Positions 1-64,000 of a stretch of 64,000 bases of DNA are shown piece by piece. Each line of letters opens with the position of its first letter. The stretch's first letter is position 1. The translations under genes and the position numbers were made by a program. The notes under the pieces were generated by a model. The model was not told the DNA's origin. It did not search any database and saw nothing but the letters and a program-made list of their open reading frames with translations. This stretch comes from a candidate division BRC1 bacterium HGW-BRC1-1 (GTDB lineage: Bacteria; Sumerlaeota; Sumerlaeia; Sumerlaeales; Sumerlaeaceae). The stretch covers positions 62,001 to 126,000 of the forward strand of contig PHCB01000002.1 of the NCBI GenBank assembly GCA_002842095.1, given 5' to 3'.

Positions 1-971
1 ATAATGCATCCCTCCGCAACGAGAACGCGGTTCAGGATGGCATCGTCCATGGCACTGGACGGCAGCGTCCGTGCTCGTGTGAAGACCGGAGACTGCGGAT
101 CGTAGAAGTCGAACTTGGGTTGGTCCGACACGAGATCAAGGGTTGAATCAAAGAAGCTGCGGATGGTCCCGATGTCCTCCCAGTAGCCGGCGAAAAGGTG
201 TGCATGAACCCTGCGGCGGGATATGGCATTGGGGATCAGCTGGCGTCCGAAGTCTTCGTTTTCCATATCGTTGAGCATTTCCAACAACACGTCGCGGTGG
301 AATAGATAGGTTCCCATGCTGGCGAGGTATGGGCGTGCGGGGTCGTCCATGTCCCACCGCCTCATCAAACCGGGATCCGCGCGGTGAGCGTGCAGTTCTT
401 CGGGCGGTGGCTTCTCGTGAAATTCGGTGATGCGGCTCTGGGCGTCCACCGATACGAGCCCCAGAGAGGACGCGCGATCTTCGCCCACCATGCCGCAGCA
501 GACGGTTATCTCCGCTTCATCCCGCAGATGTTGCTCCAACACCTTGCCCAGATCCATCCTGTAGATCGTGTCACCCGACATGATGAGGATATACTCGGGG
601 TTGGTGTTGAGGATGTGGCGCAGGCTTTTTCGCACGGCGTCGGCGGTGCCCTGAAACCAATTTTCCGTTTCATGGGTTTGTTCGGCGGCAAGGATTTCCA
701 CGAAGCCATCGGTGAACTGATCGAAGCGATATGTGTTGGAAACGTGGCGGTTCAGGGAGGCCGAATTGAATTGGGTGAGTACGAAAATATTGCGCAGGCC
801 GGAGTGAATGCAATTGCTCACGGTGACGTCGATGAGGCGATATTTCCCGGCGACGGGCACCGCGGGTTTGCTGCGAAAATGTGTGAGGGGGAAGAGTCGT
901 GTGCCACGTCCGCCCCCAAGAATCACGGCCACCATGCTTTGTCTCAGGTGTTTGCCGGTGAGGAATTCCAT
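1..971 (-). CDS. glgC: Glucose-1-phosphate adenylyltransferase (partial, C-terminus outside window)
   Basis: GlgC makes ADP-glucose and PPi from ATP and glucose-1-phosphate, the committed step of bacterial glycogen synthesis in the cytoplasm. My reading of the minus strand begins MEFLTGKHLRQSMVAVILGG and continues through the nucleotidyltransferase signature GGGRGTRLFPLT and the SKPAVPVAGKYRLID element typical of GlgC. Later segments include GTADAV and the start of the C-terminal left-handed beta-helix (DDAILNRVLVAEGC), where the frame runs off the left edge. About 323 residues are visible of the usual 400-430. The ATG at 971 follows a weak AGGGTGA. Glycogen phosphorylase, a GlgB-type enzyme and TreS-Mak elsewhere in the window fit the same storage pathway. 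Confidence 0.93.
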   Translation of the reverse strand, partial: MEFLTGKHLRQSMVAVILGGGRGTRLFPLTHFRSKPAVPVAGKYRLIDVTVSNCIHSGLRNIFVLTQFNSASLNRHVSNTYRFDQFTDGFVEILAAEQTHETENWFQGTADAVRKSLRHILNTNPEYILIMSGDTIYRMDLGKVLEQHLRDEAEITVCCGMVGEDRASSLGLVSVDAQSRITEFHEKPPPEELHAHRADPGLMRRWDMDDPARPYLASMGTYLFHRDVLLEMLNDMENEDFGRQLIPNAISRRRVHAHLFAGYWEDIGTIRSFFDSTLDLVSDQPKFDFYDPQSPVFTRARTLPSSAMDDAILNRVLVAEGCI

Positions 972-1048
972 AAGATCTTCACCCTGTGCGATGTTTGGAT
1001 TTCGCCGGATTAAAACACCACTTTAAATATGGGAGCAAGAGTGAAAAT

Positions 1049-1080
1049 CGGAGACAGCGGAGGAAAGGCGGTCGTCTCCG
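1049..1080 (-). terminator. Weak hairpin between glgC and the GT4 gene
   Basis: CGGAGAC and GTCTCCG form a 7-bp stem around an 18-nt purine/pyrimidine-skewed loop, followed on the minus strand by ATTTT. It lies 14 bases beyond the GT4 stop codon, so it could end that transcript, but the U-tract is short and the loop long. Confidence 0.4.
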
Positions 1081-1093
1081 GTGTGGTTGAAAC

Positions 1094-2254
1094 TCAAGGT
1101 TGGGTTGGGGCTGAGGGGCGGCTCAGAAGATCGAGATAAAGATTCTCGATGTCGCTGACCATCGAGTCGAGACCAAAGGCCCGGACCCGGGCGAAGGCAC
1201 CGGCTCCGAGGCGAAGGCGGAAGTCATCGTCGGTGAGGAGTCGTTTCATGTGGCGAATGAATTGTCCTGCGTTCACCGAGACAGTTTCGCTTTCTCTCTC
1301 CACATCGATGACGTAGCCGTTCAGGCCGCGTTCGATAATTTCGCGCGCACCCCCCACGTCGCTTGCCACCACGGGCAGGCCGCAGGCCATGGCTTCGAGG
1401 ATGGCATTGGAAAAGCCCTCCTTCAGCGAGGGAAGCATGAAGATGTCGGCGGCAGAGAGCAGGCGTGGGATGTCATCGCGTCGCCCCAGGAAGGTGACGC
1501 GGTCCGCAATTCCAAGGCTCCCGGCCAGGGTTTCCAGGTTTTCCAGTTCGGGACCCGCCCCGGCAAAAATACAACGGGCGCGCGGAGCATCGCGAAAAAT
1601 TTCTGGTAGTTGCTTCAGCACGAATGCGTGGTTTTTTTGCGGCACCAGGCGCGCGGCCATCAGTATGATGCGCGTTCCCGCGGTCCATCCCATCTGGGTG
1701 CGGATGGCGTGGCGTTCCACGGCAGAGACGGTGTGGAAGCGTTCAAGATCGACACCGTTGTGGAGAGTGCGGATGAGCGCGGGTGGCAGGGAAAGACGAT
1801 GAATCACGTTTTCCCGGACCGCATTACTGACGGCGACATTCATATCGCGCCGGCGGGCCATCCATGCATCCAGGCGGGCCTGACGTCGGGTTTCCCAAGT
1901 GTCCACATTGTGGTAATGGCCCACCACGCGGAGGTTGGGTAGTCGCAACTTGAGGACCGTGGCGGGCACGTTGGACCGGTACATGTGGCTGTGGACCAGA
2001 TCCGCTTTCAGATCAACGACGAGGTCGCGCAAGCGGTTGTGGGCGCGCAGGTCCCAGCGGCTGCGAAAGGGGATGACATGCACCGGAACACCCGCTTCCT
2101 CCAGGGCATCGGCCAGCGGGCCCCGTTCGCGAATGCAGCAGACATGGGGCTCGAACAGGTCCCGGTTCATGGCCGGTAGCACAGCGGCTATTTTATGTTC
2201 GATGCCGCCGGGGGGCAACCAGGTGATGAGGCGTAGAACGCGGAATTTTGCCAT
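1094..2254 (-). CDS. GT4-family glycosyltransferase
   Basis: A 386-residue GT-B glycosyltransferase of the GT4 class, which transfers a sugar from an activated donor, usually to a surface polysaccharide or lipid carrier. The N-terminus RVLRLITWLPPGGIEHKIA carries the glycine-rich acceptor-side loop. The C-terminal donor domain has ILMAARLVPQKNH and an EX7E motif in EGFSNAILEAMACGLPVVAS with both acidic residues present. Length is normal for GT4. No signal peptide or membrane segment is seen, so it is probably cytoplasmic and membrane-peripheral. It follows the preceding minus-strand gene by 53 bases and may share its transcript. Sugar and acceptor cannot be told from sequence. No clear ribosome binding site precedes the ATG. 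Confidence 0.88.
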   Translation of the reverse strand: MAKFRVLRLITWLPPGGIEHKIAAVLPAMNRDLFEPHVCCIRERGPLADALEEAGVPVHVIPFRSRWDLRAHNRLRDLVVDLKADLVHSHMYRSNVPATVLKLRLPNLRVVGHYHNVDTWETRRQARLDAWMARRRDMNVAVSNAVRENVIHRLSLPPALIRTLHNGVDLERFHTVSAVERHAIRTQMGWTAGTRIILMAARLVPQKNHAFVLKQLPEIFRDAPRARCIFAGAGPELENLETLAGSLGIADRVTFLGRRDDIPRLLSAADIFMLPSLKEGFSNAILEAMACGLPVVASDVGGAREIIERGLNGYVIDVERESETVSVNAGQFIRHMKRLLTDDDFRLRLGAGAFARVRAFGLDSMVSDIENLYLDLLSRPSAPTQP

Positions 2255-2307
2255 CGAAGGTACTCAGGCCGCCCTTGCTTGATTGATAAGTCGAGGTGGG
2301 AGGAGAA

Positions 2308-3498
2308 TCACCGCTGAGCCGGTGCCGTGGTTTGCGTTGGGTCTGGAGAGGTGGAAACCGGCTCGGGTGGAGTTGCACCGTCTGGTCCCAGCACATCGCT
2401 GAGAAGTCCGCTCAGGCCCGTCAGGTCCAGCATGAGCACCGCCGCCGACGCCTCCTGTTTCACGTCACTTTTCAGCTTTATGCCGTCATCGCCTTCCATG
2501 GCCATGGATGCGTTTACTTGGGTAACCACGGCTCGGAGCACGTCGGTCAATTTACGAGCCTTCTCGCTTTGCAGACAGTAGAAGGAAAGTGACGCCTTGG
2601 CATGATCGCCGGTCAGCATATTCGCGCTGATCTTCACTGCCTGGATGTCCTGCGGCGATATGCCCTGTTTGCTCAGCAACCCGATGATCTGATCTTTCAA
2701 ACCGGGTTGATGGGTGTTTTTTTCCAGCCATGCAAAGAAATCCGTGAGCCGGTTAAATTCGTTGGCGAGTAATATGGACGCGTCTTCGCCGTCGGGTGGC
2801 TCCTGCAGATTCATCTCCTGAGTATAGCGCTGGAAAGCTTCCGAACCGCGGGCGTCGGCGTAAGGGTCGGCCTTGGCGTTGACGGCTTCGCGCACCAGAG
2901 AAATGTTGTTGGAAATGAAAATAGCCTTTTTGGTCAGTCCGATGCGTACTTGGGATGCGGATGGACCCTCGCCGGGTCCGATCGTGAAAATTTCTGCATC
3001 GCCCTCCCGTTCAGAAGTCGACGTTTGCACGGCATTGAGCATCACGCGGGCCAGAACCCACGAGGCGACGAACCTCAGTTGGGCCACGGTCAGGGTTTCC
3101 TCGCGGTCTCCATCCGCCCCGCGTTGGAAAAAGACAAAAACATCCGGGTGAATGAGCCAGCCAAGGATGCGGGAGAATTGAGCAATGTTTGCCGCGGGCT
3201 GAGTCTGGACCGTTCCCGTTGTGCTTGCAGACTCTGCCCTGCGCGCAAGTGCCTGGATGCTGTGGGTAAACAGGGCATTCATCCCCGCGTCGGCGGGATT
3301 CAGGCGCAAGTCCATAAAACCACTGACGGTGGGTGTGAGCCAGCGGTCCATGGCCGCGGGCCGGTGACGCTGAAAGATATAGACCGAAAGCCCCACGCTT
3401 CCGAAGATGATTCCAATGAGAAATACCAGACAACCGCAGGTGCATCCCCAGCGGCGGCGTTTGCGTGTGTTTTCGTGAACGGCGAATGTATTGTCCAT
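2308..3498 (-). CDS. Single-span membrane protein of unknown function
   Basis: A 396-residue protein I do not recognise. A basic N-terminus (KRRRWGCTCGC) is followed by one hydrophobic segment at about residues 20-42, giving a likely N-in, C-out topology with a 350-residue periplasmic domain. The exported part is rich in Ala, Thr and Gln and ends in a Pro/Thr-rich tail (residues 370-396). Patches such as RIGLTKKAIFISNN and ISANMLTGDHAKASLSFYCL have the alternating pattern of beta strands, loosely like DUF3352-type anchored proteins, but I cannot assign the family. It lies upstream of the GT4 gene on the same strand and downstream of a strong terminator, so it should have its own promoter in 3499-3596. 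Confidence 0.8.
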   Translation of the reverse strand: MDNTFAVHENTRKRRRWGCTCGCLVFLIGIIFGSVGLSVYIFQRHRPAAMDRWLTPTVSGFMDLRLNPADAGMNALFTHSIQALARRAESASTTGTVQTQPAANIAQFSRILGWLIHPDVFVFFQRGADGDREETLTVAQLRFVASWVLARVMLNAVQTSTSEREGDAEIFTIGPGEGPSASQVRIGLTKKAIFISNNISLVREAVNAKADPYADARGSEAFQRYTQEMNLQEPPDGEDASILLANEFNRLTDFFAWLEKNTHQPGLKDQIIGLLSKQGISPQDIQAVKISANMLTGDHAKASLSFYCLQSEKARKLTDVLRAVVTQVNASMAMEGDDGIKLKSDVKQEASAAVLMLDLTGLSGLLSDVLGPDGATPPEPVSTSPDPTQTTAPAQR

Positions 3499-3596
3499 GG
3501 TTTAAGAGGGGATGGCTTTCGGGGTGTGGGATGTAAAGCGGAAATCTGCCTGCTGAAGATTTATGAGTGTAAGCATTGCATGAAAGCGTAAGACAC

Positions 3597-3629
3597 AAAA
3601 AAACCCGGCAGAGATTTCTCTCTGCCGGG
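3597..3629 (-). terminator. Rho-independent terminator of the pilin-like gene
   Basis: A perfect 11-bp stem CCCGGCAGAGA / TCTCTGCCGGG with a 4-nt loop is followed on the minus strand by seven T residues. It sits 45 bases past the pilin-like stop codon and is a textbook intrinsic terminator. Confidence 0.93.
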
Positions 3630-3673
3630 GAGTAGTGTTTTTACTACGGTCGGCTTTAGGGCCGTCCGTGGGT

Positions 3674-4384
3674 TTACTGCTTGACGCGGTAGACGTCGCC
3701 CTGGCTGACAGTGCCGTTGGTCGAGTCATAAGTGAATGCGCCGCCGCCACCTGCAGCAGGTGCGCCTGCGAGCAGTTGCTGGCTCGGCTGCGACACGAAC
3801 GTGCTGTAGATGGTCTCAACCGCGGGTACACCGGTGCCACCGAGATCGCCACCAGTTGCCTGATCGGTGTCGGGTCCCGGGCTCCAGATGATCCAGCCCT
3901 GAGGATTCGCGAAGTAATAGAACGTCGCGCCTCTGGCGTCCATGAACGGATCCGAGAACAAGCTCGTCAGATAGCTGACGGGCGTGGTCAACGTGTGACC
4001 CCTCATGCTCGTACTCGCCGGATTGTGCATGGCGAACGTGTACTGTTTTGCCAGTTCCGCGTTTGGCGTTCCGGCAGGCCCGCCTACGATGGCGTTGTAG
4101 TTGTTCGCCTCAGCAGTCGGGTTGATAGCAACACCACCGTTTGGCGTAGCAGCGGTGGGGGTGCCAGCAATAGTGCCAGAACCTTGACGCGAGTGGGACG
4201 GATACAGGTTGTTGTCTACAAAATACGACTCCAAGCCTGTAGCATAGGTACGCTGGTCGTTCTTCACGCGGGACACCTTGGAGCGAATTTGCGCCTCAAG
4301 GAAGTTTGGCACCGCGATGGCGGCCAGGATCGCGATAATTGCAACCACGATCAGAAGCTCGATAAGGGTAAAACCTTTTTTCAC
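3674..4384 (-). CDS. Type IV pilin / type II secretion pseudopilin-like protein
   Basis: A 236-residue protein with a class III signal: a short basic leader VKKG, then FTLIELLIVVAIIAILAA with Glu at mature position 5, the site cut and methylated by a prepilin peptidase. The motif PNFLEAQIRSKVSRVKND and a YFVDNNLYP segment follow; such pseudopilins are abundant in several uncultured planctomycete-related phyla. The rest is Gly/Ala/Thr-rich with no cysteines. I chose GTG at 4384 because AAGGAGG lies 8 bases upstream and it leaves the normal 4-residue leader; a longer frame exists but would add 24 hydrophilic residues. No pilus assembly genes are nearby. The gene is monocistronic, closed by a strong terminator. 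It may be a structural pilin or a minor pseudopilin. Confidence 0.9.
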   Translation of the reverse strand: MKKGFTLIELLIVVAIIAILAAIAVPNFLEAQIRSKVSRVKNDQRTYATGLESYFVDNNLYPSHSRQGSGTIAGTPTAATPNGGVAINPTAEANNYNAIVGGPAGTPNAELAKQYTFAMHNPASTSMRGHTLTTPVSYLTSLFSDPFMDARGATFYYFANPQGWIIWSPGPDTDQATGGDLGGTGVPAVETIYSTFVSQPSQQLLAGAPAAGGGGAFTYDSTNGTVSQGDVYRVKQ

Positions 4385-4496
4385 AGAAAACCCCTCCTTC
4401 CAATGGAAGTGGATAGAATAATGACGCCCGCAGGTTTCCCTGCGTTTGTTATGCATACAGGTATGGACCCTAAGGCGGTGGTGTCAACACTAAAAA

Positions 4497-4697
4497 TCAA
4501 CCTACCATGCTTAAAAAATACACCGTGGCTGCCAGAGCCGCCAATACCACCACAAGCTTCAAAATCCGGCGCAAGGTTTGCCGGACGGTCAACGTCATGG
4601 AAAGGTCCGGATGCTGGGAAACCGTGTAAACAGAAGCAACTACGACGGCCAGCAACAGGCAGGAGAACAGGTTGAGAAGGCCGGGTAAAAGGCTCAT
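4497..4697 (-). CDS. 66-residue two-helix membrane protein
   Basis: A small protein with two predicted membrane helices (about residues 4-24 and 44-64) joined by a short charged segment with RQTLRRILK. Its ATG overlaps the stop of the preceding minus-strand gene by four bases (ATGA), the arrangement of translational coupling, which is the main reason to believe it is real. Function unknown. Its position suggests a subunit or chaperone of the upstream four-helix membrane protein. Confidence 0.65.
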   Translation of the reverse strand: MSLLPGLLNLFSCLLLAVVVASVYTVSQHPDLSMTLTVRQTLRRILKLVVVLAALAATVYFLSMVG

Positions 4698-5170
4698 GAG
4701 CGCGTCTCCGAACCGGGGTCGTGGGAGAGAAGTCGGGCAAAAGCTTTACGCCCGTAAAAATTATCCCAGGTGCTCATCAAAACAAAATAGCTCATGCCGC
4801 CTGATACGAGCAGATAAAACGAACCGAGATCGGCCCAACTGCTGGTTTCATTATAGGGAAGGATGTGGAAGCCGCGGGCCAGTTCGGGCAGCAGGCTGAT
4901 CATGGCGGCTATTCCGTTAAAGCCCTGGGTGACGAGGGTCAGCACCGCCACCAGATTAAAATTGGGGCTGCGGTAGTTGAAATCGGGCCACAGCACGGAC
5001 CCCTGAAGCATGGCGCCGATGAGAAAGGTTGCCTGTAGAGTCAGGAAAAAGAAGAGCGCCTGCCCACGGCGGCCATTGTGCCAGAACCCGTAGCCGGGTA
5101 TGAGCCAACTGAGAAGCATGACGAAGAATTTTTCGCCGGATGAAGCTTGAAGGGATGATTTTTTTATCAT
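4694..5170 (-). CDS. Small multi-span membrane protein (DUF6677/TM2-like)
   Basis: A 158-residue protein with about four hydrophobic segments. The first region, FFVMLLSWLIPGYGFWHNGR followed by RGQALFFF, has the P-G-x-G-x-x-x-x-G-R/K-x-x-x-G pattern of TM2-like and DUF6677-type membrane proteins, which have no known biochemical role. A polar stretch with LPYNETSSWAD precedes the last helix. ATG at 5170 is used as the start; an in-frame GTG at 5197 would add nine residues, and neither has a convincing Shine-Dalgarno. The C-terminus overlaps the next small membrane protein gene by four bases. Located between a pilin-like gene and a divergent lipoprotein gene. Confidence 0.75.
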   Translation of the reverse strand: MIKKSSLQASSGEKFFVMLLSWLIPGYGFWHNGRRGQALFFFLTLQATFLIGAMLQGSVLWPDFNYRSPNFNLVAVLTLVTQGFNGIAAMISLLPELARGFHILPYNETSSWADLGSFYLLVSGGMSYFVLMSTWDNFYGRKAFARLLSHDPGSETRS

Positions 5171-5307
5171 GGCTTGTGGGCGTTGTGGTGATGCCACAGG
5201 CAGGGTTTGTCAAGGGGGGAGGAACGTGGTCGGTTGATGTATGGGCAGTGGGACTTTTAACAGCGCCGGGCTTGCTTTCGTAGAAATCTCCGTGCGACAT
5301 TTACACC

Positions 5308-6375
5308 ATGCGTCTCTTCATTATGTTTCTCGCGGTTGGCTTCTTGCTGACCGGGTGTGGCTCGGGCGGTTCGGATATATCCAATCAAGTTCGCCGGGGT
5401 GAGCGTCCCCATCTTGCAAAGGTGGAGGTCGCTGAGGTCTCCCGCGTGAAGATGACGCGCGCCCGCAGTGCGGTCATGGCCGGAACTTCGGCTTTTGTAT
5501 GTCAGGTGCTCGATGGTATGACCCTCGTGGATCTGACAGACCCCGCCCAGGTGCGCATTACGCGCCGGTTTGCTTCCGAAGAAATCCAGCCTCTGGATGC
5601 GGTGTTGGATGGGAATCTATTGTTTATCGCCGACCGGTTTCGGGGGCTGGTGATTTGGGATGTTTCAACGGCAGACAAGCCCACATCGCTGTCGGCCCTT
5701 TCTCTGCCGGGCATTGCCACGGGTGTGACGCTTTCGCAGACATCTGATGGCCGGCGACTGGCGGCGATGGCTTGCGGCGGGGCCGGGTTGCAGATGGTGG
5801 ACATAACAGATTTGAGGGCCCCTCGCTTGCTGGGCGGATTTACCCGGGGCATCGATTATGCCCGCAAGGCCGGGTTTTTTGATGGGGCGGTATTTTTGTC
5901 CGACAACGCTGACGGCGGCATGAAGTTGCTCGATACAACCCGCCCTGCGGAGCCGACGCTTATCGCCCAATGGAACCATCCGGGGTTTTGCGAGATGGTA
6001 CGTAGCGACGGTGCGAACGTGGAAACTGCCTGGCGCACGGGGGGAGTCGCATTGTATAGCCGCGCGGGGAAAGGGGGGTGGGGCCAACAGCCGCTGTACC
6101 CCGTGGAGCGAAGCGTGACCGCCGTGCGTTCGCGAAGCTATGCGCACGATGTTCTGGTGTTGAAACCAAGGGAGCCGAAGGCGGGCGACCGCAATCTTAT
6201 GGCAGTGGCGGATGGTGGTGCCGGTGTGGCGGTGTACGACATCTCGAAGAACAGACTTCCCGTTTTGGTGGGCGCTGCCCAGCCCGGCGGCGACGCTACG
6301 GGACTCTCGCAATATGGCGACCTCCTGCTGGCCTGTTGCTGGGATGCGGGGCTGGTGGTGTTGAGCGTTAAATAG
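5308..6375 (+). CDS. LVIVD-repeat lipoprotein
   Basis: A 355-residue lipoprotein: the signal peptide ends in the lipobox LLTGC with Cys17 as the lipidated residue, and the mature protein starts GSGGSD. The body consists of repeating units ending in hydrophobic-Val-x-Asp strands, e.g. TLVDLTDPAQVRI, LVIWDVSTADKPTSL and LQMVDITDLRAPRLLGGF, which is the LVIVD repeat thought to build a beta-propeller. About six or seven units can be counted, enough for one propeller. The family is cell-surface or periplasmic and of unknown activity, perhaps binding proteins or polysaccharide. Divergent from the small membrane-protein pair; no neighbour indicates its partner. Confidence 0.85.
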   Translation: MRLFIMFLAVGFLLTGCGSGGSDISNQVRRGERPHLAKVEVAEVSRVKMTRARSAVMAGTSAFVCQVLDGMTLVDLTDPAQVRITRRFASEEIQPLDAVLDGNLLFIADRFRGLVIWDVSTADKPTSLSALSLPGIATGVTLSQTSDGRRLAAMACGGAGLQMVDITDLRAPRLLGGFTRGIDYARKAGFFDGAVFLSDNADGGMKLLDTTRPAEPTLIAQWNHPGFCEMVRSDGANVETAWRTGGVALYSRAGKGGWGQQPLYPVERSVTAVRSRSYAHDVLVLKPREPKAGDRNLMAVADGGAGVAVYDISKNRLPVLVGAAQPGGDATGLSQYGDLLLACCWDAGLVVLSVK

Positions 6376-6583
6376 GTGGACGAAAAAGTGGAACGTCTAA
6401 TCCACCGGCCTGATTTCGTAATGGGTCATTAAACACTGATGTGGGACCGGCGCCCTCGCCGGTTGCTGTCAGGCGCTGTCCTCTGATCAAGCTGTTTTCA
6501 CCGAGTATGCTTTCCCCCGGCGAGAGACGTCTCGTGTTTTCCGCTTGCGCAGCGGTGCGATTTTGGGGTGTTTTGCCGGTCCT

Positions 6584-7849
6584 ATGTCTATCCATCGTGT
6601 TATCCTTCGTTGCGCTGCTTTTGCCTCCTGCATGTTTTTCATGGTTCCCGCCTTCGGCCAGAATGCTTCGGCGGTCACCTCACCGCCTTCAACCGCAGGA
6701 GCCGTTGAGCAATCCGTCGCTCCCATCAACGATGCCGCTTACACAACGGCGGTTGCCCACCTTATCAAATCCGCCCGGCACTCACTGCGTTTCATGCTCT
6801 ATCAGGCCCGCTACTATGGGGAGTATCCCGATACGGCCACGAACGCGTGGGTGGATGACCTGATCGCAGCCCGCGCGCGGGGGGTGGATGTGCAGGTGAT
6901 CGTGGACACCGGCGACTGGAACCCCAGCATGAAGAACGATTACAATCTGGATTACGTCGATCGTCTCACGACAGCAGGCATTCGCATCTGGGAGGATTCG
7001 GAGTCCGTGGTGAGCCACCAGAAAGTGATCCTTGTGGACGATACCATCACTCTTGTTGCGTCGAACAATTGGAGTTATTACAGCCTGGCCAAAAACAACG
7101 AAGTGGCCGTGGTGGTGCAGTCGCGCCCGCTGAACGCGTGGTTTGTTCGCTACTTTGAAGAGCGCAAAGCGGAGGGGCGTCCGCGCGCCAACGTTAATGC
7201 CGAGGTGAAACCCACGGGCAGGGCCAGCGTGACGAAGAAAGATCTCGCTGGTTTTGATTGGATGCCCTTCGACCGTGTGGATCCCATCCCCAACCGGCTT
7301 TTTTATCCGGCGATTCACGAGGCCTTTATCCATGCGCGCGAGTCAGTCACCGTTTTGCAGCGTAGTTTGACGATGTACAACGCCGCTCCCCGGGGCGACG
7401 TGCGTGCCCAGTTGCCTTTGGGCCCGGCCAGCGAGACGAATGCGCTGGTGGAGGATCTCGTGGCGATCCAAAAGCGGGGGGTCAAGGTTACCGTTATTCT
7501 GGATAACAACGAGGGAATGGATGATCCTGACAACGACGTAACGGCCGGCTATCTGATGGCACGCGGTGTTTCTGTTTTCCGTGATTCGCTGACAACCCAA
7601 ACCCACGCGAAGCTGGTGGTGGTGGACGATGACATTGCCGTGGTGGGAAGCACCAACTGGACCCGCCCGGCGCTGGAAGATGGCAACGAAGCAAGTGTGA
7701 TGTTGCACGGGCGTGCCATAAATAAAGTATATCGCGATTATGTAACGTCCATTCTGCGAACCTCCGCGCCGTATCAGGTCATTTCCCAATCCATCTGGGA
7801 CTCACCCACAACGACCTCCCAAAAAAAGACTCCCAAGGCTGCCGACTGA
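6584..7849 (+). CDS. Secreted phospholipase D-like protein
   Basis: A 421-residue protein with an N-terminal signal peptide (cut probably after PAFG or PAFGQ) and two PLD catalytic motifs. HxKxxxxD occurs as SHQKVILVDDTITLVASNNW and again as THAKLVVVDDDIAVVGSTNW, each followed by the expected Ser/Asn, so both halves of the active site are intact. Family members cleave or transfer phosphodiester bonds in phospholipids, cardiolipin or nucleic acid; the export signal places this one in the periplasm or outside. Segments LRFMLYQARYYGE and VDVQVIVDTGDWNP match the strand pattern of the fold. A TTG at 6545 would extend the frame by 13 residues but disrupt the signal peptide. The 208 bases upstream hold one GC-rich hairpin (ACCGGCG/CGCCGGT). 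Confidence 0.87.
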   Translation: MSIHRVILRCAAFASCMFFMVPAFGQNASAVTSPPSTAGAVEQSVAPINDAAYTTAVAHLIKSARHSLRFMLYQARYYGEYPDTATNAWVDDLIAARARGVDVQVIVDTGDWNPSMKNDYNLDYVDRLTTAGIRIWEDSESVVSHQKVILVDDTITLVASNNWSYYSLAKNNEVAVVVQSRPLNAWFVRYFEERKAEGRPRANVNAEVKPTGRASVTKKDLAGFDWMPFDRVDPIPNRLFYPAIHEAFIHARESVTVLQRSLTMYNAAPRGDVRAQLPLGPASETNALVEDLVAIQKRGVKVTVILDNNEGMDDPDNDVTAGYLMARGVSVFRDSLTTQTHAKLVVVDDDIAVVGSTNWTRPALEDGNEASVMLHGRAINKVYRDYVTSILRTSAPYQVISQSIWDSPTTTSQKKTPKAAD

Positions 7850-7939
7850 GGGTTGCAGGTGCGGTTTTGAGCGTTTAAAAATCGCGCGGTTCCAAACAAG
7901 TTTTGCAGTAAAGAAGCACAAAAAAATCAAACTGGTAGA

Positions 7940-7980
7940 CGAGCGCCCGGGCTACTGCCGCCCTGGAAAACCAACGCTCG
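7940..7980 (+). promoter_or_regulatory. Hairpin in the rpsA leader
   Basis: CGAGCG and CGCTCG pair across a 29-nt loop that contains a further GC-rich stem. The element ends 22 bases before the rpsA start and just upstream of the GTAGGAGA ribosome binding site. S1 represses its own translation in proteobacteria through leader hairpins; a similar role here is only inferred. Confidence 0.35.
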
Positions 7981-8001
7981 CCGCAAGGTAGGAGACCGTC
8001 C

Positions 8002-9747
8002 ATGATGGCTGAAGAGAAAGAGAACGAAGAGGTACCCGCAGGCGCGTCGGGAAACGGCGAAGAGGGGGATCAGTTCGAGGAGCTTCTTTCGGACTATCTG
8101 GACACCATGCCGGCGTTGAGCAATGGCCAACTGATCAAGGCCACCGTCATTGCCGTCAACAAAGAGTCGGTGTTGCTGGACGTTGGCGACAAAGCCGAGG
8201 CCATGGTCGACGTGCGTGAATTCCAGGATTTCCGCGGCAAATCGACGGTGAAAGCCGGCGACGAGATCGAAGTGATGATCCAGGGCCGCGACAACGAAAC
8301 CGGCAACCTGCGCGCTTCCTATCGCAACGCCCAACGTCAGGCCAACTGGGACCGCATCGTGGAGGCCCACGAAAAAAACCACACGCTTATCGGGGTGGTT
8401 AATAAGGTTATGGAAAACGGCGTGATGGTCGACGTCGGCATTCCCTGCTTCATGCACGCGAGCCAGATTGACCTCACCCGAGTGGAAGATTTGAAAACCA
8501 TGCTCGGACAGGAAGTGACGGTCCACGTGCTGGCGGTTAATCGCCCGCGTCACCGCGCCACGCTGTCGCGGCGCAAGGTGCTGGCGGAAGAGCAAAACGC
8601 AAAGCGCACCGAAGTAATGGCGACGCTGGAGATTGGCTCGACCATCAACGGCAAGGTGAAGAAGGGCGGCGTTGTCGAGTTCGGCGTGTTTGTCGATCTG
8701 GGCGGCGTGGACGGCCTGGTGCCGCGCGACGAGGTCGCATGGGAACGCCACGTGAAGCCGGCGGAAGTGCTCCGCGAAAACACCCACTATAATTTCAAGG
8801 TCATCGCCATCGACACCGAGCGGGGCCGCATCACCCTCAGCCGCAAGCAGATCAAGCCCGATCCCTGGGCAAAGGTTCCCTCGGAATATCCGGTGGACTC
8901 GGTCGTGACCGGCAAGGTGATCAACATCACCAACAATTGCGCCTATGTCCAACTGGCCGATGGCATCGAAGGGCGCATTCAGCGTGACGACCTGAGCTGG
9001 TCGCTGACGGTGAAGAAGCCAAGCGATGTGATGAAGAAGGGCGAGGAAGTCAGCGCCAAGGTGCTCGGCTATGAAGATTCGCGCCGGCTTCTGAATCTCG
9101 GCTTGAAGCAAACGAATGCCGACCCCTGGGACGACATCCAGGTTCGCTATCCGGAGAATTCGCGCCAGACCGTGAAGGTGATCGAAGTGGTTCCCTACGG
9201 CGCCTTCGTGAAGCTGGACGAGGAGAACAAGGGCCTCATTCACGTGAGCGACATGAGCCACGACCGCAATTTTAAAAACCCCAAGAAACTGGTGAACGTG
9301 GGTGACGAGATTGAGGCGATGGTGTTGAAACTCGATCGCACCGCACGGCGCATTAACATGGGCATCAAGCAGCTTACGGATGACCCCTGGAAAGCTTTCG
9401 TGAAGGCCAACCCCAAGGGGAGTGTCGTTACGGGCAAAGCCAGAAGCATCACCGGTTTTGGTGTGTTTGTGGAGCTTGCCCCGAAGATCGACGGTTTGCT
9501 GCACATCAGCCAGTGGAGCCGCGAGAAGGTTGATTCGCTGGAGAGCGTGGTCAAGGTCGGCGACGAACTGACGGTGAAGATCCTCAAGGTCGAACCGGAA
9601 ATTCAAAAGATCAGCCTCAGCCGCAAGGATTACATGCGTGAGGAAGAGCGTCGCACGGTGGATCAATACCGCGGCACCAAGGTGCAGAGCGCGACGACAA
9701 ACCTCGGCAGCCTGATCTCCGGCTTGAAAATTGATTTAAAGAAATAG
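8002..9747 (+). CDS. rpsA: 30S ribosomal protein S1
   Basis: A 581-residue S1 protein, which holds mRNA on the 30S subunit for initiation. Six S1 (OB-fold) RNA-binding repeats are visible, starting near residues 42, 128, 212, 298, 385 and 472. The later ones show the classic pattern, e.g. GAFVKLDEENKGLIHVSDMS and GFGVFVELAPKIDGLLHISQ. The first two repeats are more divergent, as in other S1 proteins where they dock on S2. An acidic N-terminal tail of about 35 residues precedes repeat 1. GTAGGAGA sits upstream of a double ATG; the second ATG (8005) is an equally possible start. A structured leader lies upstream and a hairpin-rich repeat downstream. Confidence 0.97.
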   Translation: MMAEEKENEEVPAGASGNGEEGDQFEELLSDYLDTMPALSNGQLIKATVIAVNKESVLLDVGDKAEAMVDVREFQDFRGKSTVKAGDEIEVMIQGRDNETGNLRASYRNAQRQANWDRIVEAHEKNHTLIGVVNKVMENGVMVDVGIPCFMHASQIDLTRVEDLKTMLGQEVTVHVLAVNRPRHRATLSRRKVLAEEQNAKRTEVMATLEIGSTINGKVKKGGVVEFGVFVDLGGVDGLVPRDEVAWERHVKPAEVLRENTHYNFKVIAIDTERGRITLSRKQIKPDPWAKVPSEYPVDSVVTGKVINITNNCAYVQLADGIEGRIQRDDLSWSLTVKKPSDVMKKGEEVSAKVLGYEDSRRLLNLGLKQTNADPWDDIQVRYPENSRQTVKVIEVVPYGAFVKLDEENKGLIHVSDMSHDRNFKNPKKLVNVGDEIEAMVLKLDRTARRINMGIKQLTDDPWKAFVKANPKGSVVTGKARSITGFGVFVELAPKIDGLLHISQWSREKVDSLESVVKVGDELTVKILKVEPEIQKISLSRKDYMREEERRTVDQYRGTKVQSATTNLGSLISGLKIDLKK

Positions 9748-9797
9748 TCCGAACAACCGTGGCTTTGCCGCCACTGGACAGTTCTGGTGAATACTCA

Positions 9798-9852
9798 GGT
9801 CCGCCCTTACGAACGATCGTAGGGGCGGACCTATCTGTTCGCCCAAAAGCCG
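9798..9852. repeat. Nested inverted-repeat element (possible dispersed repeat)
   Basis: GGTCCGCCCTTACG pairs with CGTAGGGGCGGACC with one mismatch, and GGGCGGAC pairs again with GTTCGCCC further on. The layout of GTAGGGGCGGACC, a short AT spacer, then GTTCGCCC resembles short hairpin repeats scattered through many bacterial genomes. It lies between rpsA and glgP and may also help terminate rpsA transcripts, although there is no long U-tract. Confidence 0.5.
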
Positions 9853-9998
9853 GCAGGTTCGCCCTTGCTCAGTTTTTGGCAAATTTCCTCCACTATGCCC
9901 CCTATCCTTGGAAGGGATTGGTGCGTTCGGTTTCAGATTGCCTCCGGATAGCGCAAGTGCCTTATAATCAGTAGTCGCAAATGCTATCAGGAGAGTTC

Positions 9999-12545
<2,547 letters not shown>

Positions 12546-12605
12546 CCGACACCGCGTCTGATTGGTTGGATTTTCTCATTGAGGAAATGCACCGCCTCTG
12601 AATGA

Positions 12606-14021
12606 ATGGCAGTCATGTACCCACGACTGTTTGCCATTCTTTGCGGAGCTTTTCTTATGACATCCACCCATGCTGCCTTTGCGGCGGACGATTCTTCGAC
12701 GACGTTTCCCGAGTATCTGCGGGCGAAAGCCAGTGAAACTCGGGACAACGAAGCACAGGAAGCCGAGCGGATGCGGCGGTTGCGTCGGGATTTTGGCCTG
12801 GACGCTGCTGCAATGCTTAAAAAGATTCAGAACGTTATTCCTGATGCCACCAAGGCGGACCTGGAAAAGTGGACCAACGACCGAAGTCTTCAATGGCTGG
12901 TGTTGGACGGAGAGGTCCGTTACTTCCGTCGGGAACCGGCAAACCTTCTGCGAGTCAACAAAGAGGCTAAAGCGCGTAAAGGTAAGGAAGAAGAGAAGGC
13001 TGTGGCGGCCGATCCATCGCTGCGCGATACGGCCAAGTTTGTTTTGAACGATCACCTGAGCGATGCCGTTCAGGCCGCCCAAAGCCAATCAACCACCACG
13101 GTACTACCTGTCCGTTTTCGCGTCGAGCATGTCATCCGGGTGAAACCTGGTGTGGTTCCCAAGGGCGAGACGATTCGCTGTTGGATGCCCTTCCCGCAGG
13201 ACTACCGCCATCAGCGCGGCGGTGAGAACCTGCGCACCCAACCCGAGAACCATGAGATAGCACCCAACGGTGTGCCCATGCGAACTGTGTACATGGAGCA
13301 GCCCTCGGCGGGGACGAGCGAGACCGTCTTCCGCGCCCAATACGAGTATGCCTCGGCAGATTATTTGTCGGGCGTGGGTGACAAGGGCTCACCGATGGAC
13401 CTTTCCAACCCGGAAACCTCGGCGGCTCTGGAGTCGCGTCTGCCCCATCTGGATTTGACGTCCGACCTGCGGGCACTGGCGGCGTCCATTGTGGGCGACG
13501 AGACCGACCCCGTCGTCAAGGCCCGCCTCATCTGGCTTTGGATTGATGGCAACATTGGTTATTCTTCGGAATTTGAGTATGCCATCATGCCGCGCATCGT
13601 GGAGAAAATCATGGCCACGCGCCGTGGCGACTGCGGCGTGCAGGCGTTGTTTTTCATGGCACTGTGTCGCGCGGCGGGCGTTCCCGCGCGCTGGCAAAGC
13701 GGATGGGTTACGCGTCCCGGCGGATGGAACATGCACGACTGGACCGAGTTCTGGGCGGGCGATGCGCAGGGCTGGGTTCCCGCAGATCCATCGGCAGGGG
13801 TTCGTTCCACTGCGAAAGATGACGCCGTGAAATATTTCTTTTTCGGCGGCATCGATGCCTACCGCATGATCGCCAACCTCGATTACGCACGCCCCTTCGA
13901 TCCGCCCAAACAACACTGGGCGTCAGACCCCGTTGACAACCAACGCGGCGAAGTGGAGTGGAGCGGGGGCAATCTGTATTATGACGCGTGGGATTATGAC
14001 GTTAAGGTGGAGGCGTTCTGA
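12606..14021 (+). CDS. Secreted transglutaminase-like (papain-fold) protein
   Basis: A 471-residue protein with a signal peptide ending near AAFA. The C-terminal half has a transglutaminase-core domain: Cys in RRGDCGVQALFFMALCRAAG, His in NMHDWTEFW, and Asp in WVPADPSAG form the expected Cys-His-Asp triad. Bacterial members act as peptidases, amidases or protein cross-linkers in the periplasm; substrate unknown here. The N-terminal 150 residues are charged and alpha-helical with no recognised domain, and a central beta-rich part (about 155-250) resembles the N-terminal domain often found before this core. A second ATG at 12615 is an alternative start; neither has a clear ribosome binding site. 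It starts 60 bases after glgP but is unlikely to be related in function. Confidence 0.88.
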   Translation: MAVMYPRLFAILCGAFLMTSTHAAFAADDSSTTFPEYLRAKASETRDNEAQEAERMRRLRRDFGLDAAAMLKKIQNVIPDATKADLEKWTNDRSLQWLVLDGEVRYFRREPANLLRVNKEAKARKGKEEEKAVAADPSLRDTAKFVLNDHLSDAVQAAQSQSTTTVLPVRFRVEHVIRVKPGVVPKGETIRCWMPFPQDYRHQRGGENLRTQPENHEIAPNGVPMRTVYMEQPSAGTSETVFRAQYEYASADYLSGVGDKGSPMDLSNPETSAALESRLPHLDLTSDLRALAASIVGDETDPVVKARLIWLWIDGNIGYSSEFEYAIMPRIVEKIMATRRGDCGVQALFFMALCRAAGVPARWQSGWVTRPGGWNMHDWTEFWAGDAQGWVPADPSAGVRSTAKDDAVKYFFFGGIDAYRMIANLDYARPFDPPKQHWASDPVDNQRGEVEWSGGNLYYDAWDYDVKVEAF

Positions 14022-14070
14022 ACCTCGAAAACTTCCAGAGATAAATGCGGGACGGGCGAAGAAAATCCCG

Positions 14071-14082
14071 CCAACATGTTGG
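14071..14082. promoter_or_regulatory. 12-bp perfect palindrome upstream of the RND operon
   Basis: CCAACATGTTGG is a perfect palindrome 70 bases before the adaptor start. A GCGGGA/TCCCGC hairpin lies directly before it and could be the tail of the transglutaminase transcript. RND operons are commonly repressed by TetR-type dimers that bind such sites, but no regulator gene is adjacent, so operator function is speculation. Confidence 0.3.
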
Positions 14083-14151
14083 TTTATGAAACCTTATACT
14101 CTTAATGTGTTTCGCAGTGCGGCCCGTGGTTAAGTCGCACGGGAGGTTCGT

Positions 14152-15552
14152 TTGATTTTGTTCTCGTGTGGTTTGAGCCTCAGGTCTGGTTGGTTACATT
14201 TCGCCGTGGCACTGGTGGCGATTGCCGCTTTGTCGGGTTGTGGGAATTCGGGCGGAGAGAAGAAAGAGGGGGGCGCGGCTGGGAAGTCTGGCGCGGCACG
14301 CGAATTTCCGGTGCGCATCGCGAAGGTGACTGTTCAGCCCGTGACCTACCATATTGAAACCGTGGGCGATGTGGTGGAGGAGAACACGTTTCAAATTGCG
14401 GCCAGAGCTGCGGGGTCTGTTCAGCATGTGCGCATGAGTGAAGGCGACCGCGTGACGACCGGCATGGAGCTTTGTCGCATCGATTACGAGCGTTACGAAC
14501 TGCTCGTAAACCAGGGGCAGAATGCCCTCGAAGAGGCTCGGGCCGCGGTAAAACGCAACGAGGCAGACCTGGCCGACATCGCGCGCCAGACCAGTTCCAC
14601 GGTCGAGACGGCGCGCCTGGATCTGGAACTGGCAGAGAGCGAATATCGGCGGCGTCAGGGTTTGGTCGGCGGACAGATTATCAGTGTCGAAGATCGCCTT
14701 AACGCCGAGTTGAAGTATCGTCGCGCGAAGACGCTGGCGGAGGACGCAGTGAACGCCTCGCGAACCAAAGTGGCACTGGCTCAGAGCAAAGTGGCCGAAG
14801 CCCATGCCGGGGTGGAAGCGGCACAGCTCGCGCTGGATCTGGCGCGGAACGATCTTGAACGGGCCGTGGTTAAGGCACCCATCGCAGGCGTGATTCAACA
14901 GCGGCTCGTGAGCGAGGGCGACTACGTGAAGACTGGCGATACGGTGGCTGTGATGGTGCAGACGGATCCCTTGAGGTTGAGGTTTACGGTGCCCCCGTCA
15001 AAATCTGCCATTATCACGACCAACATGACAGTTCGTTTTTCGGTGCCGGCCCACGCTCAACGCGAATTCAGCGCCGGCATTTATGATGTGGGTGCGGTGG
15101 CAGATCCGGTTTCCAGAGCTGTCACCTGTTGGGCGCGCATATCCAACCCCGAGGGCCTGTTACGGCCCGGCAACTTTGCCAAGGTTGAGTTGGATGTGCG
15201 GAGCAATAATGAAGCCGTCGTGGCACCCATGACCGCCGTGCTACCCACCGAAGCCGGGGTGGTGGTTTATCTGGTTCAGGATGGCCGGGCAATTCGTCGC
15301 AAAGTTACCACGGGCGTCCAGGTGTCGGGTGACGCCATAGAGATCGTGGAAGGTTTGCATCCCGGCGAGACATTGGTTGTGGATGGGGGCGATTCCCTTA
15401 CGGATAATGTGCCCGTGCGCATTGTGGGCGACGCCGTGACCATCTCATCGACTGACGGAATGACATCATCTCCCGGGCGTGTGGATGGGGGGATGGTTTC
15501 GGGTGATGAGCCGACCACCTCTGCGTCCGCGTCGGGCAACCATCAGCCATGA
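14152..15552 (+). CDS. RND efflux periplasmic adaptor lipoprotein
   Basis: A 466-residue membrane fusion protein that links an inner-membrane RND pump to an outer-membrane channel. The lipobox ALSGC places the lipidated cysteine at residue 30. Next come the first half of a barrel-sandwich (VVEENTFQIAARAAGSVQHV), a long helical hairpin from about residue 115 to 235, and the second half with the lipoyl signature VVKAPIAGVIQQRLVSEGDY. The beta-barrel and membrane-proximal domains follow, ending in a Ser/Thr-rich tail. The start is a TTG five bases after GGGAGG. The stop overlaps the pump gene by four bases. No outer-membrane factor gene is nearby, so a shared TolC-type channel elsewhere is likely. 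Substrate unknown. Confidence 0.92.
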   Translation: MILFSCGLSLRSGWLHFAVALVAIAALSGCGNSGGEKKEGGAAGKSGAAREFPVRIAKVTVQPVTYHIETVGDVVEENTFQIAARAAGSVQHVRMSEGDRVTTGMELCRIDYERYELLVNQGQNALEEARAAVKRNEADLADIARQTSSTVETARLDLELAESEYRRRQGLVGGQIISVEDRLNAELKYRRAKTLAEDAVNASRTKVALAQSKVAEAHAGVEAAQLALDLARNDLERAVVKAPIAGVIQQRLVSEGDYVKTGDTVAVMVQTDPLRLRFTVPPSKSAIITTNMTVRFSVPAHAQREFSAGIYDVGAVADPVSRAVTCWARISNPEGLLRPGNFAKVELDVRSNNEAVVAPMTAVLPTEAGVVVYLVQDGRAIRRKVTTGVQVSGDAIEIVEGLHPGETLVVDGGDSLTDNVPVRIVGDAVTISSTDGMTSSPGRVDGGMVSGDEPTTSASASGNHQP

Positions 15553-18500
15553 GTCTTGCCTCCATATCCATCCGTAATCCGGTTTTCGCCTGGATGCTGA
15601 TGCTGGCCATGATCGTTTTTGGCATCATCAGCTTCAATCGTCTGGGCGTCAGCCAGTTCCCGGATGTCGACTATCCGGTTGTTTCCATTTCAGCGTCTCT
15701 TGAGGGCGCTGCCCCCGAAGTGATGGAATCGGATGTGGTCGACGTGTTGGAAGATGCGGTGATGAGCGTTGAGGGTGTGCGCGAGGTTTCCTCAACCTGT
15801 CGTCAGGGTTCCGCAAACGTATCTATTGAATTCCAGATGTCGCGCGACATTGAGCAGGCAGTGCAGGATGTGCAGTCGAAGATCGCCCAGGCGCAGCGCA
15901 CGTTGCCGCGTGATCTTGATCCGCCCATCGTGAGAAAAACCAATCCGGAGGATCAGCCAATTATGTGGCTGAGCCTGACGGGTACGCTCAGTCAGCAGCA
16001 AATCAGTGAGTACGCCCGCAACGATTTGCGCGATAAATTTTTGACCGTGGCGGGTATCGGGGAGGTGCGCCTGGGGGGATATCTGGAGCGCAATGTGCGC
16101 ATCTGGATCAAGGCCGACGATCTGCGGGCACGCGGTCTGGGCATTGATCAGGTGGTGACGGCGGTCCAACGCCAACACGTGGAACTGCCCGCCGGCCGAC
16201 TGGAGGGACCCAACCGCGTGGCCAACGTGCGCGTGGAGGGTGAGGCGCTCAATATCGATCAGATTCGTAATCTCCAGATTGCCGACATTAACGGCGCGCC
16301 GGTTTACCTGAGGGATGTTGCCCTTGTAGAAGATGGTTTTGAGGATCGTGTGCGTGCCTCGCGAACCGATGGACTGCCCGCTCAGGGGATGGGCATCATC
16401 AAGCAGCGCGGGGCAAACGCCGTCGCTGTAGCCGATGGTGTGCGGGAACGTGTGGCGGAGATTCAGAAAACCATGCCCGAGGGCATGGAACTGAAGATTC
16501 GGGTGGATAATACGCGGTTCATCAAGAATGCCACCCACGAAATCCAAATCGATCTTATGCTCGCGGTTTTGCTCACGGCCTTTGTCTGCTGGGCTTTTCT
16601 GGGTTCCTTATCCTCCACGTTCAACGTGGTGCTGGCGATTCCCGTGTCCATCCTCGGCACGTTCGCGGTCATGTATTTCATCGGTTTCACGCTGAACACC
16701 TTCACGCTTCTGGCCCTTTCGCTCTCCATCGGCATTGTCGTGGATGATGCCATTATGGTGCTGGAGAACATTTACCGCCACGCCGAGCTTGGAGAAAACA
16801 AGGTCACTGCGGCCCGGCGGGGAACGGAGCAGATAACTTTCGCAGCACTGGCTGCCACGCTGGCCATCGTGGCCATCTTCCTTCCGGTGGCATTTATGGA
16901 AGGCGTTATTGGGCGCTTCTTCTTTCAGTTCGGCGTAGTGTTGTCGGTGGCGGTCATGATTTCGCTGGTGGAGGCGCTCACTTTTGCGCCCGCCCGGTGC
17001 AGTCAATTCCTACGTGTGGGCACCCGAGGCAATTGGATTGAGCGCGCCGTGGGCTCCGGCTTTGAAAAACTTGCCATCGGCTATCGCCGTCTCCTCGCGC
17101 TGGTCTTGCGCTGGCGACTGATTACGCTCCTCATCGCGTTCTCACTATTTGGCGCGTCGCTTCTGCTCGTGCGTAGTCTGAAAACAGAATTCATCCCGGC
17201 GCAGGATCAAGGCTATCTCATTGCGCGGGTCGTGTCGCCCGTCGCGTCCAGTCTTGAGTACACCGATAATGTAATGCGCGAAGTGGAAAAAGTCATTGGC
17301 TCTCAACCCGAGGTGGAGGGGATGCTCTCCATTGTGGGCGCCGGAAACCTGAATTCGGGGCTGCAATTTGTGACGCTGAAACCGCGTGAAGAACGCGAGG
17401 CTTCTCAGCAGCAGTTGATGGAACGGTTGCGCCCTCAACTGAACATCTTCCCGGGTACCCGCGTGGTGCTTCAAGACACGTCCACAGCGGGCTTCGGAGC
17501 AGGCCGTGGCTTCCCTGTGGAGTTTACCGTGCGTGGTGCTAACTGGAAAGCCCTTGGCGATAGCGCCGAGCAAATGATGGCCGGCATGCGCAACTCCGGA
17601 ATGATGGTCGACGTGGACACCGACTACCGCGTGGGGCTCCCGGAAGTGAAGGTGGAGCCCGACCGCAACAAGGCGCTGTCGCAGGATGTGGACGTGCAAT
17701 CCATTGCCCAGGTAATCAGCACGCTTATCGGTGGTCAGCGCGTGGCGCGCTACAAAAGTGAAGGCCGACGCTATGATGTGCGGATGCGCCTGTTGAAAGA
17801 TGAACGCCTGCGTCCGGAGGACATCGGGAATTTGTATGTCCGCAATCGCGCGGGGCGGCTTGTGCCGCTGTCCGAGGTGAGCAACGTGAAGGTGGAGCCG
17901 TCGTTACAAAGCATCACGCGCAAACAGCGCGAGCGCGCCATCACGGTCTATGCAAACCCGGCGCCGGGTGTGAGTCAGGATGAGGCTCTGGCCGAGGTGG
18001 AAAAACTCGCGACTCAGCTTCCCGATGGCTACAAGGTCGTGCTCAGCGGATCGAGTCAGGTTTTCCGCGAGTCAATGAACAGCCTATTGTTCGCCATGAT
18101 ATTGGGGCTTACGGCCGCCTACATGGTGCTTGGGTCGCAGTTCAATAGCTTCATCCACCCGATCACCGTTTTCATGGCGCTGCCTTTCAGTGTCACCGGT
18201 GCGTTGCTGGCCATTGTGCTCACGGGTGGGACCATCAATATTTTCAGCCTGATTGGCATCATTCTGTTGTTGGGAATCGTGAAGAAGAATTCCATTTTGC
18301 TGGTGGATTACACGAACCAGATGCGTGAGCGTGGAGACGATGTTCACAGCGCGCTGATGCATGCCTGCCCCGTGCGCTTACGCCCGATTCTGATGACCAC
18401 GGTGGCCATGATAGCGGGAGCGATTCCGGGAGCCCTTGCGACCGGACCCGGCGCGGAACTGCGCCGTCCGATGAATGTTGCCGTGATCGGTGGACTGATC

Positions 18501-18653
18501 ATCTCGACAGCATTGACGCTTCTCGTCGTTCCCTGTTTTTATAGTCTCGTGGATCAGGGTATCGTCTCGGTGAGGCGATGGCTGGGGATGTCGCCGGTAC
18601 AGTCGGATAAGATGATCGCTGAAAAAACTGCCACCCCCGCCGAGGAAGTGTAG
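15549..18653 (+). CDS. RND efflux transporter permease (AcrB/HAE1 family)
   Basis: A 1034-residue inner-membrane proton/drug antiporter, the normal length for HAE1 pumps. The N-terminus SLASISIRNPVFAWMLMLAM is typical. The proton-relay aspartates are in GIVVDDAIMVLENIYRHAE of TM4 and the matching lysine is in KKNSILLVDYTNQ of TM10. Twelve membrane helices and two large periplasmic loops fit the fold. NEXT to it, the adaptor gene overlaps by four bases, so the two are translated together. The substrate cannot be read from sequence; AcrB-type pumps export hydrophobic or amphiphilic compounds. The sequence ends at the terminator shared tail-to-tail with the cold-shock gene. Confidence 0.95.
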   Translation: MSLASISIRNPVFAWMLMLAMIVFGIISFNRLGVSQFPDVDYPVVSISASLEGAAPEVMESDVVDVLEDAVMSVEGVREVSSTCRQGSANVSIEFQMSRDIEQAVQDVQSKIAQAQRTLPRDLDPPIVRKTNPEDQPIMWLSLTGTLSQQQISEYARNDLRDKFLTVAGIGEVRLGGYLERNVRIWIKADDLRARGLGIDQVVTAVQRQHVELPAGRLEGPNRVANVRVEGEALNIDQIRNLQIADINGAPVYLRDVALVEDGFEDRVRASRTDGLPAQGMGIIKQRGANAVAVADGVRERVAEIQKTMPEGMELKIRVDNTRFIKNATHEIQIDLMLAVLLTAFVCWAFLGSLSSTFNVVLAIPVSILGTFAVMYFIGFTLNTFTLLALSLSIGIVVDDAIMVLENIYRHAELGENKVTAARRGTEQITFAALAATLAIVAIFLPVAFMEGVIGRFFFQFGVVLSVAVMISLVEALTFAPARCSQFLRVGTRGNWIERAVGSGFEKLAIGYRRLLALVLRWRLITLLIAFSLFGASLLLVRSLKTEFIPAQDQGYLIARVVSPVASSLEYTDNVMREVEKVIGSQPEVEGMLSIVGAGNLNSGLQFVTLKPREEREASQQQLMERLRPQLNIFPGTRVVLQDTSTAGFGAGRGFPVEFTVRGANWKALGDSAEQMMAGMRNSGMMVDVDTDYRVGLPEVKVEPDRNKALSQDVDVQSIAQVISTLIGGQRVARYKSEGRRYDVRMRLLKDERLRPEDIGNLYVRNRAGRLVPLSEVSNVKVEPSLQSITRKQRERAITVYANPAPGVSQDEALAEVEKLATQLPDGYKVVLSGSSQVFRESMNSLLFAMILGLTAAYMVLGSQFNSFIHPITVFMALPFSVTGALLAIVLTGGTINIFSLIGIILLLGIVKKNSILLVDYTNQMRERGDDVHSALMHACPVRLRPILMTTVAMIAGAIPGALATGPGAELRRPMNVAVIGGLIISTALTLLVVPCFYSLVDQGIVSVRRWLGMSPVQSDKMIAEKTATPAEEV

Positions 18654-18665
18654 CTTCCATTTAAC

Positions 18666-18704
18666 AAAAAAAACGCGCCCCACGCACATTGTGCGGGGTC
18701 GCGT
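18666..18704 (-). terminator. Terminator of the cold-shock gene (possibly bidirectional)
   Basis: On the minus strand ACGCGACCCCGCAC pairs with GTGCGTGGGGCGCGT, with one bulge and a 3-nt loop, followed by eight T residues. It lies 35 bases past the cold-shock stop and 13 bases past the RND pump stop on the other strand, where the U-tract is missing. Confidence 0.85.
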
Positions 18705-18738
18705 ATCAAGCGGTGGTGCTGAAACGAAACGCGTTTTT

Positions 18739-18939
18739 TCAGGCGCGTTGGACGTTGATTGCCTGCGGGCCTTTGGGGCCGTCGGAGACTTCAAACGTTA
18801 CGGGGTCTCCGTCTTTCAGGCTCTTGTAACCGTCTCCCGTGATGGCGGAGTAATGGACGAAAAGATCCGCTCCGGTTTCAGGGGTGATGAAGCCATAACC
18901 CTTTTGATCGTTGAACCATTTCACTGTGCCGTTCGCCAT
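18739..18939 (-). CDS. Cold-shock domain protein (CspA family)
   Basis: A 66-residue single-domain cold-shock protein that binds single-stranded RNA/DNA and melts mRNA structure. RNP1 is KGYGFI and RNP2 is LFVHYS, both intact, and the opening [12 protein letters not shown] is canonical. ATG at 18939 has AGGAGAG four to five bases upstream; the frame stays open further upstream but without homology. A perfect TTAAGTC/GACTTAA inverted repeat lies 50 bases upstream, and a strong terminator closes the gene. Whether it is cold-induced or constitutive is not shown. Confidence 0.97.
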
Positions 18940-18988
18940 GTTGCTCTCCTGTTTTGGGGCTTTTCGCCCTGTTAGTGTAACGATGATT

Positions 18989-19007
18989 TTAAGTCGCGAT
19001 GACTTAA
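18989..19007. promoter_or_regulatory. Inverted repeat upstream of the cold-shock gene
   Basis: TTAAGTC and GACTTAA form perfect 7-bp arms around a 5-bp centre, directly after the stop codon of the small membrane protein gene and 50 bases before the cold-shock start. It could be an operator or a leader hairpin; no loop-plus-U-tract terminator is formed. Confidence 0.35.
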
Positions 19008-19250
19008 TTAGTGGCCGGTTGGTTGCTCGGGAAGCTTGCGTTTGGGCCAGAACCATTCGGCCCCCTTATCGCCATGTTTCGCAGCTTCACGAACTATGTA
19101 GATGTAAAGATTCGCCAGCACAATGGGCCCCAATAGAAGCGAAGCGGCGAAGATGAGCATTTGGCGAAGTTGACTATAACCCAGCTCAAGAGACCATTTT
19201 GCGGAAACAATCGCGCAACATAGATTGCCATAAAAAATTACTGGGAACAT
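19008..19250 (-). CDS. Small two-helix membrane protein, unknown
   Basis: An 80-residue protein with a hydrophobic N-terminus and a second clear membrane helix ([20 protein letters not shown]), then a basic/aromatic cytoplasmic tail containing [19 protein letters not shown] at 19250 has AGGTGA five bases upstream; a GTG three codons earlier is less likely. The helix with central L-G-P-I/V followed by R-E-A-K resembles small conserved hypothetical proteins of unknown role. Same strand as the cold-shock gene downstream, separated by the inverted repeat. Confidence 0.6.
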
Positions 19251-19347
19251 TCTTTTCACCTTCTTCGCCTACTGGTATCCGAACCCCTTTCGGAGGCTTG
19301 GATTTCCTCTCACTAACCGGCAGGCTATGGTTGGCCGGAAAGAATGC

Positions 19348-20370
19348 TCAAGCAAAATCCCAACCGGCGGCACGGGCAATGGCGAAGGCTGTTTTGATCG
19401 TGAGGCAGTTGTCGGCGAAGCCGGTTTCGGCGGGCCGGTTTTCGTCGAGGGAGGTGGCGAATTCCGCGAGTGCTGCCTGAAGTAGATTCTGGCGCTGCTC
19501 CCGTGCATCAGGGGTGGGCAAGTCCTTCGGCCATCCGAAAGGGGGCACGGGAGAGAAACGGATGGCCGGTGCGTCGGCACTGGGGCAGGGGAAGTAATGC
19601 GCTTCTCCATGGTCGAATATGAAATTCCAACTTCCACCCCACGGAGTTTCGTCATGGGCCGCATTGTAGCGGGCGGAGTAATGGGCGGTTGTGCCGCTCG
19701 GGAAGGCAAGGTCCGCATCGATGCGGGTCCAGCCGGCGAATTCCTTGAGAGGCGAGGCAGCCTCTGCGTGCAGAACGCTGGGTTCCTGTCCGACCAGGTA
19801 GCGAAGCAAGTCGAGGTGATGGATGCCCAACTCCATGAGCAGCCCCGTGGGCCCCGCCATGCGGCTCACCGGATGCCCTGCGAAATTGCGCCCGTTGCGT
19901 GCAAAGGCAATGTGGATTTCGCGGAGCCGTCCGAATTGTGCGTCCTCGATAAACCGACGGAGCGCTCGGGAGTGGGCGGAATATCGATAGTTCTGCGCGA
20001 CCATGAGGGGGGTGGGATACTCGGCGAGAATCTCGCCAAGGCGGCTCAGTTGGTCCGGAGAGTGAACCAGGGGCTTCTCCACAAAAGCAGGGAAACCAGC
20101 GCGGAGGAAATGTTCAAGGAGCGGCTGACGCGCAGGGTTGGGAACAACCATCGCGATGGCATCGGGTCTTGTCGCTTTCGCCGCACTCAGGGCGTCTTTA
20201 AAAACCGGTGGCTGTGGCGCGGGCAGCGCGTCCCGGGTGGAGGCGAGCGCCTGTGGGTCCGTGTCCACAAGCCCGGCGAGGCACCAGCGGGGGGAGGCGT
20301 TGATGGCTCGCGCCACCTCGCGGCCCCATCCGCCGGTACCCACAAGCAGAATGGATCGGTCCGTCGTCAC
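19348..20370 (-). CDS. Gfo/Idh/MocA-family oxidoreductase
   Basis: A 340-residue NAD(P)-dependent dehydrogenase-like protein. The N-terminal Rossmann domain opens with SILLVGTGGWGREVARAINA, the dinucleotide loop is VDTDPQAL, and the conserved AFVEKPL carries the Lys of the EKP motif. MELGIHHLDLLRYLVG provides the C-terminal His-x-x-Asp segment. The family oxidises or reduces hydroxyl groups on sugars, inositols and sugar nucleotides; the substrate here is unknown. GTG start, nine bases after the stop of the GH13 gene, so the two are probably one operon. That suggests a carbohydrate role, but branching enzymes have no known need for such a dehydrogenase. Confidence 0.87.
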   Translation of the reverse strand: MTTDRSILLVGTGGWGREVARAINASPRWCLAGLVDTDPQALASTRDALPAPQPPVFKDALSAAKATRPDAIAMVVPNPARQPLLEHFLRAGFPAFVEKPLVHSPDQLSRLGEILAEYPTPLMVAQNYRYSAHSRALRRFIEDAQFGRLREIHIAFARNGRNFAGHPVSRMAGPTGLLMELGIHHLDLLRYLVGQEPSVLHAEAASPLKEFAGWTRIDADLAFPSGTTAHYSARYNAAHDETPWGGSWNFIFDHGEAHYFPCPSADAPAIRFSPVPPFGWPKDLPTPDAREQRQNLLQAALAEFATSLDENRPAETGFADNCLTIKTAFAIARAAGWDFA

Positions 20371-20379
20371 GCGCCGGTG

Positions 20380-22191
20380 TCAGGTATCCTTCGACAGGAT
20401 CAGTGTCGAATACGGCCCGATGCCGACATTGCCATGGGCGGGCTTGCCGTCGAAGTCGCCTGCCACGGCGTCGGTGTCGTAGCCCAGCGTGTTGTGGAAG
20501 TGTTGGTTGTATCCCTGCCAGTCGCTGTTGAAGCGCACGATCCAGCGTCCCTCCGACGGGAAACCGATGCGGTAGCTGTCATAACCCCGGTTGGCGAAGT
20601 TCGAGATCACCACGACATCATCCTTGGGGCCGCCTTCTTTCCAACGGTGAAACGCGATAACCTTTTCGGCTTCGTTGACATGGTGGCAATGGAGCCCCTG
20701 CCCTGTCAGGCCGGCGGTCACACCGCTCAGGTTTCTGCGCAGCCGGATGAGGTCGCGGTACATCAGGATGATGCCCTTGAACTCCTTGGCGTTGTCCCAA
20801 TCCACGGGAACGGTGTCGCGGAACCATTCGCCTTCGAGGAACTCCTGACCCTGAAAAATCATGGGGATTCCGGGTGCCGTGAAAACCAGCGAGGCTGCCA
20901 GGGTGCTGCGCTTGATGCAGAACCAGTTATACGGTTCATTAGCGTTGATTTCGCTGATGATGCGTTGCTTCCCATTGGCAACTTCGTCGTGGCTCTCGCT
21001 GTAAATCACGCGCGAGAAAGCGTCATCCTCATAGCGCATGCTGACGGCTTCGGACACGGCAGCGAGGCTGCGAGCGGTGTCGTCGGGGGCAATTACAGCT
21101 TCGCGAATGGGGTGCACAAACTTCGCAGCCCACTGACTGCCAAAGCCCGCGCCGCCTGCACCATCATCTTTTGTAATCCACGGATTCCCCTGCAGGTCCT
21201 CCGCGATACTCAATGCGTTAGGATATTCCTGTCGTATCTCTCGGTTCACGTATTGCATCATGGTCCAACCGTCCGCCAGGTCACCCCCGGGATCGTTGTC
21301 CAGACCGTTGACGTTGCGAATGAAAACTGTCGCATCCCAACGCAGTCCGTCGACGTGGTAATCCTTCAGCCACATGATCGCATTGTCTCGGATGAACGAT
21401 CGCACCTCGCCCCGGCCATAGTCGAGGCGTGTCTGGCCCCATGGGGTTGTGGCGCGCCAGTCGTTGTAAAAATAAATGCCGCCCTGGTCGTTCTCGCTCC
21501 ATCCGTCGAACTGCCACATGTCGAGGTCGGACGGACCGGCATGGTTGTACACGACGTCGATAACGACGGCAAAACCAGCGGCGTGGGCGCGCTTGATGAA
21601 CTTCTTAAATGCGGGCGGCCCGCCATATGCTGTTTCGATGGCGAACATATGCGAGGGGTTGTAGCCCCACGAATAATCACCGGCAAACTCTGCCACGGGC
21701 ATGACCTGGATCACGTTCACCCCGAGGCGCTTCAGGTGGTCGAAACGCTTGGCGGCTTCATCGAAGGTTGCGGGGCGGTCATCAAATTTGGATTCGCCAA
21801 AGGTGCCGATGTGAAGTTCGTAAATAACGGCTTCGTTCCAGGGAGGCATCACATAGTCATCCTCGCCCCAATCGAAGTTGGGATCGTGGACCACACTGTT
21901 GCCGATGGAGTTGGTTACCTCGCGGCAGCGGGGGTCCATGCGCGACAGGCGCTTGTCTCCGTTAATGATCAGATAGCGGTATTCGTGGCCGATTTTCGCA
22001 TCGGGTACATTCAAGTACCAGGTGCCCCCATCCTCGCTTTCCATGGGATGGTTTTCCTCGGTAAAGTCATTGAAGGTTCCCATGACGAAAACCTTTTGGG
22101 CATTGGGCGCCCAGACTCGGAAAGCCACTCCTGCCTCGTGGCGAATAGCCCCCATGCCGCTGATCTTCTGAACCGGTTGTGTGGTGCTCAT
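20380..22191 (-). CDS. GlgB-type GH13 alpha-glucan enzyme (branching enzyme-like)
   Basis: A 603-residue GH13 protein. Residues 15-100 form a CBM48-type domain (FRVWAPNAQKVFVMGTFNDF), followed by the catalytic barrel. The nucleophile is Asp286 in DGLRWDAT, the acid/base is Glu331 in LSIAEDLQG, and the third carboxylate region is SESHDE with His401-Asp402, so the active site is complete. A C-terminal beta domain ends at ILSK. The layout and length fit 1,4-alpha-glucan branching enzymes and their close relatives; an alpha-amylase or trehalohydrolase activity cannot be excluded. It would add alpha-1,6 branches to glucan made from GlgC-derived ADP-glucose. First gene of a two-gene unit with the oxidoreductase. 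Confidence 0.88.
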   Translation of the reverse strand: MSTTQPVQKISGMGAIRHEAGVAFRVWAPNAQKVFVMGTFNDFTEENHPMESEDGGTWYLNVPDAKIGHEYRYLIINGDKRLSRMDPRCREVTNSIGNSVVHDPNFDWGEDDYVMPPWNEAVIYELHIGTFGESKFDDRPATFDEAAKRFDHLKRLGVNVIQVMPVAEFAGDYSWGYNPSHMFAIETAYGGPPAFKKFIKRAHAAGFAVVIDVVYNHAGPSDLDMWQFDGWSENDQGGIYFYNDWRATTPWGQTRLDYGRGEVRSFIRDNAIMWLKDYHVDGLRWDATVFIRNVNGLDNDPGGDLADGWTMMQYVNREIRQEYPNALSIAEDLQGNPWITKDDGAGGAGFGSQWAAKFVHPIREAVIAPDDTARSLAAVSEAVSMRYEDDAFSRVIYSESHDEVANGKQRIISEINANEPYNWFCIKRSTLAASLVFTAPGIPMIFQGQEFLEGEWFRDTVPVDWDNAKEFKGIILMYRDLIRLRRNLSGVTAGLTGQGLHCHHVNEAEKVIAFHRWKEGGPKDDVVVISNFANRGYDSYRIGFPSEGRWIVRFNSDWQGYNQHFHNTLGYDTDAVAGDFDGKPAHGNVGIGPYSTLILSKDT

Positions 22192-22291
22192 GGGGCTGAA
22201 GGCTCCGCTCGATTAATGGACAGTTAACGGATCAGATGTAGCAATCGCCACGCCGATTTGGGGAGGGAAATCTTCGGGACGGATTGAAAGA

Positions 22292-22990
22292 TCAGAGGTT
22301 ATCGTATTCGACCATGGCGTCGATGAACAGATCGCCCAATTCCGGATCGAACTGAGTCCCGAGGTTATCCGCAATTTCTGCTAGGGATTCTGACTCAGTC
22401 CGCGCCCGACGATAGGGGCGACCACTGGTCATCGCATCGAAGGCGTCCACAACGGCAAACAGACGGGCACCGAAGGGAATCTGGTCACCGGCCAATCCAT
22501 CGGGGTACCCCCCGCCATCGTAGCGCTCGTGGTGGTGGCGTACCAGCAGGGCTGACGCGGCCAGTTGAGGTATCCCTTTAATGATCTCGTAACCGTGCAC
22601 GGGATGCTGCCGCATGACTACAATTTCCTCCTCGGTAAGCGCGTCCGTTTTCCGCAGCAGGTCGGTGGGAAGAAGGACTTTTCCTATGTCGTGAAGTGCC
22701 ATGGCATATTGCAGAAGGTCTCGATGAAAGGACGGCAACTCCAGGCGCTGAAGTAATGCCACCGTGCATTCGTGGGCGCGCTCGGAATGGTCGGCCGTGG
22801 CGGGGTCGATGGCGGCCAACTCGTCGTGGAGCGCTGAGGTGATCCGCCGAGCTTGTTGCGATTCTTCGTCGGAAACGCAGGTGGGCGCTCCCAACAGGAT
22901 TAGAGAGTCTACAAAACGTGTCGATAAAGCTGCGTCATCTGCGGAGGCAAGAAACCGGCGGGGAGCGGACAAAATAAGAATTCTCATCAT
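22292..22990 (-). CDS. HD-GYP domain protein (probable c-di-GMP phosphodiesterase)
   Basis: A 232-residue protein with a complete HD-GYP domain: ALHDIGKV (HDxGK), a downstream HPVHGYEII, HHHERYDGGGYPDGLAGD (HHExxDGxGYP) and DAFDAMTSGRPYR. These are the metal ligands and GYP loop of enzymes that hydrolyse cyclic di-GMP. The first 75 residues are short and match no receiver or GAF domain I know. Start at 22990 (double ATG) is chosen because a longer frame would run into the divergent isocitrate dehydrogenase gene. No diguanylate cyclase is in the window; the nearby pilin-like gene is a possible but unproven target process. Confidence 0.87.
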   Translation of the reverse strand: MMRILILSAPRRFLASADDAALSTRFVDSLILLGAPTCVSDEESQQARRITSALHDELAAIDPATADHSERAHECTVALLQRLELPSFHRDLLQYAMALHDIGKVLLPTDLLRKTDALTEEEIVVMRQHPVHGYEIIKGIPQLAASALLVRHHHERYDGGGYPDGLAGDQIPFGARLFAVVDAFDAMTSGRPYRRARTESESLAEIADNLGTQFDPELGDLFIDAMVEYDNL

Positions 22991-23183
22991 TTCAGAAGCG
23001 TGATTTCGGCAAACCAAGAACGACTGGAATCCTTCACGAAACTGAAAGCGCGAATCAAGAGCGAATTGAGCATGATGGATTACTGAATGCATGTTTCGCT
23101 GATGCAATGTGATAGGGCTTGAAGATTCCCGGTCAATGCGGGCTAAGTGGCGAAGTTGGCATTTCCCCCTGGAGGATTCGTGC

Positions 23184-24191
23184 ATGGCTTCTAAGTCCCG
23201 TTTGGTTTCTTTGATTCCCGGAGATGGTATCGGCCCGGAAGTTACCGAAGCCACGATTCGTGTGGTGGATGCCCTGAAGCTGGGCATTGAGTGGGAACCT
23301 CTGGAAGCGGGTGGCGAGGTGGCCATAAAATATGGGACGGTGATTCCTGACCACGTTTTTTCGTCGGTGCAGAAAAACGGCGTTGCGCTGAAGGGTCCCA
23401 TCACCACCCCCATCGGCGGCGGCTTCACGAGCGCCAACGTTACGATCCGAAAGAAATTGGGCCTGTATGCAAACCTGCGCCCGGCCTTGAGCATTCCCGG
23501 TTTGAAGACGCGCTACGAGGACGTGGACCTGATTGTGGTGCGCGAGAACACGGAGGATTTGTATTCCGGTCTGGAGCACATCGTCGTGCCCGGTGTGGTG
23601 GAAAGTCTGAAGATCATCACCGAGGGCGCATCGCTGGCCATCGCAAAGTTTGCCTTCGAGTATGCGCGCAAAAATGGGCGCAAGATGGTGACGGCGGTTC
23701 ACAAGGCGAACATCATGAAGCTCAGCGACGGTTTGTTTCTCGAGTGCGCGCGCCGTATCTGGAAGGACTTCCCGGATATTGAATACAGAGAGATCATCGT
23801 CGACAACCTGTGCATGCAGTTGGTTACCGACCCGACGCGGTTCGATGTGCTGCTGATGGAAAACCTTTATGGCGACATCATCAGTGACCTCTGCGCGGGC
23901 ATGGTGGGCGGGCTGGGTGTCATGCCGGCGGCTAACATCGGGCCGGGATTGGCAGTCTTCGAAGCGGTGCACGGCAGCGCACCGGATATCGCGGGGCGTG
24001 GCGTCGCCAATCCGACAGCTCTGATGCTATCGGCTGTGATGATGCTGAAACACCTGGGCCACGAGGAAGAAGGACTGCGCATGGAACGCGCTGTGTTGGG
24101 CGTATTGAAAGAAGGGACGACCGTAACGCCGGACATGAAGGGTAGCGCGAGCACGCTGGAATTCAGCGATGCCGTGATTGCCAAGCTCTGA
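23184..24191 (+). CDS. Isocitrate dehydrogenase, NAD-type (isopropylmalate dehydrogenase superfamily)
   Basis: A 335-residue beta-decarboxylating dehydrogenase. It opens LVSLIPGDGIGPEVTEATIR, has TTPIGGGFTSANVTIRKKLG contacting substrate, ENTEDLYSGLEH, the YxxK-equivalent segment VTAVHKANIMK, the metal site DLCAGMVGGLG and the cofactor loop VHGSAPDIAGRG. The serine-asparagine spacing and ENTEDLYSG favour NAD-dependent isocitrate dehydrogenase over isopropylmalate dehydrogenase, with homoisocitrate dehydrogenase still possible. It would make 2-oxoglutarate in the TCA cycle. GGAGG lies eight bases before ATG 23184. Divergent from the HD-GYP gene across about 190 bases. Confidence 0.88.
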   Translation: MASKSRLVSLIPGDGIGPEVTEATIRVVDALKLGIEWEPLEAGGEVAIKYGTVIPDHVFSSVQKNGVALKGPITTPIGGGFTSANVTIRKKLGLYANLRPALSIPGLKTRYEDVDLIVVRENTEDLYSGLEHIVVPGVVESLKIITEGASLAIAKFAFEYARKNGRKMVTAVHKANIMKLSDGLFLECARRIWKDFPDIEYREIIVDNLCMQLVTDPTRFDVLLMENLYGDIISDLCAGMVGGLGVMPAANIGPGLAVFEAVHGSAPDIAGRGVANPTALMLSAVMMLKHLGHEEEGLRMERAVLGVLKEGTTVTPDMKGSASTLEFSDAVIAKL

Positions 24192-24378
24192 CGCGAACCA
24201 TGGCGCTCGAACGGGAAATCGTTCGCTGTCGAACATCAAGACGCACCAACAGGAACTGACCGGTTTCGTCGTGGATTTGTGTGACACTGACTTCATTGGC
24301 GTTACGACTTCCTGCGAGCGTGGCACTGCTTTTGTTCCTGATGGTTTCAACCTGATATCCATCGAGGAAGAATCATGA
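24178..24378 (+). CDS. Possible small coupled gene, unknown
   Basis: A 66-codon frame beginning at a TTG inside the end of the isocitrate dehydrogenase gene and ending in a four-base ATGA overlap with the deiodinase-like gene. The second half reads naturally as protein (GFVVDLCDTDFIGVTTSCER, then GTAFVPDGF), but there is no good ribosome binding site and no family match. Coupling geometry is the only support. It may be chance. Confidence 0.25.
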   Translation: MPSSDANHGARTGNRSLSNIKTHQQELTGFVVDLCDTDFIGVTTSCERGTAFVPDGFNLISIEEES

Positions 24379-25436
24379 GCAATCGACGTGGCGTCTTCGT
24401 TTTACTGACAGCGATTCTGGCGGGCTTGATAGTCCTGGGACTGCCCTTCGATGCGGCGGCAGCCAAAGGCGACGGTGGCGGAAAAAATCGCAAAGCTGCC
24501 GCTTCTCAGCAGCGCAACAAGAAGCAGAGCCAGCGCAAGGCGGCGGCGTCAAAAAGGGCTGGTAACGCTCAACGGAAAGATGTCGCGTCGCCGGTCCGGA
24601 AGTCCCCACGCGCCAACATGAAACCCGGTACTGGTGTTGTTAAAGATGTCGTTCCAACCAGTGCCCCGCGTTCCATGGCACCATCTGCCGATTCCCCTAC
24701 AACCAGATCAAATGCCCTTGCTGTGAACACCACAACTGCCGGCGCTCCGGCCTCCGTGCTGGCTCCAGCCAATAAATCATCCGCCCAGGAGAAAGCCCCC
24801 ACCGGTTATCGACTTTCGGGGTTGGGAATGGGAGTGGCTCTGCCCGCCAGGGGAAAACCCGCACCGGACTTCCGACTGACGAAACTTGATGGAACCCAGA
24901 TTTCCAGCAACGAACTGCGGGGGCAGATGGTGATTCTCCAGTTCGGTTCGCTCAGCAGTCCCATTTATCGCAGCACGGTGTCGGCCATGAACGCTCTGAG
25001 TGCGGACGCCCCGGCGGACACAATTTTTCTGGTGGCCTATACACAGGAGGCTCATCCGGTGGGCTCGCCCAGCCCCTATGCCGATGGGGAATGGGTGCCG
25101 GTGAAAGATCGCGAGGAGGGGATTCTAATCGCCCAGACCACGACCGTTGAACAACGCATGGACACCGCTCGGCGGGCCGTGAGCATCCTGAGCGATAAGC
25201 GGATCGTCGCTGTGGATGACGTTTCGAACGCCGTTTGGAAAGCATACGGGGGGCGGGCCAACAGTGTTTTCATCATTTCGCCGGAGGGCAAAATCGTGAT
25301 GGCTTCCGAATACCCCGACCTGTCTGCAACCGCCGCTTTTCTGAAGAAGGAGAAGCAACGCGTGGCAGGACAGTGGTTGCGTTTTGCAGCCGTCACCAAA
25401 GGGTTTGACTCGATTCAGCCGCGGGATGAAATGTGA
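24375..25436 (+). CDS. Exported deiodinase/redoxin-like protein lacking cysteine
   Basis: A 353-residue protein with an N-terminal hydrophobic export segment (residues 9-29), then about 85 residues rich in Ala, Lys, Arg, Gln and Ser, and a thioredoxin-fold domain from about residue 150. The core PAPDFRLTKLDGTQISSNEL is AhpC/redoxin-like. FGSLSSPIYRSTVSAMNALS and AYTQEAHPVGSP match the layout of iodothyronine-deiodinase-like proteins, whose catalytic Cys/Sec lies in an FGSxTxPPF motif. Here that position is Ser, and I see no cysteine anywhere in the protein. It should therefore not act as a thiol redox enzyme; a structural or binding role is more likely. ATG has GAGGAAG upstream. Confidence 0.75.
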   Translation: MSNRRGVFVLLTAILAGLIVLGLPFDAAAAKGDGGGKNRKAAASQQRNKKQSQRKAAASKRAGNAQRKDVASPVRKSPRANMKPGTGVVKDVVPTSAPRSMAPSADSPTTRSNALAVNTTTAGAPASVLAPANKSSAQEKAPTGYRLSGLGMGVALPARGKPAPDFRLTKLDGTQISSNELRGQMVILQFGSLSSPIYRSTVSAMNALSADAPADTIFLVAYTQEAHPVGSPSPYADGEWVPVKDREEGILIAQTTTVEQRMDTARRAVSILSDKRIVAVDDVSNAVWKAYGGRANSVFIISPEGKIVMASEYPDLSATAAFLKKEKQRVAGQWLRFAAVTKGFDSIQPRDEM

Positions 25437-25489
25437 ACTGCTCCTGAGTTTTGTTTCATCACATCTTCAATCCACGGGAACTTTCGACC

Positions 25490-26398
25490 ATGCCGATTCG
25501 TCAGTTGGAACGTAGCGATCTGCCCCGCATCACCGAAATTGCATTTCATGGCATGGAACTCGACACCGTTACGTTGCCGCTGATGGCGGAGAAAACCGTG
25601 GATGCTGCCGATTACGATCCGGCGCTGGGACTGGTGTACGTGGGGCGCGACCGTGTGATGGGGTTTGCCATGGGCGCGGTGAACCTGCCCCCGTCGTCGG
25701 AAAAGGGAAACGTGCGCCTGCTCGTGGTGGATCCCGCGGCGCGGTGTCAGGGAGTGGGTGGGGCGCTGCTCAAGGAGATGGAAGGGCGACTGGTTGAGAG
25801 GGGCGTTCGAGAGGTGGGCATTATGGATTGCCCGCAGAATTACTTCATGCCCGGCGTTGATTTCCGCTACACCGAGGCATACTGCTTTTTGTATAAGCAC
25901 GGCTATGAGAAGATGCACACGAACCACAATCTGATCTGCGACATTCACCCCGGCCTGTGGCCCCAATTGCCGGTCCAGATGGCAGAACTGGCACTCGATG
26001 GCTTGACTGTGCGACGCGCAACGCCCGAGGACGAGCCGGCCATTCAGATGTTTGTGTCCGACCATTGGGCCGGATGGCGCAGCGAGGTCACGGGAGCGCT
26101 TGCCAACGACCCCGTTTCGTTGCACGTCACCTTCCGCGGCGATGAGTGCGTGGCCTTCAGCGGATATCAAGGCAACAACCGCGGCCTGGGGTGGTTCGGG
26201 CCCATGGGAACTCTGCCCGAACTGCGCGGAAAAGGCGTGGGCGGATTGCTTCTGCGCCTCTGCCTGCTCGATCTGGCGGCGCAGGGGTGGCGTCAGGCTA
26301 TCATCCCCTGGGTGGGTCCCACGCGGTTTTACGCGCGCTATGCCGGCGCGCGGCTGGATCGCTGTTTCTATGCTTATCGCAAGACACTCTCCGCCTGA
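25490..26398 (+). CDS. Tandem GNAT-domain acetyltransferase (paralogue A)
   Basis: A 302-residue protein with two GNAT (acetyl-CoA N-acetyltransferase) domains. The first, residues 1-155, has the CoA loop VDPAARCQGVGGALLKEM (RxxGxG-type, with Gln replacing Arg) and ends in NYFMPGVDFRYTEA. The second, residues 165-300, has MGTLPELRGKGVGGLLLRL with an intact RGKGVG loop. The protein at 58933-59889 has the same two-domain plan and the same NYF-x-PGVD signature, so these are paralogues. Substrate unknown; double-GNAT proteins include antibiotic-modifying and mycothiol-type acetyltransferases. ATG 25490 is preferred to the upstream frame start because homology begins there. Confidence 0.87.
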   Translation: MPIRQLERSDLPRITEIAFHGMELDTVTLPLMAEKTVDAADYDPALGLVYVGRDRVMGFAMGAVNLPPSSEKGNVRLLVVDPAARCQGVGGALLKEMEGRLVERGVREVGIMDCPQNYFMPGVDFRYTEAYCFLYKHGYEKMHTNHNLICDIHPGLWPQLPVQMAELALDGLTVRRATPEDEPAIQMFVSDHWAGWRSEVTGALANDPVSLHVTFRGDECVAFSGYQGNNRGLGWFGPMGTLPELRGKGVGGLLLRLCLLDLAAQGWRQAIIPWVGPTRFYARYAGARLDRCFYAYRKTLSA

Positions 26399-26462
26399 TT
26401 TCGCGGCGGCAATTATTACAGGCTGCATGAGAGTTGATCGAAATAGCGTTGATGCGGTAATG

Positions 26463-26516
26463 CATCTCCACGCGGTGGCGAGTGTCGGCTCGCACACCAA
26501 TCCGTGGCTGGAGATG
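26463..26516 (+). promoter_or_regulatory. Long leader hairpin before the DedA-PAP2 gene
   Basis: CATCTCCA pairs perfectly with TGGAGATG; inside it GGTG/CACC and GCGAG/CTCGC can pair in turn, giving a three-tier stem. The GGAG that could serve as ribosome binding site for the ATG at 26528 lies within the outer stem, so the structure could limit translation. The GGAG is 14 bases from that ATG, longer than usual, which weakens the idea. Confidence 0.35.
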
Positions 26517-26527
26517 ACAACTGGCTG

Positions 26528-28579
26528 ATGTCTGAAATAATAACGAACCTCGCTCAAGGGATGCAGGGGCTGGGCGCTCTGGCATACGTGATTATCATGC
26601 TGGTGGTGGTCGTGGAGACTATCATCCTCGTGGGTCACTTCGTGCCGGGTGGGGTGTTCATTGCCTTCGTGGGCTTCCTCTGTTACGTTCAGGTGTTCGA
26701 TTTCAGCTCGATGTTCGTGCTGGTTTTCCTGGCCCATTACTTTGGCGAGTTGATGAATTACTGGCTGGGCCGGGCCAAAGGGCGTGCTCTCTTTTCTCCT
26801 GATGCGCGGTGGATGAAGCTCTCGTATCTGGAGGCTGCGGAGCGGCAGTTTGCGCGGCGCGGTGGTCTCATCCTCATCCCCGGACAGTTCGTCGGAGGCC
26901 TACGTCCGTTCCTCTCCTTTGCGGCGGGTGCTACTCACTATCCGCGTCCGAAGTTTGCGGTTATCATGAGCATCGGCTCCCTGCTTTGGGCCATCATGCA
27001 TCTGGGAATCGGCTTCGTTCTGGGGGCAAGTTGGCAGCAAGCCTCGGGGGCTTTGGAAAGCCTGTCGCTGGTGTTGTTGGTGTTGGTCCTCACCATCTGG
27101 GTGACGGGCTATCTGGTCGGTTTGGCGGCGGAGAACATCGGACAGGCGGCGCGCTGGCTGGAGGCGTTCAGTCGCAAGGTTCATCGCTCGCAGCGCTATC
27201 AGGCAATCGCCTCCCGCAGGCCCCGGTTGTTTCGTTTGCTGGAGGCGCGTCTCAGCCTCAGCCGTCCGTGGGGACTGGCCGCAACATTGGGCCTGCTTGT
27301 CACCGGCGTCTGCGCGTTCTTTTTCGTGGCGATCTTCGATGGTGTTCGCGACGGCGTTGAGTGGTTTTCCTTCGATCTCTCGCTGGTTAATTTACTGGCT
27401 CAACTGCGGGCGCCGAAGATGGATACTTTCTTCAGTTTCTTCACCCACCTGGGGGACGCTCCCACCGTCACAACCATGGCTATCGTTGCGGTGGTGATCT
27501 GTCTTTTTGCGCACCAATGGCGCAGTGCCGTGGTAATTCTGGGTACGGTGCTTCTCACCGTTACGCTGGCCGTGATGATCAAGATTGGTTATGGCCGCGC
27601 TCGTCCGGATCAGGCCATTGCGTTGATAATTGAAAAGGGTTTCAGCTTCCCCAGCGGACACTCCTCGGTGGCTGTCGCCATGTTCGGGTCGCTTTACTGG
27701 TGGCTATGTTCCCATCCGGGACGTTTTCGGGTCTGGTTGGTCACGGCCTTTGTTGTGCTTCTGAGCGTGTTGCTCATCGGCTTTTCGCGAATCTATTTAG
27801 GCGTGCATTACCCCAGCGATGTCCTGGCCGGATTCAGCCTGGGCACGGGCTGTCTGGTTCTGATGGCCACTGTGGTTTCGAACATCCGCGTGCTTCAGGA
27901 TCGACCCCGGCGGGCCGATTTTGCGGTGTTGGGCGTGGTCGTTCTGGGGCTGTGCATTGCGGGGTGGCGTGTCGCCCAGCGGGCAGAGATGCCGCCCATG
28001 TTGGACGCCGTTCGGACGGCGGTGACGTTTGACAGAGATGCCGAAACGACCCAGACCCTGCTTGCTGATCTGCCCCGCGAAGCGCAAAATCTGATGGGCA
28101 CGCCCGTGCTGCCTGTGTCGATGGTTGTCGTCGGAAATCCGGACCCGCTGCAGAAGCACTTGGAAAAGACGGGATGGCGTGTGGTGAAGCCCAATGCTTT
28201 TTTCAGCCGGGAGATGGCGGCCCCGGTTTTTCCAATCTTCGTCAAGGGGCGTCCCGCCGAGCTGACCATGTTGCTCCAGCGCGACAAGGACCGCTTCATT
28301 CTGCGTTTGTGGTCATCGCGCGATGCATTGCAGGGGCGGCCCGTGCGGTTGGGCAATCTCGTTCGCGAGCGCGGACGAAAGACGATCACGGGCTTGAAGG
28401 TTTACAAGATGTCGCCCGATATGGACTTGAATATAGAAAAGTTCCGGCAGGGGTTTGCGGGTTTGGGTGGAAGCGATCTCATCGGGGGATTCCGCGATCG
28501 CGGACTTTATAATTGGAATCACCCCTTCTTCACTCATGGGGAAGTCCTGTTGCTCGACCTGGAGGAGTCTGCTCCGTGA
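26528..28579 (+). CDS. DedA - PAP2 phosphatase - LssY fusion membrane protein
   Basis: A 683-residue polytopic protein of three parts. Residues 1-200 are a DedA/VTT domain (VGHFVPGGVFIAF, IPGQFVGGLRPFLSFAAGAT), a family that includes lipid flippases/scramblases. Residues 235-450 form a PAP2 lipid-phosphatase domain with KIGYGRARPDQ (KX6RP), FSFPSGHSS (PSGH) and SRIYLGVHYPSDV (SRX5HX3D), all catalytic residues intact. The last 190 residues, after a final membrane helix, match an LssY C-terminal-type domain. Such fusions are thought to move and dephosphorylate isoprenoid or phospholipid intermediates such as undecaprenyl-PP. ATG 26528 is used; GTG 26504 would add eight residues. Confidence 0.92.
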   Translation: MSEIITNLAQGMQGLGALAYVIIMLVVVVETIILVGHFVPGGVFIAFVGFLCYVQVFDFSSMFVLVFLAHYFGELMNYWLGRAKGRALFSPDARWMKLSYLEAAERQFARRGGLILIPGQFVGGLRPFLSFAAGATHYPRPKFAVIMSIGSLLWAIMHLGIGFVLGASWQQASGALESLSLVLLVLVLTIWVTGYLVGLAAENIGQAARWLEAFSRKVHRSQRYQAIASRRPRLFRLLEARLSLSRPWGLAATLGLLVTGVCAFFFVAIFDGVRDGVEWFSFDLSLVNLLAQLRAPKMDTFFSFFTHLGDAPTVTTMAIVAVVICLFAHQWRSAVVILGTVLLTVTLAVMIKIGYGRARPDQAIALIIEKGFSFPSGHSSVAVAMFGSLYWWLCSHPGRFRVWLVTAFVVLLSVLLIGFSRIYLGVHYPSDVLAGFSLGTGCLVLMATVVSNIRVLQDRPRRADFAVLGVVVLGLCIAGWRVAQRAEMPPMLDAVRTAVTFDRDAETTQTLLADLPREAQNLMGTPVLPVSMVVVGNPDPLQKHLEKTGWRVVKPNAFFSREMAAPVFPIFVKGRPAELTMLLQRDKDRFILRLWSSRDALQGRPVRLGNLVRERGRKTITGLKVYKMSPDMDLNIEKFRQGFAGLGGSDLIGGFRDRGLYNWNHPFFTHGEVLLLDLEESAP

Positions 28580-28643
28580 CGGCAGTTGGACAAACGGTGG
28601 AGTTGAGATTGCAGATCAGGTTTTCTGCGGACTTCTTAAACGC

Positions 28644-30290
28644 ATGAATTCAATGAACCTGAAAACCCTTTTTGCGGATGCCCCCTTCGCGCGGGATTTT
28701 GTAACGGGTTCGGGGCGCGCGCGGGAGATGATGGGGTGGCCCGGTGGCGCGGAGCAACTTGCGGGCACGGTGCATTCCCGGCCAGATTTTTCGCAGCCGT
28801 GGACACCCAAAGAAATCGCGGAGTTGGAAGCATTCAATCGTGTCTGTGGCAACGGACCCGGCGCGGCGTTGGCGGTAAAACTTGGCGACTCGCGCACGCT
28901 GGCAATCGTTACCGGTCAGCAACCGAATCTGCTGGCGTCCCCGTTTTACGTGGTGCTGAAGGCGATGACAGCGTGGCATCTGGCGGCGCGTCTCGAGGCC
29001 GAGACCGGCCGACCGGTGGTGCCGATTTTCTGGGTGGCGTCCGATGATCACGACTTCGAAGAGTTGCGGGCTTGTCGGGTCTGGAGCCCGTCGTCCGGTA
29101 TAACGGCACTGGGAGGGTTGGTGTCTCGGGGTGGTGCGCGGCCAGATAGTCCGGCGTTTGAATGGCACTTGAAGGATTCGGCCACGCGATTGATGGAGGC
29201 GATGGCTCAGGGGGCCCCGGAGGCTTGGAACCATGCACCAACGCGGGCAGCCATTGAGAACGCTCTGGAGGGCGGGCCTGATTTTGAAACTTCCTTCTGC
29301 CGCCTCGCGGCGCGGTTTCTTGCGGCCACACCGATGCTGTTTCTGGTTCCTCGCCTGACCAGTATGCGTCATCGCCAGATAGATGTGCTGGCGCGCGAAA
29401 TTGATCTGGCCGGCGAGACCAACCGCGTGGTCAACGAGGCGGCCGTTCTCATGGAGAGTCGTGGCTATCACGCGCAACTCAGGCGACCATCCAACGCGCT
29501 AAACTTTTTTTACATCCACGAAAGTGTTCGCTGTCGCGTGCTTGTTCGCCCGAAGGGGGATCGATTTGAAGTAGTCGATTCATCGGGCGAAGTCGTGCTA
29601 CGGTTTCCGGACGCAGAAGGTCTGAAGGCTGAGCTTCTGAGGAACCCCGAGCGCTTTTCGCCCAACGTGGTCACGCGGCCCGTGGTGCAGGACGCGGCGC
29701 TTCCCGTGGTGGCGTATGTGGGTGGACCGGGAGAAATCGCTTATCTGGCCCAAACTCGAGGAGTCCACGAACTGCTGGGCGTGGTGCCTTCTCCGGTGGT
29801 GCCCCGGGCCAGTGCGACTTTGTTGACAGATGAAGCTGACGGCCTGTTGGGGGGTGGAACGGAGCCGCAGGATTTGGAAGCGGCGCTGGCGCGTTTGACA
29901 GCGAGCGATGCGTTGCTGGGTCCGCTCGTGAAACAACGAATGGCGCTGGCCGCTGTGGTGGACGAAGGGTTGCGAGCGATGGAAATGACGGACGCTGCGC
30001 AGCATCCGCATATTGAATCAGCCTTCATGAAAACGCGGGCGGGGGTGGAACGTTCGCTGGCGCAACTCGACCGGCGTTTGCAGCGCCATTTCCATTCGCG
30101 CGGGAGTGGTGACGAATGGGCGTGGTTCACGCGCGTTGCAAATCTGGTGAGGCCCGGCGGCGGCTCGCAGGAACGAATGCTCAGCCCCCTCTCGTTTTGC
30201 GCAACTATGTCGCCCGAGGATTTCGGTGCGTGGTTGGCGATCCATATCAACTGGGAAAGCCACACGCACCAGATCGTTCAGATATCCTGA
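28644..30290 (+). CDS. bshC: Putative cysteine ligase BshC (bacillithiol biosynthesis)
   Basis: A 548-residue protein matching BshC in length (about 540) and motifs: VTGQQPNLLASPFYVVLKAM near residue 90, VPIFWVASDDHDFEEL near residue 130, and a long coiled-coil region in the C-terminal half. BshC adds cysteine to glucosaminyl-malate as the last step of bacillithiol formation. BshA and BshB are not in the window; the GT4 enzymes here do not show clear BshA features. An ATG nine bases further in (28653) is an alternative start; neither has a Shine-Dalgarno. The gene follows the DedA fusion by 64 bases and converges on the MoxR gene. Confidence 0.92.
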   Translation: MNSMNLKTLFADAPFARDFVTGSGRAREMMGWPGGAEQLAGTVHSRPDFSQPWTPKEIAELEAFNRVCGNGPGAALAVKLGDSRTLAIVTGQQPNLLASPFYVVLKAMTAWHLAARLEAETGRPVVPIFWVASDDHDFEELRACRVWSPSSGITALGGLVSRGGARPDSPAFEWHLKDSATRLMEAMAQGAPEAWNHAPTRAAIENALEGGPDFETSFCRLAARFLAATPMLFLVPRLTSMRHRQIDVLAREIDLAGETNRVVNEAAVLMESRGYHAQLRRPSNALNFFYIHESVRCRVLVRPKGDRFEVVDSSGEVVLRFPDAEGLKAELLRNPERFSPNVVTRPVVQDAALPVVAYVGGPGEIAYLAQTRGVHELLGVVPSPVVPRASATLLTDEADGLLGGGTEPQDLEAALARLTASDALLGPLVKQRMALAAVVDEGLRAMEMTDAAQHPHIESAFMKTRAGVERSLAQLDRRLQRHFHSRGSGDEWAWFTRVANLVRPGGGSQERMLSPLSFCATMSPEDFGAWLAIHINWESHTHQIVQIS

Positions 30291-30347
30291 TGAAGGATAC
30301 CGCCTGACCCTTTGTTCCGCCGCCCATCTCCTGAGCACGCTTTTTTT

Positions 30348-30376
30348 ATCTGCGCCCATCTGCGTCATCTGTGGAT
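30348..30376. repeat. Degenerate ATCTGCG tandem repeat (possible dispersed family)
   Basis: Three imperfect units ATCTGCGCCC, ATCTGCGTC and ATCTGTGG followed by ATG lie in the convergent gap between bshC and the MoxR gene. Similar strings of the type ATCTGCGT-ATCTGTGGATG recur as dispersed intergenic repeats in many genomes of uncultured bacteria (from memory). Only one copy is seen here. Confidence 0.5.
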
Positions 30377-30385
30377 GAAGCCCCC

Positions 30386-31333
30386 CTACAGCGGAACGTC
30401 CACCTCGGAGAGAATCTGTTTCAGCACCTGTTCTTCTTCGGTCTGGTCTATGGCGCTGGTCTCGAATGATCTCATCACCTGAATGCGGTGGGCGAAGACG
30501 GGGACTACCATGTCCTTGATGTCGTCAGGCACCACGAAATCACGATTCTCGATGTAGGCCCGCGCTTGTGCCGCACGCCGTAACGCCAGCGCCCCGCGTG
30601 TGCTGATCCCCAGATCCACCAGTCGGTGGTTGCGCGTTGCCGCCACGATGCGGGCCAGATAATGCAGCAGGTCGTCGTCGATTTTTACGCGGGCCGTATC
30701 GTGTTGCATGGAGATCATTTCCTCGCTGCTCAAGACCGGCTGCACGAAGTCGATGTTGCCCACGTCCACCTGATCGCGCAGGATACTGACCTCGTTCTCC
30801 AAATCCGGATAGCCTATGCTCAGGCGCAGCAGGAAACGGTCCATCTGCGACTTGGGCAGGGGATAGGTTCCATGAAACTCGATGGGGTTCTGTGTGGCGA
30901 TCACCATGAAGGGTTGCGGCAGATTATAGGTCTGCTTGTCCATGGTCACCTGCGCGCTGTTCATTGCTTCCAGCAGCGCGCTTTGGGTCTTGGGCGAGGT
31001 GCGGTTGATCTCGTCGGCCAGTACGATGTTTGCAAAAACAGGACCCTGCTTGAACTCGAACTGATGCTCGCGCTGGTCATAAATCGACACTCCGATAATA
31101 TCGCTGGGCATCATGTCGCTGGTGAACTGAATGCGCGAAAAGGACAGATTGATCGATCGGGCCAGCAGGTGGGCGAGGGTGGTCTTGCCCACGCCGGGAA
31201 CGTCTTCCAGGAGAATGTGGCCCCGCGCCAGAATCCCGATCAGGGCATCTTTAACAACTTCATTCTTCCCTTTGATGACCTGCTGCACATTCGTAAGAAG
31301 GCGGCCGAGAGGCTCGCGAATCTGTTTGCTCAC
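30386..31333 (-). CDS. MoxR-family AAA+ ATPase
   Basis: A 315-residue MoxR ATPase. Walker A is DVPGVGKTTLAHLL, Walker B is IVLADEINRTSPKTQSAL, sensor 1 is VIATQNPIEFHGTYPL, and the arginine-finger/lid region STRGALALRRAAQARAYI is normal. MoxR proteins act as chaperones that activate partner proteins carrying VWA domains. Usually they are followed by a DUF58 gene and VWA genes; none is here, so the partner must be elsewhere. GTG 31333 is taken as start since homology begins just after it, though the ribosome binding site (GGGAA) is distant. Convergent with bshC. Confidence 0.9.
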   Translation of the reverse strand: MSKQIREPLGRLLTNVQQVIKGKNEVVKDALIGILARGHILLEDVPGVGKTTLAHLLARSINLSFSRIQFTSDMMPSDIIGVSIYDQREHQFEFKQGPVFANIVLADEINRTSPKTQSALLEAMNSAQVTMDKQTYNLPQPFMVIATQNPIEFHGTYPLPKSQMDRFLLRLSIGYPDLENEVSILRDQVDVGNIDFVQPVLSSEEMISMQHDTARVKIDDDLLHYLARIVAATRNHRLVDLGISTRGALALRRAAQARAYIENRDFVVPDDIKDMVVPVFAHRIQVMRSFETSAIDQTEEEQVLKQILSEVDVPL

Positions 31334-31456
31334 GCGGTTGCAATTTCCCTCAAGTTTGATTGTTTCTAACCGCGGGCATGGGTTGCCATTCGCGAATGAT
31401 CGCGGATGACACCAGTTGGAGCCCACGTAACTTTTAAAATTTTGAAGGATGGAACC

Positions 31457-32104
31457 ATGTCGAAGTTTTGGAGCGTGTTATTGGCAGCATCAGTTGTTTT
31501 GGCTATGAATGGCGTTGCGAGTGCTCAGAAGGCTCAGAAGATCCAGAGAGTCACAGCCGAGGAAGCCCAGGCTGCTGCGGCCCAGCAACCAGCGGAGCCT
31601 ACGCCCACCGCCGAGGAAATCAAAGCCGGTGCGGCAAAAATCAAGAAGGCCATCAGCTGGGAAAAGATCCCGTCGGACCTCTTCCGCAAGTATGAAGGGA
31701 CCTGGGCCGGTAATTATTGGGCCTACTCGCTGGATGGCCAACTGCAGCAGACCAGCCAGGCGAAAGTGAAATTCACCATCCAGAGCGATGGTTCCATGAA
31801 GATGGAGTCCTACTACTTCGACATGCTTTCGAAGAGCTATTTCACGGGTGAAATTGCCACCTACAAAAACAACGGCAATTCGATCGACGTGACCATCGAG
31901 CGTGGCAAGGGCAAGGTGGATCGCCAGGTGGGTCACTGGAACGACAATCAGCTTTTCCTCACGAGCAATATCAAGGACGGCGTGGAGCACTTCCGCGAGC
32001 GCATCGATGGCAAGCGCCTGTTGGTTGATGGCTTCGGTGTTTACGGCAGCATGAAGGGCGACGACAAGCACGTCTTCATCGGCCGCTATATGCGCGAAAA
32101 GTAA
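31457..32104 (+). CDS. Secreted protein of unknown function
   Basis: A 215-residue protein with a clear signal peptide (cleavage after GVASA, mature start QKAQK). An Ala/Gln/Glu-rich helical linker spans residues 25-65. From residue 70 a beta-rich domain begins with YEGTWAGNYWAYSLDGQLQQ; it has a lipocalin/TIGR-like run of alternating strands such as AKVKFTIQSDGSMKMESYYF. No cysteines, no recognised catalytic motif. GAAGGATGGA gives a strong ribosome binding site for ATG 31457. It is followed by yraN after 17 bases, perhaps on one transcript, but the two are not obviously linked in function. Confidence 0.8.
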   Translation: MSKFWSVLLAASVVLAMNGVASAQKAQKIQRVTAEEAQAAAAQQPAEPTPTAEEIKAGAAKIKKAISWEKIPSDLFRKYEGTWAGNYWAYSLDGQLQQTSQAKVKFTIQSDGSMKMESYYFDMLSKSYFTGEIATYKNNGNSIDVTIERGKGKVDRQVGHWNDNQLFLTSNIKDGVEHFRERIDGKRLLVDGFGVYGSMKGDDKHVFIGRYMREK

Positions 32105-32121
32105 TTGCTCTCCGAAATTCT

Positions 32122-32499
32122 GTGATCACGCCGCGGCGCAAAGAACTTAATCGTGTGGTGGGTGGCATCGGTGAAGATGCCGCCGCCCGCGAACTTCTGC
32201 GCCGCGGCTTTCGCATTCTTGAGCGAAACCACACCTGTGGCGGTGGCGAACTGGATATCATCGCCGAGAAGGATGGTGAGATTGTTTTCGTGGAAGTGAA
32301 GACGCGGTCGCCCCGCGCCCTTGCCGAACCGAGAACCGCCGTGGATGCAGACAAACGTCGACGCATCAAGGCCGCCGCCGCATATTATCTGAAACGGTTT
32401 CGTCAGGCTTCGCCGCCGCGTTTCGATATTGTCAGCGTCTGGGTCGATTCTGCCGACAGTGTCGAGCGCATCGAACTGGAGTGCCGCGCGTTCGAGTAG
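32122..32499 (+). CDS. YraN family (UPF0102) endonuclease-like protein
   Basis: A 125-residue protein of the YraN family, which has a PD-(D/E)xK nuclease fold related to Holliday-junction resolvases. The signature GGGELDIIAEKDGEIVFVEV with KTRS directly after it contains the catalytic Asp and the ExK pair. GEDAAARELLRRGFRILERN is the conserved N-terminal helix. Start is a GTG without a clear ribosome binding site. In many genomes yraN lies near rnhB and tRNA/ribosome genes; here ffh follows. Confidence 0.92.
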   Translation: MITPRRKELNRVVGGIGEDAAARELLRRGFRILERNHTCGGGELDIIAEKDGEIVFVEVKTRSPRALAEPRTAVDADKRRRIKAAAAYYLKRFRQASPPRFDIVSVWVDSADSVERIELECRAFE

Positions 32500-32643
32500 C
32501 GGACGAGTTTCTCGCAGTGAATTCATTGGGAAACGAATGAACGCCAGCGCAATTGTTTTCCAACAGATGGACCGCGCACGATGGGTGACAAGCCGCCGCC
32601 GCCGGGAAACCAAGCTTTATCATCAAGGGGTAACGACAGCGCC

Positions 32644-34107
32644 ATGTTCGAAAGCCTAAGCGACCGGCTCGAAGGAGTCTTCAAAAACCTGCGGGGGCAG
32701 GGCAAGATTACGGAAGCCAACGTCAAGGAATCCATGCGCGATGTAAGAATGGCGCTCCTTGAAGCTGATGTGAATTACAAGGTGGTGAAAGATTTTCTCG
32801 GCCGCGTGCAGGAGAAGGCGCTGGGCGATGAAGTGCTCCTGTCGGTTACACCCGGTCAGCAGGTTGTGAAAGTTATCCACGACGAACTCGTGGATATTCT
32901 CGGCGGGGCCAACCCACCCTTCGCGCTGGAGACCGGAAAAACAAACATCATCCTCATGCTGGGCCTCCAGGGCAGTGGCAAAACCACGTTCTGCGGCAAG
33001 CTGGCCCGGCGCTTTGTGCGCGAGGGTTGGAAGCCGATGCTGGTGGCCTGCGATATTTATCGCCCCGCAGCCATACACCAGCTTCACGTGGTGGGCGAGC
33101 AGGCCGGCGTGCCGGTGTTCAGTCAGGGTACCGATCTGCCTGCGCCGACCATCGCGAAGGCCGGCGTGGAACGCGCCAAAGCCGACGGCTGCAACTTGGT
33201 CATCATCGACACGGCGGGTCGTCTCCACATCAACGACGTTTTGATGGACGAACTTGTGGCCATCAAGGGCGGTGTGCATCCCACGTTCACCTTCCTTGTG
33301 GCCGACGCCATGACGGGCCAGGATGCTGTGGTCAGCGCGTCCACATTCAACGAGAAGGTCGGTATCGACGGCGTCTGCCTCACCAAAATGGACGGCGATG
33401 CCCGCGGCGGCGCGGCTCTCAGCATCAAGAGCATCACGGGCAAACCGGTCAAGTTTATCGGCGTGGGCGAGAAGCTCGAGGACTTGCAGGAGTTCTTCCC
33501 CGAGCGCATGGCCAGCCGCATCCTCGGCATGGGCGACATCGTCTCGTTGGTCGAAAAGGCCCAGGAACATTTCGACGAAAAGGAGGCCATGGATCTTCAG
33601 AAGAAGATGCGGTCGGCCACCTTCACGTTGCAGGATTTCCTCAACCAGATGCAGCAGGTAAAGCGGATGGGTCCGCTGAAGGGTCTGCTGGAAATGATTC
33701 CCGGCGTGGGCAGCGCGTTAAAAGACGTTGACCTTCCCGAGGCCGAAATGAAGCGCACGGAAGCCATCATTCAGAGCATGACCAAGGCCGAGCGCGACAA
33801 CCCGTCGCTGCTCAACGGGTCCCGCAAGGCGCGCATCGCCAAGGGTAGCGCCAGCACGCCCGCCGATGTGAACGCCCTCATCACGCAGTTTGAAAAAGCG
33901 CGAGAGATGATGAAGGGCATGATGAAAATGCAGGAGCGCATGAAGTCTGTGGGCATGGGGCCCGATGGTGAAGGCAACGCCCGGGGTGCCAGCTTCACCG
34001 GCGCCGGCATGAGCAATAGCGATCGTGACAAGCGCGAGAAACGCAAATCCTTCGAGAAGAAAATGAAGCAGCAGAAGGCCAGGCGTAACCGTCAGAAGAA
34101 GAAGTAA
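32644..34107 (+). CDS. ffh: Signal recognition particle protein Ffh
   Basis: A 487-residue SRP54 GTPase that delivers ribosomes making membrane proteins to FtsY. The N domain helical bundle opens FESLSDRLEGVFKNL. The G domain has LGLQGSGKTTFCGKLA (P-loop), DIYRPAAIHQLHV, IIDTAGRLHIND and TKMDGDARGG. The Met-rich M domain (EMMKGMMKMQERMKSVGMG) binds SRP RNA and signal peptides; residues MGPLKGLLEMIPG precede it. A basic KKKMKQQKARRNRQKKK-like tail ends the protein. An upstream in-frame ATG at 32581 is disfavoured because family homology begins at MFESL. No 4.5S RNA gene was found in the window. Confidence 0.97.
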   Translation: MFESLSDRLEGVFKNLRGQGKITEANVKESMRDVRMALLEADVNYKVVKDFLGRVQEKALGDEVLLSVTPGQQVVKVIHDELVDILGGANPPFALETGKTNIILMLGLQGSGKTTFCGKLARRFVREGWKPMLVACDIYRPAAIHQLHVVGEQAGVPVFSQGTDLPAPTIAKAGVERAKADGCNLVIIDTAGRLHINDVLMDELVAIKGGVHPTFTFLVADAMTGQDAVVSASTFNEKVGIDGVCLTKMDGDARGGAALSIKSITGKPVKFIGVGEKLEDLQEFFPERMASRILGMGDIVSLVEKAQEHFDEKEAMDLQKKMRSATFTLQDFLNQMQQVKRMGPLKGLLEMIPGVGSALKDVDLPEAEMKRTEAIIQSMTKAERDNPSLLNGSRKARIAKGSASTPADVNALITQFEKAREMMKGMMKMQERMKSVGMGPDGEGNARGASFTGAGMSNSDRDKREKRKSFEKKMKQQKARRNRQKKK

Positions 34108-34127
34108 TCGCGGGCGGTTAGTGCCGG

Positions 34128-34628
34128 TTAATCCATCAGCACCTGTTTGAACTTGTCCGCTGTGAGGCGGAAACAATACCAGTCCTCCAGGTGTTTCACG
34201 CCAAGGCTCTTGTAGAATTCCTGAGCCGAAGTGTTCCAGTCGAGCACCACAAATTCGAGTCGGCCGCAGCCGCGCTGTTCAGCCTCCGCCACGCATTTGC
34301 GGAAGAGAGCCAGCCCAATCCCGTGCCCTCGAAATTGCGGCTGTACGAAAAGGTCTTCGAGATACAGCGAAGGACGCGCAAGAAACGTGGAATAGGTTTC
34401 GAACACAAACGCGTACCCACAGACGACCCCATTCACCTCGGCAAGGTAGGCGTCATAGCGGGGATTCGGACCGAAGCCATCGTCCAGCAACCGCGCCCGG
34501 GCGGCGTCGTCGGGCGGAACCAGCTTCTCATAATGGGCAAGTTCCTCGATGAGTCCCAGAAGTGCGTCGCCGTCTTCGAATACGGCTTTGCGGATGGTAA
34601 CGGATGATGGTGATGAGTCGGGTTGCAC
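34128..34628 (-). CDS. GNAT acetyltransferase, diamine/spermidine N-acetyltransferase-like
   Basis: A 166-residue single GNAT domain. The acetyl-CoA loop is QPQFRGHGIGLALFRKC, and YLEDLFV before it plus WNTSAQEFYKSLGVKHLEDW after it resemble spermidine/diamine acetyltransferases (SSAT type). A thialysine or amino-acid substrate is equally possible. GTG start at 34628. Its stop is 20 bases from the end of ffh (convergent), and its start is divergent from the alpha-2-macroglobulin gene across about 160 bases. The coordinated domain here is unrelated to the two tandem-GNAT proteins. Confidence 0.85.
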   Translation of the reverse strand: MQPDSSPSSVTIRKAVFEDGDALLGLIEELAHYEKLVPPDDAARARLLDDGFGPNPRYDAYLAEVNGVVCGYAFVFETYSTFLARPSLYLEDLFVQPQFRGHGIGLALFRKCVAEAEQRGCGRLEFVVLDWNTSAQEFYKSLGVKHLEDWYCFRLTADKFKQVLMD

Positions 34629-34785
34629 GGATTAAAGCTCCTGGGTGACTGACTTTGCGGTGATGTACCGTTGGATCCAATGCTATGGAACCAGCGAAAT
34701 GAAAAGCTCAACTTTTTCCTTTGCCCCCTCACGCGAATCGTGCTTCCGTATGGTATTCCAAGATTTCCTTCCTCGGAGCCTGACT

Positions 34786-37700
34786 GTGAACACGCGACGG
34801 TTTTCTCTCTGCATCTCCTCATCCCTTTTTGCATTGGCACTCTTCATTCCTCTCAACGGTTTTGCTCAGGAGGAAGGCGACAGTTCGCCCTCGGGCGATG
34901 TTCTGGGTCGTACGGAGTTCTTCGTGGAGGAGTTTGTTCCGAACCGCATCAAGGTCAGCGCATCGGCCCCCGAGGCTCGCCAGTCGACCTCTGTCCCGCT
35001 GGAGCTAACCGTGCGGGCCGAGGAGATGTTTGGCCAGGCAGCGGGGGGGCGCAGGGTTAAGGTAACCATGCAGGCAGTGCCCGCGCCGTTCACGCCTGCC
35101 GGGTATGAAGGCTTCACTTTTGGCGATTCGGAGCGTAAATACGCCTCTCCTCTCGTTGAGCTTGACCCGCAGGAATTGGATGATGAGGGACGCAGGACCT
35201 TCCCATTGTCGGTGCCTGACGCAGCGCCACCTCCCGCGGCTCTGAAGGTGGTCATTCAGGCGACGGTTATGGATTCCGGTGGTCGCGGTGTGACCTCGGT
35301 TCTCGAGCGCACCCTTGATCCGGTGCCCTACTACCTGGGTCTGAAAAACGCGACCGACGGCTTTCTGAAGCCGGGTGCCGAGGGACGTTTCGACATCGTG
35401 GGCGTGCTACCCGATGCCAGCATTACTACAAGCGACACGCTGGCTCTCAACGCAGAAATCTCGCGCGTGAAATACAACAGCGTGCTGCGCCGCAATGACC
35501 GTCAGTCCTATCAATACGAAACCAGCCGCGAGTTGACCTCAGTTCAGAAGATGCAGCTCGTTTTGAATGCGGGACGGGGCAACCTCCTCTGGACGCCCAA
35601 CGAAACCGGCAGCTTCCTCATTCGCCTCGAGGACCCCGCCACCGGGTCTGCCGTGTCACAGATCGTGTATGTCTCCTCGGGAATCTGGAGCGAACAATCG
35701 TGGAGTCTGGAAAAACCCGAGTCGCTGGAACTGAAGCTGGATCGGTCAGAATACGGCGTGAGTGACACGGCCCGCCTGCTTGTTAAATCGCCCTTTGCAG
35801 GCACGCTGTTTCTCACCCTCGAACAGGACAAGGTTCTCACCTCTTCCGTCCACCAGATGCCCACAAACACGCTGGAGGTGGGCATCCCGCTGTCGGCTGA
35901 TATCATGCCCAATGCCTTTGCCACGGCGGTGGTTGTGCGCCCGGTGCGGCCCGCTGAGAAGTGGCTGCCCCATCGTGCGGCGGGAACTGTCAACATACCC
36001 GTGTCGCCCGCTACGCGCCGGCTGGGAGTGGATATCACTGCTCCGACTGAAGTGCGCCCCGAGCAGAAGCTGAAGCTGAGCCTGCGCGTGGGAGACCTCA
36101 CGACAAGCGAGCCGCGACCCGCGCAGGTAACCGTGTGGGCGGTGGACGAAGGCGTGTTGAGCCTGACCGGTTTTGAAACGCCCGACCCCATTGATTTCTT
36201 TTACTGCCTGCGGCGCCTCGGCGTGCAGAGTGCCGACAATTTTGCGAACCTCATGCCCGACCTCATTCAACCCGCCGTGGCGTCGTCCCACACCGGTGGC
36301 GACGGCGGGTTGGGGATGCGGCGCCTCTCGCCCATTTCCGCAGAACGGGTGAAGCCCGTGGTGCTCTGGGCGGGCACACAGAATGCGGATTCATCAGGCA
36401 TGGTCAATGTGCAGTTCGACGTGCCCCGCTTCATGGGGCGGCTGCGCGTGATGGCCGTGGCTGCCACGGGTCCGCGTTTTGGATCGGGCGAGGCGACCGT
36501 GTTTGTGCGCGGGCCGGTGATGGTGCAGGACAATCTGCCGCGCTTCCTCGCTCCGGGAGACCGGGCCGAGGCGAGCTTCGTGGTGTTCAACAACACCGAC
36601 GTACCCCTCACCGGAACCCTGAACCTCAAAGTCTCCGGACCGCTGAAGTTCCGAGATGATCAATCGAATGCCGCCGCCGAACGTAAAATTTCGTTTGGCG
36701 GGAAGGACGGGATCGCGGCTCGTGGTCAGGAGGCTGTGCGTGTGAACCTGTCCGCATCGCCCATGGCCGGTGTTGCGCGGGTGAGTTTTGACGCGACTGC
36801 CGGGGAAGTGAAATACGGCGATGAAACCGAGATTCCGGTGCGACCGGCGGCGCCCTTTGTCCAGCGATCAGGTTTCCAGCGTCTCGCAGCGGGCAGCGAA
36901 GCCCGTGTGGATATTGCGTCCCTCGACGCCCTGGCCGGCACCACCTCCGGTTCGTTGATGGTATCCGCCATGCCCGAGGTGCGTCTGTCCGGTGCCTTGC
37001 GTCATCTCGTGAACTATCCCTATGGATGTCTTGAACAGACCGTGTCCTCTGCATTTCCGCTCATGAATCTCGCAGCGGCGCTGGGGAGCGACCTGCCCCG
37101 GGGAATGATCGCTGAATCCGTTCCATCGGTTGTCCAGACCGCGGTCGATCGCATATTGATGATGCAGAAGTGGAACGGTGGAATGTCTATGTGGATGGGC
37201 GGCGATGACGAATGGTTGTGGGGCACGGTGTACGCGGCCCACTTCCTGACGGAAGCCCGACGCGAGGGTTATGTGGTTCCCGCAGGGGAGTATGACGGGT
37301 TGCTCGGGCGTCTGGAATCCCTGCTGGCTGACGGACAGAAGGGCATGGAATCTGACCGTGCCTATGCGGCATGGGTATTGGCGATGGCAGGAAAGTCGCC
37401 GCGTGATCGCATGGAATTGCTGCTTGATCAACGTGAGACGCTCACGCCGGAAGGTCGCGCGTTGCTCGCGGGGGCCTACATGGCCATAGGCGAGGGTGCC
37501 CAGGCGGGCAAGTTGCTCGCCGAAACGGGCAGCGGAGACGCCGCTACCAGTGTGGCCCGGGCTACCTCGGGAAACCTTCGTTCGGCCAATCGCGAGAATG
37601 CCATCCTGCTTTTGGCGCGGCTGCAACATGATCCCACGGCGGCAGAGGTTCCCACCCTGGCCGACCGGTTGTACAACGGCATGAACGAACGCGGCGACTG

Positions 37701-38394
37701 GGGCACCACGCAGGATACGGCGTTCGCCCTTCTGGCGTTGGAGCGTTACGAAAAAGTTCGTCAGGAATCGCAACAACCCTTCCGCGCTGAAGTTCATGTG
37801 GAAGGTCGGGTGTTGTCGGCCACCGAGAAGGAACCGCTGACCTTGAACGAGTATCTTGGCGGAAAAAAAGTGACGGTTGCTCTGACTGGACCGGGGGCGG
37901 CCTACGCCTTCTGGCGGGCGGAGGGTGTCCCCCAGCAGCCTCCGCGCGAGCCGGTGGCGGAGGGCCTCACGGTCAAGAAACGTTTCCTGAACCGACAGGG
38001 CGAAGAGATGAATTTGGAAAAGGGTTTGAAGCAGGGAGACTTCGTGGTGGTTGAAATCACGCTGGAGACTCGCCGAACGCTGAACAACCTCATCATCGAA
38101 GATCTTCTTCCGGCCGGGTTCGAAGTGGAGAATCCAAATCTGAAAACGGCGGAGACAATTCTGGGAGGCGAAGGCGACCAGGAGGGTGATATGTCAGGCG
38201 TACGCACCGAAGTCCGGGACGATCGCATGATCGCTTTCGTCGACGGTGTTGCAGGTCAAAAACAGGTGTTCCGTTACGCCATTCGCGCGGTAACTCCGGG
38301 TGAGTATACATTACCGCCGGTTCAGGTCTCGTGCATGTATGACCCGGAGGTTCGGGCTCTGCAGCCCGGAGGGCGCGTGGAAATCCGACGGTGA
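34786..38394 (+). CDS. Alpha-2-macroglobulin family protein with thioester motif
   Basis: A 1202-residue exported protein. GTG 34786 has GGAG seven bases upstream and yields the signal peptide RRFSLCISSSLFALALFIPL cut near GFA-QEE. Macroglobulin-like beta domains fill residues 60-500. The conserved ERVKPVVLWAGTQ / GRLRVMAVAATGPRFG region lies near residues 525-570. The thioester site YGCLEQ has Cys748-Gln751, in the helical domain, so it can trap proteases covalently. Bacterial type I members sit next to pbpC and are lipoproteins of about 1600 residues; this one is shorter, has no lipobox and no pbpC neighbour. Predicted periplasmic defence against attacking proteases. Confidence 0.9.
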   Translation: MNTRRFSLCISSSLFALALFIPLNGFAQEEGDSSPSGDVLGRTEFFVEEFVPNRIKVSASAPEARQSTSVPLELTVRAEEMFGQAAGGRRVKVTMQAVPAPFTPAGYEGFTFGDSERKYASPLVELDPQELDDEGRRTFPLSVPDAAPPPAALKVVIQATVMDSGGRGVTSVLERTLDPVPYYLGLKNATDGFLKPGAEGRFDIVGVLPDASITTSDTLALNAEISRVKYNSVLRRNDRQSYQYETSRELTSVQKMQLVLNAGRGNLLWTPNETGSFLIRLEDPATGSAVSQIVYVSSGIWSEQSWSLEKPESLELKLDRSEYGVSDTARLLVKSPFAGTLFLTLEQDKVLTSSVHQMPTNTLEVGIPLSADIMPNAFATAVVVRPVRPAEKWLPHRAAGTVNIPVSPATRRLGVDITAPTEVRPEQKLKLSLRVGDLTTSEPRPAQVTVWAVDEGVLSLTGFETPDPIDFFYCLRRLGVQSADNFANLMPDLIQPAVASSHTGGDGGLGMRRLSPISAERVKPVVLWAGTQNADSSGMVNVQFDVPRFMGRLRVMAVAATGPRFGSGEATVFVRGPVMVQDNLPRFLAPGDRAEASFVVFNNTDVPLTGTLNLKVSGPLKFRDDQSNAAAERKISFGGKDGIAARGQEAVRVNLSASPMAGVARVSFDATAGEVKYGDETEIPVRPAAPFVQRSGFQRLAAGSEARVDIASLDALAGTTSGSLMVSAMPEVRLSGALRHLVNYPYGCLEQTVSSAFPLMNLAAALGSDLPRGMIAESVPSVVQTAVDRILMMQKWNGGMSMWMGGDDEWLWGTVYAAHFLTEARREGYVVPAGEYDGLLGRLESLLADGQKGMESDRAYAAWVLAMAGKSPRDRMELLLDQRETLTPEGRALLAGAYMAIGEGAQAGKLLAETGSGDAATSVARATSGNLRSANRENAILLLARLQHDPTAAEVPTLADRLYNGMNERGDWGTTQDTAFALLALERYEKVRQESQQPFRAEVHVEGRVLSATEKEPLTLNEYLGGKKVTVALTGPGAAYAFWRAEGVPQQPPREPVAEGLTVKKRFLNRQGEEMNLEKGLKQGDFVVVEITLETRRTLNNLIIEDLLPAGFEVENPNLKTAETILGGEGDQEGDMSGVRTEVRDDRMIAFVDGVAGQKQVFRYAIRAVTPGEYTLPPVQVSCMYDPEVRALQPGGRVEIRR

Positions 38395-38428
38395 CGTAAA
38401 CAGGTCTACGGTTGCTCAGGTGACTTAT

Positions 38429-38460
38429 GGCGCCACCTCACAATCGGTGTGAATGGTGCC
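38429..38460 (+). promoter_or_regulatory. Hairpin between alpha-2-macroglobulin and rpmE
   Basis: GGCGCCA pairs with TGGTGCC (one G-U) and inside it TCACA pairs with TGTGA around a 5-nt loop. There is no U-tract, so it is either a weak terminator needing Rho or a leader structure of the L31 gene 120 bases downstream. Confidence 0.3.
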
Positions 38461-38580
38461 TCGTTGGTGGATGTAAGGAATGTTCGTGCGTTTAATTGCG
38501 CCGTACGGAGATTTGTGCGCCCAATGCATCATGGGCGGACCTGTTCCAGCGCCGGTGCCCAAGAGGAGTCCAGAGAGACC

Positions 38581-38865
38581 ATGAAGAAGACCATTCACCC
38601 CAAGTACGCCCTGGCCAAAGTGACCTGCGCCTGTGGCAGCACTTTCAAAGTGCGCTCGACGAAGAAGGAATATCGCGTGGAGATTTGCTCCTCGTGCCAC
38701 CCGTTCTTCACGGGTCAGCAGAAGTTCGTCGATACCGCCGGCCGCATTGACAAGTTCCGTCAGCGCTATCAGAAGAAGACTGCCGCCCCCACTGAAACTC
38801 CTGCCCCGGTGGAAGCACCAGCCCCCGCGGAAGTCCCAGCGACGGAGCCAGCTGAAGCTAACTAA
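38581..38865 (+). CDS. rpmE: 50S ribosomal protein L31
   Basis: A 94-residue L31, which bridges the two ribosomal subunits. [20 protein letters not shown] is canonical. Cys16, Cys18, Cys36 and Cys39 make the four-cysteine zinc site of the C+ form, and [20 protein letters not shown] is the conserved C-terminal core. A 25-residue Pro/Ala/Glu tail (from about residue 70) is longer than in the typical 70-residue protein. AAGAGGAG lies ten bases before the ATG. Closed by a strong terminator. Confidence 0.97.
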
Positions 38866-38903
38866 GCTTTCCGCTTCGTTTCTGTCTTATCGAAATTTTT
38901 CTC

Positions 38904-38947
38904 GGACGTTTCTCCGGTTCCTTTTTCCGGAGAGACGTCCGTTCTTT
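38904..38947 (+). terminator. Rho-independent terminator of rpmE
   Basis: GGACGTTTCTCCGG pairs with CCGGAGAGACGTCC, with one mismatch, around a 9-nt T-rich loop, followed by GTTCTTT. It starts 39 bases after the L31 stop codon. Confidence 0.85.
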
Positions 38948-39106
38948 ATTAGCTATGCCTTGCTGTCCCTCTCACTCCCACATGGTTTGTGGTTTCGGGT
39001 ATGAGGATTGCGTCTCTTCCGCTGTAAGATGATTATGAGCGGGCCGATTGTCCGATAGTTGGTCAGTGGTTGTCTGTGCCTACGGCGGTTTAAGGGAGAT
39101 TATACG

Positions 39107-39937
39107 ATGTTGAAGTTGTTCATACCAGCAGGATTGGTGGCTTTTTTGGTTCCTGCGGCATTTGCCCTGTTTGTGAACAGTGAATCAAATAATCCCGATC
39201 AGAAGGAAATCATCGTAGCGCAGGCCAATGTTGAAACTGTTGCTGATTCGTCGGGCTCCGACAAGGTCGCCCAGCCCGATGCCATGCCCGAGTTGGGTCA
39301 AACTCCTGCTCCGACTTCGATCCCAGAACTTCCCAAGCCTGAGCTTACACCCGTTCCGACTCTGGAGCCCGTGGCAACCCCCGTCGTGGCCGCTGAAGTT
39401 GAGGATAAGCTTGTCGAGCCCGTACCGACGTCAACACTAACCGACGAAAAAACCCGTAAGGCAATCAGTGATGATATCATTGAAGAGGAACCGGCTGTGA
39501 AATCATCGGAACCGGTAACCAAGACATCCTCTGAGAAGAAACCAGAATCGGGATCGAACAAAAAAAAGAGCCAGGCGCCGGATAACCGTGTTGCGAACGA
39601 GCCTAACGGCGCGACCGTTGTTGTCACCGGGCGCATCGTTTCCGTGGAGCCTGACGAGGGGAATTCCCTCCGGGCTGAGGTGAAGCTTCGTTCGGGTGAA
39701 TCGATCATCGTGTTATTCCCGCCGTGGAGCGGAATGCGCGTTCCATCCATCGGCGGCATGGTGACGGCTGAGACGCGCAAATTGAGTACATCGGATGGCA
39801 GGGCAACTCTGCGGGCGCTCAGTATCCGCTCGACCGGTGCCCCGGAAGGCCAGCCGCCGGCGCGCATGGTGCCCGGCATTCGGCGCGCCGTGGTGCCAGC
39901 TCCTGTTATACCCGGACCTCCTCCAACTTACTTCTGA
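39107..39937 (+). CDS. Exported Pro/Glu-rich protein with C-terminal OB-like domain
   Basis: A 276-residue protein with an N-terminal hydrophobic export/anchor segment (residues 2-23). Residues 45-150 are low-complexity, rich in Pro, Glu, Thr, Lys and Val (e.g. PTSIPELPKPELTPVPTLEP), then a compact beta domain from about residue 168: VVVTGRIVSVEPDEGN, then SLRAEVKLRSGESIIVLFPP and GGMVTAETRK. Its strand order resembles an OB-fold (tRNA-anti-like) but I cannot name the family. A Pro/Val tail ends the protein. AAGGGAGA precedes the ATG. The last ten bases overlap tail-to-tail with the dehydratase gene. Confidence 0.75.
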   Translation: MLKLFIPAGLVAFLVPAAFALFVNSESNNPDQKEIIVAQANVETVADSSGSDKVAQPDAMPELGQTPAPTSIPELPKPELTPVPTLEPVATPVVAAEVEDKLVEPVPTSTLTDEKTRKAISDDIIEEEPAVKSSEPVTKTSSEKKPESGSNKKKSQAPDNRVANEPNGATVVVTGRIVSVEPDEGNSLRAEVKLRSGESIIVLFPPWSGMRVPSIGGMVTAETRKLSTSDGRATLRALSIRSTGAPEGQPPARMVPGIRRAVVPAPVIPGPPPTYF

Positions 39938-40902
39938 GAAGGACCGTCCAGCAGAGCCAGCTCCGCATCCACCATCGCAGCCACCATTTGCTCGAAGCTG
40001 ATTTCCGGCTGCCATCCGAGCATCTCTCGGGCCTTGGAGGAATTGCCGCACATCAGCGCCGGATCGGTCGGTCTGAAAAACTCCTCGCTGACTCGGACGT
40101 GGTCCTGCCAGTGCAGCCCCACGTGGTTGAAGGCGGCGTCACAGAAATCTCCAACAGAGCGCGCCTGGCCCGTGGCGATGATGAAGTCGTCCGGTTTCGG
40201 CCGTTGGAGCATGAGCCACATGGCACGCACGTAATCCTGCGCAGCACCCCAGTCACGCTGCGCCTGCAAATTTCCGAGCAGCAATTCCGAGGCTTTGCCT
40301 CGCGCAATCTGGGCAGCTCCCCGGGCTATCTTTCTGGTCACAAACCCATCGCCCCGGCGGGGGCTTTCGTGGTTGTACAAAATGGCGCAGGACACCGCCA
40401 CCCCCATGGCTTCGCGATAAACCCGCGCTCCGTGATATGCAGCGGTCTTTGCCACCGCGTAGGGGTTGACCGGGCAGATGAGGGTGTTTTCGGTCTGAGG
40501 TGTTTCCTCCGCCTGACCAAACATCTCGGCGCTGCACGCCAGCATCACGCGCGCGGTGGGTGCTTGCGTCCGCACCGCTTCCAATACGCGAAGCGCCCCG
40601 GAGCCCGTTATATCAAAGGTCGCCAGGGGATCCTCGAAGCTGGCCGCCACGCTGCTTTGGGCCGCGAGATGATACACCTCGTCCGGGTCGAATCCGCTCA
40701 CAACTTCCCGCATTGCGTCAGCATCGGCGAGGTCCGCTTCCATCAGTTCCGGGATCACGTCGGAATCGAGCCAGCGGGGTGAGCGCGGTTGCTCCCCGGG
40801 TGCGGTTGTGCCCAGTACGGTCATGTTTTTCTTCAGAAGAAGTTCCGCGAGGTACGAACCATCCTGCCCGAGAATGCCGGTGATAAGCGCGCGTTTGGTC
40901 AC
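39928..40902 (-). CDS. GDP-mannose 4,6-dehydratase-like SDR enzyme
   Basis: A 324-residue extended SDR. The NAD(P) motif is ALITGILGQDGSYLAELLL (GxxGxxG), the catalytic residues are in ACSAEMFGQAEETPQTE and YAVAK (YxxxK), and LYNHESPRRG, TRKIARGA and the sequence QRDWGAAQDYVRAMWLMLQ are hallmarks of GDP-mannose 4,6-dehydratase (Gmd). That enzyme makes GDP-4-keto-6-deoxymannose for fucose, rhamnose or perosamine in surface glycans. In the family the stretch reads N-L-D-A-K-R-D-W-G; here it is N-L-Q-A-Q. Slightly shorter than E. coli Gmd (373), so a related GDP-sugar epimerase/dehydratase is possible. No partner reductase is adjacent. Confidence 0.88.
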   Translation of the reverse strand: MTKRALITGILGQDGSYLAELLLKKNMTVLGTTAPGEQPRSPRWLDSDVIPELMEADLADADAMREVVSGFDPDEVYHLAAQSSVAASFEDPLATFDITGSGALRVLEAVRTQAPTARVMLACSAEMFGQAEETPQTENTLICPVNPYAVAKTAAYHGARVYREAMGVAVSCAILYNHESPRRGDGFVTRKIARGAAQIARGKASELLLGNLQAQRDWGAAQDYVRAMWLMLQRPKPDDFIIATGQARSVGDFCDAAFNHVGLHWQDHVRVSEEFFRPTDPALMCGNSSKAREMLGWQPEISFEQMVAAMVDAELALLDGPSQK

Positions 40903-40980
40903 AGTGTCATCTTTTTAGTTATGAGAATAATTGCGGTGCAAAGAGTCGCCATCAGGTCTCCACGCATGGATTTTGGGAGC

Positions 40981-41024
40981 AAATAAAAACGGAGGGAAAC
41001 CCGCCCATGGTGGGTTCCCCTCCG
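40981..41024 (-). terminator. Rho-independent terminator of the coiled-coil lipoprotein gene
   Basis: On the minus strand CGGAGGGGAACCC pairs with GGGTTTCCCTCCG (one G-T) around a 9-nt loop, followed by TTTTTATTT. It lies 33 bases past the lipoprotein stop. Confidence 0.9.
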
Positions 41025-41056
41025 GTTAAATTTGAATCGGACAACTGGTTCAGGGA

Positions 41057-41548
41057 TCAGAAGCGCGCTTTGGCTTTTTCCACGGCGTCTTTCATTTCCT
41101 TGATGGATTCGTTGAAGCCCTTCTCCATTTCACCCATGGCCTCGGCGCTATCTTCTTTCAGGACCGCCAACTTCTCCTTGATGCCGTCTGCCTTGTTTTG
41201 AAGGTCGGCCACCATCTTCTTGAGTTCTTCCTGGGTGTCGCTGGTGGCGTTATCGGCCTTGGCCTTCATCTCGGCAATGTTGCGGTTGAGTTCTGCCAGT
41301 TCAACATTGGCGCTGTTGCGGAAAGCTTCCACCTTCGCTGACATGGCCGAGACGGCTTCGTCCGCGGCCTGACTGGCTGTGGTTACTGCGGAATCCAACG
41401 CAGCTTTGGCATCAGCCGTGGTTACTTCGCTTTTTGCCTGGTTCTCACCCACCATGGGATTAGGTGATTCTGAGCCTTCCTGCTTATTTTCTGCACATGC
41501 GACGAGCATTGTTGCAGCACAGGCTGCGATCATGAGACGCGTAAACAT
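41057..41548 (-). CDS. Small coiled-coil lipoprotein
   Basis: A 163-residue protein with a lipobox LVAC (lipidated Cys18) and a mature part that is almost entirely amphipathic helix with Ala/Glu/Lys heptads from about residue 48 to 163, e.g. AKAALDSAVTTASQAADEAV and MVADLQNKADGIKEKLAVLK. It resembles Lpp-like, YqiC-like or apolipoprotein-like envelope helices rather than an enzyme. GGAGA is six bases from the ATG and a strong terminator follows, so it is a single, probably well-expressed gene. Likely an envelope structural or spacer protein; the exact role is unknown. Confidence 0.82.
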   Translation of the reverse strand: MFTRLMIAACAATMLVACAENKQEGSESPNPMVGENQAKSEVTTADAKAALDSAVTTASQAADEAVSAMSAKVEAFRNSANVELAELNRNIAEMKAKADNATSDTQEELKKMVADLQNKADGIKEKLAVLKEDSAEAMGEMEKGFNESIKEMKDAVEKAKARF

Positions 41549-41698
41549 GTTGATTCTCCTTGTGTGTGGTCGTGCTGGTTTACAGAACGGGCGCACCTGC
41601 ACCCGACGCACCTGTTACACTTATTTGATGGCAGTTTGTAGGCTTTCGTTCCCCTTGTCGAGCCTTGAATGCATTTTGGAAGGATTTATCATTCGCTT

Positions 41699-42268
41699 AT
41701 GAAATTAATTGTCGGGCTTGGTAATCCCGGCCGCCAGTATAACCGGACCCCCCATAACGTGGGATTCGATGTCGTGGATCTTCTCGCCTCGCGGTGGGGT
41801 GGCGTGTGGACGCTGGAGCGGCGTTTCGAGGCCGAAACAGCTTCGATCAACGTGAGAGGTGTCCGCACGACTCTGCTCAAACCATTGACCTATATGAACT
41901 TGAGCGGCAAGTCGGTTGTGGCATTCCTCGGCAAAAACGGGGGCGAAGCGGATGAGTTGCTGGCTGTGAGCGACGACACGAACCTTCCCTTGGGGCAACT
42001 GCGCCTGCGCACGGGAGGAAGTCATGGGGGCCACAAGGGGCTGCTTTCGATGATTCAAACGCTTGGCACGCTGGACTTCCCCCGCCTGCGATTGGGCGTT
42101 TCACCTCCGGCTGAAATTCATGACCGGGTCGAGTATGTGCTGGGTAAGTTTCGTCCGGGGGCGTGGGACGCAGTACGCACCATGGAAGAGGAAGCGGCCG
42201 ACGCGGTGGAGTTAATTCTGGCCGAGGGTGTGACGAAGGCGATGAACCAGTTTAATTCGAAGAAGTAG
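41699..42268 (+). CDS. pth: Peptidyl-tRNA hydrolase
   Basis: A 189-residue Pth, which frees tRNA from peptidyl-tRNA dropped by ribosomes. MKLIVGLGNPGRQYNRTPHN, with the catalytic His in TPHNVGF, TYMNLSGKSV and GGSHGGHKGLLSMIQTLGT are all canonical. The GGAAGGA upstream is 14 bases from the ATG, unusually far, so an in-frame ATG at 41669 cannot be excluded. The end overlaps by 17 bases with the GT9 gene on the opposite strand. No ribosomal L25 or ribosome-associated neighbour is present, unlike in many genomes. Confidence 0.95.
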   Translation: MKLIVGLGNPGRQYNRTPHNVGFDVVDLLASRWGGVWTLERRFEAETASINVRGVRTTLLKPLTYMNLSGKSVVAFLGKNGGEADELLAVSDDTNLPLGQLRLRTGGSHGGHKGLLSMIQTLGTLDFPRLRLGVSPPAEIHDRVEYVLGKFRPGAWDAVRTMEEEAADAVELILAEGVTKAMNQFNSKK

Positions 42269-43319
42269 CTTCGCGAGGCACGAGACGAGTCAATGCCTCC
42301 ATCACCGCATCCGTCGTTATGCCGGCCATGCACATGCCCGGCGCGTGGTAGGTGCATTCGCGGGTGAAGGTGTTGGCGCAGGGCTGGGTGGGGTCTTGCA
42401 GTGTTTCGAATTTCGCACCCGCGAAAAGGGGCGCGTTGCGCACGGGATCCGACGGGCCGAACAGGGCGACCGTGGGCACGCCACAAGCCGCAGCCATGTG
42501 CATGGGACCGGTGTCGGCCCCCACCATGGCGGCAATGTGATTTTTCAGAAGAGCCGTGTATTGGCGCAGTGTGGTGTCCGGGGCGGGCAGGGCGTGGGCT
42601 CCGGCGCTGGTCATGCGCTCGGCTAATGAGACGGCGTGGGACGCTTCCTTCGGCCCGAAGAAGATGATGGGTCGGAGCCCCAGATCATGTTGAGCCCGCC
42701 GCGCCACGTTCACCCATTTGTCGGGCTCCCATAGTTTGGTTTTCCATCCGGCGAAGGGGTCCAGAAGCAGAAGTTGGCGGCCCTCCAGGCCTTCGCGCTG
42801 TATCCATTCGGCGGCGTAGCGGTCATCGTCGGGAGTCGTATGCAGCCATGCGATGGGCGCTGCGATGGCGGCGGCTGGATCAATCCCGAGGGGGGTAAGC
42901 AGTTCCAGATTCATCGCGATGACCGACGCCGATTTGGGATGAACGCGTTTGGTCATGAAGAGCGCGTTGATCTCGCGCCCCGCCGGGCCCGCAAATCCGA
43001 TGCGCATCTTTGCACCCGATGCGAGCGTAACCGCGCCACTTTTCGTGAGCCCCTGCAAATCGATGGCGGCGTCCCAGCCTCCTCCCTCCCGCAGGCGGGA
43101 GTAGATGTCGCGCAGCGGGTCAATCCCACCGCTCAAACGAGGCCGGGGCACCACGATGAGCTCGTCCAGTTCGGGGTGCCCCTCCAGCAGGTTCGCAGCG
43201 CCGCCATGCACAGCCCACGCGATATGCGCATCCGGACGCGCCGTCCGCAGGGCGTGAAGCACCGGCAGGGCGTGAACCACATCACCCACGGCGCTCAGCT
43301 TGACGATGAGAATGCGCAT
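42252..43319 (-). CDS. GT9 heptosyltransferase (LPS inner core, WaaC-like)
   Basis: A 355-residue GT9 enzyme that adds ADP-heptose to the LPS inner core. RILIVKLSAVGDVVHALPVL is the classic N-terminus of heptosyltransferase I; the donor-binding C-terminal domain has LLLLDPFAGWKTKLWEPDKW, GADTGPMHMAAACG and PTVALFGPSDPVRN. A cysteine-rich end (CANTFTRECTYHAPGMCMAG) is common to GT9. It is the last gene of an operon with HldE (12 bases upstream) and three other glycosyltransferases. WaaC-like rather than WaaF-like by the N-terminus and the Lys-Ser-Ala motif KLSAVGD. Confidence 0.93.
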   Translation of the reverse strand: MRILIVKLSAVGDVVHALPVLHALRTARPDAHIAWAVHGGAANLLEGHPELDELIVVPRPRLSGGIDPLRDIYSRLREGGGWDAAIDLQGLTKSGAVTLASGAKMRIGFAGPAGREINALFMTKRVHPKSASVIAMNLELLTPLGIDPAAAIAAPIAWLHTTPDDDRYAAEWIQREGLEGRQLLLLDPFAGWKTKLWEPDKWVNVARRAQHDLGLRPIIFFGPKEASHAVSLAERMTSAGAHALPAPDTTLRQYTALLKNHIAAMVGADTGPMHMAAACGVPTVALFGPSDPVRNAPLFAGAKFETLQDPTQPCANTFTRECTYHAPGMCMAGITTDAVMEALTRLVPREATSSN

Positions 43320-43331
43320 AACGGAGGGCGG

Positions 43332-43820
43332 TCAGCCTTCGTCGCCGTAGCGCTCAAGAACCGTGGCGATCACGGTCTTGGAGGAATTCTCCTTGGGCGG
43401 GCCGGCGATATAAACTTCGATTCCGAGACGCTCGGCCACCTCGCGTTCGGGCACGGTTTCCTTCGTGTAATCGGTTCCCTTGGCGTGGGCGTCGGGGCGC
43501 AGCGCCTCCAGCAGATGGTCCACCGTGGGCTCGTCGAACAGCAGCAGGTAGTCCACAAAGCGAATGGCCGCGAGAATGGCCACACGGTCTTTCTCACCAT
43601 AGATGGGGCGCGTGGGCCCCTTCAGGCCGCGTTCGCTGACGTCGGAATTGACCGCCACAATCAGGGCGTCGCCGTGGGCACGGGCATCCTGCAGGTACGA
43701 AACGTGTCCGCCGTGGATGACATCGAAGCATCCGTTGGCAAACACAACCCGCTTACCTTCCCGTCGCAGCTCTTCGCGAATCTGTACGGCGGTTTTGAGA
43801 TCCACAAGTTTTGAAGTCAT
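43332..43820 (-). CDS. hldE: D-glycero-beta-D-manno-heptose-1-phosphate adenylyltransferase
   Basis: A 162-residue cytidylyltransferase-fold protein matching the C-terminal half of HldE/RfaE. VVFANGCFDVIHGGHVSYL carries the HxGH motif, AVNSDVSERGLKGPTRPI follows, and GTDYTKETVPEREVAERLG is the conserved C-terminal block. It makes ADP-D-glycero-heptose from heptose-1-phosphate. The N-terminal sugar-kinase half is missing and must be a separate gene, as in several phyla (HldC-type). GGAGAA lies upstream of ATG 43820. It sits directly before the GT9 gene, consistent with supplying its donor. Confidence 0.93.
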   Translation of the reverse strand: MTSKLVDLKTAVQIREELRREGKRVVFANGCFDVIHGGHVSYLQDARAHGDALIVAVNSDVSERGLKGPTRPIYGEKDRVAILAAIRFVDYLLLFDEPTVDHLLEALRPDAHAKGTDYTKETVPEREVAERLGIEVYIAGPPKENSSKTVIATVLERYGDEG

Positions 43821-43889
43821 GATTTCTCCGGAAGGATTTTCAGGGTGCTGAGTCACTATGCCACGAAGGTGGGTTGGGAATTCAACCGC

Positions 43890-43934
43890 TGAATGGTCGA
43901 GATGGACTATATGGACGAGATGGACAGCATGGAC
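43890..43934. repeat. Five 9-bp tandem units NNNATGGAC
   Basis: Units TGAATGGTC, GAGATGGAC, TATATGGAC, GAGATGGAC and AGCATGGAC stand end to end between hldE and the GT4 gene. ATGGAC (GTCCAT on the other strand) recurs exactly every nine bases. Such GTCCAT-spaced runs occur as intergenic dispersed repeats in many uncultured bacterial genomes (from memory). A tiny frame MDYMDEMDSMDRK could be read but is too short to be a gene. Confidence 0.75.
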
Positions 43935-43952
43935 AGGAAGTGAAAGCGGGCG

Positions 43953-45065
43953 TTACTTGGGCTGGGAAAAAATTTGGCGATAGGCTGCCAGCGTTGCTTC
44001 CACCATGGAGTCGTTTGTGAAACCGGCGAGGACGGTGGCATTGCCCTGCTCTGCGAAGCGCGCTGCCATTTCCGGTTGCGAGAGCACCGAGGCCATGGCG
44101 CCCGCAAGTGCATCGGGTGTCCTGGGCGGCACGAGGATTCCGTTTTTTCCGTCCTCAACAATCTCGGGAATGCCGCCGGTGCGGGTGGCCACGACGGGCA
44201 CGCCTGCCAGCATGGCATCCAGAATGGATGTGCAGAGCCCTTCAAGATGCGACGACATGACGAACAGATCCGCCGCGGCGTACAGGGGTGCCAACTGTTG
44301 CACATATCCGGCGAAAATGACGTGCTGGTTCAGACCGAGTTGGACGGCCTGTTCCTTCAACGTTTTTTCAAGTTCGCCCGCGCCCGCGATGACCAACTTA
44401 AAATCAGTCAGCTTCCCCCGCAGGAGGGCCGCTGCCCTTAGAAGCGTTTGTTGGTCCTTGTGGTCTGTGAGGGCGGCGACGTTCAAAATGAGAGGAACGC
44501 CGGGTTCAGCCCCCCAGTGGGCGGCTTCGGTTTCGTTGCGTGGACCCACGCGAAATGGATAGCGTCCGGGGTCAATGCCGCTGTGCGCGATGGCAATGCG
44601 TCCCGCATCCACGCCTCCATCCATCAGTACCTGTTTCACGGCCTCGGAAATGGAGATGTAATGGACGACGGGCGAAAGGTATTTTGCGCGGGCGAAATAG
44701 CCGCGGCGAATGGGGAAGTCGACCCGGCGCGACACCACCGCTGGCAGTCCGGTTTGCAGCGCCGATATCCAGGTCAGCGTGTGAGCGTGGGATGTGTGGG
44801 CGTGTACGAGATGCGCGCCCGAGGTGCGGGCCAAGCCGCTCAGTTTCGACGCGGCGAGAATGTCCCACTCACCCAGGGCCTTGAGGGGCTCGGCCATGCC
44901 CGCCTCACGGCGATCGCGATGGAGCGCGCCCTTGGGCGGACACAGAACAATGTTCGTGTGGCCGCGGGCGGCCAAACCGTCGGTGAGATATTTCACCTGT
45001 TGCTCGCCACCCCGCCAGCCGGTTTCCGTGCTCACATGAATGATGGTGAGGGGAGAGTCGGTCAT
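43953..45065 (-). CDS. GT4-family glycosyltransferase (LPS core cluster)
   Basis: A 370-residue GT-B enzyme. The N-terminus LTIIHVSTETGWRGGEQQVK is typical of core glycosyltransferases of this class, and the donor site has LILNVAALTDHKDQQTLL and EGLCTSILDAMLAGVPVVAT. The EX7E motif is EX7D here: the second acid is Asp instead of Glu, a conservative change seen in some members. ATG 45065 overlaps the stop of the GT9 gene by four bases, so the two are coupled. It likely adds a core or O-antigen-type sugar; which one is unknown. Confidence 0.9.
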   Translation of the reverse strand: MTDSPLTIIHVSTETGWRGGEQQVKYLTDGLAARGHTNIVLCPPKGALHRDRREAGMAEPLKALGEWDILAASKLSGLARTSGAHLVHAHTSHAHTLTWISALQTGLPAVVSRRVDFPIRRGYFARAKYLSPVVHYISISEAVKQVLMDGGVDAGRIAIAHSGIDPGRYPFRVGPRNETEAAHWGAEPGVPLILNVAALTDHKDQQTLLRAAALLRGKLTDFKLVIAGAGELEKTLKEQAVQLGLNQHVIFAGYVQQLAPLYAAADLFVMSSHLEGLCTSILDAMLAGVPVVATRTGGIPEIVEDGKNGILVPPRTPDALAGAMASVLSQPEMAARFAEQGNATVLAGFTNDSMVEATLAAYRQIFSQPK

Positions 45066-46168
45066 ACGCCGCCGGCTGCCTTCAGCTCGTTCAAAAGATC
45101 CAACCCGGCCGAAGCCACGCGATGGGTGTCGATCTCGGTCATGCAAATGTGATCAATGGGGCATTCGCGCAGCAGGCATGGTGCACAGGGAGGGGACTGA
45201 CGCACAACCACGGCACGGCGGCTCCAGGGGTATGTGACATTCCAATCCGTGGGGCCGAAGATGGCCACCGTGGGCGTTTGAGCTGCCGCAGCAATATGCA
45301 TGGCACCGGAATCGTTGGTGAAAAAAAGTGTGCTTCTCCGCATGAGTTCGATGAGCATGGGCAGATCCAAATGTTCGCCCAGGCGTAGCAAGTTGGTGCG
45401 CGCGTAGGAGGCCAACTCATCGTTAAGGGCGGTTTCGAACGGGCTGGCAGTGCTGACCAAAACCCCACCGAGAGCTGCCGCGCAGTGTTCTCCTGCCGCC
45501 ACGAGGCTTTTCAGGGGCCACCGTTTGGCTCCGCCATAGGCTGCGCCGGGGTTTATGGCGACCATGGGCAATCGCCCGGGGTTGTGTTCCTGCAACAGTT
45601 GGTCCATGGCCGTTTTCACCTCAGCGGAACGCGGAAGTGTCAGGGGCGTGTCGAGGGTCAGGCGGTCGGTCTCGGCATCAATCCCAAGAGCTTTAACAGC
45701 AGCCTCTGCAATGTGGCTGTAATACTGGACCATGTGGCCGGGGTGACCGATGCCATTGACCCGCGACCGCGCGGAAATTGGCAGGGGCGCGGGCGTTTGC
45801 CAGTCGGGCCGATGGAAGGGGATGGCGTGGGTGAGCAACAGGCGTCGGCCGCCGCGAGCGTATCCAACCCGAATCCGCGAGCGAACCCGGCGCAGAGCAA
45901 ACCACGCGCTGCCGAGACTGTTGGTCATGAGCGCCACGGCATCGAAGGGTTTCTCCAGCAATTGGGTGGCAATCGCCGGGGGTAGCCAGCGTTCGTCGGC
46001 GGTGATAATTTCATTGAGCGATGGATGGCCCTGCAACACGCCCCCAACGGCAGAGCGAGCTATCCCGATAATCTCTGCTTGTGGTAATTGCTCGCGCAGG
46101 AAATCGAGGGCCGGGGTGGCCATGACCGAATCGCCCACCCAGTTGGGTAGCTTCACGAGAACTCTCAC
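45062..46168 (-). CDS. GT9 heptosyltransferase (WaaF-like)
   Basis: A 368-residue GT9 enzyme resembling heptosyltransferase II, which adds the second inner-core heptose. RVLVKLPNWVGDSVMATPAL is the WaaF-type N-terminus. The C-terminal domain has MVAINPGAAYGGAKRWPLKS, FFTNDSGAMHIAAAAQTP and FGPTDWNVTYPW. PPCAPCLLRECPIDHICM is the Cys-rich end. It is fused into the operon by four-base overlaps on both sides (GT2 upstream, GT4 downstream). Two different GT9 genes plus HldE show that the organism makes a heptose-containing LPS core. Confidence 0.93.
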   Translation of the reverse strand: MRVLVKLPNWVGDSVMATPALDFLREQLPQAEIIGIARSAVGGVLQGHPSLNEIITADERWLPPAIATQLLEKPFDAVALMTNSLGSAWFALRRVRSRIRVGYARGGRRLLLTHAIPFHRPDWQTPAPLPISARSRVNGIGHPGHMVQYYSHIAEAAVKALGIDAETDRLTLDTPLTLPRSAEVKTAMDQLLQEHNPGRLPMVAINPGAAYGGAKRWPLKSLVAAGEHCAAALGGVLVSTASPFETALNDELASYARTNLLRLGEHLDLPMLIELMRRSTLFFTNDSGAMHIAAAAQTPTVAIFGPTDWNVTYPWSRRAVVVRQSPPCAPCLLRECPIDHICMTEIDTHRVASAGLDLLNELKAAGGV

Positions 46169-46950
46169 GTCGGCGTCCCGGTCTGTGCGGTTTCGTCGTC
46201 AGTCGCTTGGCGGCGTTCCCAGAGCTTGGCGTATTTGAGGAAGACGCTGAATGCCGACAGCATACAGACGATCAGCCCGGCGCGGCCATCCAGAATGCCG
46301 AGGCGGAGGATGTATTGTTTGAAAAACCGCCACAGGGGGCGTCCCAGCAGATGGCGGTAACCGACCCGCGCGGTTTTGCGGTCGCGATCGCCAGCCGCCC
46401 AGGTGGTGTACTGGTCGAACTTGCGCATGTATTGCGCGAAGCTGTCGAAGGTGAAGTGGTCCATGCGGCTGCGGGCTATGCGGATGGGGCCTTCCAGCAC
46501 CACATCGGCATGAACTTCGCGGTCGAGATAGCGCGCGTCGTCGCGCGGAAACACCCGCAGCACGCTGTCGTCCTGCCATCCGCAATGGCGGATGGGTTTG
46601 CCCATGAAGTAGTTCGCGCGGAAAATGCGCAGACCGACATCGCCTTGCGGGGCCGAGATGAAATCGAGGATTTCCTCGCGAAGATCCGGCGTGATGCGTT
46701 CGTCCGCATCCAGCACCATCACCCATTCGTGGGAGGCCTGCGGGATGGCCCAGTTTTTCTGGGTGGCTGAATTTATGTACTCGTGCTCGAGGAGGCGCAC
46801 GCCCATCTCGCGGGCGATGGATGTGGTGGCATCGGTGCTGAAGGAATCCACCACCATCACCTCGTCGGCGAAAGAGGCCGATTCCACAGCCTGTCGAATG
46901 TTTCTTTCCTCGTTAAAGGTGGGGATGATGACCGTTAGTTTGGGCTTCAT
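46165..46950 (-). CDS. GT2 glycosyltransferase (WaaE/KdtX-like)
   Basis: A 261-residue GT-A enzyme. LTVIIPTFNEERNIRQAVES, then DEVMVVDSFSTDATTSIARE, and the metal-binding DADERITPDLREEIL are its signatures. FRANYFMGKPIRHCGWQDDS and LDREVHADVVLEG match the WaaE family of LPS-core beta-1,4-glucosyltransferases. There is a hydrophobic C-terminal patch (LIVCMLSAFSVFLKYAKLW) that likely binds the membrane. First gene of the LPS-core operon. Its ATG lies directly against the U-tract of the ftsZ terminator, with no Shine-Dalgarno; an in-frame GTG at 46971 would fall inside the terminator stem. Confidence 0.9.
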   Translation of the reverse strand: MKPKLTVIIPTFNEERNIRQAVESASFADEVMVVDSFSTDATTSIAREMGVRLLEHEYINSATQKNWAIPQASHEWVMVLDADERITPDLREEILDFISAPQGDVGLRIFRANYFMGKPIRHCGWQDDSVLRVFPRDDARYLDREVHADVVLEGPIRIARSRMDHFTFDSFAQYMRKFDQYTTWAAGDRDRKTARVGYRHLLGRPLWRFFKQYILRLGILDGRAGLIVCMLSAFSVFLKYAKLWERRQATDDETAQTGTPT

Positions 46951-46951
46951 A

Positions 46952-46982
46952 ACAAAAGAAAAACCCCGCACGAACGGCGGGG
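46952..46982 (-). terminator. Rho-independent terminator of ftsZ
   Basis: CCCCGC and GCGGGG form a 6-bp stem around a 7-nt loop, followed on the minus strand by TTTTTCTTTTGTT. It begins 38 bases past the ftsZ stop and ends one base before the ATG of the GT2 gene, so it may also act as an attenuator for the LPS operon. Confidence 0.85.
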
Positions 46983-47019
46983 TTCCTCAACCTCAATGTT
47001 TCGTGTATTAATAAAGGGA

Positions 47020-48381
47020 CTATTCGAACAGGTTTTTGCGCCGACGGATGAAGGAGGGAGTCTCGAGGTCATCCTCGAAGGCTGCGGGATCTTCTTCCGG
47101 GGTCGGCGTTTCATTGGCGGCTTTGTTCTTCTCGCGCTCGGCGAAGGAACCGGCGGCCGGGGTGCGCAGCGGGTTATCGGGGCGGTTGAAATCCAGTGTG
47201 TCGGTGTCGCCACCGCTGGAACGCTTGGGCTCTGCGGCCGGAGGTGTATCGTTACTGGTTTTTGATGAAGGGGACTCTGCTTTCGGGGTCTCGAGCCGCA
47301 CGGGCTTGCGCTCGGCGGGAGTCGTGAAGGCACTTTCCAGCTTGTCCATCAGGCTGGTGGTCACGGGGCGCGAATCGTCACCGCGGTCCAGCGACGGGCG
47401 GTCCGTGCGAAGCATACGATCTTCGAAACCCGTGGCGATGATGGTTACGCGAATTTCGTCCTTCAAACGCTCGTCGATTACGGCGCCGAAGATGATGTTC
47501 GCGTCGGGAGCGGCTGCTTCGTATACGATGCCGGTGGCCTCGTTGATCTCGAACAGTGTCATGTCGGGGCCGCCGGTCACGCAGATGAGCACGCCGCGGG
47601 CGCCGTCGATGACGATCTTGTCGAGCAGGGGAGAGGTGCAGGCTTTTTTCACGGCTTCGGTGGCGCGGTTCTCGCCCTTGCCGTTGCCCACGCCCATCAC
47701 GGCTCCGCCTTTCTGGTTCATGATCGTGCGTACGTCGGCGAAATCCACATTGATCAGACCCGCCTCGTTGATGAGGTCGCTGATGCTTTGCACGCCGGTT
47801 TTCAGCACGGCGTTGGCCACCGAGAAGGCTTCCTTCAGGGTCGCTTTTTCACCCACAACTTCCAGCAGGCGGTCGTTGGTTACGATGAGGCAGGTATCCA
47901 CAAATTCGCGCAGACGCTCGAGGCCTTCGTTGGCCTTGTTCATCCGCTGGGGGCCTTCGAATTTGAACGGACGCGTGACCACCGCAACGGTGAGGATGCC
48001 CATGCCCTTGGCGATTTCGGCAACAACCGGAGCCGCACCAGTACCCGTACCACCACCCAGACCAGCCGTGATGAACACCATGTCGGCACCCGTTAGGGCC
48101 GCTGTGATTTCATCCTTTGAAGACATTGCCGCGCGAGCACCCACTTCGGGGTCCGCGCCGGCGCCGCGACCGTTGGTCAGTTCGGAGCCAATCTGAATCT
48201 TCTGGGGGACCTTGCTGCGGGCCAATGCCTGGGCATCGGTGTTCACCACATAGAAATCCACGTTGCGAAGCCCGGCTTCCACCATGGCGTCCACCGCGTT
48301 GGTGCCGCCACCGCCCACGCCTACAACCTTGATTTTTGCGCCCAGCTCGTAATCCGGTTCGAACTCGATCTTATCCTGCAT
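47020..48381 (-). CDS. ftsZ: Cell division GTPase FtsZ
   Basis: A 453-residue FtsZ that polymerises into the division ring. The GTP-binding core has VVGVGGGGTNAVDAMVEAG and the tubulin signature FITAGLGGGTGTGAAPVVAE near residue 105; the catalytic loop NVDFADVRTIMNQKGGAVMG includes the T7 residues. A variable Ser/Pro/Lys-rich linker of about 90 residues precedes the C-terminal peptide LETPSFIRRRKNLFE, which binds FtsA/ZipA-type partners. AGGTGA lies six bases from the ATG. Not beside ftsA, ftsQ or the mur genes; it stands alone with its own promoter and terminator. Confidence 0.98.
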   Translation of the reverse strand: MQDKIEFEPDYELGAKIKVVGVGGGGTNAVDAMVEAGLRNVDFYVVNTDAQALARSKVPQKIQIGSELTNGRGAGADPEVGARAAMSSKDEITAALTGADMVFITAGLGGGTGTGAAPVVAEIAKGMGILTVAVVTRPFKFEGPQRMNKANEGLERLREFVDTCLIVTNDRLLEVVGEKATLKEAFSVANAVLKTGVQSISDLINEAGLINVDFADVRTIMNQKGGAVMGVGNGKGENRATEAVKKACTSPLLDKIVIDGARGVLICVTGGPDMTLFEINEATGIVYEAAAPDANIIFGAVIDERLKDEIRVTIIATGFEDRMLRTDRPSLDRGDDSRPVTTSLMDKLESAFTTPAERKPVRLETPKAESPSSKTSNDTPPAAEPKRSSGGDTDTLDFNRPDNPLRTPAAGSFAEREKNKAANETPTPEEDPAAFEDDLETPSFIRRRKNLFE

Positions 48382-48604
48382 CTGCTTGTCACCTCGTCAT
48401 CTGGTCATCGACCCGCGCATACCGGGCATCTTCGGGCATTGAGCGATCGTGGCATAAAATGGTTTGAAAGACTATTGTTCCGCGAACTTCAAAAACCGAA
48501 TCAAGCACAATTGAAGCGTTCAGGAATTCACCTTGATACCCCGAGGGATCGCTACGAATTGAAGCCCGACACAGGTTCCTGCGGTTCTGCATCACCCAAC
48601 AAGT

Positions 48605-48634
48605 AATTTATCTTAATTTAACCCTCCGAGTCAA
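48605..48634 (-). promoter_or_regulatory. Candidate sigma-70-type promoter for ftsZ
   Basis: TTGACT (matching TTGACA in five of six) is followed after 18 bases by TAAATT (four of six of TATAAT), in an AT-rich pocket of an otherwise GC-rich region. About 220 bases separate it from the ftsZ start. The rest of the 290-base gap shows no gene, hairpin with U-tract or repeat that I could recognise. Confidence 0.4.
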
Positions 48635-48671
48635 GACATTCACACGAGGGATCATTCAAAAAAAGATAGTT

Positions 48672-49493
48672 TCAGGATTTCACCGCGCCCGCTGTCAGCC
48701 CCTCCACCAGGCGTCGCTGGAAGAAGAGAACCAACGCCACCAGCGGCAGTGTAACCAGCACCGCAGCGGCCATTATGGGCCCCCAGGGGGCCTCGTGGGC
48801 GGTGTCTCCGGCGAAGTTCGCGATGGCCACCGGAGCGGTGCGGGCAGCGTCGGTCAGGGTGAGGCTCAGGGCAAACAGGTATTCGTTCCACGAAGTGATG
48901 AACACGAGCAGTCCCGTGGTCACCAGGCCGGGCAGTGCAAGAGGCAACAGGATGCGCCAGAACGTGGTGAAGGGCGAGGCGCCATCCACATAGGCGGACT
49001 CCTCAATCTCCCTCGGTACCGAGCGAAAGTAGTTCGTCAGCACCCACACGGCAAACGGCAGCGTGAGAAGCTGGTAGCTGACGATGAGCCCCGCCAGAGT
49101 GTTGTAAAGGCCCAGCTTCGTGATGATAGCGTGCAGCGCGCCCACCACGGTTATCTGCGGGAACATGGTCATGGCGAGAATGAGCCAGGTGATAGCCGCG
49201 CCGCCGCGCATGCGGTAGCGCGCCAGCGCGCAGGCCGACAGGCTTCCCGCCGCAAGCGACAGGGCCGTGGCCGCCGCCGCCACGATGATGGAGTTCATCG
49301 CAGCCTGCAAAAAGCCCCGCGCTTCCATCACGCGACTGTAGCTTTCGAGACTGGGTGGGATGGGCAGCCAGCGGGCGGGGCTTTGGAAAATGGTTCCAGA
49401 GGGCAACAACGATCCATTCAGCGCCCAATAGAGCGGGAACACTGCGATTATCATGACAAGCACGCCGGCGAGATGGAGAAGTAAGCGACGCAT
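48672..49493 (-). CDS. Sugar ABC transporter permease (MalG-like, CUT1)
   Basis: A 273-residue inner-membrane permease with six hydrophobic segments. The EAA loop that binds the ATPase is ESAYVDGASPFTTFWRILLP. MIIAVFPLYWALNGSL and ALSLAAGSLSACALARYRMR are typical of the MalG half of carbohydrate-uptake CUT1 importers. The start ATG shares one base with the stop of the upstream permease (TGATG), so they are coupled. It would take in an oligosaccharide with the MalF-like partner and the lipoprotein binding protein. No ATPase gene is present in the operon. Confidence 0.93.
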   Translation of the reverse strand: MRRLLLHLAGVLVMIIAVFPLYWALNGSLLPSGTIFQSPARWLPIPPSLESYSRVMEARGFLQAAMNSIIVAAAATALSLAAGSLSACALARYRMRGGAAITWLILAMTMFPQITVVGALHAIITKLGLYNTLAGLIVSYQLLTLPFAVWVLTNYFRSVPREIEESAYVDGASPFTTFWRILLPLALPGLVTTGLLVFITSWNEYLFALSLTLTDAARTAPVAIANFAGDTAHEAPWGPIMAAAVLVTLPLVALVLFFQRRLVEGLTAGAVKS

Positions 49494-50425
49494 CACTCGC
49501 CCTCCGCCGATCGTCCGGGCCGGAAAAGCGCTACGTAAGCAATCACGAAGACCGCGACGATCAGAAGGATGACTACGCTGACAGCGGACCCCTGACCCAA
49601 CAGGCGGAAGTCGACCATCTGTCGATAATTGTAGGTGGCCAGGCTTTCCGTCGCAGACTGTCCGCGCGTCAGCACCCAGATGAGGTCGAACACCCGCAGC
49701 GCGTCGAGGGTGCGGAAGACGAGCGTCACAAAAACCATCGGCATGAGCATCGGCAGCGTGATGTGCCACATGCGGCGCAGCGGCGATGCGCCATCCACAG
49801 CGGCGGCTTCATTCAGTTGTGGCGGGATGAGCTGCAGCCCCCCCAGCAATAACAGCGCAACGAAAGGAGTTGTTTTCCAGACGTCCACCGCAATGACCGC
49901 GCCAAGCGCCAGGCCCGGTTCGGCCAGGTAGGCGATCTTGGTGGAGAGCAATCCCAGACGGGTGACAAGCAGGTCGTTGATGACGCCATAGGTGTCGACG
50001 AACATATAGTTCCACACCTTCGCCGAAACCACGGTGGGCAGCGCCCAGGGCACCAGCACCAGCGCACGTAACACACCGCGCCAGGGCAGGCGGGCATTCA
50101 ACAGCATGGCCACGGCAAAGCCGCAGATCATTTCCAGGGATACACTGATGAGTGTGAAGGCGAGGGTGTGCTGGATGGCACCGTGGAATTCTGCATCGCG
50201 CATCAGCCGCACGTAGTTTGCCGCCCCGACCATCCGGGGGGCGACGGACGACGCCAATTCCGCATCGGTAAAACTGAGCCAGATGGTGCGCAGGAGTGGG
50301 TAAAACCCCAGTGCTGCCAGAATGAGGAGCGCCGGAGTCAGGAAAAGCCAGCCCAGCCGCTGCTGCCGACGTTGTAGCGGCGATAACCCGCTCGACACCC
50401 GCAAAGCCGTGGAACCCTTCGTCAA
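49493..50425 (-). CDS. Sugar ABC transporter permease (MalF-like, CUT1)
   Basis: A 310-residue permease with about six membrane helices. GWLFLTPALLILAALGFYPL and IWLSFTDAEL open it; the EAA loop is NEAAAVDGASPLRRMWHITL, followed by PMLMPMVFVTLVFRTLDALR. It lacks the large MalF periplasmic loop, as in most CUT1 members. Overlaps the binding-protein gene by four bases upstream and the MalG-like gene by one base downstream. Predicted substrate: a glucose-based disaccharide or oligosaccharide, inferred only from the adjoining trehalose synthase-maltokinase gene. Confidence 0.93.
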   Translation of the reverse strand: MTKGSTALRVSSGLSPLQRRQQRLGWLFLTPALLILAALGFYPLLRTIWLSFTDAELASSVAPRMVGAANYVRLMRDAEFHGAIQHTLAFTLISVSLEMICGFAVAMLLNARLPWRGVLRALVLVPWALPTVVSAKVWNYMFVDTYGVINDLLVTRLGLLSTKIAYLAEPGLALGAVIAVDVWKTTPFVALLLLGGLQLIPPQLNEAAAVDGASPLRRMWHITLPMLMPMVFVTLVFRTLDALRVFDLIWVLTRGQSATESLATYNYRQMVDFRLLGQGSAVSVVILLIVAVFVIAYVALFRPGRSAEGE

Positions 50426-51711
50426 TTACCCGATCCCATAATGGCGGGCAGACTTTCTTCCAACTGTTTTAAGGCTTCATCCGCTTCGATTTGTTTGCTC
50501 AGGATGCGGTGAACGGTGCGGAAATATTGGGAGGAAAGTTGATTGTACCGTGTGCCGGATTGGCGTGCCGGGCGCGGCGTGGCGTTGAGGAACGCGGCTT
50601 TCATGGCGGGAAGGAAGGGCATCGCCTCGATGAGTTCCGCATCGTCATAAAGCCCCGTGCGGGTGGGCAACATCGACGCTTCCAACGCGCGCCGTTTTTG
50701 CGCCTCGGCGGATGTGAGAAGCATCACAAACTTCGTCGCCAGGTCGGGGTTTTTCGAGTACTTTGAAACGCCCAGTTGCCATCCTCCCAGCGCGGATGCA
50801 CGTCCACCGGGGCCGCCGGGCAGCGGAGCCATGGCGAATTTACCGCGGATGTTGCTCTCGGGCGATTGCCCCAAAGCCCACGCGTAGGGCCAGTTTCGCA
50901 TGAACGCCGCGTTGCCCGATTGGAAGAGGTTGCGTGCTTCATCTTCCTGATAGGTAAGCACACCCGGAGGCGAGATGGTGCCCACCCAACCGGCGGCGCG
51001 TTTGAGGGCACTGCTCACCGCCGGGTTGTTCACGTTCACGGTGCCGTCGTGTTCCACGATGGTACCGCCCCCCTCGGCCTTCTGCCATTCCAGGGCGTTG
51101 CAGGTCAGACCTTCATAGGCCTTTCCCTGCCACACATAACCCCAGAAATCTGCATTGCCCTCGGCGCGGACTTTTTCCTGCACCGCGGCCGCGATGGTGG
51201 TCAGATCGTCGTAAGTTTCTGGAACCGGCAGATCATATTTTTTCAGCAGATCATCCCGATAGTACAACACGCCCGCGTCGGCAAACCAGGGCACACACAC
51301 GAGTTTGCCGCCGATGGTGTTGTTTTCGACGATGGCAGGGAAGAACTCATCTTTTTCAGGGGCGAATGCTTCCGTCAGGTCGATCAGGTGATCCGCGAGG
51401 GTGGCGGGCCAGATCACATCGACCTGATATATGTCGATGTCGGCCGATTTCGCCCCCACGTAATTCATGTACTGCGCCAGTCGTTCCGTGGCGTCGGATG
51501 GGCCGCGGATGATTTCAATTGAGGCGCTCGTTTCTTTTTCAAACTGGCGTGCAAGGTCTTCAGTCAGGGCGAGGTTGCGGGCCATGGGATCAATATTGAT
51601 GCGGATTACTGTGCGTCCGGATGCCGCCTCATCAGAGGCAGTGTTCGAACATCCGAACAGCAGGCCGGTCGCCATCAGTATGACGAGCAAAAATATTTTG
51701 CGATGGGTCAT
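50422..51711 (-). CDS. Sugar-binding lipoprotein of an ABC importer
   Basis: A 429-residue extracellular solute-binding protein of family 1. The signal peptide ends LLFGC with Cys21 lipidated. NLALTEDLARQFEKETSASI, GAKSADIDIYQVDVIWPATL and LGGWQLGVSKYSKNPDLATK are the standard sugar-binding blocks. AAAGGAA lies eight bases before ATG 51711. It feeds the two permeases directly downstream. Binding specificity cannot be read from sequence; trehalose or maltodextrin is suggested by the TreS-Mak gene 50 bases upstream on the same strand. Confidence 0.93.
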   Translation of the reverse strand: MTHRKIFLLVILMATGLLFGCSNTASDEAASGRTVIRINIDPMARNLALTEDLARQFEKETSASIEIIRGPSDATERLAQYMNYVGAKSADIDIYQVDVIWPATLADHLIDLTEAFAPEKDEFFPAIVENNTIGGKLVCVPWFADAGVLYYRDDLLKKYDLPVPETYDDLTTIAAAVQEKVRAEGNADFWGYVWQGKAYEGLTCNALEWQKAEGGGTIVEHDGTVNVNNPAVSSALKRAAGWVGTISPPGVLTYQEDEARNLFQSGNAAFMRNWPYAWALGQSPESNIRGKFAMAPLPGGPGGRASALGGWQLGVSKYSKNPDLATKFVMLLTSAEAQKRRALEASMLPTRTGLYDDAELIEAMPFLPAMKAAFLNATPRPARQSGTRYNQLSSQYFRTVHRILSKQIEADEALKQLEESLPAIMGSGN

Positions 51712-51760
51712 GATGCTGTTCCTTTCAAACGACAAAGTTGATCAGCGGCGTTCCCATGCC

Positions 51761-54700
51761 TTAAAGGCGATTCACCATTTCGAGGAATGTTTTCAAAATA
51801 ATGTGTGTTTCCTGTCCGCCACGCAAGACACTATGCTCCACATCGCTCAAGGCCCGGTCGATCATATGGATCGAAAGCAGATTTTCCACCTCCACAGATG
51901 ATTCCGGGAGCATTTCGCGAATGCCATCCACCGCCAGATAGCCAGACCACAGCGGTTGGGTGAGGGTGGCGGTCCAGGCGCGGGCCACGGGTTCCAGATG
52001 GTCGGCCTTTTCCCTGCGGGTGAAACCCTGCCCTTCGCGCTGCAACATGGCCCGGCTGGCCTGAAGCCGCAGCGACCAAAGCATCGAGGCCACATCGCGC
52101 AGGGGGCTGCGTTTGATGCGCCGCTCACTGAGGGGGGCAGCCGTATCGCCCTCAAAATCGATGAAGGCGAAACTGTTACCGGTGAAGAGAACCTGTGCGA
52201 GATGGAGATCCCCATGCACGCGGATACGCAGGCCGCGCAACCGTGGTGCAGTGGCGGTTTTAAACAGGTCATCGATGTGCAATCGCGCCTGAGTGAAATC
52301 CGTCAGCAGATCGCGCATGGGTTGATCATCGGGCAGGGACCGAATGCGTAGCAGTTTCAACGTGTTGCCCACGCGATTGCGCATGCTTTGATAAAGTCCG
52401 CGCTGATATAACAGCGAGAACGCTTCAGCGGAAAGACTGTTATCGTTGGTCGGAAGGGCGGCTAATCTGAGATGCAATTCTGCAAGTCGCTGCCCAAGCA
52501 GTGACACGGGTTCCAGCATCGGGCGGAACATGTCGTGAAAGGTCGGGGCCCACTGCGGCAGCACATTAATACCGCAACAAGCACCGGTTGTCGGTTTCAC
52601 CTTCACGACCGGTCCGGTGGCCGCTTCTGCCTGTTCCAGCACACGCTCGAGGTGATCCAGCAGCCAGCGGTCGGCGGTGCCCTGATTGGGCAGATACTCC
52701 TGCAGGAGAGCAACCGTTTCGGGCAGGTCGCCATCGGTCCCGTGATATTCCGCCCATCCGAGAAGCGACGGCAGCAGATGGTTATCGCCATTTTTGGGCG
52801 CGAGGGCAGTGCCTATTTCCACATCCGGGTGGGGGCCGGGCTGGGGCCGGGTGATAACCTTCACCACGCGGTTGCGCATGTGGGTGGCAATGAGATTGCC
52901 CTGTTCGGTGCGGATCGCCTGATAGTCATCCACATGGCCTTCCGGGGTGCCGTTGCGCATGGAGACCGTTCGCTTGATGACAAGCTTGCCGTGGGCGCCT
53001 TTCAGAACTTTTCCAGTGGTTAGGACGGTGTGAAGGATTCGGGCAAATGAGCTGTCCTGCGAGGCGTCTGACACGGCGAACATTTCCCCCGTGCGTTCGT
53101 TGCGCAGGTGTAGCACATCGCCCGGGACGCGGCGACCCGATGTCGTTTGCCCGAGAGGGCGAACCTTCACCGGCAACATCAGGTTGTTGCGTCGCATGGA
53201 CCCACCCGGCGCGGAAAGACATGCCAGGAAAAGTGCGGGACGAACCCGGCTGTTGAGGCGGATGGCATCGGTCAGTCGAATGTTGTGCAGATCCAACCGC
53301 ATTGGCTTCAGCCAGTCGAGCGACGCGCAATGGCGAACGAGGCAGCCATTCATTTCATCGCTGGGTGTGCCCCGAAGAAGGTCGTCCACGCTGCCCGAAT
53401 ATTCCACCACGCACACAGGTTCCGTGTCGCCGGATATACCCAACGGTGCTGTTTCCGATTTCTCCTCCAGAGAGAACCAGAGGAAACTGTGGGGTCCCAT
53501 CGTAAGGCCGTAATGGCCATGCTGCACACGGGGGAAGTCGCTCTGACTGAACAGTTCCACGGGTACATATCCCTGAAACGCTGTCAGGTCCAACTCCACA
53601 TGCTGCGCGTATCGCGAGAGATTGCAAACGCAGAGGATGGACTTGCCAGCGTGGGTGCGGATGAAGGCAATGATGCGGTAATTTTCGCAGTCCAGCATCT
53701 GCAAATCGCCCCGCCCAAAAGCCGGGTGACGTTTGCGAAGAGCAATAATGCGCCGGTGCCACCAGAGCAACGAACTCGGGTTGCCAAGTTGGGTCTCCAC
53801 ATTCACTGCTTCGTAGTGATATTCCGGATCAATGATGATGGGCAGATAAAGTCTTTGGGGATTTGACCGGGAGAAACCTGCGTTGCGGTCGGCGCTCCAC
53901 TGCATGGGTGTGCGAACGCCGTTGCGGTCGCCGAGATAGATGTTGTCGCCCATGCCGATTTCGTCGCCGTAGTACAGCACCGGTGTGCCGGGCAGCGAGA
54001 ACAACAACGCTGTCATCAGTTCAATCTTGCGTCGGTTGTTACCCAGCAGGGGAGCGAGGCGCCGCCGGATGCCGAGGTTGATGCGCGCGCGGGTGTCGCG
54101 GGCATAGCTGCGCTGCATGTAGTCGCGCTCTTCGTCCGTCACCATTTCCAGTGTGAGTTCGTCGTGGTTGCGCAGAAACAACGCCCACTGGGAAGCCGGC
54201 GGAATGGGCGGTGTCTGCCGGAGGATGTCCACCACCGGGAAGCGGTCTTCCATCTCCACAGCCATGAAAAGCCGTGGCATAATGGGGAAGTGGAACGCCA
54301 TGTGGCATTCATCACCCTTCTCACCGAAATACTGCACTGCATCTTCCGGCCACTGGTTTGCCTCGGCGAGCAACATGCGTGCGCTGTAACGCTTGTCGAT
54401 ATGCGCGCGGAGTTTCTTCAGGAAGGTGTGAGTCTCGGGGAGATTCTCACAGTTGGTATTCTCGCGCTCGAAAAGATAGGGCACCGCATCCAGGCGAATG
54501 CCGTCCACGCCCATTTGCATCCAGTAGTCGAGCACGCGCAGCATCTCGGTCTGAACCTTCGGGTTGTCGAAGTTCAAATCTGGCTGGTGCGAGTAGAAGC
54601 GGTGCCAGAAGTAGGCATCGGCCACAGAATCCCACGACCAGTTGGACTTTTCGAAATCCTGAAAAATAATGCGAGCGTCGGGATAACGCTCGTGGGTCTT

Positions 54701-55132
54701 GCTCCACACGTAAAAGTCGCGCTCGGGAGACCCGACCGGTGCCTTACGCGCGCGCTGAAACCAGGGATGCTGGTCGGAGGTGTGGTTCAGCACCAACTCT
54801 GTAATGACGCGAATGTCGCGCTCGTGAGCCGCTCGCAGGAACTCGCGGAAGTCGGCCATGGTTCCATAGTTCGGATGGATTTCGCGATAGTCGGCAATGT
54901 CGTAGCCATCGTCGCGCAGTGGGGAGGGATAGAAGGGGAGTAACCAGAGGGCGTTCACCCCGAGGTCCTGCAGGTAATCGAGCTTGTAAGTCAGGCCGCG
55001 AAAGTCGCCGGCCCCGTCGCCGCTGCTGTCAGCAAATGCCCGCACATGGACTTCATAAATGATGGCATCTTTGTACCATGTTGCATCATCTGATGCAGGT
55101 GTTATAAGCGCGCGCGATGGGTTCTTCTGCAT
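51761..55132 (-). CDS. treS: Trehalose synthase - maltokinase fusion (TreS-Mak)
   Basis: A 1123-residue bifunctional enzyme. Residues 15-560 form a GH13 trehalose synthase: [20 protein letters not shown], the nucleophile Asp215 in [13 protein letters not shown], acid Glu in [13 protein letters not shown], and RNHDELTLE. The C-terminal third is a maltokinase with the kinase-like [11 protein letters not shown] (His973-Asp975) and FIDFEGD. TreS interconverts maltose and trehalose; Mak makes maltose-1-phosphate, the substrate of GlgE, which is not in the window. The ATG at 55132 is preferred to a TTG nine codons upstream. First gene of the operon with the sugar importer, 49 bases before it. Confidence 0.94.
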
Positions 55133-55507
55133 GTTACCGCCTGTTTCTGTAGGTTGCAATATGACTCAATGATGTCCGGCGGAAGACATCCCGCAGGTAA
55201 CGGCGGGCGTAACCGCGCTTGGTAATCGGACTACATCGCCGCATGATTGGTTCCAACCGGTTGTGCTGTACTACCCTCTGGATATAACGAGTCTATTCTT
55301 TAATTTTATATTCGGATGCGATCGGAGGTTATTATTGGCGGGGCTTTTCTGGATGGTCTCCATCATCGCAACCCAGGGGACTAAGTCTATATCTGATGTT
55401 CTCGAAGGAACCTCTTGAATGACTGGCGTTGAAATTGCTACCGATTGACAGAATAGTTGCCCCCGAGGCTGTTTCGGGACAATCCAACACAATCGGTTCT
55501 TTCAACC
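55133..55507. other. 375-base intergenic region with stacked hairpins, no gene seen
   Basis: The gap lies between the divergent treS and ABC-export genes. GATGTC/GACATC (55171-55190) frames an 8-nt loop, CCCGC/GCGGG follows at once, and AACCGGTT palindromes lie near 55256. The remainder, about 55265-55440, is AT-richer than the genes and has TTGACA-like and TATATT-like boxes I cannot pair into a convincing promoter. Short frames on the minus strand have no homology or ribosome binding site. It may hold promoters and 5' leaders for both operons. Confidence 0.5.
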
Positions 55508-56518
55508 ATGATCGTAATTGAGACAAAACGACTCACCAAAGTTTACACCCACGACTTCATCGACGTCGAGCATGGGCGCTTGCGCTTCAACTTCATGAGA
55601 AAAACGGTGGCACTCGACAGCCTTGACCTGGAAGTCCGCGAGGGAGAAATCTTCGGACTCCTTGGGCCCAACGGCGCAGGCAAGTCCACCACCATCAAAA
55701 TATTGATGGGCATCCTCTTCCCCTCCAGCGGTTCGGCCAGCATTATGGGCAAGCCCCTGGGAGACAAGAGCGTAAAGGCGAGCATTGGCTTTCTGCCCGA
55801 GAATGCAAACTTCTACGACTACCTCAAGGGCGAGGAGTTCCTTGATTATTACGGGACCCTGTACGGACTGGGTAAGGCCGCCCGGCGCAAGCGGATCGAC
55901 GAGTTGTTCGAACTGGTCTCGCTGCCGCCCCACGCGCCCAACCTTCCGCTCAAGGGCTACTCGAAGGGAATGCTTCAGCGCATCGGCGTGGCTCAGGCCC
56001 TGCTGAATGATCCTCAGGTCGTGGTGCTGGACGAGCCCCAATCGGGCCTCGATCCACTGGGGCGCAAAGAGATCCGCGACATCATACTTAAGCTGAAAGA
56101 AAACGGCAAGACGGTCTTCTTCTCCTCGCACATCCTCAGCGATGCGGAGTTGATCTGCGACCGGGTGGCCATCCTCAACCGTGGGAAGCTATCCACCATG
56201 GGCGACCTGGACACTCTCCTCAGTTCCACCATTAAGGATTGGGAAGTGATCGTGTCCGGCATGAGCGCAGAATCGGTGGCCGAGCTTCGTCCCCATGCCA
56301 TCAAGTTCCTTGAACGCGAGCGTGACGTGCTTTTCGTGTTCGACAAGGAAGAGCCGGTGCGCGACACACTGCGACGCGTCGTCGAACAGAACGCCACCCT
56401 CGTTTCATTGTCGCCCCGTCGCGAAACCCTGGAGGAATATTTCATCCGGGAAGTTTCGAAAAAACCTGCGCAGGAAGCAAAGACCGACTCAAAATCCAGG
56501 AGCGCCGCGAATGTTTAA
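55508..56518 (+). CDS. ABC transporter ATP-binding protein (ABC-2 export type)
   Basis: A 336-residue ATPase. Walker A is LGPNGAGKSTTIKILMGILF, signature is LKGYSKGMLQRIGVAQALL, Walker B is VVVLDEPQSGLDPLGRKEI and the switch His is in FSSHILSD. The layout matches CcmA/DrrA-type ATPases of ABC-2 exporters. An unusual insert of about 20 residues after the first strand (HDFIDVEHGRLRFNFMRKTV) is not in standard members and could contact the substrate or permease. The C-terminal 100 residues form the accessory regulatory domain. It overlaps the permease gene by eight bases. Confidence 0.93.
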   Translation: MIVIETKRLTKVYTHDFIDVEHGRLRFNFMRKTVALDSLDLEVREGEIFGLLGPNGAGKSTTIKILMGILFPSSGSASIMGKPLGDKSVKASIGFLPENANFYDYLKGEEFLDYYGTLYGLGKAARRKRIDELFELVSLPPHAPNLPLKGYSKGMLQRIGVAQALLNDPQVVVLDEPQSGLDPLGRKEIRDIILKLKENGKTVFFSSHILSDAELICDRVAILNRGKLSTMGDLDTLLSSTIKDWEVIVSGMSAESVAELRPHAIKFLERERDVLFVFDKEEPVRDTLRRVVEQNATLVSLSPRRETLEEYFIREVSKKPAQEAKTDSKSRSAANV

Positions 56519-57497
56519 GGTCCTCGCAATCTCTCTCAACACGTTCAAGGAGGCGGTCCGCAACAAGGTTCTCTACTTCCTACTGATCTTCGCCATCCTC
56601 ATCATTGTCTTTTCGAGTTTCATCAGCGACCTGTCCATTGCGGCTCCCGACCGATTGATCAAGGATCTCGGTCTCGCCTCCATCGACTTTTTCGGCTTCC
56701 TCATTGCTGTCTTTGTGGGCGTTTATCTCGTCTATAACGAACTCGATAAGAAGACGATTTATACGATCGTTTCCAAACCCATCGATCGCTATCAGTTCAT
56801 CCTCGGCAAGTACTTCGGACTGCTCATCACGATCCTGGTCAATATGGTCATCATGAGCATCTTTCTTTTCGCCGTGCTCTACTGGCGCGAAACCTTCGCC
56901 AGCGACAAGCTGAGCAACCTCCTCTATCCGGAAGTTTCGTCCGGAAAGCGCGAGGCCATCGCCAATCTCCAACTTCATTATTATTGGTTCCATGTTCAGA
57001 CGTTCTTCATCGCCATTGGCAAAGCGGTGGCCACGCTGTTTGGTTACTCCGAGGCGGTGACAGCGGGCCTGCTGAGGGTTATTGCTTTCAGTGCGCTCGG
57101 GCTTTCCATCATCACGGCCTTCGCCATCTTCTACTCGACCTTCTCCACTCCCACACTCAGCGCAGTGTTCACCTCGCTGACCTTTGTCATCGGTAGCCTG
57201 TCGGAAGACATCGTGCGCTATGCCGAGAAGCTCGCCGAAAAGGCGGGCGGCCTGGCCGCTCTGGCCGGGGCTGATGTGTTGAAATATAACTTCGCCACCT
57301 GGGCCGTGCAAATCGTGCCCAATCTGGCCTACTTCGACAAGCGTGCCGAGGCGATCCACGGTCCCGCTGCCATGGAAGTGCCGGCCATACTCGGTCCCAC
57401 CCTCAGCGATCCCTGGGCCGTGGCCTACGGACTGCTCTATACGGCCGGCATTTTGTGCCTCGCCTCGCTCATATTCAATCGCCGGAATTTCAAGTAG
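56511..57497 (+). CDS. ABC-2 type permease
   Basis: A 328-residue inner-membrane protein with about six hydrophobic segments, beginning FKVLAISLNTFKEAVRNKVL, the usual opening of ABC-2/NatB-type permeases. VSKPIDRYQFILGKYFGLLI is the coupling loop pattern. AGGAG lies eight bases before ATG 56511, and the gene begins inside the ATPase gene, so they form one complex. Substrate unknown. The next gene starts six bases later, making a three-gene operon. Confidence 0.92.
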   Translation: MFKVLAISLNTFKEAVRNKVLYFLLIFAILIIVFSSFISDLSIAAPDRLIKDLGLASIDFFGFLIAVFVGVYLVYNELDKKTIYTIVSKPIDRYQFILGKYFGLLITILVNMVIMSIFLFAVLYWRETFASDKLSNLLYPEVSSGKREAIANLQLHYYWFHVQTFFIAIGKAVATLFGYSEAVTAGLLRVIAFSALGLSIITAFAIFYSTFSTPTLSAVFTSLTFVIGSLSEDIVRYAEKLAEKAGGLAALAGADVLKYNFATWAVQIVPNLAYFDKRAEAIHGPAAMEVPAILGPTLSDPWAVAYGLLYTAGILCLASLIFNRRNFK

Positions 57498-57503
57498 GCC
57501 GCC

Positions 57504-58805
57504 ATGAAACGCGGATTAATCACCAACATCATTCTCTTCCTGCTCTTTGCAGCGTTCTTCACCCCCGCAGTGCTCATCCAGCGGCGGGGGCTGGAAAACG
57601 TGCTGAAGAACCCACCCTTTCAGGAAACCTGGCTGCTCTCCAGCCGCAGTGGTCCGATGCTGCGCCTCATGTCGCTGCGTTACGATATGGTGGCAGCGGA
57701 CTTCCTCTGGTTGCGCGCCATCCAGAGCTTCGGTGGACGCGGCATGACGAACCGCGACTGGAAGCCGGTCTATAACATGTTCGACACGATCACCGAACTG
57801 GACCCGTATTTCGAGCAGGCCTATACGTTCGGCAACCTGGTCATCGGTGACGAAGGCGGTCAACAGACCGAGGGGCTGAAACTTCTCCGCAAGGGGATGT
57901 TCAATCTCATCCGCCAGTACCGCATCCCCTTCGAGGGAATGTATGTGGCGCAATGGTCACTGCGCAATCTCGACATGGCCCGCTGGTTCGGCCGCATGAC
58001 CGTCAAGCGTCCCGACATGCCCGATTGGGTGCCACGGGTGGTGGCTTATCTGGAAGTGCAAGCCGGCGAGTTTTTTATCGGTTATCGCCAATTCTTGTCC
58101 AACCTATTGCAAGCCATAGACGCCGAGGATGTGGCTCTCCAGGGAATCGCGCTGAACAAAGTGCGCGAGACCATCGACAAGTTGAACATGTTCCACCTCA
58201 TGCAGGCTTATGACGAATACACCACCGCCACGGGCGCGCCGCCGGGTCGCATCGAAGATCTGGCCGGGATGCCGGCGTTGCAAAACGTGGAAATGCCGCG
58301 CATGAGCCAGGTCATGGCGTTGATTCAAAAATACGCCCGGGCTCAGGGGAAGCAGGGTGTTTATGAGGGATGGAAAGATGGCATCGCGATGCCAACACCA
58401 GACCAGATTGCCGCCGTGGAACTGGTAACCACCGCCACCGAAGGGCAGACAAGAATGCTTCCCCTCGAGGGCGTGATCTTCCAGCAATCTCTGGATAAAA
58501 GAACCGGTATTCCAGAGGAACCCCACGGTACCCGCTACGTGCTTAATCTCTCGAAGATCGGATATCCCTGGGTGCAAAAGGATGAACTGATCTTGTCCGC
58601 CGCTAAATTGCAGGAGGATCTGGCTGGTTTACTGAAAGGTGTAAGGGATGCCATTGCCGAGCGAAAGAAAGAACTCGGACGCAACCCCAGGGATCTTCAT
58701 GAAGTGTTTTACACCGACTTCAACACCACGGAACCCTTTGGTGGGAAGTTCAACTATGATCCCACAACCGGCAACTTCACCAGCAGTACCTTCCCCAAGC
58801 TGTAG
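57504..58805 (+). CDS. Anchored helical-repeat-like protein, partner of the ABC-2 exporter (unknown)
   Basis: A 433-residue protein with one N-terminal membrane segment (LITNIILFLLFAAFFTPAVL) and a mostly helical periplasmic body. The motif RYDMVAADFLWLRAIQSFGG near residue 60, then ITELDPYFEQAYTFGNLVIG, resembles an uncharacterised family of anchored TPR-like proteins carrying a DxLWxRxIQYFG motif (from memory). No cysteines and no obvious catalytic residues. Tight spacing with the ATPase and permease implies that the three work together, perhaps as an exporter with a periplasmic accessory. The operon ends in a strong terminator. Function not known. Confidence 0.8.
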   Translation: MKRGLITNIILFLLFAAFFTPAVLIQRRGLENVLKNPPFQETWLLSSRSGPMLRLMSLRYDMVAADFLWLRAIQSFGGRGMTNRDWKPVYNMFDTITELDPYFEQAYTFGNLVIGDEGGQQTEGLKLLRKGMFNLIRQYRIPFEGMYVAQWSLRNLDMARWFGRMTVKRPDMPDWVPRVVAYLEVQAGEFFIGYRQFLSNLLQAIDAEDVALQGIALNKVRETIDKLNMFHLMQAYDEYTTATGAPPGRIEDLAGMPALQNVEMPRMSQVMALIQKYARAQGKQGVYEGWKDGIAMPTPDQIAAVELVTTATEGQTRMLPLEGVIFQQSLDKRTGIPEEPHGTRYVLNLSKIGYPWVQKDELILSAAKLQEDLAGLLKGVRDAIAERKKELGRNPRDLHEVFYTDFNTTEPFGGKFNYDPTTGNFTSSTFPKL

Positions 58806-58859
58806 CAGTCTGGCGGTTTTCTGAGGGTGTTTCACCACTAATTTTTCTTTGCCTATCAC

Positions 58860-58900
58860 GGTCGCCGATGTGTGCCTTGTTCACATCGGCGACCATCTTT
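58860..58900 (+). terminator. Rho-independent terminator of the ABC-2 operon
   Basis: A perfect 13-bp stem GGTCGCCGATGTG / CACATCGGCGACC with a 9-nt loop is followed by ATCTTTTT. It lies 55 bases past the last gene and 33 before the next start. Confidence 0.93.
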
Positions 58901-58932
58901 TTGACATCACCGGCCGAAGGAGAATTACATAA

Positions 58933-59889
58933 ATGACGCCCACCCCCGCTGTTGAAATCCGCCTGTTCCGTGGCAAGGATGCCGAGCCTCTGCTCGCCCT
59001 GTGGGATCGCGCACTGCCGCTCGATGGCATTACCCGTGATCTGCTGGAACGGCGCATCCTGCTGGACCTGAGCTTCGAACCGCAAAGCCTCATTGTGGCC
59101 GAGGCGGGCGGTGCGCTGGTGGGTTTCATCACGATGTTCGTGCTTCACAAACCCATTGAAAAGGTCGGACTGCGCGAAGACACGGGGTTCATCACGGCCA
59201 TGGGTGTTGACCCTGACCGGCGCGGGGAGGGAATCGGCTCGGCGTTGCTGGCGTCAGCGGAAACATTCTTTCGCGAGCGTGATCGCAAGATAATCACGAT
59301 CGCCCCTTACACGCCCAATTATTTTGTCCCCGGGGTGGACAAAGACAATTACGCCGACGGTGTCGCCTTCCTGCAGAGTCACGGTTTCGAGGAATACACC
59401 GAGGGTTTGGGGGCTGACGCAAATATTGCGACCTTCACCCTCGACGGGAAGGTGCTGACGAAAGAGAAACAACTGGCGGGGGAGGGAATCGAAATCCGCC
59501 ATTATCGCCGCGACGACCTTCCGGAGTTCCTTCAATTTCTCCGCGATCTGATGCCCGGCCCGTGGGTGGAGGATGCGCGGCGCAATCTCATCGATCTGAC
59601 CCATGGACGGTTTCATGAGGATGCCATCTGGTTGGCTCTGGATGAAGGCCGGATCATTGGTTACTGTCAGCATGAGTCCGATCACTTCGGGCCCTTCGGA
59701 GTGTCGGATGACTACCAGGGTCGGGGTATTGGCAGCGTGTTGCTGGCGCGCACCATGTACCAGATGCGCCTGCGCGGCTACCATTGCGCGTGGGTTTTGT
59801 GGACCGGCGAGCGGGCCCTTCAGGGTGTATACGGACGCCTCGGCTTCAAGCTCACCCGCCGTTATGCCATTATGAAAAAGACTCTCTGA
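58933..59889 (+). CDS. Tandem GNAT-domain acetyltransferase (paralogue B)
   Basis: A 318-residue protein with two GNAT domains. Domain one has VDPDRRGEGIGSALLASAE and ends with NYFVPGVDKDNYADGVAFLQ; domain two has VSDDYQGRGIGSVLLARTMY and a final YGRLGFKLTRRYAIMKK. The same order and the shared NYF-x-PGVD mark it as a paralogue of the protein at 25490-26398, though the two have diverged widely. Both CoA loops keep the R/Q-x-x-G-x-G pattern, so both domains may bind acetyl-CoA. AGGAGA lies ten bases before the ATG. It follows a strong terminator, so it is separately transcribed. Substrate unknown. Confidence 0.87.
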   Translation: MTPTPAVEIRLFRGKDAEPLLALWDRALPLDGITRDLLERRILLDLSFEPQSLIVAEAGGALVGFITMFVLHKPIEKVGLREDTGFITAMGVDPDRRGEGIGSALLASAETFFRERDRKIITIAPYTPNYFVPGVDKDNYADGVAFLQSHGFEEYTEGLGADANIATFTLDGKVLTKEKQLAGEGIEIRHYRRDDLPEFLQFLRDLMPGPWVEDARRNLIDLTHGRFHEDAIWLALDEGRIIGYCQHESDHFGPFGVSDDYQGRGIGSVLLARTMYQMRLRGYHCAWVLWTGERALQGVYGRLGFKLTRRYAIMKKTL

Positions 59890-59920
59890 GAGGCGGGGGG
59901 GCGATTAATGCGTCCTCAAA

Positions 59921-59969
59921 AAAAACGGACACGCAACCGACGTCGTAACGCCTGTTTCGTGTCCTTCTT
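59921..59969. terminator. Bidirectional terminator between GNAT-B and the Spy-like gene
   Basis: GGACACG and CGTGTCC pair around a 24-nt loop; the stem is flanked by eight A residues on the left and CTTCTTTTTG on the right, so each strand has a U-tract. It lies between convergent genes. Confidence 0.75.
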
Positions 59970-59989
59970 TTTGTGGAACCGCTGGTGAT

Positions 59990-60490
59990 TTATTCGGGTT
60001 TTGCAGCGGGTGCCGAGGTATTCCTGTCGCGCATGCGGCGCGGGGTCATTTTTTCAGATTCAGTCATTTGCTGCTCGAGTTCTTTCTTCTGGTCGGGCGT
60101 GAGCATGGCGTCGATCTTCGTGTTTACGTCTTTGTCGAGTGCCATCAAAGTCTCGCGCATTTTTGCCCGCGAATCTAATGTACCAGTTGTGCCCGATTCC
60201 TGACGCATTTTTATCATGTCAGTTTGAACGGTCTTAAAGCCTTCCTGCCAGGACTTCTCGATCTCGTCGAGTTTCGTCTTTTGTTCGTCCGTAAGAGTCA
60301 GTTTTTTCAGCGCTGCCAGGCGCGCTGCGCCAAGACCCGACGCCTGACGACCGCCGCGGCCGGCACCACGCGAGCTGATTACCGTCGTTTGGGTCGTCTG
60401 CTCTCCCAGGGTTGACTGTCCCTCGGCTGCAAAGGCCAGGCTTGCTGCACCCAGGCATAATGCCAGGGTCAAAACGTTCGACTTCTTCAT
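59990..60490 (-). CDS. Exported Spy/CpxP-like (LTxxQ) protein
   Basis: A 166-residue protein with a signal peptide (cut after AFAA or SLAFA) and a helical mature part. Two LTxxQ-type motifs occur, LTLTDEQKTKLDEIEKSW and MLTPDQKKELEQQM, the mark of Spy/CpxP periplasmic chaperones and related stress proteins. A Gly/Arg patch (RGAGRGGRQ) and a Thr-rich stretch precede the first motif. It is a little longer than Spy and could be a heavy-metal-binding or unknown member. GGAGAA lies six bases from ATG 60490. Monocistronic. Confidence 0.8.
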   Translation of the reverse strand: MKKSNVLTLALCLGAASLAFAAEGQSTLGEQTTQTTVISSRGAGRGGRQASGLGAARLAALKKLTLTDEQKTKLDEIEKSWQEGFKTVQTDMIKMRQESGTTGTLDSRAKMRETLMALDKDVNTKIDAMLTPDQKKELEQQMTESEKMTPRRMRDRNTSAPAAKPE

Positions 60491-60742
60491 TCTATTTTCT
60501 CCGAAAACTTCAGTCTTTGATGATGGTGCATTCAGTTGAGGGGCTATTTGCTCCGTAATCAACCGTTTGCCCACCGTGTTTAGACATGTCAATCGTCAGT
60601 TGGATGCGCTTCCCTTACGATTTTCTGCAACTTCCGGCGGGCAAAGGCCTCTAACTTAATGATTTGGGAAGCGAATGTTCCACCCTTAGGGCTTCTAATA
60701 CGCTCCCGGTTATATCTCATCACGGTTTGCGGATTTGCTCCC

Positions 60743-61441
60743 ATGTCGGTTTTCTTTGAAGAAACGATCATCACGTCGCGCCCATATCGCGAATACTGCG
60801 ATATGTTTGCTCTTACCACGGGCGACCTGCATGACCGTCGTATTCTGGACTGCGGGGCGGGTGGATCCTCTTTCTGTGCCGAGGGGCGTGCGTTGGGGAT
60901 GGATATAACGGCCGCCGACCCGCACTACGATCTGGCCGGTGAACAGATGGCGGAGTTGGCCCGGGCTGGGATGGACCGCGCGAACCGCTTCATCACGGAG
61001 AATATCCGCAATTATACCTGGCGCTATTTTGCCGATATGGCCGACTACAACCGAACCCGCACGGAATCTACCCATAAGTTCATTGATCACTACCAGCAGC
61101 CGGCCTCCCACGGTATGTATGTCGCTGCCGGATTGCCCGAGCTTCCCTTCGAGGACGGCGAATTTGATCTTTCGCTGTGCGGACATTTCCTCTTCACCTA
61201 TGCCGACAGACTGGATTTCGATTTTCACGAGGCGGCTCTGCGCGAACTCGTGCGTGTCTCCCGCGATCAGGTGCGCGTCTTCCCTCTCCTCGATAGGGAA
61301 TCCCACGCATGCGAATTCGTGAAGGACTTGCGTGACGCTCTTCTGGGCGATGGTATTCACTCCGCCGTTATGTCTGTGCCTTACGAGTTTCAGGATGGCG
61401 GCAATGAGATGCTGGTTCTGCAACGACGCACCTTTCGGTGA
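60743..61441 (+). CDS. Class I SAM-dependent methyltransferase-like protein
   Basis: A 232-residue protein with motif I ILDCGAGGSSFCAEGRALGM, the acidic turn ITAADPHYDL, motif IV DLSLCGHFLFTYADRLDF and motif VI-like VSRDQVRVFPLLD, so it should bind S-adenosylmethionine. The substrate is unknown. A segment of about 45 residues with NYTWRYFADMADYNRTRTES is inserted between motif I and IV and may form a lid. ATG 60743 is chosen since homology begins near it; no Shine-Dalgarno is visible, and it may be leaderless. The 250 bases before it hold no recognised element. Confidence 0.82.
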   Translation: MSVFFEETIITSRPYREYCDMFALTTGDLHDRRILDCGAGGSSFCAEGRALGMDITAADPHYDLAGEQMAELARAGMDRANRFITENIRNYTWRYFADMADYNRTRTESTHKFIDHYQQPASHGMYVAAGLPELPFEDGEFDLSLCGHFLFTYADRLDFDFHEAALRELVRVSRDQVRVFPLLDRESHACEFVKDLRDALLGDGIHSAVMSVPYEFQDGGNEMLVLQRRTFR

Positions 61442-61541
61442 CACGAGGCCACGGGGGACGTTTTCGACATCCGTTCAGAAACAAATTGATCTCACAGACC
61501 GCACCTTGTGAAATGGATCACACTCAAACTCTGGGGAATTC

Positions 61542-62432
61542 ATGCGCAATATAGGCAGCCTGAAAAACGAAAACGAAGCCCTGACTTTTTGCGACTATCT
61601 ATACGGGCGCGAGATCCGTTGCGAAGCCGAGCAGGCTTCCGATGGCACATGGAACATCTGGGTTTACGAAGAAGGTCAGGTGGGGGAAGGCGCGGAGGAG
61701 TTCGATAAATTTATCGCTGCTCCCGATGACCCACAATATCGCGCCCACAAGGGCCTTGCCACCAAACGCCGGGAGGAAGAAGAGCGCCAGGCGGAGGAAG
61801 CCCAGGCCAAAATTGTGGATATGCGCCTGAAGTTGGGTTCGCGGGCAAACATGGGCGCCGGCGCGGTCACCATTGGTCTCATCATGGTCAGCGTTGTGGT
61901 GTATCTGTCCCAGTACATTCCCGGCACAAAAGGGCTTTATGGTCTTTTCTTAATCAGCAATGTCCCCGGTAGCGGTCTTCTATCGCCGGAGGTGTTGCAG
62001 GGTCAGGTGTGGCGGTTGTTCACGCCCATTTTTCTCCACCTTAGTCTCATGCACATCCTCTTTAATCTGATGTGGCTGCATGCACTGGGGGGTGGGATTG
62101 AATCCCATGACGGCTCCCGTCGGCTGGGGCTGATGGTGTTGTTCATGGCGCTGTCCAGCAACCTGCTCCAGTATTGGATGGCGGGCGGCAACTTCGGCGG
62201 TATGTCGGGGGTGGTTTACGGTTTGTTCGGCTACACCATTATTCGCATGAAATACGATCCGACGGTGCCTTATGAGTTGGATCGGTTTAATACGGTCCTG
62301 ATGATCGGCTGGTTCTTCCTTTGCTGGACAGGCTGGATGGGCCCCATAGCCAACTGGGCCCATACGGGAGGGTTCCTGCTGGGCTTGGCGTGGGGCGCGT
62401 GGGACAGCCGACTCTGGAGAAAGACCCGCTGA
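61542..62432 (+). CDS. Rhomboid intramembrane serine protease
   Basis: A 296-residue rhomboid. The catalytic serine lies in GGMSGVVYGLFGYTIIRMKY (GxSG) and the histidine in NWAHTGGFLLGLAWGAW. An H-L-x-x-x-H-x-x-x-N motif (LHLSLMHILFNLMWLHALG) supplies the oxyanion residues. About six membrane helices follow a soluble N-terminal domain (residues 1-85) resembling the GlpG cytoplasmic domain (ALTFCDYLYGREIRCEAEQA) and a coiled linker (EEEERQAEEAQAK). It cuts helices of membrane proteins; targets unknown. Convergent with the GT2 gene, which ends 13 bases away. Confidence 0.94.
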   Translation: MRNIGSLKNENEALTFCDYLYGREIRCEAEQASDGTWNIWVYEEGQVGEGAEEFDKFIAAPDDPQYRAHKGLATKRREEEERQAEEAQAKIVDMRLKLGSRANMGAGAVTIGLIMVSVVVYLSQYIPGTKGLYGLFLISNVPGSGLLSPEVLQGQVWRLFTPIFLHLSLMHILFNLMWLHALGGGIESHDGSRRLGLMVLFMALSSNLLQYWMAGGNFGGMSGVVYGLFGYTIIRMKYDPTVPYELDRFNTVLMIGWFFLCWTGWMGPIANWAHTGGFLLGLAWGAWDSRLWRKTR

Positions 62433-62445
62433 AACGTCCCGCGTT

Positions 62446-63432
62446 TTAACCGAGAGGCGGGCCGTTGTTATCGCGTGGCGGGCTTTGCACACGCGGCGAC
62501 AGCAGCATCTCCATCGTCAGCCCCTGGAGCAGAAACTGGATCCCAAGGATGAAGGGCAGCACCGCCAGCATAACCGTGCCGGTGGGGTTGAGGACACCGG
62601 TCATGTAACCGCGAATCCAAACGTACCCGCCGAAAAACGTGCCGAACATCGTCATCAGAAAACCCAGCAAATAGAGCGGGACGATGATGGAAAAATCGCG
62701 CAGGATGTGGCGCTGAAATAAGCGCGCAAAGAACCCCTTCACGAGCAGCGAGGGGAAGTACGACAGCACCTTGCCAATCTGCAGCGACGAAATTTCGCCG
62801 CGATAAATGGCGGGCATGGGACAGTCGAGAACGCGGGCTGACTCGATGTTGAGCCGGATGAGCATTTCGTTTTCGAAGAAGTAGCGCCGGGTTCGCAGAT
62901 GCTCCAAATCCAGCAGGCTCAAATACGGAGCGGAGATGGCCAGATAGCCATTTTGCGGATCGAAGACATGCCAGTATCCACTGGCGGCCTTGGTGAGAAA
63001 GGTCAGGGCGATGTTGCCCATCAGGCGGGCGTTGGGCATGTCGCGCAATGCGCCCGCATGGAGGAAGCGGTTGCCCTTGGCGTAATCGCAAACCCCCACG
63101 GCGATGGGATCCACGAGATCGATCATGCGTTCGGGGTCCATCTGTCCGTCGCCGTCCAGCTTCACCACGATGTCAGCACGCATTTTTAGCGCGCACGCGA
63201 ACCCTGTCGCCATGGCCCCGCCCACGCCTTGATTAACCGCGTTATGCGCAACCTGAAGGCGCGGATTGCTCTGCGCCATCCTGGCCAGCACCTCGGCCGT
63301 GGTGTCCGGGCTGGCATCGTTCACCGCGATGATGTGGTCCACCCAATCGGGCACACTCGCCACCACCTCACCGATGTGATCGGCCACGCGATAGCTTGGG
63401 ATAACGACAGCGATGGTTTTGTTTTTATACAT
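62446..63432 (-). CDS. GT2 glycosyltransferase (dolichol-phosphate mannosyltransferase-like)
   Basis: A 328-residue GT-A enzyme. IAVVIPSYRVADHIGEVVAS, then HIIAVNDASPDTTAEVLARM, and KLDGDGQMDPERM with the DxD metal motif are its signatures. Two or three hydrophobic helices at the C-terminus (about residues 245-310, e.g. LYLLGFLMTMFGTFFGGYVW) anchor it. This matches polyprenyl-phosphate mannosyl/glucosyltransferases, which load sugar on undecaprenyl or dolichyl phosphate for surface glycans or protein glycosylation. ATG 63432 has no strong ribosome binding site. Divergent from lysS. Confidence 0.9.
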   Translation of the reverse strand: MYKNKTIAVVIPSYRVADHIGEVVASVPDWVDHIIAVNDASPDTTAEVLARMAQSNPRLQVAHNAVNQGVGGAMATGFACALKMRADIVVKLDGDGQMDPERMIDLVDPIAVGVCDYAKGNRFLHAGALRDMPNARLMGNIALTFLTKAASGYWHVFDPQNGYLAISAPYLSLLDLEHLRTRRYFFENEMLIRLNIESARVLDCPMPAIYRGEISSLQIGKVLSYFPSLLVKGFFARLFQRHILRDFSIIVPLYLLGFLMTMFGTFFGGYVWIRGYMTGVLNPTGTVMLAVLPFILGIQFLLQGLTMEMLLSPRVQSPPRDNNGPPLG

Positions 63433-63506
63433 TCAGGCGCCTTTGCCTTGAAATGGAAGGCTGCAAAAAATCATCGTGGCAAGGTTTTCGACCATCTGCT
63501 GAATCA

Positions 63507-63527
63507 ACATCTTTGCAATCAAGATGT
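63507..63527. promoter_or_regulatory. Inverted repeat between the GT2 gene and lysS
   Basis: ACATCTT and AAGATGT are perfect 7-bp arms around a 7-bp centre in the divergent gap, 75 bases from the GT2 start and 88 from lysS. Possible operator or hairpin; no promoter boxes could be tied to it. Confidence 0.25.
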
Positions 63528-63615
63528 AAACACCTCACGGCGCTTCTTGACACGCGGCAGCGCCGCCCCGAAACCCAACATCATTCCGCCTGTGAAAGTG
63601 GCTCCCTTGTCCGAT

Positions 63616-64000
63616 ATGCTGAAAGACCATAACGAAATCATCCGAATCCGCTACGCCAAAGCCGACAAGCTGCGCGAAGAGGGGGTTAATCCTTATGTGA
63701 ACCGTTGGGACCCGACCCATTCATCGGCGGCCATCAAGGCCGGTCAGGAAGCGCTCATCGAGGCGAAAACGCCGGTGCGCGTGGCCGGCCGGATCATGGT
63801 CATCCGACACATGGGCAAGGCCTCCTTCTTCCATCTCAAGGATTCCAGCGGTCTCATTCAGGTTTATCTCAAACGAGATGCGCTGCCGGAGGAGGACTAT
63901 CGCCTGTTCAAGGAACACTCCGACATGGGCGATATCGTGGGGGTCAGCGGGCCGTTGTTCATCACCCGCACCGGCGAGCTGACGGTGCAGGCCGTCTCAT
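63616..64000 (+). CDS. lysS: Lysyl-tRNA synthetase (partial, N-terminus only)
   Basis: The first 128 codons of a class II LysRS, cut by the right edge. My translation begins MLKDHNEIIRIRYAKADKLR and continues with EEGVNPYVNRWDPTH, then the OB-fold anticodon-binding domain VRVAGRIMVIRHMGKASFFH and LKDSSGLIQVYLKRD. These are diagnostic of LysS. In-frame GTG (63598) and TTG (63607) starts upstream add few residues and lack ribosome binding sites. The catalytic class II core is beyond the window. Confidence 0.95.
   Translation, partial: MLKDHNEIIRIRYAKADKLREEGVNPYVNRWDPTHSSAAIKAGQEALIEAKTPVRVAGRIMVIRHMGKASFFHLKDSSGLIQVYLKRDALPEEDYRLFKEHSDMGDIVGVSGPLFITRTGELTVQAVS

Follow-up and report, generated by a model that had tools for sequence, protein, structure and literature searches.

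We analyzed a window of 64,000 nucleotides from a Candidatus Sumerlaeota bacterium, in which three adjacent genes lie on the forward strand: a predicted PilH-type ABC ATPase gene (55508..56518, 336 aa), a predicted PilI-type ABC-2 permease gene (56511..57497, 328 aa), and a gene for a predicted PilG-type protein (57504..58805, 433 aa) with a membrane anchor, a TPR solenoid, and two C-terminal modules. Homologues favored ATG at 55508 as the start of the ATPase gene; the mechanical open reading frame begins at TTG 55457. The ATPase and permease genes overlap by 8 bases (56511-56518), and 6 bases separate the permease gene from the third gene. A predicted intrinsic terminator hairpin follows on the same strand (58860..58894), with a 13-bp stem (58860-58872/58882-58894) and then a T run (ATCTTTTT after the stem). 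Its stability was -27.2 kcal/mol (z -5.98), and none of 200 shuffles was equally stable. A simple terminator scan, which has a loop limit of 8, listed no terminator, this one included; the loop of this hairpin is 9. On rechecking of the coordinates, the three frames, the overlap, the gap, and the 13-bp stem were all as an earlier note on this DNA had described them.

Relationship to PilG, PilH, and PilI

The ATPase matched Pfam ABC_tran (1.7e-25). When Myxococcus PilH was searched against the host genome, the ATPase ranked at the top with 221 bits, and the next of 50 places scored 180; the two proteins were reciprocal best hits. The ATPase fell inside the PilH clade of a tree (support 0.874), and 14 paralogues fell outside it. 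On these sequence comparisons, we regard the ATPase as orthologous to PilH. An extra insert in the ATPase had been suspected from the single sequence, and an alignment of 26 ATPases bore this out: the insert comprises 11 residues (residues 18-28; 55559..55591, forward strand); all 8 further Sumerlaeota rows share it, and it is absent from all 16 PilH-locus rows of other phyla and from one other ABC ATPase. It was thus specific to Sumerlaeota in this alignment, and no published description of it was found in the literature searched.

The permease scored above the cut-off of Pfam ABC2_membrane_4 and had 5 strong hydrophobic segments by Kyte-Doolittle analysis. It was the best match of Myxococcus PilI in the host genome (61 versus 30 bits) in a search run one way only, and from this one-way best hit we count it as the putative PilI orthologue. 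The 433-residue protein matched a Myxococcota PilG profile (hhalign 99.7%, E 1.4e-25, 215 columns), a match that places it in the PilG family, although its identity to Myxococcus-type PilG is ~20%.

In Myxococcus sp. CA023 (L170), the homologue, the ATPase, and the permease sit within the pil locus, whose order we take to be pilB, pilT, pilC, pilS, pilR, pilA, homologue, ATPase, permease, pilD, HK, NtrC, pilM, and pilN, with gene names assigned in part by sequence motifs. In M. xanthus, MXAN_5783-5780 are given as PilA, PilG, PilH, and PilI in the cited passage of PMC3546991, and the set is attributed there and in PMC3724824 to Wu et al. 1998. The three CA023 genes occupy the position that PilG-H-I holds in M. 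xanthus, which supports the same identity here. Judged by homology, the Sumerlaeota unit is almost certainly a PilGHI set. The earlier note had rated it as an undescribed system; PilG, PilH, and PilI have already been described in the pil locus of M. xanthus and are filed under TC 3.A.1.144.5. The idea of an undescribed exporter was dropped because the ATPase lies in the PilH clade and the homologue lies in the Myxococcus pil locus.

The three proteins are homologous to M. xanthus PilG-PilH-PilI (MXAN_5782-5780), a result obtained with the proteins of Myxococcus sp. CA023 and of further Myxococcota, and in both cases three adjacent genes occur in a host with type IV pilus (T4P) genes. By contrast, the gene order is H-I-G in Sumerlaeota and G-H-I in M. 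xanthus, the Sumerlaeota unit is not beside pilA, and its ATPase carries the 11-residue insert. The Sumerlaeota PilG-type protein has 433 aa and an apparently doubled module, compared with 334 aa for the open reading frame of M. vastator.

Gene neighborhood and distribution

We collected 80 loci and counted 79, leaving out L176, which had no homologous open reading frame over the threshold. These 79 loci include near relatives and are not independent, and the counts carry no probability. The permease gene was found in all 41 loci of homologues of the 433-residue protein and the ATPase gene in 36 of them, the 5 misses being at contig ends; 71 of the 79 named loci had the ATPase gene, the permease gene, or both. 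Five homologues had no ABC gene nearby. The homologues are thus mostly found beside ABC-2 genes and not usually away from them, in agreement with the earlier proposal that the ABC-2 unit is complete and has an anchored partner of its own. In other phyla, H-I-G was the commonest gene order (33/69). PilGHI sets were present in records named Acidobacteria, Nitrospirae, Dadabacteria, Eisenbacteria, WOR-3, Myxococcota, and Sumerlaeota, and the cited passage of a 2018 survey reports homology hits to PilGHI in almost all bacteria examined (PMC6060248).

Outside Sumerlaeota, 30 of the 47 loci with enough sequence had a type IV pilin gene no more than 2.5 kb upstream, compared with 0/47 on the other strand and 2/55 downstream; all 45 upstream pilin open reading frames matched N_methyl. 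The remaining 17 of the 47 eligible loci, including that of P. caerfyrddinensis (L175), had no upstream pilin gene. In Sumerlaeota, a pilin gene was found upstream in none of the 6 eligible loci and downstream in one, and as the unit lies apart from pilin genes, its T4P link in this phylum rests on homology. Taking the genes from the window and from L043, all three matched in 15/15 other Sumerlaeota loci, and the real neighbors matched in at most 2. The unit was present in 36 of 39 genomes of the class. PilM_2 and pilT_fam matches occurred in 39/39 class genomes, but these searches are not specific, as they also exceeded the cut-off in 9/14 and 5/14 control genomes, respectively. PilM, PilO, and the secretin are encoded in a single host operon, and T2SSE and pilT_fam matches were also found. 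The host is thus predicted, from its genes alone, to have a type IV pilus machine.

Architecture of the PilG-type protein

The AlphaFold2 model of the 433-residue protein had a mean pLDDT of 91.5. As had been claimed, an N-terminal membrane anchor is predicted, from the hydrophobic segment at residues 5-23 (57516..57572, forward strand) and a helix at residues 5-35 in the model. The TPR region at about residues 55-195 (57666..58088, forward strand) contains D66, W69, Q74, G77, and Y107, which are invariant in PilG alignment A5 (40 sequences). D66, W69, and Q74 lie within AADFLWLRAIQ (residues 64-74), whose conservation the earlier note had correctly picked out. In alignment A1, which is more diverse (29 rows), no column was invariant, and Q74 and Y107 were kept in at least 90%.

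The statement that this protein has no known domain held in single-sequence scans, as neither Pfam nor NCBIfam gave a match; it failed in profile comparisons, which detected TPRs and, with moderate support, a pseudopilin-like module. PDB sequences gave one chance match only (E 0.99), and no match was found in the viral contigs or plasmids scanned. An enzyme function was considered and dropped. A Foldseek search with the whole model gave nothing at E ≤ 0.001 and listed generic TPR proteins, including PilW 2vq2 (E 9.9e-3). The PilW-type factor shares a TPR fold and a role in T4P biogenesis with PilG, although the structural match is weak at that E value, and the PilW-type factor is not known to have ABC partners.

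Behind the TPR region, the first copy of a C-terminal module is proposed at about residues 212-260, the part matched by the single-copy module (58137..58283, forward strand), and the second, GspG-like copy at residues 365-433 (58596..58802, forward strand). The single-copy module profile, built from 12 proteins of phyla other than Sumerlaeota, matched the first copy at 96.9% and the second at 97.3% by hhalign. A P-x-x-P-x-G-x-x-Y stretch at residues 337-345, in which P337 and P340 are invariant in alignment A6, would be the end of the first copy. Compared directly, the two copies gave 42% (E 2.6e-4), and a single-sequence repeat test gave no support (score 27, a value reached by 83 of 300 shuffles). 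The doubling is instead proposed because the single-copy module of other phyla matches both copies; on this basis, the module appears to be doubled in Sumerlaeota and was seen doubled in this phylum only.

The single-copy module resembled GspG (PF08334, the T2S major pseudopilin). Against a profile of the cleaner GspG set (30 loci), it scored 95.2-96.1%, whereas shuffles reached at most 1.5% and a comparison with type IV pilins gave 1.1%. The second and first Sumerlaeota copies alone scored 25.1% and 29.8%, respectively, against this set. By group, the likeness was 94.2% in Acidobacteria (6), 89.0% in a mixed group (11), 70.6% in Nitrospirae (3), and 37.1% in Myxococcota (7); full-length PilG profiles gave 16.9% for Myxococcota and 9.1% for Sumerlaeota. 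With a first GspG set of 9 proteins, at least one of them a wrong pick, the single-copy module scored 78.4%, the second and first Sumerlaeota copies 0.8% and 17.6%, and full-length Myxococcota PilG 1.9%. In structural comparison, the second Sumerlaeota module aligned with GspG 3gn9 over 69 residues (VIA-align Z 6.7, rmsd 2.6). Pfam T2SSG matched none of ten C-terminal segments, and the C-terminal model gave no credible Foldseek match, with none at E ≤ 0.001. These results moderately support a pseudopilin likeness that is uneven among lineages and strongest in Acidobacteria. Overall, PilG is predicted to be a membrane-anchored TPR solenoid plus a C-terminal module with this likeness to GspG. 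In profile comparisons, the module of other phyla was similar to the globular part of GspG, but PilG lacks the prepilin N-terminus (no Pfam match to N_methyl in the 433-residue protein) and carries the module fused behind a TPR solenoid. No description of this architecture was found among the literature matches listed.

Proposed role in type IV pilus biogenesis

PilGHI is a known but poorly understood transporter set that some bacteria, M. xanthus among them, require to build type IV pili, the retractable filaments used for movement. M. xanthus PilG, PilH, and PilI are called essential for pilin translocation in the cited passage of PMC3724824, where pilB-WA is also described as a suppressor of the pilG, pilH, and pilI deletions and likewise of a pilA deletion. 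On the opposing side, a pilI mutant was reportedly slower than the wild type on 0.4% agar only, as cited from PMC8570273. The survey described above ties PilGHI to pilin genes in many phyla. The unit as a whole is very probably a pilH-pilI-pilG operon encoding an accessory ABC transporter of T4P biogenesis. Its most likely function would be ATP-driven pilin handling at the inner membrane, with a mechanism that we infer as follows. A dimer of the PilI ABC-2 permease would be powered by two PilH ATPases. PilG would be held in the inner membrane by its anchor, on the periplasmic side, and would recognize pilins by its TPR groove and pseudopilin-like module. ATP hydrolysis would then serve to deliver, turn over, or release pilins, or else minor pilins, at the membrane for use by the assembly machine. 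The cargo may be the pilin itself, as proposed in the M. xanthus literature, or a factor in pilin maturation. The usual route of pilins into the membrane is via Sec, so an ABC-2 pilin exporter would be mechanistically odd.

As a more specific and rather doubtful version, PilG might be a pilin mimic, whose periplasmic TPR arm with pseudopilin-like head or heads makes PilH-PilI an ATP-driven pilin loader or extractor; the head (two in Sumerlaeota) would present pilins or compete for them. If this is true, type IV pilus assembly would include an unrecognized energized step, and PilGHI sets occur across many phyla. The pilin-like part that PilG seems to carry may offer a clue to the working of the set, and the TPR plus pseudopilin-like architecture turns the transport question into a test of pilin binding.

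Other cargoes were also weighed. ABC-2 permeases mostly carry lipids, glycans, and drugs, which counts for the reading that PilGHI moves a lipid, glycan, or small molecule needed for T4P, with PilG merely docking the transporter to pilins. The cited passage of the 2018 survey, which describes experimental data for PilGHI transport as lacking, also favors it (PMC6060248). However, the linkage is to pilin genes specifically and the pseudopilin-like module points to pilins, and we consider this reading somewhat unlikely. It is improbable that the Sumerlaeota unit descends from PilGHI and now exports an unrelated substrate such as a peptide, lipid, or glycan: the missing upstream pilin gene (0/6 eligible loci) and the phylum-specific insert and doubled module would fit such a shift, but the unit accompanies T4P genes (36 and 39 of 39 class genomes, respectively), the conserved PilG positions are retained, and the three-gene block stays intact. 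An ordinary DrrA/GldA-type drug or antibiotic exporter beside an unrelated third gene is exceedingly improbable and was dropped. The DrrA and GldA models matched the ATPase, which shares their superfamily, but at scores far below the curated NCBIfam cut-offs (225 versus 312.45 bits and 193.5 versus 402.6 bits); moreover, the third gene is co-conserved with the ABC genes, and the ATPase groups with PilH in the tree.

A PilGHI-type gene set in Sumerlaeota

We examined a unit of three forward-strand open frames, encoding an ATPase (P0001, 55508-56518), an ABC-2 permease (P0002, 56511-57497) and a 433-residue protein (P0003, 57504-58805). The frames were found as described in an earlier note, with an 8-base overlap and a 6-base gap, as was the hairpin that closes the unit. 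The stability z of the hairpin was -5.98, which was equalled by none of 200 shuffles; a simple terminator scan, restricted to loops of up to 8 bases, did not report it. The proposal that this is an undescribed system did not hold: the unit is a PilGHI-type set, an already known kind, in which P0001, P0002 and P0003 correspond to PilH, PilI and PilG.

At the Myxococcus sp. CA023 locus (L170), the P0003 homologue was directly followed by the ATPase and then the permease. From sequence motifs, we take pilB, pilT, pilC, pilS, pilR and pilA, in this order, to precede the homologue at L170, and the genes beyond the permease to be pilD, a kinase, an NtrC-type regulator, pilM and pilN. The loci of M. 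vastator (L164) and Pyxidicoccus fallax (L167) shared the order kinase, NtrC, pilin, homologue, ATPase and permease; at that of P. caerfyrddinensis (L175), an upstream pilin was not detected. One passage on M. xanthus describes PilA, PilG, PilH and PilI as a single operon, MXAN_5783-5780 (PMC3546991). In one Sumerlaeota paper, the only "pil" word of the main text is pilus, used once, and PilGHI is thus unnamed there.

With Myxococcus PilH as the query, the window ATPase ranked first among 50 places in the Sumerlaeota host genome (221 vs 180 bits). Reciprocally, the window ATPase recovered that same PilH as its top hit among 71 places of the Myxococcus genome (220 vs 158 bits), a place falling within L170 PilH as judged from coordinates. 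A PilI query had 3 hits, the window permease scoring highest (61 vs 30 bits), and hhalign of 10 Sumerlaeota against 13 Myxococcota PilG-family proteins gave 99.7% (E 1.4e-25, 215 columns). In a FastTree analysis of 41 ATPases (27 from PilH loci and 14 high-scoring paralogues from both genomes), those of PilH loci, including the window's, formed one clade with a support of 0.874 under midpoint rooting, and several branches within this clade were weakly supported. The ATPase insert noticed earlier was an 11-residue stretch, confined to the 9 Sumerlaeota rows in an alignment of 26 ATPases.

Directly upstream, a divergent 1132-residue ORF (51761-55159, reverse strand) resembles, we presume, a fused trehalose synthase and maltokinase. 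Past the terminator, an ORF at 58933-59889 (forward strand), which we take to be acetyltransferase-like, had matches in two other Sumerlaeota unit loci (L045 and L046).

Spread of the unit and linkage to pilin genes

P0003 had one match within the 3.77-Mb host genome. Within the class, 36 of 39 genomes carried a homologue, as did the only other genome of the phylum and 4 of 21 sampled across the remaining domain; two other phyla had it in 30/30 and 7/9 genomes, respectively. The neighbourhood survey proposed earlier covered the 41 loci of the class, phylum and domain sample. A P0002-like permease lay beside the P0003 homologue at every one of them, and an ATPase like P0001 at 36, the other five (L035, L038, L051, L055 and L059) each being cut by a contig end. 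When 16 Sumerlaeota loci were compared, taking the window and L043 in turn as reference, all three genes matched in 15/15 others, and the neighbours of the unit, antisense shadow frames excluded, in at most 2 of 15.

More widely, at least one ABC gene accompanied the homologue (same strand, midpoints ≤3.5 kb apart) in 71 of 79 named loci, these being 79 of 80 loci with a homologous ORF. Neither ABC gene was found in eight, of which L101, L145 and L172 are end-cut contigs; the others were L122, L144, L159, L177 (428 bases upstream only) and L178. The PilG-like proteins of L177 (429-1220) and L178 (3476-4345) are cyanobacterial (E 8e-13 and 9e-11), and neither ABC nor pilin genes were found near them within the available stretch. 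At L144 (8183-9771) and L122 (5636-9858), PilG homologues lay close to type IV pilin genes without nearby ABC genes; from these two loci, PilG may follow pilin rather than the transporter.

Outside Sumerlaeota, 47 loci had over 2.5 kb of sequence upstream of the unit; 30 of these carried a same-strand pilin gene within that distance and none an opposite-strand one. Downstream, a pilin gene was present within 2.5 kb in 2 of 55. The upstream pilin ORFs matched Pfam N_methyl in 45/45 cases and Pilin_PilA in 8. In Sumerlaeota, a pilin gene lay upstream at 0/6 and downstream at 1/6 of the eligible unit loci. PilM_2 and pilT_fam exceeded the cut-off in all 39 class genomes, a cut-off also passed in 9/14 and 5/14 control genomes, respectively. 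More specific than these matches is a host operon encoding PilM, PilO and a secretin, in which two intervening frames had no Pfam match. Also more specific are 17 T2SSE matches (type II/IV assembly ATPases) in the host genome; the 15 above the cut-off, many for a genome of this size, lie on contigs C1, C2, C3, C5, C8, C18, C23, C25 and C31. A prepilin-like protein is encoded at 3674-4456 (reverse strand; N_methyl, 1.5e-8), ~51 kb from the unit.

In the literature, pilGHI deletion is described as making social motility and exopolysaccharide defective (PMC5544727), PilGHI is TC 3.A.1.144.5 with PilG entered as an extracytoplasmic receptor (PMC3924187), its transport is said to lack supporting experimental data (PMC6060248), and one study has a pilI mutant slower than the wild type on 0.4% agar only (PMC8570273). 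PilGHI would be an ATP-driven device working on pilins at the inner membrane, a cargo and direction that we infer, and PilG would be its pilin-facing part. The arrangements at L144 and L122 agree with such a PilG.

Architecture of PilG

The AADFLWLRAIQ motif claimed earlier corresponds to residues 64-74 of P0003 and is indeed conserved. D66, W69, Q74, G77 and Y107 were invariant among 40 family sequences; a more diverse alignment of 29 rows had 0 invariant columns, with Q74 and Y107 kept at ≥90%. AlphaFold2 with 40 sequences predicted that a helix forms the N-terminal anchor, followed by a wholly helical solenoid and a mixed C-terminal part (mean pLDDT 91.5). In VIA-align, TPR proteins fitted residues ~55-195 with Z of 12.7-14.0, values that helical repeats easily attain. 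Profile searches with the family also recovered TPR models and structures, and TPR proteins topped a Foldseek search of the whole model, in which every match was above E 0.001.

The surprise was this architecture, which is moderately, and unevenly, supported. The C-terminal half modelled alone reached pLDDT 90.0. Foldseek gave no credible match for it; the best of 40 re-aligned chains was 3gn9, the Vibrio vulnificus form of the type II major pseudopilin GspG (rmsd 2.6 over 69 residues), spanning the entire second module, at Z 6.7 (runner-up, 3.9), where values below 8 possibly reflect a mere common arrangement. Against a GspG profile built on 30 Sumerlaeota loci, the C-terminal module of non-Sumerlaeota PilG scored 95.2% (12 proteins, E 2.6e-8) and 96.1% (23 of 30 rows, selected by length, E 3.7e-9), with 60 column shuffles per profile giving ≤1.5%; against other type IV pilins, it scored 1.1%. 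Split by group, the match fell from 94.2% (Acidobacteria) through 89.0% (a mixed set) and 70.6% (Nitrospirae) to only 37.1% (Myxococcota), and full-length profiles gave 16.9% for Myxococcota and 9.1% for Sumerlaeota. That PilG is a pilin mimic on an ABC transporter appears unlikely to us, slightly more so than before the by-group comparison. The single-copy module of other phyla fitted two places in Sumerlaeota PilG (96.9% and 97.3%), so by profile comparison the module has probably been doubled there; taken singly, the first and second copies scored 29.8% and 25.1% against GspG.

GspG-like T2SSG matches were also observed at G019:C2:162712-162978 and at similar places in genomes G028, G030, G010, G013 and G038, inside open frames of ~400-550 residues. 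These matches lack the first model positions and are therefore perhaps pseudopilin domains of non-pilin proteins.
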